NCBI GenBank assembly: GCA_011052015.1
Contig: DRJZ01000092.1
Coordinates: 1 to 43,601, forward strand
DNA: 43,601 nt
Direction of reading: 5' to 3'
Source of the DNA: Acidiferrobacteraceae bacterium
Lineage (GTDB): Bacteria > Pseudomonadota > Gammaproteobacteria > HyVt-429
Made by a program: the position numbers and the translations under genes. Below are positions 1 through 43,601 of this stretch, in pieces (position 1 is the first letter of the stretch; each line of letters starts with the position of its first letter). The notes under the pieces are model-generated. The model saw only the letters and a program-made list of their open reading frames with translations. It was not told the DNA's origin and searched no databases.

Positions 1-88
1 CACTTTCAGGACGCTGGGGGTGATTTCTCATGACTGTGCGCAACAGGGATGCTGCGCCTGAACCCCCCAGGGATGGGCTCATATTAGG

Positions 89-397
89 CTAATTATATCG
101 GCTTAACTCGTGGCGATAGATAAAGCCCGGTAAGGCAAATACCAGAAACAGGCACACTCCCACGGCGTAAAACTCCCAGCCCTGATCATGGACCACGCCC
201 ATCAGTTTGTGCTCCAGGGCCATCGCAATCAGCCCAATCACCAAGAACAGAACAGCCCACTCCACGAGTCGCATCCAAACCTTTTTCACTCCGCCAGGGG
301 GGGACAGCACGAAAAAAAATCTCTCGGTCAGCCAGGGTAGATTCGCGGCGATAAAGGCCAACCCCAACAAGATCCAAACAACGCTTTGTATTGACAT
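89..397 (-). CDS. DUF2818 family membrane protein, downstream of nuoN
   Basis: A small hydrophobic protein of about 102 residues with three apparent membrane segments (roughly residues 5-22, 43-60 and 75-92) and a short polar tail. The sequence fits the DUF2818 family, which is often the last gene of nuo operons in beta- and some gammaproteobacteria. No biochemical role is known to me; association with complex I is inferred only from position. The reading frame is open further upstream to 442, but that would overlap nuoN. The ATG at 397 lies just after the nuoN stop and has an AGGGGA about 10 bases before it, so I prefer it. It is probably cotranscribed with nuo. Confidence 0.75.
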   Translation of the reverse strand: MSIQSVVWILLGLAFIAANLPWLTERFFFVLSPPGGVKKVWMRLVEWAVLFLVIGLIAMALEHKLMGVVHDQGWEFYAVGVCLFLVFALPGFIYRHELSRYN

Positions 398-414
398 GCC
401 GATTGGGTCCCCTA

Positions 415-1857
415 TTACAGACCCGCAATGGCCCGCCGGCACAGGTCGATTATGCTACCCAACCAGGGCATGACCAATATCAAGGCCCAAGCGTTCACGC
501 TCAATAACACCTGCATATCCACAGTCGCCTGAACGGGCGCATCGGTTTCTGGATCATCAAAATACATTAACTTGATAATGCGCAGATAATAGAAGGCGCC
601 TATGACAGCGAATAGTACCGCCACCACCGCCAACCAGACGAGCCCAACGTCGATCAATGACTGGATGACACCAAACTTGGCGTAAAACCCTACCGTGGGG
701 GGGATTCCTGCCATAGAGAACATCAGTATAAGCATCAAAAAAGCATGCCAGGGACTTCTCTGATTCAGCCCCTTAAAGTCATCCAGGTTTTCTGCCTCAA
801 ATCCCTTGCGCGACAACATCAATATCATGCCGAAACCACCCAGGCTCATAAAGGCATAAACCAGCGCATAAAATAAAGCAGAACTATAACCATTTGGAGT
901 CGCGCTTAAAATACCCAGCAACAAAAACCCCATATGGGCAATTGTGGAGTAAGCCAACATCCGTTTGATATTGGTCTGCGCAATAGCAATGAGATTACCA
1001 ATACCAATCGACAACACTGCAAGAATGATTAACATGTCTTGCCATACTGCCGATAAGTCTTCAAGGCCGCCTATCAAAAGCCGTATCAGTATTGCAAATC
1101 CAGCCAGCTTTGGCGCAGTGCTAATATATAAAGTGGTCGAAGTGGCTGCGCCGTGATAGACATCCGGCACCCACATATGAAAAGGGACTGCGCCCAACTT
1201 AAAGGCCAGGCCCACAACCACAAACACCAACCCAAAAACCAATATCAGATTATCCACACCCAGTTCTGCGACCCTGGCCTTGATCACCGCAATCTCAAGG
1301 CTTCCGGTAACTCCGTAGAGCATGGACATACCATAAAGCAACATACCCGACGCCATCGCCCCAAGAACAAAATACTTCATCGCCGCTTCGGTTGCAGTAG
1401 CCGAATCCCGCTGGAATGCAACCATGGTGTAGAGAGACAAAGCCAATAATTCGAGGCCAAGATAGAGTGTCAATAAATGGCTAGCCGACACCATGACCAT
1501 CATGCCTACAGTACCAAATAAACCAATCACAAAATATTCACCCCGAAACAGTCCACGGTCTTGGGTATATCTCCGGGAATACACGAACACCACGAATACA
1601 AGCGCATAGATCGCGAGCTTTAGTACATCAGACAGGGTGTCATCCACAAACATATTGGAAAAGGTATATACTCGCTCAGCGCCCATATCACTGAGCGTCA
1701 GGAAGGCTGCCCCTAGCAAGGTACCAACGGCGAGCAAGAAACTCACTATGCGAAACCGGTCAGACAGGTAAAGATCTGCTACCAGTATGAGACATGCCAT
1801 AGACAAGACAAAGATCTCTGGTATCACCGGGGAAATATCTGGGGCTACAAAATTCAT
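415..1857 (-). CDS. nuoN: NADH-quinone oxidoreductase subunit N
   Basis: NuoN is one of the three antiporter-like membrane subunits of complex I and conducts protons across the inner membrane when NADH is oxidised by quinone. The 480-residue product has the usual length and about 14 hydrophobic helices. Characteristic stretches are present: the lysine-bearing [20 protein letters not shown] segment near the middle, then [16 protein letters not shown], and [12 protein letters not shown] further on. These hold the conserved Lys and Glu/His residues of the proton channel. It is the last true subunit gene of the operon, 64 bases after nuoM, and is followed within 20 bases by the DUF2818 gene. I saw no truncation or frameshift. 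Confidence 0.97.
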
Positions 1858-1921
1858 TTCGTGTTAGTTATTCCAAATTAACGCCTGATAGGTGGACGTT
1901 GGTCCGACGCAGTCATAATCA

Positions 1922-3415
1922 TTAGGGCATAGGCAGCTTGGAAATCGATACCTGAGTAAGCAGGTTATCAACCGATGCATGCATAACTTCCAAAAGGGGT
2001 AGTGGCCACACGCCAACACCCAACACAAATACCGCTAATAAGGATAAGAAGATTATCTCCCGTGCGTTCACGTCGCTGAGGGATGCTACCTTCTTATTTG
2101 CGAGCTTTCCAAAAATAACCCGCTTATACATCCACAAGGTATACGCCGCACTAAATATCAAGGTCAAACCTGCCAACAACGCAAACCAGAAGTTGGCCTG
2201 GAAGGCACCCAGAATCACCAGAAACTCGCCCACAAACCCAGATGTCCCCGGTAAACCCGAATTGGCCATAGCAAACAGCATCATGAATGCTGCGAATACC
2301 GGCATGCTATGGACGACACCCCCATAGTCCCCGATCTGACGTGAGTGCAGACGATCGTACATCACCCCAACACAGAGGAACAATGCACCAGAAATAAAAC
2401 CATGGGAGATCATTTGAACCAATCCGCCCTCAATACCCTGGGCATTAAACACAAAGAACCCTAAGGTCACGAATCCCATATGAGAAATTGATGAATAGGC
2501 AATAAGCTTTTTCATGTCACTCTGAACCAGGGCAACCAGGGCTATATAGACTACTGCGATCAGAGAGAGCGTAATGATAAAACCACTGAGCGCATGACTG
2601 GCGTCCGGCACTATGGGTAGATTAAACCTCAAAAATCCATACCCCCCCATCTTCAACATTATTGCCGCCAAGATAACGGAACCGCCGGTGGGTGCCTCTA
2701 CATGGGCATCCGGTAACCAGGTGTGCACCGGCCACATGGGAACCTTGACTGCAAATGCGGCAAAAAATGCAAAGAATAATAATTTTTGGGTGGTCAAATC
2801 CAATTTGATGTCATGGTAGTCCAGAATATTAAAACTATGATCGGCTTGATAATACAAATACAAAAAGGCCACCAACATGAGTAACGAACCCAGGAGGGTA
2901 TACAGAAAGAATTTAATGCTGGCGTAAATTCGATTGGCACCACCCCATATTCCAATGATGAGAAACATCGGTATCAGCATACCTTCCCAAAAGAAATAAA
3001 ACAGAATCGCATCCAGTGCCGAAAATACACCGATCATCAAACCTTCCATTATAAGGAAGGCCGCCATGTACTGCGCTACACGTTTTTCTATCACTTGCCA
3101 TGCGGAAATAACGACAATCACCGTCAAGAAGCTCGTTAACAGGATAAATGGCATAGCGATGCCATCAATGCCCAAATGGTAATTAATGCTAAACTCGGAT
3201 ATCCATTCGTATTTTTCCTGGAACTGCATGGCTGCAGTGGTCTTATCGAAGCGGGTGAACAAAGGAATAGTCAGCAAAAGTTCCACAATGGCCACCGCCA
3301 GAGCAGTCCACCGAATCCGGTTCGCGTTGTGGTCTCCCCCGAGCACAAGCACGAGTATCCCACCGATAATAGGCAGCCAGATGCTTAAGCTTAACAAGTG
3401 CGTGTCAAATAACAT
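1922..3415 (-). CDS. nuoM: NADH-quinone oxidoreductase subunit M
   Basis: The second antiporter-like proton-pumping subunit of complex I. The 497-residue protein is a multi-helix membrane protein of normal size. Recognisable blocks are the FFWEGMLIPMFLIIGIWGG segment with the essential glutamate, KVPMWPVHTWLPDAHVEAPT with the conserved Lys and His, DMKKLIAYSSISHMGF, and GLPGTSGFVGEF. The N-terminal residues 1-30 form a hydrophobic helix. It starts with ATG 12 bases after the nuoL stop codon, so it is translated from the same message. No anomalies were seen. Confidence 0.97.
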   Translation of the reverse strand: MLFDTHLLSLSIWLPIIGGILVLVLGGDHNANRIRWTALAVAIVELLLTIPLFTRFDKTTAAMQFQEKYEWISEFSINYHLGIDGIAMPFILLTSFLTVIVVISAWQVIEKRVAQYMAAFLIMEGLMIGVFSALDAILFYFFWEGMLIPMFLIIGIWGGANRIYASIKFFLYTLLGSLLMLVAFLYLYYQADHSFNILDYHDIKLDLTTQKLLFFAFFAAFAVKVPMWPVHTWLPDAHVEAPTGGSVILAAIMLKMGGYGFLRFNLPIVPDASHALSGFIITLSLIAVVYIALVALVQSDMKKLIAYSSISHMGFVTLGFFVFNAQGIEGGLVQMISHGFISGALFLCVGVMYDRLHSRQIGDYGGVVHSMPVFAAFMMLFAMANSGLPGTSGFVGEFLVILGAFQANFWFALLAGLTLIFSAAYTLWMYKRVIFGKLANKKVASLSDVNAREIIFLSLLAVFVLGVGVWPLPLLEVMHASVDNLLTQVSISKLPMP

Positions 3416-3427
3416 CGTTTTGATATC

Positions 3428-5410
3428 TTATTGTTTTACGGGCAGAAAAAATGTCAGCAACAGGAAAAGACCAATAATCATGGCAAAAGCATAGTGATAG
3501 ACATAGCCCGACTGAACATGACGAATTACCTTGGAAACAAGACTGACCACCCTGGCACTGCCATTAACAAAGAAACCATCAATGACCTTCACCTCGCCCT
3601 TCTGCCAAAGCTGATTACCAACCTTCCGTGCGCCTTGGGCGAATACGAACTGGTTGAACTCATCAAATCCGTATTTCTTGTCAAGGATGTTGTATATCCA
3701 CTCCAGACGCTGCTTAATAAGCGCGGGTATCTCTGGACGCTCTATATAGAGAAACCAAGCCAAAACGATTCCAGCGACTGCCAACCATAAGGGGCCTGGG
3801 TGCAAGGCATGGTAAATAAAACTACCGAGCAGGCTTAGTCCAGTCTTGCCTTCAAAAGATTGTCCAACTAATTCCAACACGTTATGTTCGGGCAACACAA
3901 ATATGCTATTACCAAAAAAATCGCCGAATATCATAGGCTCCATGTAGATGGCGCCAATACCCAACGAGGGGATGGCCAGTAACATGAGCGGCAGTGTTAC
4001 CGTCATCGGAGATTCTTTAACATGCCGCAAGGTGTGTTCGTCCATGCGCGGTTTGCCGTGAAAGGTCATAAACAACAATCTAAAAGCATAGAATGCAGTG
4101 ATAAACACACCTGCGGTCACCGCGATATAGGCGAATCCCGCTGCCGGCAGTTGGGACGCATGAACAGCTTCAATAATGGCGTCTTTAGAGAAAAACCCCG
4201 AAAACGGTGGTATCCCTGCCAGAGCCAAAGAGCCCACTACCGCCGTGATATAGGTCCAAGGCATCCAATTCTTGAGACCGCCCATTTTGCGCATGTCTTG
4301 CTCATGATGCATGGCAATGATGACAGAACCTGCAGCCAAAAATAACAGCGCCTTAAAAAAGGCATGGGTCCCGAGATGAAAGATGGCGGCTGAATAGGCC
4401 GAAGCCCCTAAGGCCACTGTCATATAACCCAGTTGGGATAATGTAGAGTAGGCTACCACACGTTTAATATCGTTCTGCACGATGGCCACCAGGGCCATCA
4501 ATAGCGCAGTCAGTGAACCAATGACCATCACCACGTTGAGGGCAGTCTCGGACAACTCAAACAAAGGTGACATGCGTGCCACCATGAATATACCCGCCGT
4601 AACCATAGTCGCCGCATGGATCAGGGCCGAGATCGGGGTGGGGCCTTCCATGGAATCAGGCAACCAGACGTGCAACGGGACCTGGGCGGATTTGCCCATG
4701 GCGCCGATAAATAACAGGATGCATATTACAGTCAGTAATGCCCATTCCTGACCCGGTATGATCTCCATAGTAATGTTTTGCTTGCTGGCCGCAGTAGCGA
4801 ATACTGCGCTGTAGTCCAATGTACCAAAGTACATAAATACCGCAGCAATCCCGAGTAAAAACCCCAGATCACCCACACGATTGACCAGGAATGCCTTGAG
4901 GTTAGCAAATATGGCAGTCTCACGATCATACCAAAATCCGATAAGCAGATAGGAGACTAAGCCAACCGCCTCCCAACCAAAGAATAGTTGTAGAAAATTG
5001 TTGGACATCACCAGCATCAGCATGGCGAAGGTAAACAAAGAAATGTAGCTGAAAAAACGCTGGTATCCGGGGTCATCGTGCATATAGCCAATGGTGTAGA
5101 TATGGACCATCAGGGACACCAAGGTCACCACCACCATCATCATTGCACTGAGCTTATCGATCAGAAACCCGATCTCGAATGGAAAACCACCGCTGGACCC
5201 CCAAACATAAACCACGCCATTGAAAAAACCCCCCGAGTAGACATCATTGAGGATGATTAATGATAGCAGGCTGGCGAGCGCTACACCGGCAATGGTTATC
5301 GTATGGGTCATGGCGCGACCAATCTTCCATCCGAACAACCCCGCAACAATCGCAGGGATGAGACAGGATAGGGGGGTCGCAATGTAGACCATTTGCATAT
5401 TGGTGATCAT
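3428..5410 (-). CDS. nuoL: NADH-quinone oxidoreductase subunit L
   Basis: The largest antiporter-like subunit of complex I, which also carries the long lateral helix along the membrane arm. At 660 residues it is of typical length. The core holds FGWEAVGLVSYLLIGFWYDR, KSAQVPLHVWLPDSMEGPTP, DIKRVVAYSTLSQLGYM and GIPPFSGFFSKD, which contain the channel glutamate, lysines and histidines. The last 200 residues include the amphipathic helix and the final anchoring helix. Three in-frame ATGs lie close together at the start; the first (5410) has AAAGGG eight bases upstream within the end of nuoK and is preferred. It is separated from nuoK by four bases. Confidence 0.97.
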   Translation of the reverse strand: MITNMQMVYIATPLSCLIPAIVAGLFGWKIGRAMTHTITIAGVALASLLSLIILNDVYSGGFFNGVVYVWGSSGGFPFEIGFLIDKLSAMMMVVVTLVSLMVHIYTIGYMHDDPGYQRFFSYISLFTFAMLMLVMSNNFLQLFFGWEAVGLVSYLLIGFWYDRETAIFANLKAFLVNRVGDLGFLLGIAAVFMYFGTLDYSAVFATAASKQNITMEIIPGQEWALLTVICILLFIGAMGKSAQVPLHVWLPDSMEGPTPISALIHAATMVTAGIFMVARMSPLFELSETALNVVMVIGSLTALLMALVAIVQNDIKRVVAYSTLSQLGYMTVALGASAYSAAIFHLGTHAFFKALLFLAAGSVIIAMHHEQDMRKMGGLKNWMPWTYITAVVGSLALAGIPPFSGFFSKDAIIEAVHASQLPAAGFAYIAVTAGVFITAFYAFRLLFMTFHGKPRMDEHTLRHVKESPMTVTLPLMLLAIPSLGIGAIYMEPMIFGDFFGNSIFVLPEHNVLELVGQSFEGKTGLSLLGSFIYHALHPGPLWLAVAGIVLAWFLYIERPEIPALIKQRLEWIYNILDKKYGFDEFNQFVFAQGARKVGNQLWQKGEVKVIDGFFVNGSARVVSLVSKVIRHVQSGYVYHYAFAMIIGLFLLLTFFLPVKQ

Positions 5411-5414
5411 GGCT

Positions 5415-5720
5415 TCAGCCCTTTAAGGTATCCAAGTCATCAACGTTAATGGTTTGGCGGCGACGAAATAGAGTAATCAAAATGGCAAGACCAATCGCAG
5501 ATTCCGCAGCTGCCACCGTCAGAATAAAGAACACCATGATCTGCCCCGAGATATCCTGCAGATAATGGGAGAAGGCGATAAAGTTCATATTCACGGCCAA
5601 CAACATCAACTCAATAGACATCAACAGGATGACCACATTTTTTCGATTCAGGAATATACCCATTACACTCAACGCAAACAAAATCGCGCCTAATATTAAA
5701 AAATAGGATAAAGGAATCAT
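5415..5720 (-). CDS. nuoK: NADH-quinone oxidoreductase subunit K
   Basis: A small complex I membrane subunit of 101 residues with three helices, equivalent to mitochondrial ND4L. The second and third helices keep the buried glutamates of the proton path, visible in [11 protein letters not shown] and [11 protein letters not shown]. It sits two bases after nuoJ and four before nuoL, as in most nuo operons. Length and composition are normal. Confidence 0.97.
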
Positions 5721-5722
5721 AA

Positions 5723-6334
5723 TCAGTTCTCAGGCTTCTTTTCTGAAGGCATTTTGACCAGGCGAACTCGGTCTGAACGTTTTACTTGTATTTGCTGCGC
5801 CGTATTTTGATGCTTCGTGTTCGGCCGCTTGCGTAAAGTCAGGGCAATCGCTGCAACAATGGCGACCAGCAGTATCAACGCAGCAATTTCAAACGGGTAG
5901 ACGTAGACTGTATATATCAGGCGGCCGAGCTCCTTGGTATTGCTATAACCCTCGGGATGCCCAGCAGGTTGGGGCATATTCGCCAGCGAAAATTCACCGG
6001 AACCCAGGACAATAGCCATTTCCGCGACCATCAGAATCGCCACAATAGCGCCCATGGGCAAGTACTCACCAAAACCTTCGCGCATACGCGCCAAATTAAC
6101 ATCTAACATCATCACCACAAACAAAAACAGTACCATTACCGCGCCGACATAAACTAAGATCAATACAATACCGAGAAATTCTGCTTCAAGTAGCACCCAT
6201 AGACAGGCAGCACTAAAAAAAGCGAGTACCAGAAACAATGCGGCCTTCACTGGATTACGGATCGTAATCACCATGGCCGACGCAAAGACCAATACGGCGC
6301 TAAAAAAGAAAAATGTTAATAGTTCAAAAGTCAT
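5723..6334 (-). CDS. nuoJ: NADH-quinone oxidoreductase subunit J
   Basis: A complex I membrane subunit (ND6 equivalent) of 203 residues. Five hydrophobic helices occupy about residues 1-165. The third holds the conserved [15 protein letters not shown] sequence in which a pi-bulge forms in known structures. After the last helix there is a basic cytoplasmic tail of about 35 residues rich in Lys, Arg and Gln, which varies among species. The gene is 57 bases downstream of nuoI, one of the larger gaps of the operon; no terminator or clear promoter is visible in that gap. Confidence 0.96.
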
Positions 6335-6391
6335 GTTGTCTACTATTCATTCTCAATTTTGTATTATTGATCGGTCTGTCAGGGCCTGATA

Positions 6392-6880
6392 CTAACGATA
6401 CGCTGCATCGCTGGCGCGATCTGCCGCCAACTGCGCCTCGTATTTATCCCCCAAGGCCAACAATTGATCCTTGTGAATAATATTCTCACCTCGATCTTCA
6501 AAATGATATTCGAACAACCGTGTCTCCACAATTGAGTCGACCGGACAAGATTCTTCGCAAAAGCCACAATAGATACATTTAAACAGGTCAATATCATAAC
6601 GCGTCGTTCGACGGGTCCCATCCGGGCGTTGCTCAGACTCAATGGTAATGGCCAAGGCTGGACACACCGCCTCACATAACTTACAGGCAATACAACGTTC
6701 CTCCCCATTGGGGTAGCGACGTAAAGCATGAAGGCCACGAAACCGGGGTGACATGGGGGTTTTTTCATCCGGATACTGAATGGTAATTTTACGCGCAAAG
6801 AGATGGCGTCCTGTCAACGCCAGCCCTTTTAACAACTCCCACAACAAGAAGCTTTGTAAATATGCCTTAAGCTTGTTCAC
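6392..6880 (-). CDS. nuoI: NADH-quinone oxidoreductase subunit I, 2x[4Fe-4S]
   Basis: The ferredoxin-like subunit of complex I that carries clusters N6a and N6b and passes electrons from NuoG to NuoB. Two complete CxxCxxCxxxCP motifs are present, with cysteines at 63/66/69/73 and 102/105/108/112. The first 30 residues form the amphipathic membrane-contact region. At 162 residues the size is that of the short NuoI class. The start codon is GTG at 6880, 15 bases after the nuoH stop in transcript order reversed, i.e. nuoH lies immediately upstream on the same strand. A second long frame over the same bases (6379-6798) is a shadow. Confidence 0.97.
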
Positions 6881-6895
6881 TACCGTTACCCGGCC

Positions 6896-7963
6896 TTAAT
6901 GAAAGAGATGACCCAATGGAGTATAGAACGTAGCGATACCTATCACCACGATCCATATCAGGGTGACTGGGATAAAAATTTTCCAGCCCAATCTCATAAT
7001 TTTATCGTATCTATACCGCGGGAAAGTGGCTCGAAACCACAGAAAAAAGAACAGTACGAACGCTACCTTAACCAACAGCCATATAATTGGAGGGAAGATC
7101 GTAAAAGACGTCTCCACTGGTGCATACCAACCACCCAAAAACATAATCACAGTGAGTGTGGCAATCAAAATCATGTTGGCATATTCGGCAAGGAAAAAGA
7201 TCGCAAAGGCCATACCCGAATATTCAACGTGAAATCCGGCAACGATTTCCGATTCTCCTTCGGCAACATCAAAGGGCGACCGGTTGGTCTCCGCCACACC
7301 GGATAAGAAGTACACCAGAAACAGCGGAAACAAGGGTATAAAATACCATTGATGAAAACCACCCTGCTGAGCCAGCACGATTTGGTGCAGGTTGAGGCTC
7401 CCTGCGGCCATGAGTACTCCCACAAGCGCAAATCCCATAGCGATTTCATAGGAAACGATCTGTGCCGCAGAACGCATCGCCCCCAAAAATGCATACTTGG
7501 AATTTGATGCCCAACCCGCGATGATCACCCCATAGACACCCACCGAGGTTAGCGCCAGAATATAGAGCAGGCTGGCATCAATGTTTGCCAATACCATTGT
7601 GTCGGTGAAGGGGATCACTGCCCAGGCCGCCAATGACGGTGCGATGGACAGCATCGGTGCGATAACAAACAGGAATTTGTTCGCATTGGTAGGGATAATA
7701 ATTTCTTTGAGCAGCAGTTTTAATGCATCGGCAATGGGCTGCAACCAACCCCGTGGGCCCACCCGATTAGGGCCAATGCGCACCTGCATGTAGCCAATCA
7801 ATTTGCGCTCTGCGAATGTTAAATAGGCCACCGCCAATAAAAGTGGGAGCAGAATGGCCAGGATGTAGCCCAGGTCCACAAGTCCAAGCTGGAACCAACC
7901 CGGTAGCGGGTCCCAAAGGGCCTCCCGCACAAGGCTCACAGCATTGTTTAGTAACTCGCTCAC
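6896..7963 (-). CDS. nuoH: NADH-quinone oxidoreductase subunit H
   Basis: The membrane subunit that forms most of the quinone-binding channel of complex I and contacts NuoB and NuoD. It has 355 residues and eight or nine helices. Family signatures include [20 protein letters not shown] after the first helix, [20 protein letters not shown] in the acidic quinone-side loop, and the [18 protein letters not shown] block near the C terminus. Translation starts at a GTG (7963) three bases after the nuoG stop codon, suggesting tight coupling. No defects were seen. Confidence 0.97.
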
Positions 7964-7966
7964 CGG

Positions 7967-10336
7967 TCAGGCCCGCACGACTCGTGTCATCCCCGGACCA
8001 CCCAAGGCTGCTGTTTCGGGATAACCGGAAGGAATCAATATACAGCCATTTGGAATCCGATCATCAATAATCAATTCCAGCGCGACAATGGCTGCACCCA
8101 TATGTGCATTGATTTTTGTACCGCTACTAAAATTGAGTTCTTTTGCCTGAGCAGCATTGACCCGTGCCGCCGGGGGCGGATTGTCGGCGCAAGCCTGTAA
8201 GGCATGTGCGCGTCGAACCAACGGATCACTGGCGTACAGGGGCACTTCACAAATGCGCTCCAGGTCGATCTCGCTGGTGGTTTCAGTCTTGGGAGGAGCC
8301 ATTATAGCAACTTCACGGAGTTTGGCCGAAGGCTCCAAATTGCTTAGATCAAGTTCTGCAAAAACCTCAGGAGAAGAAGTATAGTCAAACCCATCCAACT
8401 CAAACATATTGCCCAGTACCCTTAGAATTTTCCATCCCGGCCTCGCCTCACCCTTAGGGGATACGGCACCACCAAAACTTTGTACCCTCCCTTCACCATT
8501 GATATAGGTACCAGAGGTTTCACTAAATGCGGCCAGGGGCAACTGAACATCGGCATAATCAGATGCCGATGACATAAAAGAGGATAGGTTAACTACAAAA
8601 TCGGCCGAGCCGATGGCGTTACTGGCATTGGCCCCATCAACACAATCCAGTTCTGGTTCTACTCCGAACAAAATGTAAGCCTTAAGGCTTTGCTTCTGCA
8701 TTTGTCCCGCGTTAAGCCCTGGATTGTTTTCCGTTGAGCCTAAGACACCACGATGAGGCACACAACCCGCCAACCAGGCACCGGCGCTGTTGGCACTGAG
8801 CATGGTGCCTACAGTGGCGCCAATCATATCCGCTATGACTTGGCTAATTTGATATATACTATCGTAATACTCGTGACTGACCGCCAGTTGGCCCATTAAC
8901 AGTGCGGTTTGATTGCCGGTCTGGGCTAAAACTTTCGCAATATCCTGCTCACTATCGCTTACTGCCACGTCTCCAGCCCAATCTCCGACTGCCGCAGGGA
9001 TAGTTGTCCCCGTTTCATTCGCCAACTTTTTAGCGATGCGGGATAGGGAAGCGACAAATTGTTTGGGTGGGGTAATCACCTTATGGGCAAGATCAAAACT
9101 AAACTCATAGTCTACGGCGTTAATCGCCATAATCCGGGCAGCGCCGAGAAAAGCCTTGCGTAGACGTAACCCAATAATGGGTTGTTCTTTGCGCACGTTG
9201 CTACCGATGATCAAAACTCCTTGTTGCTGCTCGATGTCTGCGATAGGCAGGCCAATAGATGGAAACAAGGGCGCCACCGCGTCGTGACTGAAGTCAGATT
9301 GACGCAAGCGATGATCAATATTGGAGCTGCCCAGACCGCGCACTAATTTCTGTAATAAATAATACTCTTCCAAGGTAGCATTGCTTGCGGCAAGGGCGCC
9401 GATGCTATCGGACCCACATAGGTCGATCACCTTGCTTAAACCCTTAACGGTAAAATCCAGCGCAGTCTTCCAATCGGTGGCCTGCAATTCCCCATTAACC
9501 CGGATCATGGGCAAAACCAACCGTTGTTCGCTGTTCAGGGCCTCATAACTAAACCGATCGCGGTCAGACAGCCAACACTCATTCACCGCTGCATTATCTC
9601 TCGGCAAAGCCCGCATAACGCGGTCACGGCGAACTTGTAAATATAAATTCGAACCCACCGCATCGTGCGGGCTAACAGCTGCTACATCATTTAGCTCCCA
9701 TGTCCTGGCCGAATACCGAAACGGCTTCGATGTCAGCGCGCCCACTGGACACAAGTCGATAACATTCCCGGAGAGCTCAGAATCTATGCTGTGCTCTATG
9801 TACGTCCCAATCTCCATGTGTTCACCACGACCGGTGGCGCCCAATTCCATGATGCCCGCAATCTCCTGTCCGAAGCGCACACAACGCGTACAATGGATAC
9901 AGCGAGTCATGTCCGTCGAAATTAAAGTCCCTAGATCTTTATTCAGGACCACCCGCTTGTTTTCCTGGAATCGAGACACATCACCACCGTAACCCACCGC
10001 CAGGTCCTGTAACTCACATTCGCCGCCCTGATCGCAGATGGGACAATCCAATGGGTGGTTGATGAGCAAGAACTCCATGGTACCCTTCTGGGCGTCAATG
10101 GCCTGCGCCGATTGGGTAAAGACCTTCATGCCTTCGACAACAGGTGTCGCACAGGCCGGCAAAGGTTTGGGGGCCTTCTCCACTTCTACCAGGCACATAC
10201 GACAGTTGGCCGCAATCGAGAGTTTCTTGTGGTAACAAAATCGTGGAATATAGATTCCCGCCGCATCGGCAGCATGGATGACCATACTGCCCTCTTCGGC
10301 CTCGACCTTTTTTCCGTCTATTTCAAAACTAACCAT
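7967..10336 (-). CDS. nuoG: NADH-quinone oxidoreductase subunit G
   Basis: The largest peripheral-arm subunit of complex I, 789 residues. The N-terminal [2Fe-2S] ferredoxin domain has cysteines at 34, 45, 48 and 62. The next cluster has the unusual His94/Cys98/Cys101/Cys107 ligand set, and a [4Fe-4S] cluster follows with Cys146/149/152/195. The remainder is a molybdopterin-oxidoreductase-like domain that has lost its cofactor in complex I and diverges considerably. The extra N7 cluster motif of enterobacterial NuoG was not seen, which matches the short NuoG type common outside enterics. The gene lies 13 bases after nuoF. Confidence 0.96.
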   Translation of the reverse strand: MVSFEIDGKKVEAEEGSMVIHAADAAGIYIPRFCYHKKLSIAANCRMCLVEVEKAPKPLPACATPVVEGMKVFTQSAQAIDAQKGTMEFLLINHPLDCPICDQGGECELQDLAVGYGGDVSRFQENKRVVLNKDLGTLISTDMTRCIHCTRCVRFGQEIAGIMELGATGRGEHMEIGTYIEHSIDSELSGNVIDLCPVGALTSKPFRYSARTWELNDVAAVSPHDAVGSNLYLQVRRDRVMRALPRDNAAVNECWLSDRDRFSYEALNSEQRLVLPMIRVNGELQATDWKTALDFTVKGLSKVIDLCGSDSIGALAASNATLEEYYLLQKLVRGLGSSNIDHRLRQSDFSHDAVAPLFPSIGLPIADIEQQQGVLIIGSNVRKEQPIIGLRLRKAFLGAARIMAINAVDYEFSFDLAHKVITPPKQFVASLSRIAKKLANETGTTIPAAVGDWAGDVAVSDSEQDIAKVLAQTGNQTALLMGQLAVSHEYYDSIYQISQVIADMIGATVGTMLSANSAGAWLAGCVPHRGVLGSTENNPGLNAGQMQKQSLKAYILFGVEPELDCVDGANASNAIGSADFVVNLSSFMSSASDYADVQLPLAAFSETSGTYINGEGRVQSFGGAVSPKGEARPGWKILRVLGNMFELDGFDYTSSPEVFAELDLSNLEPSAKLREVAIMAPPKTETTSEIDLERICEVPLYASDPLVRRAHALQACADNPPPAARVNAAQAKELNFSSGTKINAHMGAAIVALELIIDDRIPNGCILIPSGYPETAALGGPGMTRVVRA

Positions 10337-10349
10337 AATCGACTATTCG

Positions 10350-11624
10350 CTATGCCGCCTCAATGTGACACTGACCACTTTCTATGTGTCTTTCAAATTC
10401 GTCACGAAAATGCTTTATAAAACTTGCTACCGGCATGGCCGCCGCGTCACCCAGGGCACAAATGGTACGGCCCGCGATTTTGCCGGTCATATCCATTAAT
10501 AGATCCAGGTCTTCACTGTGGCCTTGGCCACTCGCGATGCGATGAATCACTCGATACAACCAGCCAGTCCCTTCCCGGCAAGGCGTACACTGACCACAAG
10601 ACTCCTCATAATAAAAGTACGAGATACGCTCCAGCACTTTAACCATACAGGTCGTATCATCCATCACGATCACCGATCCTGCCCCCAACATGGAACCGGC
10701 CTTGGCGATGGAATCATAGTCCATGGTTAACCCCATCATGACATCACCGGGCAACACGGGTGTTGAAGAACCACCCGGTATCACTGCTTTGAGTTTACGT
10801 CCATCACGCACCCCCCCCGCCATCTCTAATAATTTCAAAAAGGGTGTGCCCATAGGTATTTCATAGTTGCCAGGTTTATTAACGTGACCTGAAACTGAAA
10901 AAATTTTGGCGCCACCATTATTGGGGATACCCAGATCAGCAAACCATTTACCACCACGACCTAATATGGAAGGTACTGAGGCCAAACTCTCTGTGTTGTT
11001 AATGGTGGTCGGTCGGCCATATAACCCATAGTTTGCCGGGAACGGAGGCTTGAACCGGGGCTGACCTTTCTTACCTTCTAAAGATTCCAACAGGGCGGTT
11101 TCTTCGCCACAAATATAGGCCCCAGCGCCGAGATGGGTATGAAGTTCAAAATCAATTCCTGTATCCAACAGGTTCTTTCCCAATAACCCGGCTGCGCGGG
11201 CCTCTTCCAATGCCGCCTCCCAACGGTCTACCGGTTCCCCCATAAATTCACCACGGATATAGTTATAGCCCACAGTGGCGCCAATGACATAACCCGCAAT
11301 GGCCATGCCTTCGATCAAGGCATGGGGGTTATAGCGTAATATATCCCTATCTTTGAAGGTGCCAGGCTCACCCTCATCTGTGTTACATACGATGTATTTT
11401 TGACCGGGTGTATTGCGCGGCATGAAACTCCATTTAAGTCCGGTAGGAAAACCCGCACCACCACGCCCACGCAACACGGAAGTCTTTAGATCCTCAATAA
11501 TCTTTTCTGGAGCCGTCGATTCTTTTAGTATCTTCCGCCATACCTTGTACCCACCGATTTTCTCGTAGGACTTGAGCGTCCAGGGTTGGTCCTGGTTTTC
11601 TTTTGGCAAGCACACATTTGTCAT
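10350..11624 (-). CDS. nuoF: NADH-quinone oxidoreductase subunit F, FMN and NADH binding
   Basis: The NADH-oxidising flavoprotein subunit of complex I, 424 residues. [10 protein letters not shown] at residues 53-62 belongs to the FMN/NADH site, and [16 protein letters not shown] near 167-182 is the second family signature. The N3 [4Fe-4S] cluster ligands are Cys343, Cys346, Cys349 ([12 protein letters not shown]) and Cys389. The ATG overlaps the nuoE stop codon by one base (TAATG), an arrangement that favours translational coupling of the two partners that form the NADH dehydrogenase tip. Confidence 0.98.
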
Positions 11625-12094
11625 TATTCGAGTGTCTCCAAAATTGAATCAATTTTCTCCGGGGTTAGATTCTCGTAGCATTGCTTGTCAATCTGCATCA
11701 TTGGCGCACCGCCACAAACTGCCAGACACTCCACTTCTTTAAGCGTGAACCGACCGTCATCCGTAGTCTGGCCCAGCTTAACCCCCAATTTTTTTTCAAG
11801 GTGGGCAACAACGGTATCAGAACCACACAACATGCAAGACACATTGGTACAGATACAGATCTTATGTTTACCCGCTGGGGCCAGTTCATACATCGAGTAG
11901 AAAGTCGCCACCTCATAGACCTGAATGGGACGGATCTCCAATAATTCGGCCACAAAGTCCATCACTTCGTTGCTCAGCCAACCCTTTTCTTCTTGAGCAA
12001 TATGCAGGGCCGCCATCACTGCCGACTGCTTTCGCGCCACGGGATATTTGGCGATTTCCTTGTTTATGCGATTCAAGGATTCTTGATTGAGCAT
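11624..12094 (-). CDS. nuoE: NADH-quinone oxidoreductase subunit E, [2Fe-2S]
   Basis: The thioredoxin-like partner of NuoF carrying the off-path N1a [2Fe-2S] cluster. In its 156 residues the ligands are Cys82 and Cys87 (CTNVSC) and Cys123 and Cys127 (CLAVC). A helical N-terminal domain of about 70 residues precedes the thioredoxin fold. Seven bases separate it from nuoD, and its stop overlaps the start of nuoF. Two other frames across this region are shadows. Confidence 0.97.
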
Positions 12095-12101
12095 CAGCGG
12101 C

Positions 12102-13355
12102 CTACCTGTCTATCTCACCAAAAACGATGTCTTGAGTGCCGATGATAGCCACCAAATCAGCTATCATGTGCCCCTTTACCATCTCATCAAGCGATGAGAG
12201 ATGGGCAAACCCAGGGGCGCGCACCTTGACACGATAGGGCTTGTTTCCTCCGTCAGAAATAATGTAGACCCCAAATTCACCCTTGGGATGCTCCACCGCA
12301 GCATAAGCCTCACCTTTCGGTATACAGTAGCCCTCGGTAAACAATTTGAAATGATGTATGAGGGCCTCCATGTCCCGCTTCATCACTTCACGCTTAGGGG
12401 GCGCCAGTTTGTGATCCTCTACAATCACCAGACCCGGGTTTTTTTGTAACCACTGCACGCACTGACGAATAATATCGTTGGACTGACGCATCTCTTCAAT
12501 ACGCACCAGATATCGATCGTAACAGTCACCATGCGTCCCTATTGGAATATCAAAATCGAGCTTATTGTATACCTCGTAAGGTTGTTTTTTACGCAGATCC
12601 CACTCCACACCGGAACCACGCAACATGGGCCCGGTAAGACCAAGCTGCAATGCCCGGTCCGGTTCCACCACACCAATCCCAACCGTACGTTGCTTCCAGA
12701 TACGGTTGTCGGTCAGAAGAGTTTCATATTCATCTACGTGGGATGGAAATCGCTCAGTGAAGTCCCAGATAAAATCCAGTAACGACCCCTGCCGGTTACT
12801 GTTCATTCGGGCAACGTCTTTTTCACTATGCCACTTCGATGTTTCGTGTTGTGGCATAGAGTCAGGCAGATCACGATAAACCCCACCAGGACGATAATAA
12901 GTGGCATGTAACCGGGCACCGGAAACGGCTTCGTAGCAATCCATCAAGTCTTCACGTTCGCGGAAGGCGTACAGGAATACGGTCATCGCCCCCACATCCA
13001 GGGCATGGGTACCCAACCACAAAAGGTGATTCAGTATTCGTGTGATCTCATCAAACATTACCCGGATGTATTGGGCTCGCTCAGGCGGCTCTATGCCTAG
13101 CAACTTTTCTATAGCCAATACATAGCCGTGCTCATTGGCCATCATGGACACATAGTCCAAACGATCCATGTAACCAATGCTCTGATTATAGGGTTTACTC
13201 TCGGCAAGTTTCTCTGTACCCCGATGCAGCAAACCGATATGTGGATCGGCCCGTTCAATGACCTCACCATCCAACTCCAAAACCAGCCGCAGCACACCGT
13301 GTGTAGCGGGGTGCTGTGGTCCAAAGTTCATTGTGTAATTACGAATCTCTGCCAC
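12102..13355 (-). CDS. nuoD: NADH-quinone oxidoreductase subunit D (49 kDa type)
   Basis: The peripheral subunit that forms the quinone-reduction site together with NuoB and NuoH; it descends from the [NiFe]-hydrogenase large subunit. It has 417 residues, with [16 protein letters not shown] near the N terminus and [14 protein letters not shown] following, which contain the catalytic histidine region. It is a separate gene, not fused to nuoC as in Escherichia coli. The start is a GTG at 13355 giving an N terminus [16 protein letters not shown] that matches the family; it overlaps the end of nuoC by 17 bases. Confidence 0.98.
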
Positions 13356-13950
13356 CGTATCCCTCTTCGCGAATCACTCGCGGTACGAGCACTCGTGGTT
13401 CAATAGTAACGGGTTGGTAGATCACACGGCCCCTGTCGGCGTCGTAACGCATCTCCACATGGCCGATAAGAGGAAAATCCTTTCGAAAAGGATGACCCAC
13501 AAAACCATAGTCGGTCAGTATTCGTCGTAAATCCGGGTGGCCTTCATAGACAATACCGAATAGATCAAAGGCTTCACGCTCGAACCAATTGGCTGAATTC
13601 CAAATATCAATAACCGAATCCACCACAGGCAGCTTATTGTCAAGAAAGACCCGCAACCTGACACGTTGATTGTGCGCTATTGATAACAGGTGATAGACCG
13701 ATGCATAACGTGCTCTGGAAGTTTCGGCCGGGATTTCCACATGGCCATAGGACAGATAATCAACACCACAAACATCTATGAGTTGTTCAAATTTAAAGCC
13801 ATCATCATCCCGTAATGTTCTGCATACCTGCAACAACTCACTACGCTTGATCTCAAGGGTAAGCTCACCACGATTAATAAGGCAAACCTCAATTGCGGCT
13901 TCGAACTTTTCCTTGGCGTGAGCAGCAAGTAACTCGATGGAGGTAGGCAT
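13339..13950 (-). CDS. nuoC: NADH-quinone oxidoreductase subunit C (30 kDa type)
   Basis: A structural peripheral subunit of complex I. The family signature is visible in the second half: [20 protein letters not shown] followed by [20 protein letters not shown]. The frame can be opened five codons earlier at a TTG (13965), but neither start has a convincing Shine-Dalgarno sequence; I prefer the ATG at 13950, giving about 203 residues starting MPTSIELL. It is stand-alone rather than fused with nuoD. The last 17 bases overlap the start of nuoD. Confidence 0.95.
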
Positions 13951-13971
13951 AGGGGAGGAACTCAAATAGGA

Positions 13972-14448
13972 TTAGCGTGCAATGGTATTGGTACGCTTAA
14001 TCTTTTTTTGCAACTGCAAAAGGCCATATAACAATGCCTCTGCAGTGGGTGGACACCCAGGGACATAGACATCAACCGGCACAATACGATCGCATCCGCG
14101 CACAACGGAATAGGAATAATGATAGTAACCACCCCCATTGGCACAAGACCCCATAGAGATCACCCAACGGGGCTCGGGCATCTGATCGTAGACGCGACGC
14201 AGTGCCGGCGCCATTTTATTGGTCAGGGTACCTGCAACAATCATCAAATCAGATTGGCGTGGGCTGGGCCGAAACAACATGCCAAACCTGTCGAGATCAT
14301 AGCGGGATGCTCCGGCCTGCATCATTTCCACCGCGCAACAGGCCAAACCAAAGGTCATGGGCCACATGGAACCGGTGCGGGCCCAATTAATCACTTTATC
14401 TGCAGAGGTCGTTACCCATCCACGTTCTAAATACCCCTCTATTCCCAC
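13972..14448 (-). CDS. nuoB: NADH-quinone oxidoreductase subunit B, cluster N2
   Basis: The subunit that holds the terminal [4Fe-4S] cluster N2, which donates electrons to quinone. With the start used here the ligands are Cys37, Cys38, Cys102 and Cys132, all present, and the protein has 158 residues. The frame is also open from an ATG at 14469, but the GTG at 14448 is preferred: it is preceded by AAAAGGGGC at seven bases, gives the family-typical N terminus ([17 protein letters not shown]), and reduces the overlap with nuoA to 10 bases. Confidence 0.96.
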
Positions 14449-14795
14449 TCCAGCGCCCCTTTTAACCACTCATAAATGAAGCCAACAGCCAGCAATCCCA
14501 GAAACAACATCATCGACAAGAACCCGTATTCGCCAATTTCCTCCAGGACGGTGGCCCAAGGAAATAAAAATGCGATTTCAAGATCAAATATAATAAACAG
14601 AATGGCGACCAAATAATAACGCACATCAAACTTCATGCGTGCATCTTCAAATGCGTCAAACCCACATTCATAAGGAGACAGTTTTGCACTATCGGGTTTA
14701 TTTGGTGCAATCATCCAACCCATTACTATGGGCATGACGCCGACTAAAACACCGACGCCCAGGAAGATCATAATTGGAAGGTAGTTTTGAAGCAT
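14439..14795 (-). CDS. nuoA: NADH-quinone oxidoreductase subunit A
   Basis: A small three-helix complex I subunit (ND3 equivalent) of 118 residues and the first gene of the nuo operon. The loop between helices 1 and 2 contains [20 protein letters not shown], which includes the well-conserved cysteine that reports the active/deactive transition in mitochondria. Helix 2 continues with the family signature [21 protein letters not shown] possible promoter lies 60-90 bases upstream. The overlap with nuoB is described there. Confidence 0.97.
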
Positions 14796-14858
14796 AAGGA
14801 GCGGTTGCCCTACCCGTTATTGATTGGTGATTAACTATTATTGTCCTGCTTCGGGGGC

Positions 14859-14887
14859 AGTCTAGGCGCCAAAATCACAAAAATCAA
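14859..14887 (-). promoter_or_regulatory. possible sigma70-type promoter of the nuo operon
   Basis: On the minus strand TTGATT (14882-14887) and TAGACT (14859-14864) are separated by 17 bases, each matching the consensus at four of six positions. The start of transcription would be near 14852, about 57 bases before nuoA. Just upstream is a 7-bp hairpin with a three-base loop (14887-14903, ACCCTAT/ATAGGGT) that could end transcripts coming from tpiA-secG-tRNA, but its poly-T tract is interrupted. The remainder of the 250-base gap up to the tRNA holds no gene. Confidence 0.35.
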
Positions 14888-15045
14888 CCCTATAAAATAG
14901 GGTCTTTTCAATCATTTAGTTTTTAATTCTACTACCCGTATAAGCAGTACCTATCGGGTATTTATTCGTCATTCTATGCTTGGCACGCCACATCCGTCAA
15001 TCTGCTAACGGTAAAATGTAGCGGCCAGTATCTGCATATCTAACA

Positions 15046-15130
15046 TGGTGCCGAAGGCCGGACTCGAACCGGCACGGCTCGCGCCACCACCCCCTCAAGA
15101 TGGCGTGTCTACCAATTCCACCACTTCGGC
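15046..15130 (-). tRNA. tRNA-Leu, anticodon GAG
   Basis: An 85-base class II tRNA. The acceptor arms GCCGAAG and CTTCGGC pair perfectly, followed by a discriminator A and an encoded CCA. The D-arm region is TGGAATTGGTAGACAC, the anticodon stem CCATC/GGTGG encloses TTGAGGG with anticodon GAG, a long variable arm follows, and the T loop is GGTTCGAGTCC. Its place between secG and nuoA is a recurrent arrangement in proteobacteria, so it is probably processed from the secG transcript. Confidence 0.97.
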
Positions 15131-15193
15131 TTTTTCTTTACTGTGCATTAAAGAAACTATGCGCAGCGCTCTACCTCTCACGTCCACGCGTAA

Positions 15194-15541
15194 CTACTGA
15201 GGCACTTCTGGCAGTTGCGGCTTAGACTCGGGTTCTTGTGTAGCATCCTGACCTTTCTTTTCAACGGCCTGAATCTGAACCTGTTGGTCCGTGACACTAA
15301 CAGGCTTGGCAAGATTGGCATACTGGTAGGCCAATAGCATGCTGGTTAAAAAAAATGTGGTAGCCAAACCTGCCGTGACCCGTGTTAAAAAATTTGCCGA
15401 CCCACGACTGCCAAATAAAGTTTGCGATCCGCCGCCACCAAAGGCGGCTCCCATATCAGCGCCCTTGCCCTGCTGTAGTAAAACCAGGGCTACCAGGCTT
15501 ACTGCCGTCAGCATATGGATTATAAGTGTAATTTGAATCAT
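15194..15541 (-). CDS. secG: protein-export membrane protein SecG
   Basis: The small accessory subunit of the SecYEG translocon in the inner membrane. It has two hydrophobic helices (about residues 3-20 and 52-70) separated by the glycine-rich family loop [18 protein letters not shown] and [10 protein letters not shown]. The C-terminal 40 residues are a polar, Gln/Glu/Pro-rich tail. The frame is open to 15580, but the ATG at 15541 gives the standard N terminus and has AGGA about 10 bases upstream at the end of tpiA. It begins six bases after the tpiA coding region. Confidence 0.95.
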
Positions 15542-15546
15542 GGCTT

Positions 15547-16314
15547 TTAGTCCTGGTCCTGGTTTTGGGTCGCATGACATATCCCGAGAAAGTCTTGCGC
15601 CTTGAGTGACGCGCCACCAATCAAGCCACCATCGACATCCTCATTGGCAAACAACTCAGCGGCATTATCGGGTTTTACACTGCCCCCATAGAGTATCCTC
15701 AGACCGTTAGCAATATCTACATCTTTATCAACAAGTTTTGTACGAATAAACTTATGGACTTCTTGTGCTTGCTCAGAGCTCGCTGTTTTACCCGTACCGA
15801 TGGCCCATACCGGCTCATAGGCTATGACCGCATTTTTGAGTCCTTCTATGCCCACCATCGCCAACACGGCATCAAGCTGTCGGCCCACCACCGATTCAGT
15901 ATGCCCCGCCTCGCGCTCTTCGAGAAGTTCTCCCACGCACAGGATCGGGGTGAGCCCTGTCTTCTGGGCCTGTTGAAATTTTTCTGCAACAAGATTGTCA
16001 CTCTCACCATAGATTGAGCGTCGTTCGGAATGACCCACAATAACATAGGAAGCACCAAAGTCTTTGAGCATATAGCCGGATACTTCGCCGGTATAAGCAC
16101 CAGCATCATGGGTATCCAGGTCCTGACCACCCCAGATTATCGGAGTGCCGCTCAATTTTTTGGCGGCGGCTGGGATCAGTATAAAAGGCGGACAGACAAC
16201 CACCTCGCAATTCAGGTCACCGTCCAACCCACTCACCACGCCATCCAACAAGGACTCGGCATCGGACAGTGCCCCATTCATCTTCCAATTTCCTGCCACT
16301 ATTGGTCGGCGCAT
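15547..16314 (-). CDS. tpiA: triosephosphate isomerase
   Basis: A cytoplasmic TIM-barrel enzyme interconverting dihydroxyacetone phosphate and glyceraldehyde 3-phosphate. Catalytic residues are visible: Lys11 in GNWKMN, His95 in VGHSERR, and Glu167 in [11 protein letters not shown]. The phosphate-binding [10 protein letters not shown] and GLIGGASL segments are also present. The length (255 residues) is normal. It heads a tpiA-secG-tRNA-Leu unit that leads into nuo. A weak promoter candidate lies upstream and a terminator-like hairpin follows glmM, so tpiA probably has its own promoter. Confidence 0.98.
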
Positions 16315-16349
16315 CGTTCAAACCTCTCGTGTGTTCCTGTCAATGTTAA

Positions 16350-16377
16350 CAACTATCGGCGACTCTAAGGCCGTCAA
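16350..16377 (-). promoter_or_regulatory. possible tpiA promoter
   Basis: On the minus strand TTGACG (16372-16377) and TAGTTG (16350-16355) are separated by 16 bases, within the 162-base gap between glmM and tpiA. The -35 match is good and the -10 match is poor. The placement, downstream of a terminator-like hairpin and about 35 bases before the ATG, fits a promoter. Confidence 0.3.
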
Positions 16378-16451
16378 ACCGGCGCGATGTTACCGGGGGT
16401 GGTCCGAGAAAGCAATTTAGAGGCCCCTTTCTAGATGTAGGAATACCCTAC

Positions 16452-16474
16452 CAAAAACAGCCTGCGGTTCAGGC
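16452..16474 (-). terminator. candidate intrinsic terminator after glmM
   Basis: Three bases after the glmM stop codon the minus strand reads GCCTG-AACCG-CAGGC followed by TGTTTTTGG. The stem is only five GC-rich pairs, so strength is uncertain, but position and T-run fit the end of a ftsH-folP-glmM transcript. Confidence 0.45.
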
Positions 16475-16476
16475 CG

Positions 16477-17847
16477 TTATGGCGCTGTGGAGGCGGCGCC
16501 CTTGACCACTTCGGCAAGACTGTGACTAATACGTTCTACCTGCCGCTCATCAGTACCCTCAACCATCACCCGCACCACCGGTTCGGTACCAGAACTACGT
16601 AACAACACACGGCCGTGGGCGGCCAACTCACCTTCCGCAAAGCGCACCGCCTCTCGAACCGCAGCATTATTATTGACATCAAAGCCCCCATTGGCGCGGC
16701 TGTTCGTGGACACAGGGACGTTGATCATACGCTGAGGGAAGACCTGCATCCCTGATTTCAACTCCGACAGTGGCTTACCACTTTCAACCATCACGGTGAG
16801 AACCTCCAAGGCAGCAATGATACCGTCACCGGTACTGCTCTTATCAAGACAGATAATATGTCCGGATGATTCCCCCCCAAGGGTCCAGCCCTCTGATTGC
16901 AACAGTGCTAACACATAGCGATCACCCACCGATGCGCGTTTAAACGATATCCCATGACCGTCCAATGCCTGCTCTAGCCCCAGGTTGGACATCACCGTCC
17001 CAATCACCCCACCGCCGAGCCGATTTGAAACCTGGCGAGCGATACTCATGATATAGAGAATCTGATCACCGTCCACTATTTCTCCCCTACTGTCTACCAT
17101 GATCACCCTGTCACCATCACCATCCAAGGCAATACCGAGATCGGCGGATTGTTCGGCAACGGTTTGCACGAGCAACTCTGGGCTGGTTGAACCGCACTGA
17201 TCGTTAATATTGAATCCATCCGGTTCCGCTGCTACGGTAATGACCTTGGCGCCCAACTCGGTCAAGACTTCCGGCGCGATATGATATGCCGCACCGTTGG
17301 CACAATCGAGGACAATGGTCAGGCCAGCCAGTGACAGTCGATGGGGAACTGTACTTTTACAATATTCTATATACCGGCCTGCGGCATCCGGGAATCGACC
17401 AGCCTTGCCCAGGGCACCCGATTCCACCACAAGCATGGGCTTTTCCATTTCAGCTTCTATAGCCCGCTCAATCTCATTAGACAGCTTGCAACCCTCTGGT
17501 GAAAAAAATTTGATACCATTGTCATGATAAGGGTTGTGGGAGGCACTGATAACGACACCGGCGCAGGCCCGTGCGGTGCGCGTCAGGTAGGCAATGCCCG
17601 GTGTAGGCATGGGCCCGAGCAAGCTGATATCCACACCCGCAGCCGAAAAACCCGCCTCCAGGGCCGATTCCAGAAGATAGCCCGATACACGCGTGTCTTT
17701 ACCGATAATGACTCTGCCGCGATTTTTGCTGAGCCCACCCAACACCCGTCCTGCCGCCCAACCTAACTTGAGAACGGTCTGTGGCGTAATGGGTTCCTCA
17801 CCCACCCTGCCTCTAATACCATCGGTACCAAAAAACTTCTTGCTCAC
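16477..17847 (-). CDS. glmM: phosphoglucosamine mutase
   Basis: Converts glucosamine 6-phosphate to glucosamine 1-phosphate on the route to UDP-GlcNAc for peptidoglycan and lipopolysaccharide. The N terminus reads KKFFGTDGIRG. The active phosphoserine lies in ISASHNP (Ser103), the metal site is DGDGDR near the middle, and the sugar loop GGESSGHI is seen later. The frame can be opened four codons earlier at another GTG (17859), but the GTG at 17847 has GGAG at a suitable distance and yields the family-standard start. The protein has 456 residues. It follows folP by 42 bases in the classic ftsH-folP-glmM order. Confidence 0.97.
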   Translation of the reverse strand: MSKKFFGTDGIRGRVGEEPITPQTVLKLGWAAGRVLGGLSKNRGRVIIGKDTRVSGYLLESALEAGFSAAGVDISLLGPMPTPGIAYLTRTARACAGVVISASHNPYHDNGIKFFSPEGCKLSNEIERAIEAEMEKPMLVVESGALGKAGRFPDAAGRYIEYCKSTVPHRLSLAGLTIVLDCANGAAYHIAPEVLTELGAKVITVAAEPDGFNINDQCGSTSPELLVQTVAEQSADLGIALDGDGDRVIMVDSRGEIVDGDQILYIMSIARQVSNRLGGGVIGTVMSNLGLEQALDGHGISFKRASVGDRYVLALLQSEGWTLGGESSGHIICLDKSSTGDGIIAALEVLTVMVESGKPLSELKSGMQVFPQRMINVPVSTNSRANGGFDVNNNAAVREAVRFAEGELAAHGRVLLRSSGTEPVVRVMVEGTDERQVERISHSLAEVVKGAASTAP

Positions 17848-17889
17848 TAACTTCTCCACACACCGGTCGCGTACCCTGGGTAGCCACTT

Positions 17890-18717
17890 TCAGCCACCCA
17901 CCCATTCAAGCATTCGAATCACATCTCGGCTAACCTTGACGTCGTGCACACGCACCAGAGAGGCGCCATTTTGTATCGCCACCATCATCAAGGCCAGACT
18001 GCCGTAGAGCCTTTGATCTACCTTGGCATCCAGCACCTTTCCAATCATTGATTTTCGGGATAACCCCACCATCAGCGGGGGTCCCAAGGCGGTAAAACGA
18101 GACAACCCACGCAGTAATTGCCGATTATGGTCCAAGGATTTGCCAAAACCAAATCCGGGGTCAAAGATGATGTGGCCGGGGTTAATCCCGGCAGCGACAG
18201 CGGCATCCCGACGTTTGCCCAGAAATACACAGACCTCTTCTACCACATCATCGTAGTGAGGCGCCTGTTGCATACTGCGCGGTTGCCCCTGCATGTGCAT
18301 GAGACATACAGGAACACCCAATTGGGCCACGGTCTTAAGGGCCTGGTCGGCCCGCAGACTATTAATATCGTTGATAAATCCGGCGCCTGCATTGACCGCT
18401 GTCCGCATCACTTCAGGTTTACTGGTGTCGATAGAAATGGGCACATTAAACGCGTCGGCGAGGGCCTCAATGACGGGAATAACCCGATCCAATTCTTCTT
18501 GAACACTTACCGTAGTGGCGCCGGGCCGGGTAGACTCGCCACCCACATCAATGATGTCGGCACCCTCATCCACCATGGTCCGGGCTCGCGCCAGGGCCCG
18601 ATCAGGAGAAACAAAAAGACCCCCGTCCGAGAACGAATCGGGGGTCACATTGAGAATGCCCATAACCTGCGGCCGGTCCAGCCTAAGCTCACGACCGCCG
18701 CAGCACAGGACCGGCAC
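17890..18717 (-). CDS. folP: dihydropteroate synthase
   Basis: Condenses para-aminobenzoate with hydroxymethyldihydropterin diphosphate in folate synthesis; the sulfonamide target. The TIM-barrel signatures are present: GILNVTPDSFSDGG at about residues 20-33, DVGGESTRPGA, ISIDTSKP, DPGFGFGKS, GLSRKSMIG and RVHDV. The reading frame continues upstream through the end of ftsH, giving a spurious 84-residue basic extension. The GTG at 18717, just after the ftsH stop, is the most likely start, with 275 residues; its Shine-Dalgarno sequence is weak, so coupling to ftsH termination is probable. Confidence 0.95.
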   Translation of the reverse strand: MPVLCCGGRELRLDRPQVMGILNVTPDSFSDGGLFVSPDRALARARTMVDEGADIIDVGGESTRPGATTVSVQEELDRVIPVIEALADAFNVPISIDTSKPEVMRTAVNAGAGFINDINSLRADQALKTVAQLGVPVCLMHMQGQPRSMQQAPHYDDVVEEVCVFLGKRRDAAVAAGINPGHIIFDPGFGFGKSLDHNRQLLRGLSRFTALGPPLMVGLSRKSMIGKVLDAKVDQRLYGSLALMMVAIQNGASLVRVHDVKVSRDVIRMLEWVGG

Positions 18718-18718
18718 T

Positions 18719-20632
18719 TCAGTGTTCGCCGGCAGGTTTATCCAATTTGGGCTTGGGCGTCTTACGAGCAGGTTTTTTAGGCTTTGCCCGGGATGCCTTA
18801 CCGCTGCCGCCGCTGTCCATGCCCTGAGGTGGCTTGGGCTTTTTCCCGGCCATGATGGCTTCAATCTGTTTGGCATCCAGGGTCTCCCAATCAAGCAGGG
18901 CCTTGGCCATCGCCTCCACCTCATCGTGATGTTCTTCGATAATCTTCCTCGACAAGGCGTACTGCTCATCTATGATTCGCCGAATCTCTTGATCCACGGC
19001 ATTGGCGGTGGAGTCACTCAGATTCTTGTGGGTGGTCACGTCCCGCCCCAGAAAGATCTCCGTTTGATTGTCGCCATAGACGCAAGTGCCCAAGGCGTCA
19101 CTCATGCCCCAACGCGATACCATATTCCGCGCCAAGTCGGTGGCGCGTTCAAAGTCATTTGAAGCGCCAGTGGTCATCTGCCCCATAAAAATCTCTTCGG
19201 CAATACGCCCCCCCATGAGCACGGCAATGGACGACAGCAGATAGTCACGGTCTTGGCTATAGCGATCTTCCACTGGCAACTGCATGGTCACACCCAGTGC
19301 GCGGCCACGGGGAATGATGGTCACCTTATGAACCGGGTCGGTGTTTTTCAGGGTCTTGGCGACCACCACATGGCCGGATTCGTGATAGGCGGTGTTCATG
19401 CGCTCCTTCTCGGGCATCACGATGGAGCGCCGCTCTACCCCCATCACCACTTTGTCTTTGGCAAGCTCAAAATCTTCCATGTCCACTAGGCGCTTGGTGG
19501 AACGGGCGGCAAACAATGCGGCCTCATTCACCAGATTAGCCAGATCGGCCCCGGAAAATCCGGGTGTACCGCGTGCCAGGACACTGGCATCCACGTCATC
19601 GGAGAGGGGGATCTTGCGCATATGCACTTTTAAAATCTGCTCACGCCCACGTATATCCGGCAGCGCCACATGGACCTGGCGATCAAAACGTCCGGGGCGT
19701 AACAAGGCAGGGTCGAGCACATCGGGCCGGTTGGTCGCGGCGATCACAATCACGCCGTCGTTGCCTTCAAAACCGTCCATTTCCACCAATAACTGGTTGA
19801 GGGTCTGTTCCCTTTCATCGTGGCCACCACCCAATCCAGCACCACGGTGACGCCCCACCGCATCGATCTCATCAATGAAAATGATACAGGGGGCGTGTTT
19901 CTTGGCCTGTTCAAACATGTCTCGCACCCGTGAAGCGCCCACACCCACAAACATCTCCACGAAATCCGAACCGGAAATTGTAAAAAAGGGCACTTTGGCC
20001 TCGCCAGCAATGGCCCTGGCAAGCAAGGTCTTACCCGTTCCCGGACTACCGGTCATTAATACGCCACGAGGTATGCGCCCTCCCAGCTTTTGGAATTTGC
20101 CGGGTTCCTGGAGAAACTCCACCAGTTCCTGGACCTCCTCTTTGGCCTCTTCCACACCGGCCACGTCTTCGAAAGTCACCTTATTTTTTTCTTCAGTAAG
20201 CATCCGCGCCTTACTCTTACCAAAGCTCATGGCGCCACGTCCACCGCCACCTTGCATCTGACGCATGAAGAAGATCCATACACCTATGAGTAGCAACAAC
20301 GGAAACCAGCTAATGAAGATACTCATCAGTAAAGAGGGCTCCTCTGGCGGTTTAACGTCGACCTGCACATTATTATCGAGAAGATCGTCGATCATCTTCG
20401 AGTCTTCAGGCGCATACACTAAAAAAGACTCACCGCTTTGCTTCAATACATGGACCTTGTCGCCTTGAATGGTCACTTTATCAACACCACCTTGTTTAAC
20501 CTCTGAAATAAAGGTGGAATAGTCCATATCGCGCACCGTACTCTTTTCTCGCTGCGCAAAATTATTGAATACGGTCATCAGCACAACCGCTATAACCAAC
20601 CACAAAACCAGGTTCTTCGTCAGATTGTTCAA
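18719..20632 (-). CDS. ftsH: ATP-dependent zinc metalloprotease FtsH
   Basis: A membrane-bound AAA+ protease that degrades misfolded membrane proteins and regulatory proteins. Numbered from the TTG start, there is an N-terminal helix (about 6-23), a periplasmic domain, a second helix (about 103-124), a Gly-rich linker, Walker A GSPGTGKT (195-202), Walker B FIDEID, the second region of homology ending with RPGRFDRQ, and the zinc motif HESGH (417-421). The tail is Lys/Pro/Gly-rich. A GTG at 20680 would add 16 residues without family resemblance; the TTG at 20632 has AGAGG seven bases upstream and gives the expected [18 protein letters not shown] start. Confidence 0.96.
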
Positions 20633-20765
20633 TCCACTACCTCTGCATACTAAATAGATAAAATCTTTAATGATTCCCACATCTTCATGGCGCCTATTCT
20701 GCTACCTCAACGCCTGCAAAACAACCATAACCCAATTTCGGTGCAACCCAAAGCCATAATGCAGG

Positions 20766-21389
20766 TCACTGGTAACCGGTAGCCAATAAATACAACTCCT
20801 TACTCCGTGCTCGAGAAGCCTGAGGTTTCCGGACCACGACACGCTTAAATTGCACCCTCATCCGGCGTCGCAAATCTTCAAACCCGTCTCCCTGAAAGAC
20901 CTTAATTAACACCACCCCCCCCGGCCTGAGTGCTCGCTGGGAGAATTGCAGGGCCAACTCGCACAAGGCATAGACTCGGGCCTGATCCGCTACGGCTATA
21001 CCACTTATATTGGGCGCCATATCGGATAATACAAGGTCTGACTGGCGGTTAAGCAACCCGTCTATAACCCTTTCTACTACCTTGGCATCCGTGAAATCAC
21101 CCTGAATGGACTCCACACCCCGAATCGGAAGCATGGCCAACAGATCTACCGCGACTATCCTGCCCTTACCCTTGATCTGTGCCGCAACATATTGGGACCA
21201 CCCTCCGGGGGCTGCCCCCAAATCCACCACCTGCATCCCCGGCCGGATAAGCCGGTCACGGCGATCAATCTCAGCCAATTTATAGGCGGCACGAGACCGA
21301 AATCCCTCGTCCCGGGCCTTACGCACAAACGGGTCCTGTTCATGCTCTACCACCCAGGCGCCGCTACCGCTCCGCTTGCGTCGGGCCAT
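20766..21389 (-). CDS. rlmE: 23S rRNA (uridine-2'-O-)-methyltransferase RlmE (FtsJ/RrmJ)
   Basis: Methylates the 2'-OH of U2552 in the 23S rRNA A-loop using S-adenosylmethionine. The 207-residue protein has a basic N terminus, FRSRAAYKL with the first catalytic lysine, the SAM-binding VVDLGAAPGGWSQY, LSDMAPN with the catalytic aspartate, and VVLIKVFQG with the third catalytic residue. It is 133 bases upstream of ftsH and diverges from yhbY, the typical arrangement of these ribosome-related genes in gammaproteobacteria. Confidence 0.97.
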   Translation of the reverse strand: MARRKRSGSGAWVVEHEQDPFVRKARDEGFRSRAAYKLAEIDRRDRLIRPGMQVVDLGAAPGGWSQYVAAQIKGKGRIVAVDLLAMLPIRGVESIQGDFTDAKVVERVIDGLLNRQSDLVLSDMAPNISGIAVADQARVYALCELALQFSQRALRPGGVVLIKVFQGDGFEDLRRRMRVQFKRVVVRKPQASRARSKELYLLATGYQ

Positions 21390-21471
21390 CAGCGGTTTGT
21401 CCTACTTAGGGTATCGGCAGGATAGCCGACTGTCTGAATCACCCACAACTAAAAGCCCTCACAACCTGTGA

Positions 21472-21477
21472 TATAGT
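21472..21477 (+). promoter_or_regulatory. possible -10 element for yhbY
   Basis: TATAGT in the 128-base divergent rlmE/yhbY gap matches the -10 consensus at five of six bases. It lies 40 bases before the yhbY ATG, but no convincing -35 hexamer accompanies it. Confidence 0.3.
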
Positions 21478-21517
21478 GCCGCCCCATTTTGGTTTCACCT
21501 TTTAACATAGACATGTC

Positions 21518-21808
21518 ATGAAATTAAGCAGTAAACAAATACGCTACCTGCGCGGCCTGGCCCACCACCGCTCACCGGCGGTCACCTTGGGTGCCCAGGG
21601 CCTGACACCCGCAGTCCTGGCAGAGATTGATGGCGCCCTGGTCCACCATGAGCTATTAAAAATCAAGCTCAGTAGCGGTGACAAATCCGCACGTCACCAG
21701 ATGCTGGAACGTATCTGTGAAGTCACCCAAGCGACTGCAGTTCAGGAGATTGGTCGAATGGCCGTAGTCTTCAAACCGGGGGTAAAATCGAGCATAGCAC
21801 TACCATAG
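21518..21808 (+). CDS. yhbY: YhbY family CRM-domain RNA-binding protein
   Basis: A 96-residue single-domain protein of the CRM (YhbY) family, associated with the pre-50S ribosomal subunit in enterobacteria. The N terminus LSSKQIRYLRGLAHHRSPAV and the following VTLGAQGLTPAV contain the family GxxG-like loop, and the LVHHELLKIKL and MAVVFKP strands complete the fold. It is transcribed away from rlmE. It is the only gene on this strand before 31457. A repeat-bounded element starts two bases after its stop codon. Confidence 0.95.
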   Translation: MKLSSKQIRYLRGLAHHRSPAVTLGAQGLTPAVLAEIDGALVHHELLKIKLSSGDKSARHQMLERICEVTQATAVQEIGRMAVVFKPGVKSSIALP

Positions 21809-21809
21809 A

Positions 21810-22038
21810 TTAAACTTGAACCGCCAAGATGCCAAGAAAAGCCTCCAATCACTGCATAAACCTATCGTCTTAATTGTTTCGCGTATTCACCACAGAGGAC
21901 ACAGATGTGGTAACACATCTTTTCTCTGTGACCTCCGTGTCCTCAGTGGTGAAAAATGTTGTCTGATGCACCCTGATATTGATTACACCGGCGGTGCAAA
22001 CCTAAGAAAGTTCTGATCAATTGAACTTGAAACGCCAA
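21810..22038. repeat. repeat-bounded intergenic element with long inverted repeat
   Basis: Two imperfect direct repeats (TTAAACTTGAACCGCCAA at 21810-21827 and TTGAACTTGAAACGCCAA at 22021-22038, 16 of 18 identical) flank about 190 bases. Inside is a 20-base inverted repeat, TTCACCACAGAGGACACAGA at 21886-21905 against 21934-21953 (18 of 20 pairing), with a smaller internal palindrome GATGTGG/CACATC in the loop. No transposase is present. The short frame across it (21816-22016) has no protein-like features. Similar CACCACAGAGGACAC-type sequences are, from memory, frequent in unrelated bacterial genomes, which suggests a non-autonomous dispersed repeat. Confidence 0.6.
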
Positions 22039-22043
22039 ACAAA

Positions 22044-23267
22044 TTAAGCAAAAACCCGCCTGCTTTCAAAAACCGCCACACCTAAACCACGACCACCACG
22101 GCGCAAATGACGTTTGAGCACAAAATCAAACATCAGCGGATTATAACGTCTCAGGGCCGAGATCACCGGCACTTTACTGCCATCAAGAAAGCCTTCACCT
22201 ACCAACTTTCGTAGAGATATCAAGGGCATAATGCCGGGCAAGGGATAATCGGATCCGTTGACCAAACGCCCATGCCAGTCTTCCCGGATGATCACGTCGT
22301 GAAGTGCTCGCCCGACCCGATTGTACTGCACCATTGCCGAGATCTCTCCAAATAACCGCCCCTGATACTTCGGTTCGTCCATCATTCGGGAAAATAATTC
22401 AAAATTTTCAAGCATGGGGCCATTCGGCCCCCGGTCCATATCCTGGCCCCGTCCCAAAGACGCGCAATGGGCCACAATGACGCGCACACCATGATCCAGG
22501 GGACGACGCAATCGCAATGGGTTACCCAAGGCCTGATACTCACCGCTGTGCACCGCGAGCTCCTTGCCACCATGGGTCAACAGGGGCACATTCAGTCGGG
22601 CCATGGCCGCATAAAAGGCATCACAACGCGGGGAAGCCGGATCGATCCCCATGGCCGGTGGCAACCACTTCACCCCCTGTGCACCCTTTTTTACCACATC
22701 TTCAAGTTCGTCTACGGCATCGGTTCTATAGGGGTGGATGGATGCAATCCACTTGAACTGTTGCGGGTGCCTCCGCGCCATCGTAGCGGCATAACGGTTG
22801 GGGGTGTAAAAAGGACTCAGGGCCTGCACACGCCTCCCTTGGGTGTCGTGATGATAATCAAAGGCCAGCAACATGGCGCGCCCTGAGCCCAGCATGTCTT
22901 TTTGCAGTTGGACGAGCCGATTGACATAGGCCACATCGCCGCGGGTGTTATCTTCTATGCACCCAGCATTGAGATAAAACTGTTTTTGAATACTCTGGAC
23001 AGGATGCCATAAACTATCCATGGCCGGGTTGATCCATATACCTGAACCGCTGTTGCCGTTTCCGGTGAGGTGAACGTGGCAGTCCCAACGCTTACTGGCT
23101 TCAACTCCCTCCCAAGCCTCAAGCACCAGATCATGTTTAAGCAGGCTCTCGGGAATAGGGCTAGCCAGACAGGGGTTCCATATCCCATCTTCGGGCCAGT
23201 ATCGAAAGCCAAGCAATCCTGCAGCCCCGGCCATTAGGGACGCGCCAAAAAAGGCCCGCCGCCACAT
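22044..23267 (-). CDS. amidohydrolase_2 family protein, possible Tat substrate
   Basis: A 407-residue metal-dependent hydrolase of the amidohydrolase-2 (TIM-barrel) type. Metal-site motifs appear in order: DCHVHLTG at about residue 62, VPLLTHGGKE, VIVAHCASLG, and NGSDYPLPG near residue 335. The substrate is unknown; relatives hydrolyse or decarboxylate aromatic and lactone substrates. The first 22 residues (WRRAFFGASLMAGAAGLLG) look like a twin-arginine signal or a membrane anchor. The ATG has GGGAGGG ten bases upstream. It is 56 bases downstream of the DUF5060 gene on the same strand, so both are probably cotranscribed. Confidence 0.75.
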   Translation of the reverse strand: MWRRAFFGASLMAGAAGLLGFRYWPEDGIWNPCLASPIPESLLKHDLVLEAWEGVEASKRWDCHVHLTGNGNSGSGIWINPAMDSLWHPVQSIQKQFYLNAGCIEDNTRGDVAYVNRLVQLQKDMLGSGRAMLLAFDYHHDTQGRRVQALSPFYTPNRYAATMARRHPQQFKWIASIHPYRTDAVDELEDVVKKGAQGVKWLPPAMGIDPASPRCDAFYAAMARLNVPLLTHGGKELAVHSGEYQALGNPLRLRRPLDHGVRVIVAHCASLGRGQDMDRGPNGPMLENFELFSRMMDEPKYQGRLFGEISAMVQYNRVGRALHDVIIREDWHGRLVNGSDYPLPGIMPLISLRKLVGEGFLDGSKVPVISALRRYNPLMFDFVLKRHLRRGGRGLGVAVFESRRVFA

Positions 23268-23323
23268 TATGGAAAAACCCTCCCAAGATGTGGCTTCCAG
23301 CAGGTGTTAGACGCCATCTTCAG

Positions 23324-25117
23324 CTATTGATCGCTGGCCACTTCAGTGGAATCAGCAGATACCTCGGGCGTAGAGATATTACTGTAATCAATAACACCGA
23401 TCACCCGCGGGATGATCGGCGAACTGCCAGGTGCGGAGAAATTGTAATTCAAAACACCCACCACCCGTGAAATCGCTGTTTTTAGTTCGGGAAGCTGTGG
23501 GATATTGATCACCAGCACCCAATCCTCATTACCCGGAACCGTCAGCGTAACGACATCACCGACGGTGATCATACTTTCATTGCTGACATCACCGGTCTTT
23601 GGGTCTATCCAACTAACATCTGCCGTTAAAGTCCAATCCGACAGATCAACCCTTATCTCATCGCCCCGCACTGCGGCAAGTGCGCCTTCCTGCTCTAGAT
23701 AGATCACATACTCGCGATCATTCTCTCCAAAACAGCGGCCAACATCCACCTTGTCATTACAGGTCGTATAGGTGCTGGCATCACGATCCTCATCACCCCA
23801 AAAATCACTGAAGACCTTATATTGTTCGGTGGACTTCAGATCATTCTCAAAATCATCGAGACGCAGGGCTCCATTTCGTCCACCGAGAATAAACCCGGCA
23901 CCGCCGGCGACATAGGTGTACCACATGGACTGGCGAATGCCGCCCACATCAAATAGGCCATCGGTGAAACCCACTCGCCAGCGATCGGTATAAAAAATTG
24001 GATTACTCGATCCACTAATCGCGGTCAGGATGGTATCAAAATCAGGGTTTTTATCGCCAAGAGAGTCGTAGGTGCATGAGGTACAGGCAAAAGGTGTAAA
24101 CCCTGCGCTCTGGCGCGAACTCAGTGGACGATCATTGGGATCCAGATCAGAAATGCGGTCGGCAAAAAATTTACTCCACTCGCTATCGCGGTACTCCAGA
24201 ATATTGATCCCTGAATCGAAGGACACCCTCTTATAGGGTGACAGCCGAGACACCGCGTATTGAAGCAATATGGTTTCTGTAGCAGACTCGCCTTCAAAAC
24301 CTGGTGCCTCGTCACCATTGCCATAGAACATGATGTTCACCGCCAGATCACGCTCTTCCAGCATCTTCATAAAAAGGTCGAGCCTGTCCCAATTGGCAAC
24401 ATCCAGAAAATCAAAACCAGGTGAACAAAAATTCGTCCCCTGACAGGCGTTCCACACTCGATTTTTTAATATGATCGCCACCCCATTGGCGCCCAATCTG
24501 TCTTTTACGTAATCAAGCAACACCCCCATGCGCGGATCATCCACCTTCAGGTAATCCTCCAAGGCTACATAGAACGGAACATGAATAAGAGGATCGGCCA
24601 GACCCGTTGTAGTTGAACCAGACTCACCGGCCTGTAATTTTTCCAGCTGGGCCTCATAACCAAGGACTACAAAGAGCGCACCTTCACCGTCTACGGTTTC
24701 GTCATTAGTGTCATCACTTTCCAGTATGGTTGCGTCTACCCACTTGTAGGTGTAGGTCCAAAGACCGGCCTCTTCAGGCACGAAGCGGGTTCGCCAGACT
24801 ATGCCCGATTGGCCACCCACCCCATCACCCACATGAAAGCCGGTGATGACCTTTTCTGTCTTGGAAGGTGAGATAAAAGTCACCCTAAGTGCCAGTTCAG
24901 CGGTATCAAATGGATTGGCCAGGGGCAAAGTGTAATCAAAGTCTCGATCCCACACCTCGCCCTGGAAAACGGGGATCACCCGCACTGCCGGGGTGGCAGC
25001 GGAATACATCAGCAGCAACAACGCGAGCACACATCCCGTCGCCGCTGATAAACGTTGCTTGTGTTGATCTAGCCAGGTCATAATGGATTTTGTACTGCGT
25101 ATACCTCCAGACAACAT
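23324..25117 (-). CDS. secreted DUF5060-type glycoside-hydrolase-like protein
   Basis: A 597-residue exported protein. A hydrophobic signal segment covers about residues 25-44. Residues 48-130 resemble the DUF5060 beta-sandwich (VFQGEVWDRDFDYTLPLANP, WRTRFVPEEAGLWTYTYKW). The middle resembles a TIM barrel of the DUF4038/putative glycosidase kind, with WDRLDLFMKMLEERDL and SGINILEYRDSEW, which may hold an acid residue. A later stretch (SWIDPKTGD to PGNEDWVLVI) resembles the C-terminal sandwich of the same proteins. The tail carries two similar copies, SRVVGVLNYNFSAP and PRVIGVIDYSNIST. The first ATG has GAGG seven bases upstream; a second ATG at 25081 is possible. Substrate unknown. Confidence 0.65.
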   Translation of the reverse strand: MLSGGIRSTKSIMTWLDQHKQRLSAATGCVLALLLLMYSAATPAVRVIPVFQGEVWDRDFDYTLPLANPFDTAELALRVTFISPSKTEKVITGFHVGDGVGGQSGIVWRTRFVPEEAGLWTYTYKWVDATILESDDTNDETVDGEGALFVVLGYEAQLEKLQAGESGSTTTGLADPLIHVPFYVALEDYLKVDDPRMGVLLDYVKDRLGANGVAIILKNRVWNACQGTNFCSPGFDFLDVANWDRLDLFMKMLEERDLAVNIMFYGNGDEAPGFEGESATETILLQYAVSRLSPYKRVSFDSGINILEYRDSEWSKFFADRISDLDPNDRPLSSRQSAGFTPFACTSCTYDSLGDKNPDFDTILTAISGSSNPIFYTDRWRVGFTDGLFDVGGIRQSMWYTYVAGGAGFILGGRNGALRLDDFENDLKSTEQYKVFSDFWGDEDRDASTYTTCNDKVDVGRCFGENDREYVIYLEQEGALAAVRGDEIRVDLSDWTLTADVSWIDPKTGDVSNESMITVGDVVTLTVPGNEDWVLVINIPQLPELKTAISRVVGVLNYNFSAPGSSPIIPRVIGVIDYSNISTPEVSADSTEVASDQ

Positions 25118-25425
25118 AATGGGGCCTCATCCTAAATAATAGCTTACTTTAGAATATAACCCTAAGCCTTTGTAAAGTATAGCAAGTTTTAGGCAATACC
25201 TGGAGGGTTTGTCTTTCGCTGAAGACCCCCCAACACCAATACCATGCCCATCAGGCTATTGACCAAATACAGGCTGCCCGCCAATTAACCATTGCAGGTC
25301 AAGGTTGATTGATCGGATGAATCCGACCCTACAATATAAAATCCACTAATCCGTTATTCGCAGGGGCACAGTAATTCGGCGAGGTCCGCCTGGGACACTA
25401 CCCTGGGCACAAGGAGGGCGCAGCC
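25118..25425. other. 308-base gap between greA and the DUF5060 gene
   Basis: No coding frame or RNA gene was recognised. It contains a hairpin-like GTCTT/AAGAC inverted repeat near 25211-25228, a TATACT hexamer on the minus strand near 25182 that could serve the DUF5060 gene although no good -35 is visible, and one REP-like unit listed separately. No clear terminator for greA was found. Confidence 0.4.
25311..25332 (-). repeat. REP-like unit: GTAG plus palindrome
   Basis: On the minus strand GTAG (25329-25332) is followed by GGTCGGAT-TC-ATCCGATC, an 8-bp stem with one G-T wobble. The design matches the units at 32158-32221 and 36664-36731: a GTAG head, then a short palindrome, in an intergenic region. 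Only a single copy is present here. Confidence 0.5.
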
Positions 25426-25902
25426 TTAGATATAGCGAATATTAAGTATCTCATAGTAGCGTACACCTCCTGGGGCGGTGACTTCTACCTCTGCACCATC
25501 TTGCTTGCCGATCAAGGCGCGGGCGATGGGTGAATTGATCGATACTTCACCTCTTTGTATGTCGGCCTCCAACTCGCCCACTATTTTATAGACCACCTTG
25601 GCATCACTGTCCTGATCAAGCAATTCCACGGTGGCGCCAAACACCACCTTTCCTTTCACGTTCAACTTTGTCGGGTCAATTACCTGAGCCTCAGACAGCA
25701 CAACATTCAGTTCAGCAATGCGGCCTTCCAGAAAACTCTGTTCCTCTTTAGCGGCGTGATACTCCGCATTCTCTGATAAATCCCCATGGGCCCTGGCCTC
25801 GGCAATGGCCTGAATAACCCGTGGCCGCTCAACACTTCTTAGACGATCGAGTTCTTCGCGTAAGCGCTCGGCGCCCACAGCGGTAATGGGAATACGAATC
25901 AT
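25426..25902 (-). CDS. greA: transcription elongation factor GreA
   Basis: Binds in the secondary channel of RNA polymerase and stimulates cleavage of backtracked transcripts. The 158-residue protein has an N-terminal coiled coil (about residues 8-75) with the tip motif [20 protein letters not shown] containing the catalytic acidic residues, and a C-terminal FKBP-like domain ending [18 protein letters not shown]. The ATG overlaps the carB stop (ATGA), so it is translated after carB. The carAB-greA order is common in gammaproteobacteria. Confidence 0.98.
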
Positions 25903-28900
25903 AGCCCAGCCTCTTGATGCAAATCTTGTAGTTTTCTGACACCGACCTGGCCAATTTGCGCATGGGCCTCACAAGCGGCGCGGGCAGCGGCCAGGGTAGT
26001 GTAATATGTAACCTTATGCAGCAGGGCCTCACGCCGAATCGTATAGGAATCGGCCAGGCTTTGTTTGCCTTCGGTGGTATTCACGATCATATCGACTTCA
26101 TCATTTTTTATCATATCTACAATATGCGGTCGCCCTTGGGTGACCTTGTTAACCGTTTTGATCTCCAGGCCTTCACTCTCCAGTACCAAGGCTGTTCCCC
26201 GGGTAGCCAATAACTCGAATCCCTGTTCTATCAAGTAGCGAGCAACATCGACCACTCCTTGTTGATCAAGGTCACGTACACTGATAAATGCCCGCCCCAG
26301 GTGGGGTATTGCTGAGCCAGCGGCTAATTGAGACTTCTCAAAGGCCTGAGCAAAATTGCTCCCAATCCCCATCACCTCACCCGTGGACTTCATCTCAGGA
26401 CCCAACACCGTGTCCACACCGGGAAATTTGATAAATGGAAAAACCGCCTCTTTGACTGAATAATAAGGGGGAATAATCTCATTTTCCACCCCCTGCTCTT
26501 TCAAAGTCTTTCCAGTCATACACAGAGCGGCAATCTTGGCCAAGGGCCGTGATGTGGCCTTGGACACAAACGGTACGGTCCGGGAGGCTCGCGGGTTGAC
26601 TTCAAGCACGTAAATATCACTATCTTTGACCGCGAACTGTACATTCATCAATCCCACAACTTTCAGAGCCAAAGCCATACGCCGCGTCTGATCACGCAAC
26701 TCGTCTTGAATTTCCTGGGATAGACTATAGGGCGGTAGCGAACAGGCGGAATCCCCGGAATGCACCCCGGCCTCTTCGATATGTTCCATAACGCCACCTA
26801 TAATGGCATCGGTTCCATCACACACGGCATCCACATCCACCTCAATAGCATCATTCAAAAACCGATCCAACAATACCGGGGATGCGTTCGAGACATTGAT
26901 GGCCGCTGCCATGTAATTTTTCAAATCATCCGGGTTATAAACAATCTCCATGGCCCGCCCGCCCAACACATAGGAAGGTCTCACCACCAGAGGATAACCA
27001 ATTTCTTCGGCCAATTGCAGGGCCGTATCCGGGTCGGTGGCGGTACGATTCGGTGGCTGCAATAGATTCAGTTGTTGCAACAAATTTTGAAACCGCTCCC
27101 GATCCTCGGCAAGGTCAATGGAATCCGGTGTCGTACCAATAATTGGCGCACCGGCGGCCTCCAGGTCCCGTGCCAGCTTGAGAGGGGTCTGGCCCCCATA
27201 CTGAACGATCACCCCCGTGGGGTTTTCCACATGCAGCACTTCCAACACATCTTCCAGGGTCAGAGACTCGAAGTAGAGACGGTCAGAGGTATCATAGTCG
27301 GTGGACACGGTTTCCGGGTTACAGTTAATCATAATGGTTTCGTATCCATCAGATCGACAGGCCATGGCCGCGTGTACACAACAATAGTCAAACTCAATAC
27401 CCTGACCAATACGATTGGGACCGCCACCGAGCACAACGATCTTTTTGTTGTCCTGGGGGTCGGCCTCACACTCCTCCTCGTAGGTGGAATACATATATGC
27501 GGTCTTGGTGGCAAACTCGGCGGCACAGGTATCCACCCGTTTATATACCGGTCGCACGCCCAGTTCATGGCGCCGATCACGTATTTCTTTTTCCTCCACT
27601 CCAAGCAGGTCGGCAAGGCGATGGTCGGAAAAACCTTGTCTCTTCCAGGCCAACAGCGTGTCTCTATCGGACATCTTGGCCTTGTCTGCCGAAATCACCT
27701 TCTCGGTAATAATCAAATCTTCAATCTGAGCCAGAAACCAGGGATCAAACCGGGTTAGACCGAGGACCTCATCAAAACTCATCCCCAACCGAAAGGCATC
27801 GGCGATATACCAGATACGTTCGGCGCTGGGTGTGCCCAATTCTTTTTTGATACGCGTACTGAGTTCGGCGTCCATGGGACCACTGACAATGGGATCGAGT
27901 CCATGGACATCAATCTCCAAACCCCGTAGAGCCTTTTGCAGGGACTCCTGAAAGCTGCGACCGATGGCCATCACCTCACCCACTGATTTCATCTGCGTCG
28001 TCAGTGTGGCATCGGCTTGGGGAAACTTCTCAAAATTAAACCGCGGGATTTTGGTCACCACATAATCAATGGAGGGTTCAAATGAGGCCGGTGTGGCTCC
28101 CCCGGTAATATCATTTTTGAGTTCATCGAGTGTATAGCCCACCGCCAATTTGGCCGCCACCTTGGCAATAGGAAAACCCGTAGCCTTGGAGGCCAGGGCC
28201 GATGACCGCGACACCCGTGGGTTCATCTCAATGATCACCATGCGTCCATTGCTGGGGTCCACCGCAAATTGCACGTTGGATCCACCCGTATCCACACCAA
28301 TCTCGCGCAACACCGCTATAGAGGCGTTACGCATAATTTGATATTCCTTATCGGTCAGTGTCTGCGCTGGGGCCACGGTAATGGAATCGCCGGTGTGTAC
28401 CCCCATGGGGTCGATGTTTTCGATGGAACACACGATGATGCAGTTGTCCTGGCAATCCCGCACCACCTCCATTTCAAATTCTTTCCAGCCGAGTATGCAC
28501 TCTTCAATCAACAACTCATTAGTAGGCGAGGCATCCAGCCCCCGCTCACAAATCTTGATGAACTCCTCCTTGTTGTAGGCAATACCGCCACCGCTTCCAC
28601 CCATGGTAAACGACGGTCGGATGATGGTGGGGTAACCTACCCTGGCCTGAACCTGAAAGGCCTCCTCCATGCTATGGGCCACGGCACCACTGACCACATC
28701 CAGGCCAATACTCTGCATGGCATTGCGAAACTGCTCACGATCTTCGGCCTTGTCGATGGCCTGCTTGTTGGCACCGATCAACTGCACACCATATTTCTCC
28801 AACACCCCTTCCCGAACCAGGTCCAGGGTACAGTTCAACGCAGTTTGCCCACCCATGGTGGGTAACAAGGCATCGGGGCGTTCCTGTTCGATGATCCGTT

Positions 28901-29123
28901 CCACAACACGCCAATGGATGGGCTCAATATAGGTGGCATTCGCCAGTTCCGGGTCGGTCATAATGGTCGCCGGATTGGAGTTCACCAGGATCACCTCAAA
29001 ACCCTCTTCACGCAGGGCCTTACAGGCCTGGACACCAGAGTAATCAAACTCACAAGCCTGGCCGATCACGATCGGACCGGCACCGATGATCAGGATGCGG
29101 TGGATGTCAGTTCTTTTGGGCAT
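25899..29123 (-). CDS. carB: carbamoyl-phosphate synthase large subunit
   Basis: Makes carbamoyl phosphate from bicarbonate, ATP and ammonia delivered by CarA, feeding both arginine and pyrimidine synthesis. The 1074-residue protein has two homologous ATP-grasp halves: the first begins near residue 8 ([18 protein letters not shown]), the second near 555 ([17 protein letters not shown]). Both contain the ATP-binding [13 protein letters not shown] or [13 protein letters not shown] loop and the [18 protein letters not shown] or [17 protein letters not shown] metal-binding strand. The final 140 residues form the MGS-like regulatory domain that binds UMP and ornithine in known enzymes. It is 90 bases downstream of carA with no visible terminator. 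Confidence 0.98.
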
Positions 29124-29213
29124 CTTAAATTCAGGTACGAGGGTCGAGGATTTGTATATTTAAATGTCATTGCATAACTCCATAATTTAATCTCGTATCT
29201 GTTATCCATTATG

Positions 29214-30344
29214 CTAAGTCGCTTTGCCTTTCATCAATTCAATAAACCGATCAAACAGGCCCGCCGTATCATGCGGCCCTGGACTGGCTTCGGGGTGACC
29301 CTGAAAACTAAACGCCGGCACATCGGTCCGCACTAAACCCTGGACTGAACCATCAAACAAGGAACGGTGGGTTACCTGAAGATTATCGGGCAAACTATTG
29401 GCATCCACCGCAAAACCATGATTCTGACTGGTAATCATGACTTGCCTGGTTTCAAGGTCTTGCACAGGATGATTGGCGCCGTGATGGCCAAACTTCATCT
29501 TGATGGTTTGCGCGCCCGAGGCCAGGGCCATGAGTTGGTGGCCCAAACAAATCCCAAATACTGGCAAATCTTTGCTCAGGAGGGTACGGATGGCCTCAAT
29601 GGCATAATCACAAGGCTCCGGATCACCTGGCCCGTTGGAGAGAAACACGCCGCCCGGTTGCATCGCCAACACCTCATCTGCGGTGGTTTTGGCCGGCATC
29701 ACAGTGACCTCGCAACCCCGGTCAGCCAACATGCGTAATATGTTTCGCTTCACCCCAAAGTCAAAGGCCACGACCTTGTGTTGATAAGTCGGGGGCGAAC
29801 GATGGCCCTCGCCCAGAACCCAACTGCCTTCGGTCCAGGCATAGGTCTTTTGTGTCGTCACTTCCTGAGCCAGATCCATGCCCTTTAAGCCCGGAAAGGC
29901 TCGTGCCTGGGCCACTACCTGCTCAGGATCGATATTTTCGCCAGTGACGATACAACCGTTTTGGGCCCCCTTTTCCCGCAACAGCCGGGTCAGCTTGCGG
30001 GTATCGATACCGGCAATGGCCACCACGCCATGCGACTCCAGGAATTGTGGCAGACTCTGCTGGGCGCGCCAGCTACTGTGCAAGATGGGCAAGTCACGAA
30101 TAATCAGACCGGCAGCGGCGACGCCCGTAGATTCCATGTCTTCGTCATTACAACCGGTATTGCCGATGTGGGGGTAGGTCAGGGTGATGATTTGCCGAGC
30201 GTAGGAGGGATCACTGAGGATCTCCTGATAACCCGTCATGGCGGTGTTGAACACCACCTCCCCTGCCGATTCACCTGAAATACCAATGCCTTGCCCAGTA
30301 AAGAGCGTCCCATCCTCGAGCGCGAGCAGGGCTGGCAGGGTCAA
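29214..30344 (-). CDS. carA: carbamoyl-phosphate synthase small subunit
   Basis: The glutaminase subunit that releases ammonia for CarB. The N-terminal CPSase domain holds [17 protein letters not shown] and GNTGCN. The class I amidotransferase domain has the nucleophile Cys266 in FGICLGHQ and the His/Glu pair in [10 protein letters not shown]. It has 376 residues. The start is a TTG at 30344 with a strong GGAGG five bases upstream; no closer ATG exists. The stop codon of the leader ORF (30345-30422) directly abuts this TTG, so translation of carA is probably coupled to the leader. Confidence 0.96.
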
Positions 30345-30422
30345 TCAGGCCTCCGGGTAGTGGGCGTAAAAAACGGGAGAAGCTGGAACCGCTTCTCCCG
30401 TTTTCAATGTCTGGTCGAGCAT
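30345..30422 (-). CDS. putative 25-residue leader peptide before carA
   Basis: An ORF of 25 codons plus stop, too short for ordinary gene calling. It starts at ATG 30422, reads MLDQTLKTGEAVPASPV, continues with FYAHYPEA, and ends in TGA immediately before the carA TTG. It passes straight through the terminator hairpin at 30370-30404, and its last codons contain the carA Shine-Dalgarno GGAGG. Its own ribosome site (GAAAG) is weak. There are no arginine codons and no marked U-rich pause run ahead of the hairpin, so codon-specific arginine attenuation is unlikely. The layout recalls the enteric pyrBI leader, where a translated leader crosses the attenuator. Confidence 0.45.
   Translation of the reverse strand: MLDQTLKTGEAVPASPVFYAHYPEA
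30370..30404 (-). terminator. intrinsic terminator / possible attenuator between dapB and carA
   Basis: A perfect inverted repeat AAAACGGGAGAAGC with GCTTCTCCCGTTTT and a seven-base loop; on the minus strand the right arm continues into six T residues. The core stem CGGGAGAAGC is ten bases. It lies after dapB and only 25 bases before the carA start, inside the leader ORF, so it may both end dapB transcripts and act as a carAB attenuator. The A-rich left flank would let it work on the plus strand too, though no plus-strand gene ends here. Confidence 0.85.
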
Positions 30423-30439
30423 ACTTTCAAGTGGTTACT

Positions 30440-31379
<940 letters not shown>

Positions 31380-31414
31380 TTACTAAGGGAAACGAAAGTT
31401 ACCTGACACTCCAG

Positions 31415-31444
31415 TTAGCAACAACTCCATTGGCTATTTAAAAT
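31415..31444 (+). promoter_or_regulatory. weak candidate promoter of the MgtC-family gene
   Basis: TTAGCA (31415-31420) and TAAAAT (31439-31444) with 18 bases between them. The predicted start point would be only about six bases before the ATG at 31457, which lacks a Shine-Dalgarno sequence; if right, the message would be nearly leaderless. Confidence 0.25.
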
Positions 31445-31456
31445 AAAGTATTCCGA

Positions 31457-32149
31457 ATGGATGAGACATCCCTAACCTCACTGGTGAGATTACTGGCCGC
31501 AGTCGCGGCAGGTGGGTTCATCGGTCTGGAGCGCACCTATCATGGGCGTCCAGCTGGATTTCGAACCCATACCCTGGTGTGCACAGCCTCGAGCCTGCTC
31601 ATGCTGGTCACCGTCTATCAACTACAACTCATCGACATCTCAGTTGATGTGTTGCGGATCGATCCCACTCGCCTGGCTCAAGGCATTATGACCGGTATCG
31701 GTTTTCTGGGTGCCGGGGTCATCATGAAGGAAGGCTTGAGTGTGCGTGGACTGACGACCGCAGCATCCATCTGGATGACGGCGTCCATTGGCATTCTCAT
31801 TGGCATAGGATTCTACTTCCCGGCCCTGATCGCCACCCTGCTCACAGTGGGTACGCTCGCGCTTTTCAGGTACATCGAACACGTCGCACCCAGTCATCAT
31901 TATGCGGTACTGTCAGTGCGTTCTCTACGCAAGGAAAACCTGTCCCTCGACGACCTGTGTAAGCTGATCAAAGATCTAGGTATGACGACTGCCAATGCCA
32001 GCTACCGACTCAATCAGGAGGGCAAATTCTTTCAGTACCGCATGACCATACGTGGCCGAGATGAAACAAAATTCAGGCAATTGGCGGAGATGCTAATAAC
32101 CCTGGATAAGGTCTCGGAATTTGATCTCACCCCGGTGGGGGGGAAATAA
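31457..32149 (+). CDS. MgtC/SapB family membrane protein
   Basis: A 230-residue protein with four or five N-terminal helices and a soluble C-terminal domain. Family signatures are GGFIGLERTYHGRPAGFRTH at about residues 18-37, and GIMTGIGFLGAGVIMKEG with GLTTAASIWMTASIGIL near the middle. MgtC relatives affect Mg2+ homeostasis, membrane potential or acid tolerance in pathogens; the role in ordinary bacteria is unclear. The C-terminal domain (about 150-228) resembles an ACT-like fold. It stands alone, divergent from dapB. Confidence 0.88.
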   Translation: MDETSLTSLVRLLAAVAAGGFIGLERTYHGRPAGFRTHTLVCTASSLLMLVTVYQLQLIDISVDVLRIDPTRLAQGIMTGIGFLGAGVIMKEGLSVRGLTTAASIWMTASIGILIGIGFYFPALIATLLTVGTLALFRYIEHVAPSHHYAVLSVRSLRKENLSLDDLCKLIKDLGMTTANASYRLNQEGKFFQYRMTIRGRDETKFRQLAEMLITLDKVSEFDLTPVGGK

Positions 32150-32157
32150 AACTTAGT

Positions 32158-32221
32158 GTAGGTGCGAATTCATTCGCACAACGGTATTTTACGCGCATCG
32201 TACGAATAAATTCGCACCTAC
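32158..32221. repeat. inverted pair of REP-like units (BIME-like)
   Basis: The left unit on plus is GTAG followed by the perfect palindrome GTGCGAAT-TC-ATTCGCAC (32158-32179). The right unit on minus is GTAG followed by GTGCGAAT-TT-ATTCGTAC (32200-32221), with one mismatch in its stem. The two units face each other with 20 bases between them, so the whole can also form one long hairpin. It sits between the converging ends of the MgtC-family gene and the PQQ-repeat lipoprotein gene. Confidence 0.75.
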
Positions 32222-32284
32222 AGATTACGAGATTACGTGGCAAGCCACGGGAAATACACACCCTCAGTGATTTAGAGACCATAA

Positions 32285-34102
32285 TTATGGCCCCAGGGGC
32301 ACCGCCACCAAACGCTTTTCGATCGCCTGATAGATATTACCATTGGCCTCATCAATGACCAGATTGGGATAACGAGAAGGTAGAGCAACCAACCGATCGG
32401 TCTTACCGGTACGTAAATTGACTGCAGCCAGGGCCTGATCATGGCCCTTGGGTTGGGTGATAAAATATTGATAACCACCGCGCAGATTGGTATAGGGCGC
32501 ATTGTCCGCCACCGCACTGGCCTGATAAACGAAACGTCGGCCCGTGTCCCGTGACGTGTCTACCACCAGGGTCTTGGTATTGATCAGTTTTACCTTCACC
32601 CGCCCGCCCAAAGGCAAGGTCAAAGCCGGGATGGCAGGCAACAGACCGCCCACATTGGCAATGACAAACGAACCCAACTTCAGCACCGAACCCGAGGCCT
32701 GCAACAAACCGGAAGAAAACCGCCGCCAGATAGATGGACGCGCTTGAGGGTGTTGGGTGTACCAGAGGCGCTTTCCAGTAACCTCGTGATAGGCCGCTAC
32801 GGCATCTTCGCTAATGAGCAATATTCGGCGGTCCTCATTGAGTGCCACAAAAATCGGACGTTTTTGTAGTTCATGTTCAATCTCGACGGACACTGCACCG
32901 GTCTTGCGGTTAATAGCCAGCAGACGTTCACCATCGGCAAACCACACGAGTTCGCCAAACACCAATAGATTGGTGATCGAACCCATGGCGTCTTTATACT
33001 TCCAGACGACTTTACCCGTTTGACGATCCAGTGCCACGGCACCAAAGTCACCCTTCCATACCCACTTTTCCTTTCCAATATCAAAGAATCGACCTCCTAA
33101 TTGGCCATAGACAACATCTTTGTCCACCAGCACCTCAGGCACAAAATCAAATCGCTTAGATCGCCATAGCTGTTTACCCGTACTGATATTAAATACACGA
33201 ATCCGATTATTACCACTGGTGTAGATGAGATTCCCTTGCAACACCGGGTTGGCATAGGACAAAGCCAGATCATCTTCGATGACATCAAACTTCTGCTGCC
33301 AAAGCAGTTGGCCATTGCGAGCATCAAAACAACGAACACCACTATAAGTCACGCAGAGCTTGCCGTCCGCTACCAAGGGTGGGTGATAGAGCCCCAGCGT
33401 AAAGGGTCGATTAAATACCCACTCGGCATCATCGTCCAGGATAGGCCGATAGGAGGGGCGTAGCGCCACCTTTTGACCGAAGGCCTGCTGCCAAAGCAAA
33501 CGTCCAGTGGACAGCTCAAGGGCATGGAGTTGGGGCTCCCGCTTCAGCCCCGAAAACAGACCTTTTCCCGGCAGGATGCTGCTCAACACACCACGGTCAT
33601 CACCGTGGGCCTGGGGCACGGTCACCACAAACAAAACACCATTAACTGGATCGACTGTCGCCTGAAGTACACGCCCTTTGAGTACCGGCGATTCCCAAAC
33701 CAACTCACCACTATGCCGATCAACGGCCAACATGTGTGTTCCGGCGTCGTCATAGTGACCTCCCGAGGCATCACTGATGAGGATATAGGGGGCATCGCCA
33801 ATGGTCATCAGATCACCGGCGCTGGCGCTAATATTGCGCAAACGCCAACGGCGTTGGCCATTGGCCAAATTAATACCATAAAGGTGACGCGATGTAGCCG
33901 TCACCAACAACCCATCATCAATCAGAGTCTGAAATCCGATGGGATGCTCAAACTTTATCTCCCAGGCCGGTGGCCGTTCCTGCACCTCTGGCGCGGTGGC
34001 ACAACCCGCGCTGAGCCACACCCAACATACAACAAACACTGCCGCCCACATGGGTCGGGCTATATGGGGGAAATCGATTCCATTCTTGTTGCATTTATTC
34101 AT
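32285..34102 (-). CDS. outer-membrane-type lipoprotein with PQQ-like beta-propeller repeats
   Basis: A 605-residue exported protein. The signal peptide ends in LSAGC, with Cys34 as predicted lipidation site. Repeats of the PQQ/quinoprotein type are seen, for example LYGINLANGQRRWRL, LAVDRHSGELVWE, HALELSTGRLLWQQ, FDARNGQLLWQQKF, VFNISTGKQLWRS and VALDRQTGKVVWKY, consistent with a seven- or eight-bladed propeller. The architecture resembles BamB, but the length and the C-terminal 180 residues differ, so a role in outer-membrane assembly is only one option. No catalytic quinoprotein features were seen. It converges on the MgtC-family gene across a REP-like pair. Confidence 0.75.
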   Translation of the reverse strand: MNKCNKNGIDFPHIARPMWAAVFVVCWVWLSAGCATAPEVQERPPAWEIKFEHPIGFQTLIDDGLLVTATSRHLYGINLANGQRRWRLRNISASAGDLMTIGDAPYILISDASGGHYDDAGTHMLAVDRHSGELVWESPVLKGRVLQATVDPVNGVLFVVTVPQAHGDDRGVLSSILPGKGLFSGLKREPQLHALELSTGRLLWQQAFGQKVALRPSYRPILDDDAEWVFNRPFTLGLYHPPLVADGKLCVTYSGVRCFDARNGQLLWQQKFDVIEDDLALSYANPVLQGNLIYTSGNNRIRVFNISTGKQLWRSKRFDFVPEVLVDKDVVYGQLGGRFFDIGKEKWVWKGDFGAVALDRQTGKVVWKYKDAMGSITNLLVFGELVWFADGERLLAINRKTGAVSVEIEHELQKRPIFVALNEDRRILLISEDAVAAYHEVTGKRLWYTQHPQARPSIWRRFSSGLLQASGSVLKLGSFVIANVGGLLPAIPALTLPLGGRVKVKLINTKTLVVDTSRDTGRRFVYQASAVADNAPYTNLRGGYQYFITQPKGHDQALAAVNLRTGKTDRLVALPSRYPNLVIDEANGNIYQAIEKRLVAVPLGP

Positions 34103-34175
34103 AGCGTCTATTCTACACCAATCTGTTTGTTTTCTGAGAGCCTGTCCAAAGGATGGATGTTAGTAACCGAACCCA

Positions 34176-34736
34176 TCAACCGAAGGCCTTATAGCGAAAG
34201 CAACCGATCTCATGGTCATTCACCATACCCACCGCCTGCATAAAGGCGTAACAAATCGTTGGGCCAACGAACTTAAATCCCCTTTTCTTCAACTCGCGGC
34301 TCATCGCTTGAGACTCGGTAGTCTGGACGGGAATTTCCTTTAAACTGCGCCACTTGTTAACAAGTGGCTTAGCGTCCACAAACTCCCATATAAATTCTGA
34401 AAATGATCCATGTGACTCTTGGATGTCTAAGAATGCTTTGGCATTTTGCACCGATGCCGCGACTTTCAATCGATTGCGCACAATGCCTGGATTTTTCAAG
34501 AGCAGTTCACATTTTTTCTGGCTAAATCGGGCGACCCGCTCCGGGTCAAACCCCTCATAGGCCTCACGGTAGCTCTGCCGTTTCTTAAGAATGGTAGTCC
34601 AACTCAACCCCGCCTGTGCGCCTTCAAGGATGAGCATCTCGAACAGATGGGTGTCATCGTGGGACGGTACTCCCCATTCTTCATCGTGATATACGATATT
34701 GAGCTCCGGTGCCCTGGCCCATTCACAACGCTTCAT
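34176..34736 (-). CDS. tag: DNA-3-methyladenine glycosylase I
   Basis: Base-excision repair enzyme removing 3-methyladenine. The 186-residue protein shows the Tag zinc site: Cys4 and His17 (KRCEW and VYHDEEWG) near the N terminus, with His175 and Cys179 (DHEIGC) near the C terminus. The catalytic-region sequence LEGAQAGLSWTTILKKR contains the conserved Glu. Length is normal. It sits between the PQQ-repeat lipoprotein and a one-TM hypothetical on the same strand, each with its own gap of 70-100 bases, so operon membership is uncertain. Confidence 0.97.
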   Translation of the reverse strand: MKRCEWARAPELNIVYHDEEWGVPSHDDTHLFEMLILEGAQAGLSWTTILKKRQSYREAYEGFDPERVARFSQKKCELLLKNPGIVRNRLKVAASVQNAKAFLDIQESHGSFSEFIWEFVDAKPLVNKWRSLKEIPVQTTESQAMSRELKKRGFKFVGPTICYAFMQAVGMVNDHEIGCFRYKAFG

Positions 34737-34832
34737 ACTTTTAATGACTCTTCGGGAAAAATTGAATAACAGTTTATACCTCAGACTTTTGCCGGTTCAG
34801 GTTGTAGAGCGTTTGCAGTAGGGTTATGCCTC

Positions 34833-35204
34833 TCAAGGCGCCATCCCTATAACGAGAACTGTGGCAACCAACAATACGACAATAATCACAACAGCCACGA
34901 TCCATTTTAATGACCCAAAGCGGCGATGGGGAATGACGATCTCTGTTTCGGTGTCGGCGGTGACGTAAATGCTGAAAAAGGTATCCCACATACCAGCATA
35001 GGCCTCGTTGTATTCACCCAGGGGCTGGATGTGAGGTGGCTTGGGCATCAACCATTGGGAACCTCGGATTTCTACTTTGCCACTTAGGCTATCTTTAGCA
35101 TGCAAGGCGTGGGCTTCGAATACGTAGTCCAGGGGCATGCTGCTAAAACTGCGGCTAAAGATTTTGATGCGTCGGCCTGGATACAGGTAGATAGTCTTTG
35201 CCAT
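34833..35204 (-). CDS. hypothetical protein with C-terminal membrane helix
   Basis: I do not recognise this 123-residue protein. Residues 1-95 are polar with a mixed alpha/beta look (YPGRRIKIFSRSFSSMPLDY, HIQPLGEYNEAYAGMWDTFF) and the last 23 residues form a strong hydrophobic helix, so it may be a tail-anchored protein with its bulk in the cytoplasm. It follows argA by 36 bases on the same strand. The Shine-Dalgarno sequence is weak, which suggests read-through expression from argA. Confidence 0.55.
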   Translation of the reverse strand: MAKTIYLYPGRRIKIFSRSFSSMPLDYVFEAHALHAKDSLSGKVEIRGSQWLMPKPPHIQPLGEYNEAYAGMWDTFFSIYVTADTETEIVIPHRRFGSLKWIVAVVIIVVLLVATVLVIGMAP

Positions 35205-35240
35205 GGGATGATAACGTCAAGCAAACCCGCTTGGTTCGCA

Positions 35241-36599
35241 TTACCCGATTACTTTCACAAACACCTTGGAATTGCGCTGGTAGTTAACCATAGCCTGACG
35301 CTCTACAGGCAGGGCGTCCAATGCTTGCTGATGATAACCGTGCTGGCGAAACCAGTCTTGGGCGCGAGTGGTAAGGACAAACAACTTTTGAATACCTTGC
35401 TGCTGGGCAGCGCGCTCGGCGTGATTGAGCAGGGCCTCGCCCTTACCCCGTTTCTGATAGTCGGGATGCACTGCCAACCCGGCCAATTCGGCCAGCCCAT
35501 GGTCGGTGAAGGGATATAAGCCGAAACAGGCAATCACCGCACCGTCACGTTCCAACACAGTGAAATGGTCGATCTCCATTTCCAGACGTTCCCGAGAACG
35601 CCGCACCAGGATGCCTTGGGATTCCAAAGGCTCGATAAGTTCCAATATGCCGCCCACATCATCAATGTGGGCCAGACGGATGCCCTCATAGACATCGCTG
35701 CTCACCAAGGTGCCCACCCCGTCGCGGGTGAACAGTTCTTGTAACAGAGCCCCATCCACGTGACGATTGATCATGTGCGCCCGGCGTACCCCGTGTTGGC
35801 ACACCTTCACTGCGCTGGCCAGGGGCTTGGCAATGGCATCAGCGGACAATTCCTTCAACCGTGCCTGGGCCTCTACCAAGGTGAGTTGGCGTATGAGTCC
35901 TCCGGTGGTATCGGCCACCCCGTCAACGTCTAATATGTAGATCAGCTTATCGGCGCCCAGGGCAATAGCGGTCGCCGTGGCTACATCTTCGGCACTGAGA
36001 TTGAACACCTCACCGGTGGGGGAATAACCCAGAGGTGACAGCAGCACCAGGGCGCCATCTTCCAACTGGCGTTGAATATTCGCGTGGTCGATGCGCCGTA
36101 CTTCACCGGTATGTTGGTAGTCCACCCCTTCACGCACACCCAGGGGGCGGGCGACCACAAAGTTTCCCGACGCCACCCGTATGTGTGCACCGGCAGTGGG
36201 AGAATTAGCCATGCCCATGGACAACAGGGCCTCGATCTCGACCCGCACGCTACCGGCGGCATCCTTAACGCAGACCAGGGCTGCATCATCGGTGATGCGC
36301 AGATCATTAACATAGCGCATGGCGGCGCCACGCTCATTGAGCCGCTGCTCGATTTGGGGGCGGGCGCCATGGACCAGCACCAAACGCACACCGAGGCTGT
36401 TGAGTAATACGACGTCATGCACCAGGGCGGGAAACTGGGCATCGCAGATGACCTCACCACCAAAGGCGATGACAAAGGTGCGATTACGGAACGCATTGAT
36501 ATAGGGCGCTGCATTTCGAAACCATTGAATGAAGGCGGCGTCCCCTGCCTGGGGAACACTGGCGCCGTCGTTAGGATTATCCACTGATTTAAGATTCAT
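35241..36599 (-). CDS. argA: amino-acid N-acetyltransferase (N-acetylglutamate synthase)
   Basis: The first committed step of arginine synthesis: acetyl-CoA plus glutamate to N-acetylglutamate. The 452-residue protein has the fused layout of classical ArgA: an amino-acid-kinase-like domain (about residues 25-300; VIAFGGEVICDAQFPALVHD, LVHGARPQIEQRLNERG, LSPLGYSPTGEVFNLSAEDV) followed by a GNAT acetyltransferase domain (about 305-450; ELAGLAVHPDYQKRGKGEAL). The first domain binds arginine for feedback inhibition in known enzymes. It is divergent from the gene at 36972, with a REP-like pair in the gap. Confidence 0.96.
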   Translation of the reverse strand: MNLKSVDNPNDGASVPQAGDAAFIQWFRNAAPYINAFRNRTFVIAFGGEVICDAQFPALVHDVVLLNSLGVRLVLVHGARPQIEQRLNERGAAMRYVNDLRITDDAALVCVKDAAGSVRVEIEALLSMGMANSPTAGAHIRVASGNFVVARPLGVREGVDYQHTGEVRRIDHANIQRQLEDGALVLLSPLGYSPTGEVFNLSAEDVATATAIALGADKLIYILDVDGVADTTGGLIRQLTLVEAQARLKELSADAIAKPLASAVKVCQHGVRRAHMINRHVDGALLQELFTRDGVGTLVSSDVYEGIRLAHIDDVGGILELIEPLESQGILVRRSRERLEMEIDHFTVLERDGAVIACFGLYPFTDHGLAELAGLAVHPDYQKRGKGEALLNHAERAAQQQGIQKLFVLTTRAQDWFRQHGYHQQALDALPVERQAMVNYQRNSKVFVKVIG

Positions 36600-36971
36600 A
36601 GCTCTACGATTCTACCGGAAAATGGAGCCCCAACGCATTACATTAAAGGCAAAAATATTGTAAGCAGGGTGGGCATTCATACCCACGTAACATAATCTGG
36701 AGCAAGTGGCGGGCACAAGTGTCCACCCTACAACTGGGTTTAACTCAAAATTTATCCACACTAATCTGCGTAGACCCCATCATTAAAAGTGCCCTGCTGT
36801 TAATTTCTTCCACCCCACAACCCGAGCGGCGAGTATATTCTTGAAGTAGTGTAAATAGCCTAAGCATAGCGTTTTCACCCTCCTCGGTTTAGACTATTAA
36901 CCACCAACCAATTTATCCGTCTAAAATGGAATCTAGGAGACTCCAGCGAGTCCTGCACAGATTAGCAAACC
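36600..36971. other. 372-base divergent gap between argA and the 36972 gene
   Basis: No coding region was recognised. It holds the REP-like pair at 36664-36731 and, on the plus strand, a hairpin-like GGAGACTC/GAGTCC sequence at about 36933-36950 just before the 36972 gene. Promoters for both directions are presumably here, but none matches the consensus well enough to call. Confidence 0.4.
36664..36731. repeat. inverted pair of REP-like units, divergent copy
   Basis: The right unit on minus (36708-36731) is GTAG followed by GGTGGACAC-TT-GTGCCCGCC, stem seven of nine. The left unit on plus begins GCAG at 36664 followed by GTGGG-CATTCATA-CCCAC. The two units are inverted relative to each other, as at 32158-32221, but their sequences have diverged. 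Confidence 0.6.
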
Positions 36972-37430
36972 ATGAGCAACCAATCCCCAAATAAAAAAAA
37001 ATCGTTTCTATCAAAACTCTTTCCAGGAGGGGGCACCAAGGATGTAGAAGACGAGATATTGGATGGCTCCCTATCCGGCCTCAGTGCCTACTCCACCATG
37101 GTCGGAGTAGACGGGTCCGTGGCCCCGGTGGATCATTCCCGACCACCCCCTTCTGAGCGAGACGAATATCTCCAAACCAAGTGGCACGTCAGCCTCACCG
37201 ACCATATGGTACGCCACGTCAGCGGTGTTGAAGCCCTCGTAGACCTAGACGAAAGGGGCGTCATCATTGCCCGTGCGGTCAGTTCAGAATTCTTTGATAA
37301 ACTCCCCGCTACCACCCAGTGCAAATTTCTGGAAGAAGGCGCCGAGGCCTATCAACGGGTCTTGGATGTACGTAATCCGAATTGGCGGGAAGTCGTGGCC
37401 AACCACCTAAAGACACAACAAGAAAAGTAG
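36972..37430 (+). CDS. hypothetical protein, 152 residues
   Basis: I do not recognise the family. The N terminus is basic and Ser/Lys-rich (SPNKKKSFLSKLFPGGG), followed by an acidic Ser/Gly stretch, a low-complexity proline segment (HSRPPPSERDEYL) and, from about residue 70, a compact alpha/beta region (VSLTDHMVRHVSGVEALVDL, FFDKLPATTQCKFLEEGAEA). No signal peptide or membrane helix is seen. Codon use and GC resemble the core genes rather than the AT-rich genes further right. The ribosome-binding site is weak. It is probably a soluble cytoplasmic protein. Confidence 0.6.
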   Translation: MSNQSPNKKKSFLSKLFPGGGTKDVEDEILDGSLSGLSAYSTMVGVDGSVAPVDHSRPPPSERDEYLQTKWHVSLTDHMVRHVSGVEALVDLDERGVIIARAVSSEFFDKLPATTQCKFLEEGAEAYQRVLDVRNPNWREVVANHLKTQQEK

Positions 37431-37612
37431 AACCACACGACCACCCAAGGCCAAGCCCTCACCCCGATATCTGCGGGCCAACGCCAAAACGGCACAACCA
37501 CCATTCTTTGTCACAAAAACATAGGGCCCGACATAGAGCAGATCGGCTGCCTGGAGACAGCCTGATATCCACCACATCGAGCCCTATCTGCGTTCTTACC
37601 TCTGATTAGGAA

Positions 37613-37834
37613 CTAACGCTTTTTCGCCTTTTTGGTTTTAGCGGCAGATCTCGCTCGGGAGACAGATTTCGCCGTGGTGGCGGCCCCCTCGTACATGGAG
37701 ATACCCACACCAATCCACAGGAATATTAAACCAACAATAATTGGACTCCCAGCACTAGTCCCGCTCATATAGATAAATAAACCCGTCGAAACAGGAAGCC
37801 CCAACATCCAAACTAGAAAGCTATTATTTTTCAT
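37613..37834 (-). CDS. small two-helix membrane protein with Lys/Arg-rich tail
   Basis: A protein of about 73 residues with two hydrophobic segments (about 5-24 and 30-47) and a highly basic C terminus (RARSAAKTKKAKKR). Two adjacent ATGs (37837 and 37834) follow AAGGAG; the second has the better spacing. The family is not recognised. The basic tail would lie in the cytoplasm by the positive-inside rule. Confidence 0.5.
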   Translation of the reverse strand: MKNNSFLVWMLGLPVSTGLFIYMSGTSAGSPIIVGLIFLWIGVGISMYEGAATTAKSVSRARSAAKTKKAKKR

Positions 37835-38132
37835 CATTTTGCTCCTTCTGCAGAGTTGTCTTTATGCACAGCGATTGGCACCGAGCCTCACACCAATACA
37901 TCGTCATCCATTATGACACGGGTTCGCAAGACATGACTACGCCAAAAGCCTCCTCAAACATCATTCTGAGACACTCACACCTCTGGATGTTTGCACAGTC
38001 TTTCCCGGCACAATCCCTCAAGGGGACCAATTTGGCGACCCATGAGGGGAATACCAAGGTGTCTGTATATCATCGGCGTGTTTTGCGCTTATCCCAGCAC
38101 TTGCAAAACTATTGTCCCAATATCAGTGCGCA

Positions 38133-38831
38133 CTATCTTGCCAGCTTTGGCAAAAAGGACAGGTCGACAAGATATTTATCCGGATTATTCCTCTCAATAA
38201 ACACGGTAATGTCTCTATCAGGGATATGATCCGTTGGATCAAACCATAAATTATTGCTTTTAAATACGTGTATTTCAGATGTGGCTGGATTTTGCCATTG
38301 CGCCAGTACGCGAAACGGAGATCTACGATTCACTCGTATATTCCTGTTAATTTCTACGCTCAAAAATTTCGCAGAAATGGGAGTGCCCTGTTTTCTTAAA
38401 TATTCATTTTTTCGGTTTTTCAAAAAAGTAGTCAGCGCTATACCACCACCGACCAAAAAGAATACCCCACCTAGAATACCAACAATTAATGCCGCACCCC
38501 ACAGAGAGAAGAGACCATTTATTTTGGCCTTTTGTGGATTTGATGGCAGATAAAAAACCTCAACACTCTCCCCCTTGGAATAACCTGGTGGGTTACTACT
38601 GGTTGATGACGTAAATTCAACAAGCGCTCCACTTTCGGTCTTAAACTGGACCACCGGCGCATAGGTCGTGGAGTCGCTTGACCTTGAACGTACAAGTTCC
38701 ACCACTGATCCATTGGTCACTGCAGCAGATTCTAAAAAAGATTGGGTGTTCTGATACAAAAAATAGGCGCCGATCAACATACCCAAACCAATGGCAGAAA
38801 AAACATATTTTATGATTGATAGCGCATTCAT
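38133..38831 (-). CDS. DUF3592 domain-containing membrane protein
   Basis: A 232-residue protein with two membrane helices (about 7-25 and 110-132) and extracytoplasmic beta-rich segments on both sides. YAPVVQFKTESGALVEF, GYSKGESVEVFYLPSNPQKA and the second repeat-like region (FRVLAQWQNPATSEIHVF, DITVFIERNNPDKYLV) match the DUF3592 pattern. Function unknown. The ATG is preceded by AAGGAG at six bases. It is ten bases downstream of the DUF5062-like gene, so the pair is probably cotranscribed. Confidence 0.75.
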   Translation of the reverse strand: MNALSIIKYVFSAIGLGMLIGAYFLYQNTQSFLESAAVTNGSVVELVRSRSSDSTTYAPVVQFKTESGALVEFTSSTSSNPPGYSKGESVEVFYLPSNPQKAKINGLFSLWGAALIVGILGGVFFLVGGGIALTTFLKNRKNEYLRKQGTPISAKFLSVEINRNIRVNRRSPFRVLAQWQNPATSEIHVFKSNNLWFDPTDHIPDRDITVFIERNNPDKYLVDLSFLPKLAR

Positions 38832-38841
38832 TAACAGCTCC

Positions 38842-39078
38842 TTATTCTTTCTTTGATGCCCAGATGGCCAATTTATGTCTCATGGATTTTTGTGATATCT
38901 GGTCCTCGGGGATGGGGTGTATCAACTTATCATGGACAAGTAGACGATAAATATATTCGATTTTTTCATGCGCCGAATCTGTGGGTTCAAACTCAACAGC
39001 GCCCCGTGCTTCACCGTATTTCACACCCTCCACAATGGCTTTTTTTACCCATTCTTTTTCATTTTTTAACTTTTTCAT
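38842..39078 (-). CDS. small protein, probable DUF5062 family
   Basis: A 78-residue charged protein with no membrane segment. The pattern EKIEYIYRLLVHDKLIHPIP followed by MRHKLAIWASK resembles DUF5062 proteins known from marine gammaproteobacteria; I am recalling this without a search. The frame is open to 39135, but the ATG at 39078 has GAGG five bases upstream and gives the family-like start MKKLKNE. Its first 20 bases overlap the end of the ORF at 39059-39301. Function unknown. Confidence 0.65.
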   Translation of the reverse strand: MKKLKNEKEWVKKAIVEGVKYGEARGAVEFEPTDSAHEKIEYIYRLLVHDKLIHPIPEDQISQKSMRHKLAIWASKKE

Positions 39079-39301
39079 AGCGACCTCGGCAAAAGAGCAC
39101 GAGAAATTCAACAATCCCCATGGCCTCAATTCCATTACCTAAGGGAAAACAGACTTCACCAGGATATACAACAAACTTCCGGTTTGCCTTGATAAGCTCA
39201 CAGGCACGATCTAAATCCTTTAGACAAATAACTATAACACCATTTATCCGGATAAATGGCTGAGAATATTTCTCGATAACAGCTTGCAGCACCGATAGCA
39301 A
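39059..39301 (-). CDS. doubtful small hypothetical protein, 80 residues
   Basis: A frame of 80 codons starting at a TTG (39301) or GTG (39292); no ATG upstream and no clear Shine-Dalgarno. The product has a plausible alpha/beta make-up (FIRINGVIVICLKDLDRACE, ANRKFVVYPGEVCFPLGN) and its end overlaps the DUF5062-like gene by 20 bases, suggesting coupling. Against it, a perfect 20-base palindrome lies within it. It could be the remnant of a longer gene. Confidence 0.35.
   Translation of the reverse strand: MLSVLQAVIEKYSQPFIRINGVIVICLKDLDRACELIKANRKFVVYPGEVCFPLGNGIEAMGIVEFLVLFCRGRYEKVKK
39240..39259. repeat. perfect 20-bp palindrome
   Basis: CCATTTATCCGGATAAATGG is identical on both strands with no loop. 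It may be a protein-binding site or cruciform-forming repeat. It lies inside the doubtful ORF 39059-39301, 94 bases downstream of the nhaA stop. Confidence 0.6.
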
Positions 39302-39352
39302 AAATCAGAACACGAGAAGAGGCACTCTTTGTTGGTTGAGTACATGCGTTTG

Positions 39353-40519
39353 TTATGTATTTTTTGCTAATTTTAGAATGAAATAACCAACAACCCCAGA
39401 TAAGAATGACCCTATAAGTATTGCCAGCTTATCTGTGTATTGAAAAACACTATCATCTTCAAAAGCCAATGATGCTATAAATAAACTCATAGTAAAGCCA
39501 ATACCAGTAAGTACTGACACCCCATAAAGGTGCAGCCAATTACTGCATTTTGGAAGTTTTGCTATCTTAAGTTTTATTGCAATCCAACTAAATCCGAAAA
39601 CACCAACTTGCTTACCAATAAATAATCCGAGCATAATGCCTAGAGGCACGGAACCAGACATTTGACTAAAAGATATTTCAGTGAAGTTTACACCTGCATT
39701 TACGAAAGCAAATAATGGGAGGATGAAAAATGCAACCCAAAAATGGAGATTATGCTCGATCTCTTTGAGGGGTGAAATTAGTTGTTTATTTTCATCTTTT
39801 GCATTCAATGGAATTGTAAATGCCAATGCTACCCCTGCTAATGTCGCATGGACTCCAGATTTAAGAACACTTATCCACAGTATGGTACCGATAATAAAAT
39901 AGGCCGCTTTTTTTGAAACGCCAAATAAATTAAGAATGATTAAAACAACCAAAGAAATCATTGCAATAACAATAGATAATGTGGATAACTCCGTTGTATA
40001 AAAAATAGCGATAATTACTATTGCTCCTAAATCGTCGATAATGGCCAAGGCCATTAAAAATATTTTAAGTGAGACTGGAACTCTCTTACCCAACAAAGAA
40101 AGAATGCCTAATGCAAAAGCAATATCGGTTGCTGTAGGTATTGCCCATCCATTCTCAGCGATTGGATTATTTTGATTGAATATCAGATAGATTCCTGCCG
40201 GAACAACCATTCCACCAATAGCGGCCATACCAGGTAGTGCGATTTGGCTTAAAGTTGATAGATTCCCTTCAAGTATTTCTCTCTTTACTTCCAACCCGAT
40301 TAATAAAAAGAAAATAACCATCAGGCCATCGTTGACCCAATGATAAAGTGATTTATCAAGATGTAATGCACCCACTCTTATTTCTACCGGTATATGTAAA
40401 AATGATGTATAGAGTGATGACATCGCAGTATTGCTTAAGATAAGCGCAAAAATAGTTGCAAATATCAACAAGATTCCACTTGCAGATTCTTTCTTTATAA
40501 ATTCTTCAATTATTTTCAT
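39353..40519 (-). CDS. nhaA: Na+/H+ antiporter NhaA
   Basis: An inner-membrane antiporter that expels Na+ in exchange for protons. It has 388 residues and about 12 helices. The key ion-binding pair is visible in LAIIDDLGAIVIIAIFY, and TATDIAFALGILSLLGKRVP holds the unwound-helix region. GLEVKREILEGNL contains the charged pH-sensor area of the N-terminal half. The ATG overlaps the stop codon of the CDGSH-glutamate-synthase gene (ATGA), which implies translational coupling. The gene is clearly more AT-rich than the housekeeping genes to the left, a possible sign of transfer. Confidence 0.96.
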   Translation of the reverse strand: MKIIEEFIKKESASGILLIFATIFALILSNTAMSSLYTSFLHIPVEIRVGALHLDKSLYHWVNDGLMVIFFLLIGLEVKREILEGNLSTLSQIALPGMAAIGGMVVPAGIYLIFNQNNPIAENGWAIPTATDIAFALGILSLLGKRVPVSLKIFLMALAIIDDLGAIVIIAIFYTTELSTLSIVIAMISLVVLIILNLFGVSKKAAYFIIGTILWISVLKSGVHATLAGVALAFTIPLNAKDENKQLISPLKEIEHNLHFWVAFFILPLFAFVNAGVNFTEISFSQMSGSVPLGIMLGLFIGKQVGVFGFSWIAIKLKIAKLPKCSNWLHLYGVSVLTGIGFTMSLFIASLAFEDDSVFQYTDKLAILIGSFLSGVVGYFILKLAKNT

Positions 40520-42072
40520 TTAAACCCTGATATATCCATGAATCCTGAGTAGGCTACACCTGAAAGCAAAGCCATTTCACGATGCCACGTTGCCAGATCG
40601 TTTTTATTAAGCTTGCTTAGATTATCATGCCCACACGCACGAGACATCACTTGCATTAGCTCTACAGAAGCATTTAAAAAATTACGTAACTGGATAGATG
40701 ATTTCTCAATATTCAACTTTTGGCGTAAGTCTTCTTTTTGCGTGGCAATTCCTGCTGGGCAGTTATTTGTATTGCACATTCTTGCTGCAACACAACCAAT
40801 TGCCTGCATAGCGCTACTTGATATTGCGATGCCGTCTGCACCAAGTGCCAGGGCCTTAACAAAATCAATGGGCACCCGTAAACCACCAGTAATGATGAGC
40901 GTCACACGACCACTAGCACCTTGTTTGTCAAGATAATGACGTGCTCGCGCAAGCGCCGGTATAGTCGGTACACTAATGTGATTTCTGAACATTTCTGGTG
41001 CGGCGCCTGTACCACCACCGCGGCCATCCAATATTATGTAATCGGCGCTGGAATCCAGCGCAAATTGAATGTCTTTTTCGATATGGTTTGCGCTGAGCTT
41101 AAAACCAATAGGGATGCCACCTGTAATTTCTCTAACGTGGTCAGCAAAGTCTTTAAATTCTGAAACAGAGGAGAGATCCTTGAATGTGGGTGGTGATATT
41201 GCAGGCTGGCCTTCAGGTATGCCTCTTACCAGCGATATTTTACCTTTATTTTTATTCCCAGGCAGGTGCCCTCCTGTTCCCGTTTTTGCTCCTTGACCAC
41301 CTTTAAAGTGGAAGGCCTGTACTTTGCTTAATAGCTCCTCTTTGTAGCCAAAACCAGCGCTGGCATATTCATAAAAATATCGAGTGTTCGCTTCTTGCTC
41401 TTCAGGCAACATCCCACCTTCACCGGAACAAATACCAGTGCCTGCCAGTTCCGCGCCCTTGGCTAATGATATTTTAGCCTCTTCAGACAAAGCGCCAAAA
41501 CTCATATCAGATACAAATAGCGGTATCTTCAGATTCAAGGGCAATTTAGCTTCTGGACCAATAATAAGTTCTGTGCCAACACTGTCGTTTTCCATCAAGG
41601 GCTTAGTTGCCATTTGGGCGACCATAATTTGCAGGTCATCCCAATACGGCAACTCATAGCGAGGAATGCCCATAGAAGTCATTTGGCCATGATGTCCAAA
41701 TTTGGATAACCCTTCTCTAGCAAGCCGATGAATAAATTCTACTGTAGGTTCTTCGGGTGTTGGCTTGGCCGTTGGCATCTCTGAAAGTTTTTGTTTTAGC
41801 CCCGGACCTTCTTGGCCAACGTCATCTTTACTGAATTGTTTGTGTGTACCATCACAATAAGGAGCATTCCCCGTATGCTTGCACGCGCACAAATAGGCTT
41901 CGTCATCATCATTATCAGAAACAATGACTCTTGGAGTGAAGGGTGTGCCCACATGTGAGCCATCACAAAAAGGTTGACTCTTTGATTTCCCACAGGTACA
42001 GAAATGATACTCCTGGCCTTTTGAAAGACTCACCTTAACTGGCTTGTTGTCTGCAATAATCGGATTATTCAT
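40516..42072 (-). CDS. double-CDGSH iron-sulfur domain fused to FMN-binding glutamate-synthase-like domain
   Basis: A 518-residue fusion. The N-terminal 80 residues hold two CDGSH motifs: Cys25/Cys27/Cys36/His40 and Cys62/Cys64/Cys73/His77, each predicted to bind a redox-active [2Fe-2S] cluster. From about residue 105 the protein resembles the GltS FMN/[3Fe-4S] domain: FKLSANHIEKDIQFALDSSA, ILDGRGGGTGAAPEM, and the C-x5-C-x4-C cluster ligands in GCVAARMCNTNNCPAG. There is no glutaminase domain, so it is not a complete glutamate synthase. The substrate is unknown. The ATG has AAGG five bases upstream, and nhaA overlaps its stop. Confidence 0.85.
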   Translation of the reverse strand: MNNPIIADNKPVKVSLSKGQEYHFCTCGKSKSQPFCDGSHVGTPFTPRVIVSDNDDDEAYLCACKHTGNAPYCDGTHKQFSKDDVGQEGPGLKQKLSEMPTAKPTPEEPTVEFIHRLAREGLSKFGHHGQMTSMGIPRYELPYWDDLQIMVAQMATKPLMENDSVGTELIIGPEAKLPLNLKIPLFVSDMSFGALSEEAKISLAKGAELAGTGICSGEGGMLPEEQEANTRYFYEYASAGFGYKEELLSKVQAFHFKGGQGAKTGTGGHLPGNKNKGKISLVRGIPEGQPAISPPTFKDLSSVSEFKDFADHVREITGGIPIGFKLSANHIEKDIQFALDSSADYIILDGRGGGTGAAPEMFRNHISVPTIPALARARHYLDKQGASGRVTLIITGGLRVPIDFVKALALGADGIAISSSAMQAIGCVAARMCNTNNCPAGIATQKEDLRQKLNIEKSSIQLRNFLNASVELMQVMSRACGHDNLSKLNKNDLATWHREMALLSGVAYSGFMDISGFK

Positions 42073-42173
42073 GTTTGCCTTTTTGCTACGATAGGGGCGA
42101 AAGAACCAAAAGAGTCGGACTCAATTGAAACGGGTACTCCTAAGACTAACCCCCGCATTCTCGAAAGGCAACG

Positions 42174-42654
42174 CTACGATGGTCGCCATTCTTGTGCCCA
42201 GACCTGCTTCAAACGCGATACCGTGCTGGCGGACAAACTTTCTGCATCCGGACCCACCAATACTTTCAAGGCTTCACTCATCTCGCCACTTGAGACGCCC
42301 TTCAGATACCTCTGGGGCAATACCGTTTCCAGCGGCTTCGTCTTGCGTACATACGGCGGCACCAGAGCCGATCGGAACGTCACCGGCTCGCCGGTCTTCG
42401 CCCGAACCTTCGGAATCTCGACCGTCACTGGACCCAGCCCCATCTGCAGTTTGCGGACCGGCAGATAGCCGTGCGCACCACACCCGCCTTGTCGTCTTCT
42501 GTCCGTCGGTCTGAATGCGCAGTCAACAGTTCCTGTAACTTACACCCTCCACTGCCTGGTAGATCAGCTGCTCCGCACTCGCCCTCAGCAACTCCGTCAG
42601 TGGATCAGAAATTATATCTCGACCTTGAAACTCTAAAACGTTACTCTTGTTCAT
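42174..42654 (-). pseudogene. truncated and frameshifted IS256 family transposase
   Basis: The N-terminal part of an IS256 (Mutator-type) transposase. It begins at ATG 42654 with MNKSNVLEFQGRDIISDPLT and a GGAG ten bases upstream, then shifts frame near 42540 (the original frame stops after VEGVSYRNC) and again near 42445 before the recognisable VTVEIPKVRAKTGEPVTFRS, ALVPPYVRKTKPLE and SASTVSRLKQVWAQEW. All catalytic domain sequence after that is missing. It is a dead relic beside the CDGSH-glutamate-synthase gene. I did not find intact terminal inverted repeats. Confidence 0.85.
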
Positions 42655-42771
42655 GGTGGCGTATCTCCTTTGGTTGTTTTGATGTGTCGCAACAACAAAC
42701 CAACCAGAAACACCGTTTTTTTCAACTCTTCAAACACCAGATTTGACAATAACTCGTTGCAAGGCGGTCTC

Positions 42772-43242
42772 ATGAAAAAGATATTAATTACTTGTCTTGT
42801 TCTAATATTCGCTTCAATAACTGTTCTGGCCAAAGATGCAATCAACAAGAAAGAAACACCGCAGTTCTTATATGTCCTAAGTGCCAAGGCTGGGTCGTTC
42901 GAGGAAAAAACCTTAACTTTAAAAGATGTCCCACTCGTTATCTATTTCTCTGACAGGCCAGCTAGAATAGCTGGGCATATGAGTTTAAAGGAATTCGTGA
43001 AAATGTGGGGGAAAGGGAAAGACAGTTTCAAGAAGAATCCTCCGAATGCAACATTGTCTATATTCAATGAAAAGGGGGGCAAAGATGTAGTAATTGAAAT
43101 TAGTGCTCCACAAATCAAGGATGACGTTTTGTCTTTCAGTGCTAGGTTGCTTGAGGGAAAAGCTTCTCAGTCATTTGGAGCAGTATCCTTATTCATCGAT
43201 AATAGTGATTATAAACAAAGAAAAACCCCAGGGGTTTATTAA
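42772..43242 (+). CDS. secreted hypothetical protein, 156 residues
   Basis: The N-terminal MKKILITCLVLIFASITVLA is a clear Sec signal peptide, with cleavage predicted after Ala20. The mature part is a beta-rich domain (FLYVLSAKAGSFEEKTLTLK, VPLVIYFSDRPARIAGHMSL, FGAVSLFIDNSD) of unrecognised family; the final residues are basic. The frame is open from 42670, but the ATG at 42772 has AAGG seven bases upstream and starts the signal peptide. It is AT-rich and divergent from the transposase relic, consistent with an accessory gene. Confidence 0.8.
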   Translation: MKKILITCLVLIFASITVLAKDAINKKETPQFLYVLSAKAGSFEEKTLTLKDVPLVIYFSDRPARIAGHMSLKEFVKMWGKGKDSFKKNPPNATLSIFNEKGGKDVVIEISAPQIKDDVLSFSARLLEGKASQSFGAVSLFIDNSDYKQRKTPGVY

Positions 43243-43371
43243 ATCTGTCCCGAATAGCACTTACCTTAAGCTTTTTTGGGTGTCCATTTTTCCGAACCTC
43301 CTCTCTCGCAATTTGCCGTGATTGGGTGAGCAAAGGATACTGCTTAGGCCGTCGTTTAACAGCTCTTCAGA

Positions 43372-43411
43372 AATAGGGTCTACCATCGTATATTAGTAGG
43401 TGACCCCTATT
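43372..43411. repeat. imperfect stem-loop
   Basis: AATAGGG at 43372-43378 pairs with CCCTATT at 43405-43411; a one-base bulge then allows further pairing between TCTACC and GGTGA. There is no adjacent T-run in either direction strong enough for a terminator, so its role is open; a repeat of mobile-element origin is possible. Confidence 0.45.
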
Positions 43412-43442
43412 GCTCCCTTTGCTTTTGCTCCTCATTTTTTAG

Positions 43443-43501
43443 CTTTCAAAGTTGGCGGGGCTTTTGCGGTTTTTTTGCAAAAGCCCCGACAGGTTTGAAA
43501 G
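43443..43501. repeat. nested two-level hairpin with T-rich loop
   Basis: An outer pair CTTTCAAA (43443-43450) and TTTGAAAG (43494-43501) encloses an inner 12-bp perfect stem CGGGGCTTTTGC / GCAAAAGCCCCG (43457-43468 and 43478-43489) whose loop is GGTTTTTTT. A T-run within the loop rather than after the stem is unusual for an intrinsic terminator. Confidence 0.6.
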
Positions 43502-43531
43502 TCCACTGGATGCGTTAGGGCATATTTCCAC

Positions 43532-43560
43532 TTGACTAAATTGCATTATGCAACCATACG
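43532..43560 (+). promoter_or_regulatory. promoter/operator-like region with palindrome TTGCATTATGCAA
   Basis: A TTGACT -35-like hexamer (43532-43537) is followed at 17 bases by a weak -10 (CATACG). Between them lies a 13-base palindrome, TTGCAT-T-ATGCAA at 43541-43553. A repressor bound there would block the promoter, an arrangement usual for self-regulated antitoxin genes. It is 22 to 50 bases before the ATG at 43582. Confidence 0.4.
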
Positions 43561-43581
43561 TAATTGATGGAGAACTTTACT

Positions 43582-43601
43582 ATGCCTGCTTTGACCATAA
43601 A
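43582..43601 (+). CDS. start of a gene cut by the window edge, possibly a FitA-like antitoxin
   Basis: Only six complete codons are visible, MPALTI, preceded by a strong GGAGA eight bases upstream. MPxLTIKN-type starts are common in FitA-family ribbon-helix-helix antitoxins of VapBC-type pairs, and the palindrome in the promoter fits self-regulation. With so few residues the family call is a guess; the existence of a gene start is better supported. Confidence 0.35.

Follow-up and report, generated by a model that had tools for sequence, protein, structure and literature searches.

REP elements of two families, a composite REPIN and REP-flanked RAYT genes with altered coding sequences in a draft genome of the Acidiferrobacteraceae

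The stretch of DNA analysed here, called the window, is a contig of 43,601 nucleotides (C92; DRJZ01000092.1) from the draft genome of an Acidiferrobacteraceae bacterium (GCA_011052015.1), which comprises 2,635,735 bases in 183 contigs and is 94.4% complete. Between a gene of the MgtC family and a convergent gene for a PQQ/BamB-like beta-propeller protein, a search of the window for inverted repeats found two arms of 23 nt each, 91% complementary and 20 nt apart (Table 1). A first-pass annotation, made from the sequence alone, had described GTAG-headed palindromes facing each other at 32158–32221; the pair is real and is one base longer at each end (32157–32222). A REP unit of this pair consists of TGTAG, a stem of 8 bp and a loop of 2 nt, and the stem-loop of the left unit reads GTGCGAAT-TC-ATTCGCAC. 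Folding energies for single-stranded DNA were −7.0 kcal/mol in the left unit (z −5.7) and −18.6 in the entire pair (z −6.5), values matched by none of 200 shuffled sequences in either case. The two REP units, in inverted orientation, form one unit, as is expected for a REPIN; according to Bertels and Rainey, REPINs are reportedly inverted REP pairs which act as one dispersed unit. A further inverted repeat, with 25-nt arms, 88% complementary and 9 nt apart, is located near the end of the window, at 43443–43501.

Two other sites in the window contain REP units. All three sites were claimed to be intergenic, and they were indeed found between long open reading frames, with the borders 25117 and 25426, 32149 and 32285, and 36599 and 36972, respectively. 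The unit at 25311 is a variant of the family present at 32157–32222, with the second stem subtype (see below), and folds less well as single-stranded DNA (z −2.5; 4 of 200 shuffles equal). The region 36664–36731 is a degraded copy of a second REP family. The TGTAGG heads which it was said to share are present in its right unit; its left unit has GCAGG instead. The spacer of this HH pair is shortened to 20 nt, compared with 43–48 nt in the other 10 HH pairs of family 2, and as single-stranded DNA the region folds no better than shuffled sequences (z −0.06; 91 of 200 equal).

Table 1. Positions of REP units, associated features and neighbouring genes in the window and around the two REP-flanked RAYT genes.
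Position	Strand	Feature	Remarks
Window 23324–25117	−	DUF5060 gene	
Window 25311–25333	−	Single family-1 REP unit, GTC-stem subtype	TGTAGGGTCGGATTCATCCGATC; between greA and DUF5060 gene
Window 25426–25902	−	greA	
Window 31457–32149	+	MgtC family gene	Stop codon 7 nt 5' of the REPIN
Window 32150–32284		135-nt block	Missing between the corresponding genes of G001 (same genus)
Window 32157–32179	+	Family-1 REP unit, left arm of inverted pair	GTGCGAAT stem subtype
Window 32180–32199		Linker of 20 nt, joining both REP units	Partly common to composites on C107, C113 and C118
Window 32200–32222	−	Family-1 REP unit, right arm of inverted pair	REPIN/HH dimer, GTAG heads outside
Window 32223–32277		Repeated tail of composite element	Own small hairpin, CGTGGC-AA-GCCACG
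Window 32285–34102	−	PQQ/BamB-like beta-propeller protein gene, convergent	G001 ortholog 85% identical
Window 36664–36687	+	Degraded family-2 REP unit	Head GCAG; 3 mismatches to family pattern
Window 36708–36731	−	Family-2 REP unit	1 mismatch; HH partner of 36664–36687
C138 12105–12127	−	Family-1 REP unit	Upstream of RAYT
C138 12184–12206	+	Family-1 REP unit	Upstream of RAYT
C138 12237–12725	+	Family-1 RAYT	NCBIfam REP_Tyr_transpos NF047646, 133.8 bits
C138 12696–12718	−	Family-1 REP unit	3' end of RAYT
C28 1129–1152	+	Family-2 REP unit	Around C28 RAYT
C28 1736–1759	−	Family-2 REP unit	Around C28 RAYT

REP units were counted genome-wide by pattern and covariance-model searches. With the family-1 pattern TGTAGGNNCGNATNNATNCGNNC and at most one mismatch, 41 matches were obtained, and none with the reversed pattern as control. 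GTAG was present in 28 of 28 matches without mismatch, where the pattern required it, and was kept in 11 of the 13 matches with one mismatch. The family-2 pattern GTAGGGTGGGCACTTGTGCCCACC, with up to 3 mismatches, gave 38 matches and no match for its control; in three of these a palindrome was read a second time from the opposite strand, and without them 35 units were left. GTAG-plus-palindrome units are dispersed and multicopy, and not single-copy, and the existence of at least two REP subfamilies, which had been predicted from the window, was borne out by the second family.

The covariance model of family 1 was built from 39 of the 41 rows, of which 23 are distinct; the two omitted rows are exact duplicates of included ones. 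It gave 54 matches at E ≤ 10, with some palindromes read twice. In the family-1 stem 93.5% of the cells are paired, a value reached by none of 500 shuffles, and 22 double-sided changes were counted, with a shuffled mean of 10.6 and again 0 of 500 shuffles reaching that number; structures slid along the same alignment were paired to 13–41%. Since the search pattern fixed most columns, the free columns provide the fair test of pairing. The three pairs which the pattern left unconstrained (columns 7-22, 8-21 and 11-18) are exactly those with double-sided changes, namely 9, 11 and 2 among the 23 distinct rows. In family 1, to which this test was applied, the hairpin has been kept by compensating changes. 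Two stem subtypes were found, GTGCGAAT and GGTCGAAT/GGCCGRAT, and neighbours arranged tail-to-tail mostly join one unit of each, as judged by eye. The 48 family-1 units were arranged as 7 HH, 8 TT and 3 HT neighbours and 14 single units, the 35 family-2 units as 11 HH, 1 HT and 11 single. Outside ORFs of at least 90 aa were 25 of 28 family-1 units, compared with 225 of 1400 positions drawn at random from these loci; for family 2, 13 of 14 units were outside ORFs, and of random positions 510 of 700 were inside (2 loci skipped).

Ten matches to PF01797 were found in the genome, and two of the genes, on contigs C138 and C28, are Y1/HUH family genes flanked by REP units of this genome, the former by family 1 and the latter by family 2. 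Thus, the RAYT gene which had been expected elsewhere in the genome exists, once for each family. The C28 RAYT is of the E. coli type and scored 101.4 bits with NF047646, which has a cut-off of 80 bits; TnpA-REP (4er8) was its only PDB match, obtained with two overlapping ORFs (E 3.7e-21 and 9.9e-19). For the C138 protein, the structural model had a mean pLDDT of 88.5, and its best PDB match was also 4er8, a REP-bound RAYT (E 2e-9). The last codons of the C138 RAYT gene, and the end of the PP2C phosphatase gene upstream of it, run into REP sequence (L035:1426-1914, L022:756-1538). Other genes with Y1-transposase similarity were noted. On contig C31 (L033:7-975, minus strand) a Y1-transposase protein is fused to a DnaA-like C-terminal domain (residues 226–319; DnaA model TIGR00362, E 1.8e-10); it scored 60 bits with NF047646, below the cut-off, and REP flanks were not found there in the searches made. 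On contig C98 (L038) a Y1-transposase gene contains an in-frame stop.

In other bacteria, the family-1 type of REP co-occurs with RAYTs from one section of their tree. Matches to the family-1 model (E ≤ 0.01) within about 700 nt of a RAYT were present at 16 of 80 named loci, from Methylococcaceae, Gallionellaceae, Chromatiaceae, Ectothiorhodospiraceae, Pseudomonadaceae and a MAG labelled Desulfotomaculaceae; a seventeenth locus (L096), with the REP about 900 nt from the RAYT, is excluded from this number. A tree was built from 78 rows, namely the C138 protein and 77 of the 80 named loci; the REP label requires 7 changes on it, compared with a shuffled mean of 15.5, and none of 500 shuffles was as low. 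Among 56 genomes of the class, the family-1 model had matches (E ≤ 0.02) in four, i.e., in the present genome (38), G001 (4), G012 (13) and G041 (25). RAYTs at least 40% identical to the C138 protein occur in eight of the 56 (the present genome, G012, G015, G017, G038, G039, G041 and G046), and family-1 REPs are found in three of these eight versus one of the 48 others, which is G001. Family 2, in a 23-nt form with at most 2 mismatches, was confined to the present genome (33) and G001 (2) among the 56. Neither RAYT was found in G001, yet 4 family-1 and 2 family-2 units are present there. A cluster on contig C2 of G001 is the ortholog of the cluster on C32 of the present genome; therefore part of the REP population is older than the split from G001.

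The REPIN of the window is contained in a block of 135 nt, of which 66 nt are the REPIN and the remainder is mostly the tail. This tail of about 55 nt had 8 matches in its own genome including itself (seven with E ≤ 1e-8, one with E 0.006) and none in 55 other genomes. The arrangement REP-linker-REP-tail is present in five copies, in the window and on C107, C113, C118 and C126; C46 has a partial composite without the second REP, C154 the tail alone, and the copy on C37 is weak. The copies on C113, C118 and C126 have in common an additional left arm, about 40 nt long and with a hairpin, and part of it is present on C46. The window copy belongs to this longer composite form, known only from this genome among those searched; the tail may have travelled with the REPIN through the RAYT or may have been duplicated in another way. 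At the corresponding junction of G001 the flanking genes, which are 81–89% identical at the DNA level, are 1 nt apart between their stop codons, and both stops are in place. In the alignment with G001, the other two REP-bearing regions of the window also differ in length: 7.8 kb in G001 corresponds to 144 nt at 25283–25427, and 1.6 kb to 320 nt at 36540–36861. The idea that REP-bearing intergenic regions are hot spots of rearrangement was not retained, as other gaps in the alignment differ too. Similarly, no claim is made that the C28 RAYT has been reduced to a REPIN at the corresponding site of G001: a family-2 pair without RAYT is located near ssb in that genome, but the gene order around it differs. 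The ssb neighbourhood of G001 (an ORF end and family-2 REPs; L039:1-266, L181:1285-1551) corresponds to the start of a contig here, about 0.9 kb from the C28 RAYT, and the region is thus rearranged.

Very probably, the pair at 32157–32222 is a REPIN of a known kind which was spread by its cognate RAYT on C138, and the pair at 36664–36731 is a decayed REPIN of a separate family with its RAYT on C28. This explanation is carried by the repeat families, the covariation of the stem, the adjacency of RAYT and REP, their co-occurrence on the RAYT tree and the empty junction in G001. The element at 32157–32222, with its two inverted REP hairpins of the GTAG type, would be non-autonomous and would have been dispersed as single-stranded DNA. 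The enzyme would be the product of the C138 gene, which has copies of this REP on both sides and thus forms a REPtron; as a TnpA-REP it should be a single-strand transposase of the HUH/Y1 kind, presumably acting by a single-strand cut-and-paste or copy mechanism. For the decayed REPIN at 36664–36731, the cognate enzyme would be the C28 RAYT. According to two accounts (PMC8266576, PMC6006769), single-stranded DNA is recognised by TnpA-REP through its GTAG foot and its hairpin; the enzyme then cuts at a nearby dinucleotide by means of a tyrosine, and rejoins the DNA. The REP anatomy found here fits such a mechanism. The cleavage dinucleotide CT was not enriched 5' of family-1 units (within 10 nt in 5 of 30, compared with 9 of 30 for a control stretch), and therefore the dinucleotide-cleavage step receives no support. 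Also counting against the explanation are G001, with REP units of both families and neither RAYT, and the changed HUH motif of the C138 enzyme; no target-site duplication or other mark of excision was seen.

Hairpins at gene ends could also be ordinary transcription terminators or stabilisers of mRNA ends which arose separately. The window pair folds well, it begins 7 nt past a stop codon, and the genes on its two sides converge; of the 25 family-1 units classed as intergenic, 9 are between convergent and 13 between tandem genes. However, a nearly identical sequence of 23 nt, including the unpaired GTAG head, recurs at about 41 dispersed places and in the RAYT flanks; identical heads and loops are not expected from separate origins, and no T-run follows the window hairpins. 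The shared 23-nt sequence argues against a separate origin, simple terminators are rejected as the source of the hairpins, and this explanation as a whole is regarded as very improbable; a terminator-like role may have been acquired later. Concerning the difference between the two species at 32150–32284, the block of about 135 nt was probably gained here once the two species had separated, as the two genes are 1 nt apart in G001. That it was instead deleted from G001 is rather improbable: a single pairwise comparison cannot give a direction, but the block is a repeat dispersed in this genome (8 matches), without any match in G001 and 54 others, and the junction in G001 is a clean convergent one.

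The present state of the two RAYTs is a different question. In the C138 protein the HUH motif reads H-L-Y (MPDHLYWL), compared with H-U-H in 7 of the 7 relatives first aligned. In the broken C28 gene, the HUH motif and the region of the catalytic tyrosine are in different frames, which overlap. Neither gene therefore contains an intact HUH motif and the catalytic tyrosine in a single frame, which lowers the claim of activity and not that of descent from RAYTs. The activity of the C138 RAYT at present is doubtful because of its changed motif. H-U-H is retained in 78 of the 80 named RAYT loci; the exceptions are L105 from Lamprocystis purpurea (H-L-Y) and L114 from a Pseudomonas MAG (R-L-H). When 369 genomes from the class were searched, the DNA pattern for MPDH-U-Y-W was found at one site, which is that of C138, and that for MPDH-U-H-W at 46 sites in 38 genomes, both patterns capturing only a part of the RAYTs. 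The proteins of C138 and L105 fall in different halves of the RAYT tree (few columns, weak forks), and thus H-L-Y likely arose independently in the two. The flanks of L105 (Lamprocystis purpurea DSM 4197) contained no match to the family-1 REP model; the RAYT of L114 (Pseudomonas sp. UBA10829 MAG) is surrounded by tandem REP units with a period of about 155 nt.

From these sequences, both RAYTs look impaired, and the balance tips slightly towards their being inactive now, with the repeats left as residents. Both genes could be intact in the living organism if the draft, with its many contigs, contained assembly errors, and one or two wrong bases would suffice for each lesion; errors of this kind are considered rather unlikely, since the lesions are separate and affect both of the REP-flanked RAYTs. 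No further copy of either RAYT was found elsewhere in the draft. An active C138 enzyme with an H-U-Y motif, in which Tyr66 replaces the second metal-binding histidine, appears improbable. Its reading frame is unbroken over 163 codons, Tyr124, at the position of the catalytic tyrosine (aligned with DYI of 4er8), is kept and is invariant in 78 sequences, and the H-L-Y RAYT of Lamprocystis purpurea stands elsewhere on the tree; against this are the general retention of H-U-H and the single site of MPDH-U-Y-W, and one transition (CAY to TAY) is enough to turn His into Tyr, which makes two decays easy to reach. With similar reserve, it could be speculated that the REP population outlived both transposases, that the C138 RAYT, its second metal-binding His having changed to Tyr as independently in Lamprocystis purpurea, was kept as a REP-binding protein which does not cut or as a variant HUY nuclease, and that the genome-specific composite of REPIN and tail spread meanwhile to several sites.

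Di Nocera et al. (2013, PMC3733652) described GTAG REPs with TY loops, HH and TT dimers, positions at gene ends and association with RAYTs. The elements found here resemble them in the unpaired GTAG at one end, the stem of 6–9 bp, the TY loop of 2 nt, the covarying stems which tolerate GU, the HH and TT dimers, the location at gene ends and the REP-flanked RAYT. This likeness is one of anatomy; 24 families are distinguished in that account. GT[AG]G is present at the foot of the hairpins, the left family-2 unit of the window having GCAG. As in REPINs, to judge from the pertinent text of PMC8049555, the inverted REP pair is a dispersed unit, represented by the window pair together with a further 17 HH pairs from the two families; unlike those described there, the elements have a low copy number (48 family-1 and 35 family-2 units), and a subset carries an extra repeated tail. 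Compared with Group 3 REPtrons, as far as outlined in sections of Corneloup et al. (2021, PMC8266576), family-1 REPs have the same short perfect palindrome with a TY loop of 2 nt, and the C138 RAYT has the WQ..(H/Y)DH..R region and ends shortly past the NPLRAGLV motif; by resemblance, it may be labelled group 3. It differs in reading HLY, as HuH was reported there to be conserved in both groups. The C28 RAYT resembles the E. coli TnpA-REP (PDB 4er8), of group 2, in both overlapping ORFs; it differs in the distribution of the gene over two frames and in its REP, a near-perfect palindrome of 9 bp without central bulge.

The REPINs of this genome are of a known kind with new members; the apparent impairment of the RAYTs, the composite element and the probable gain of the block in this genome were not foreseen. 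A guess made from sequence only could be checked: from the REPs of the window, copies dispersed through the genome, another family and the cognate RAYT genes were correctly predicted. In E. coli, REPINs persist after loss of the RAYT, according to a passage of PMC8049555, in which it is also stated that the lifetime of REPs after copying ends is not fully addressed by the authors' own model. If the impaired active sites are real, this strain and its sister species, which has REPs and no RAYTs, would provide a natural test of the persistence of REPs after copying has stopped.
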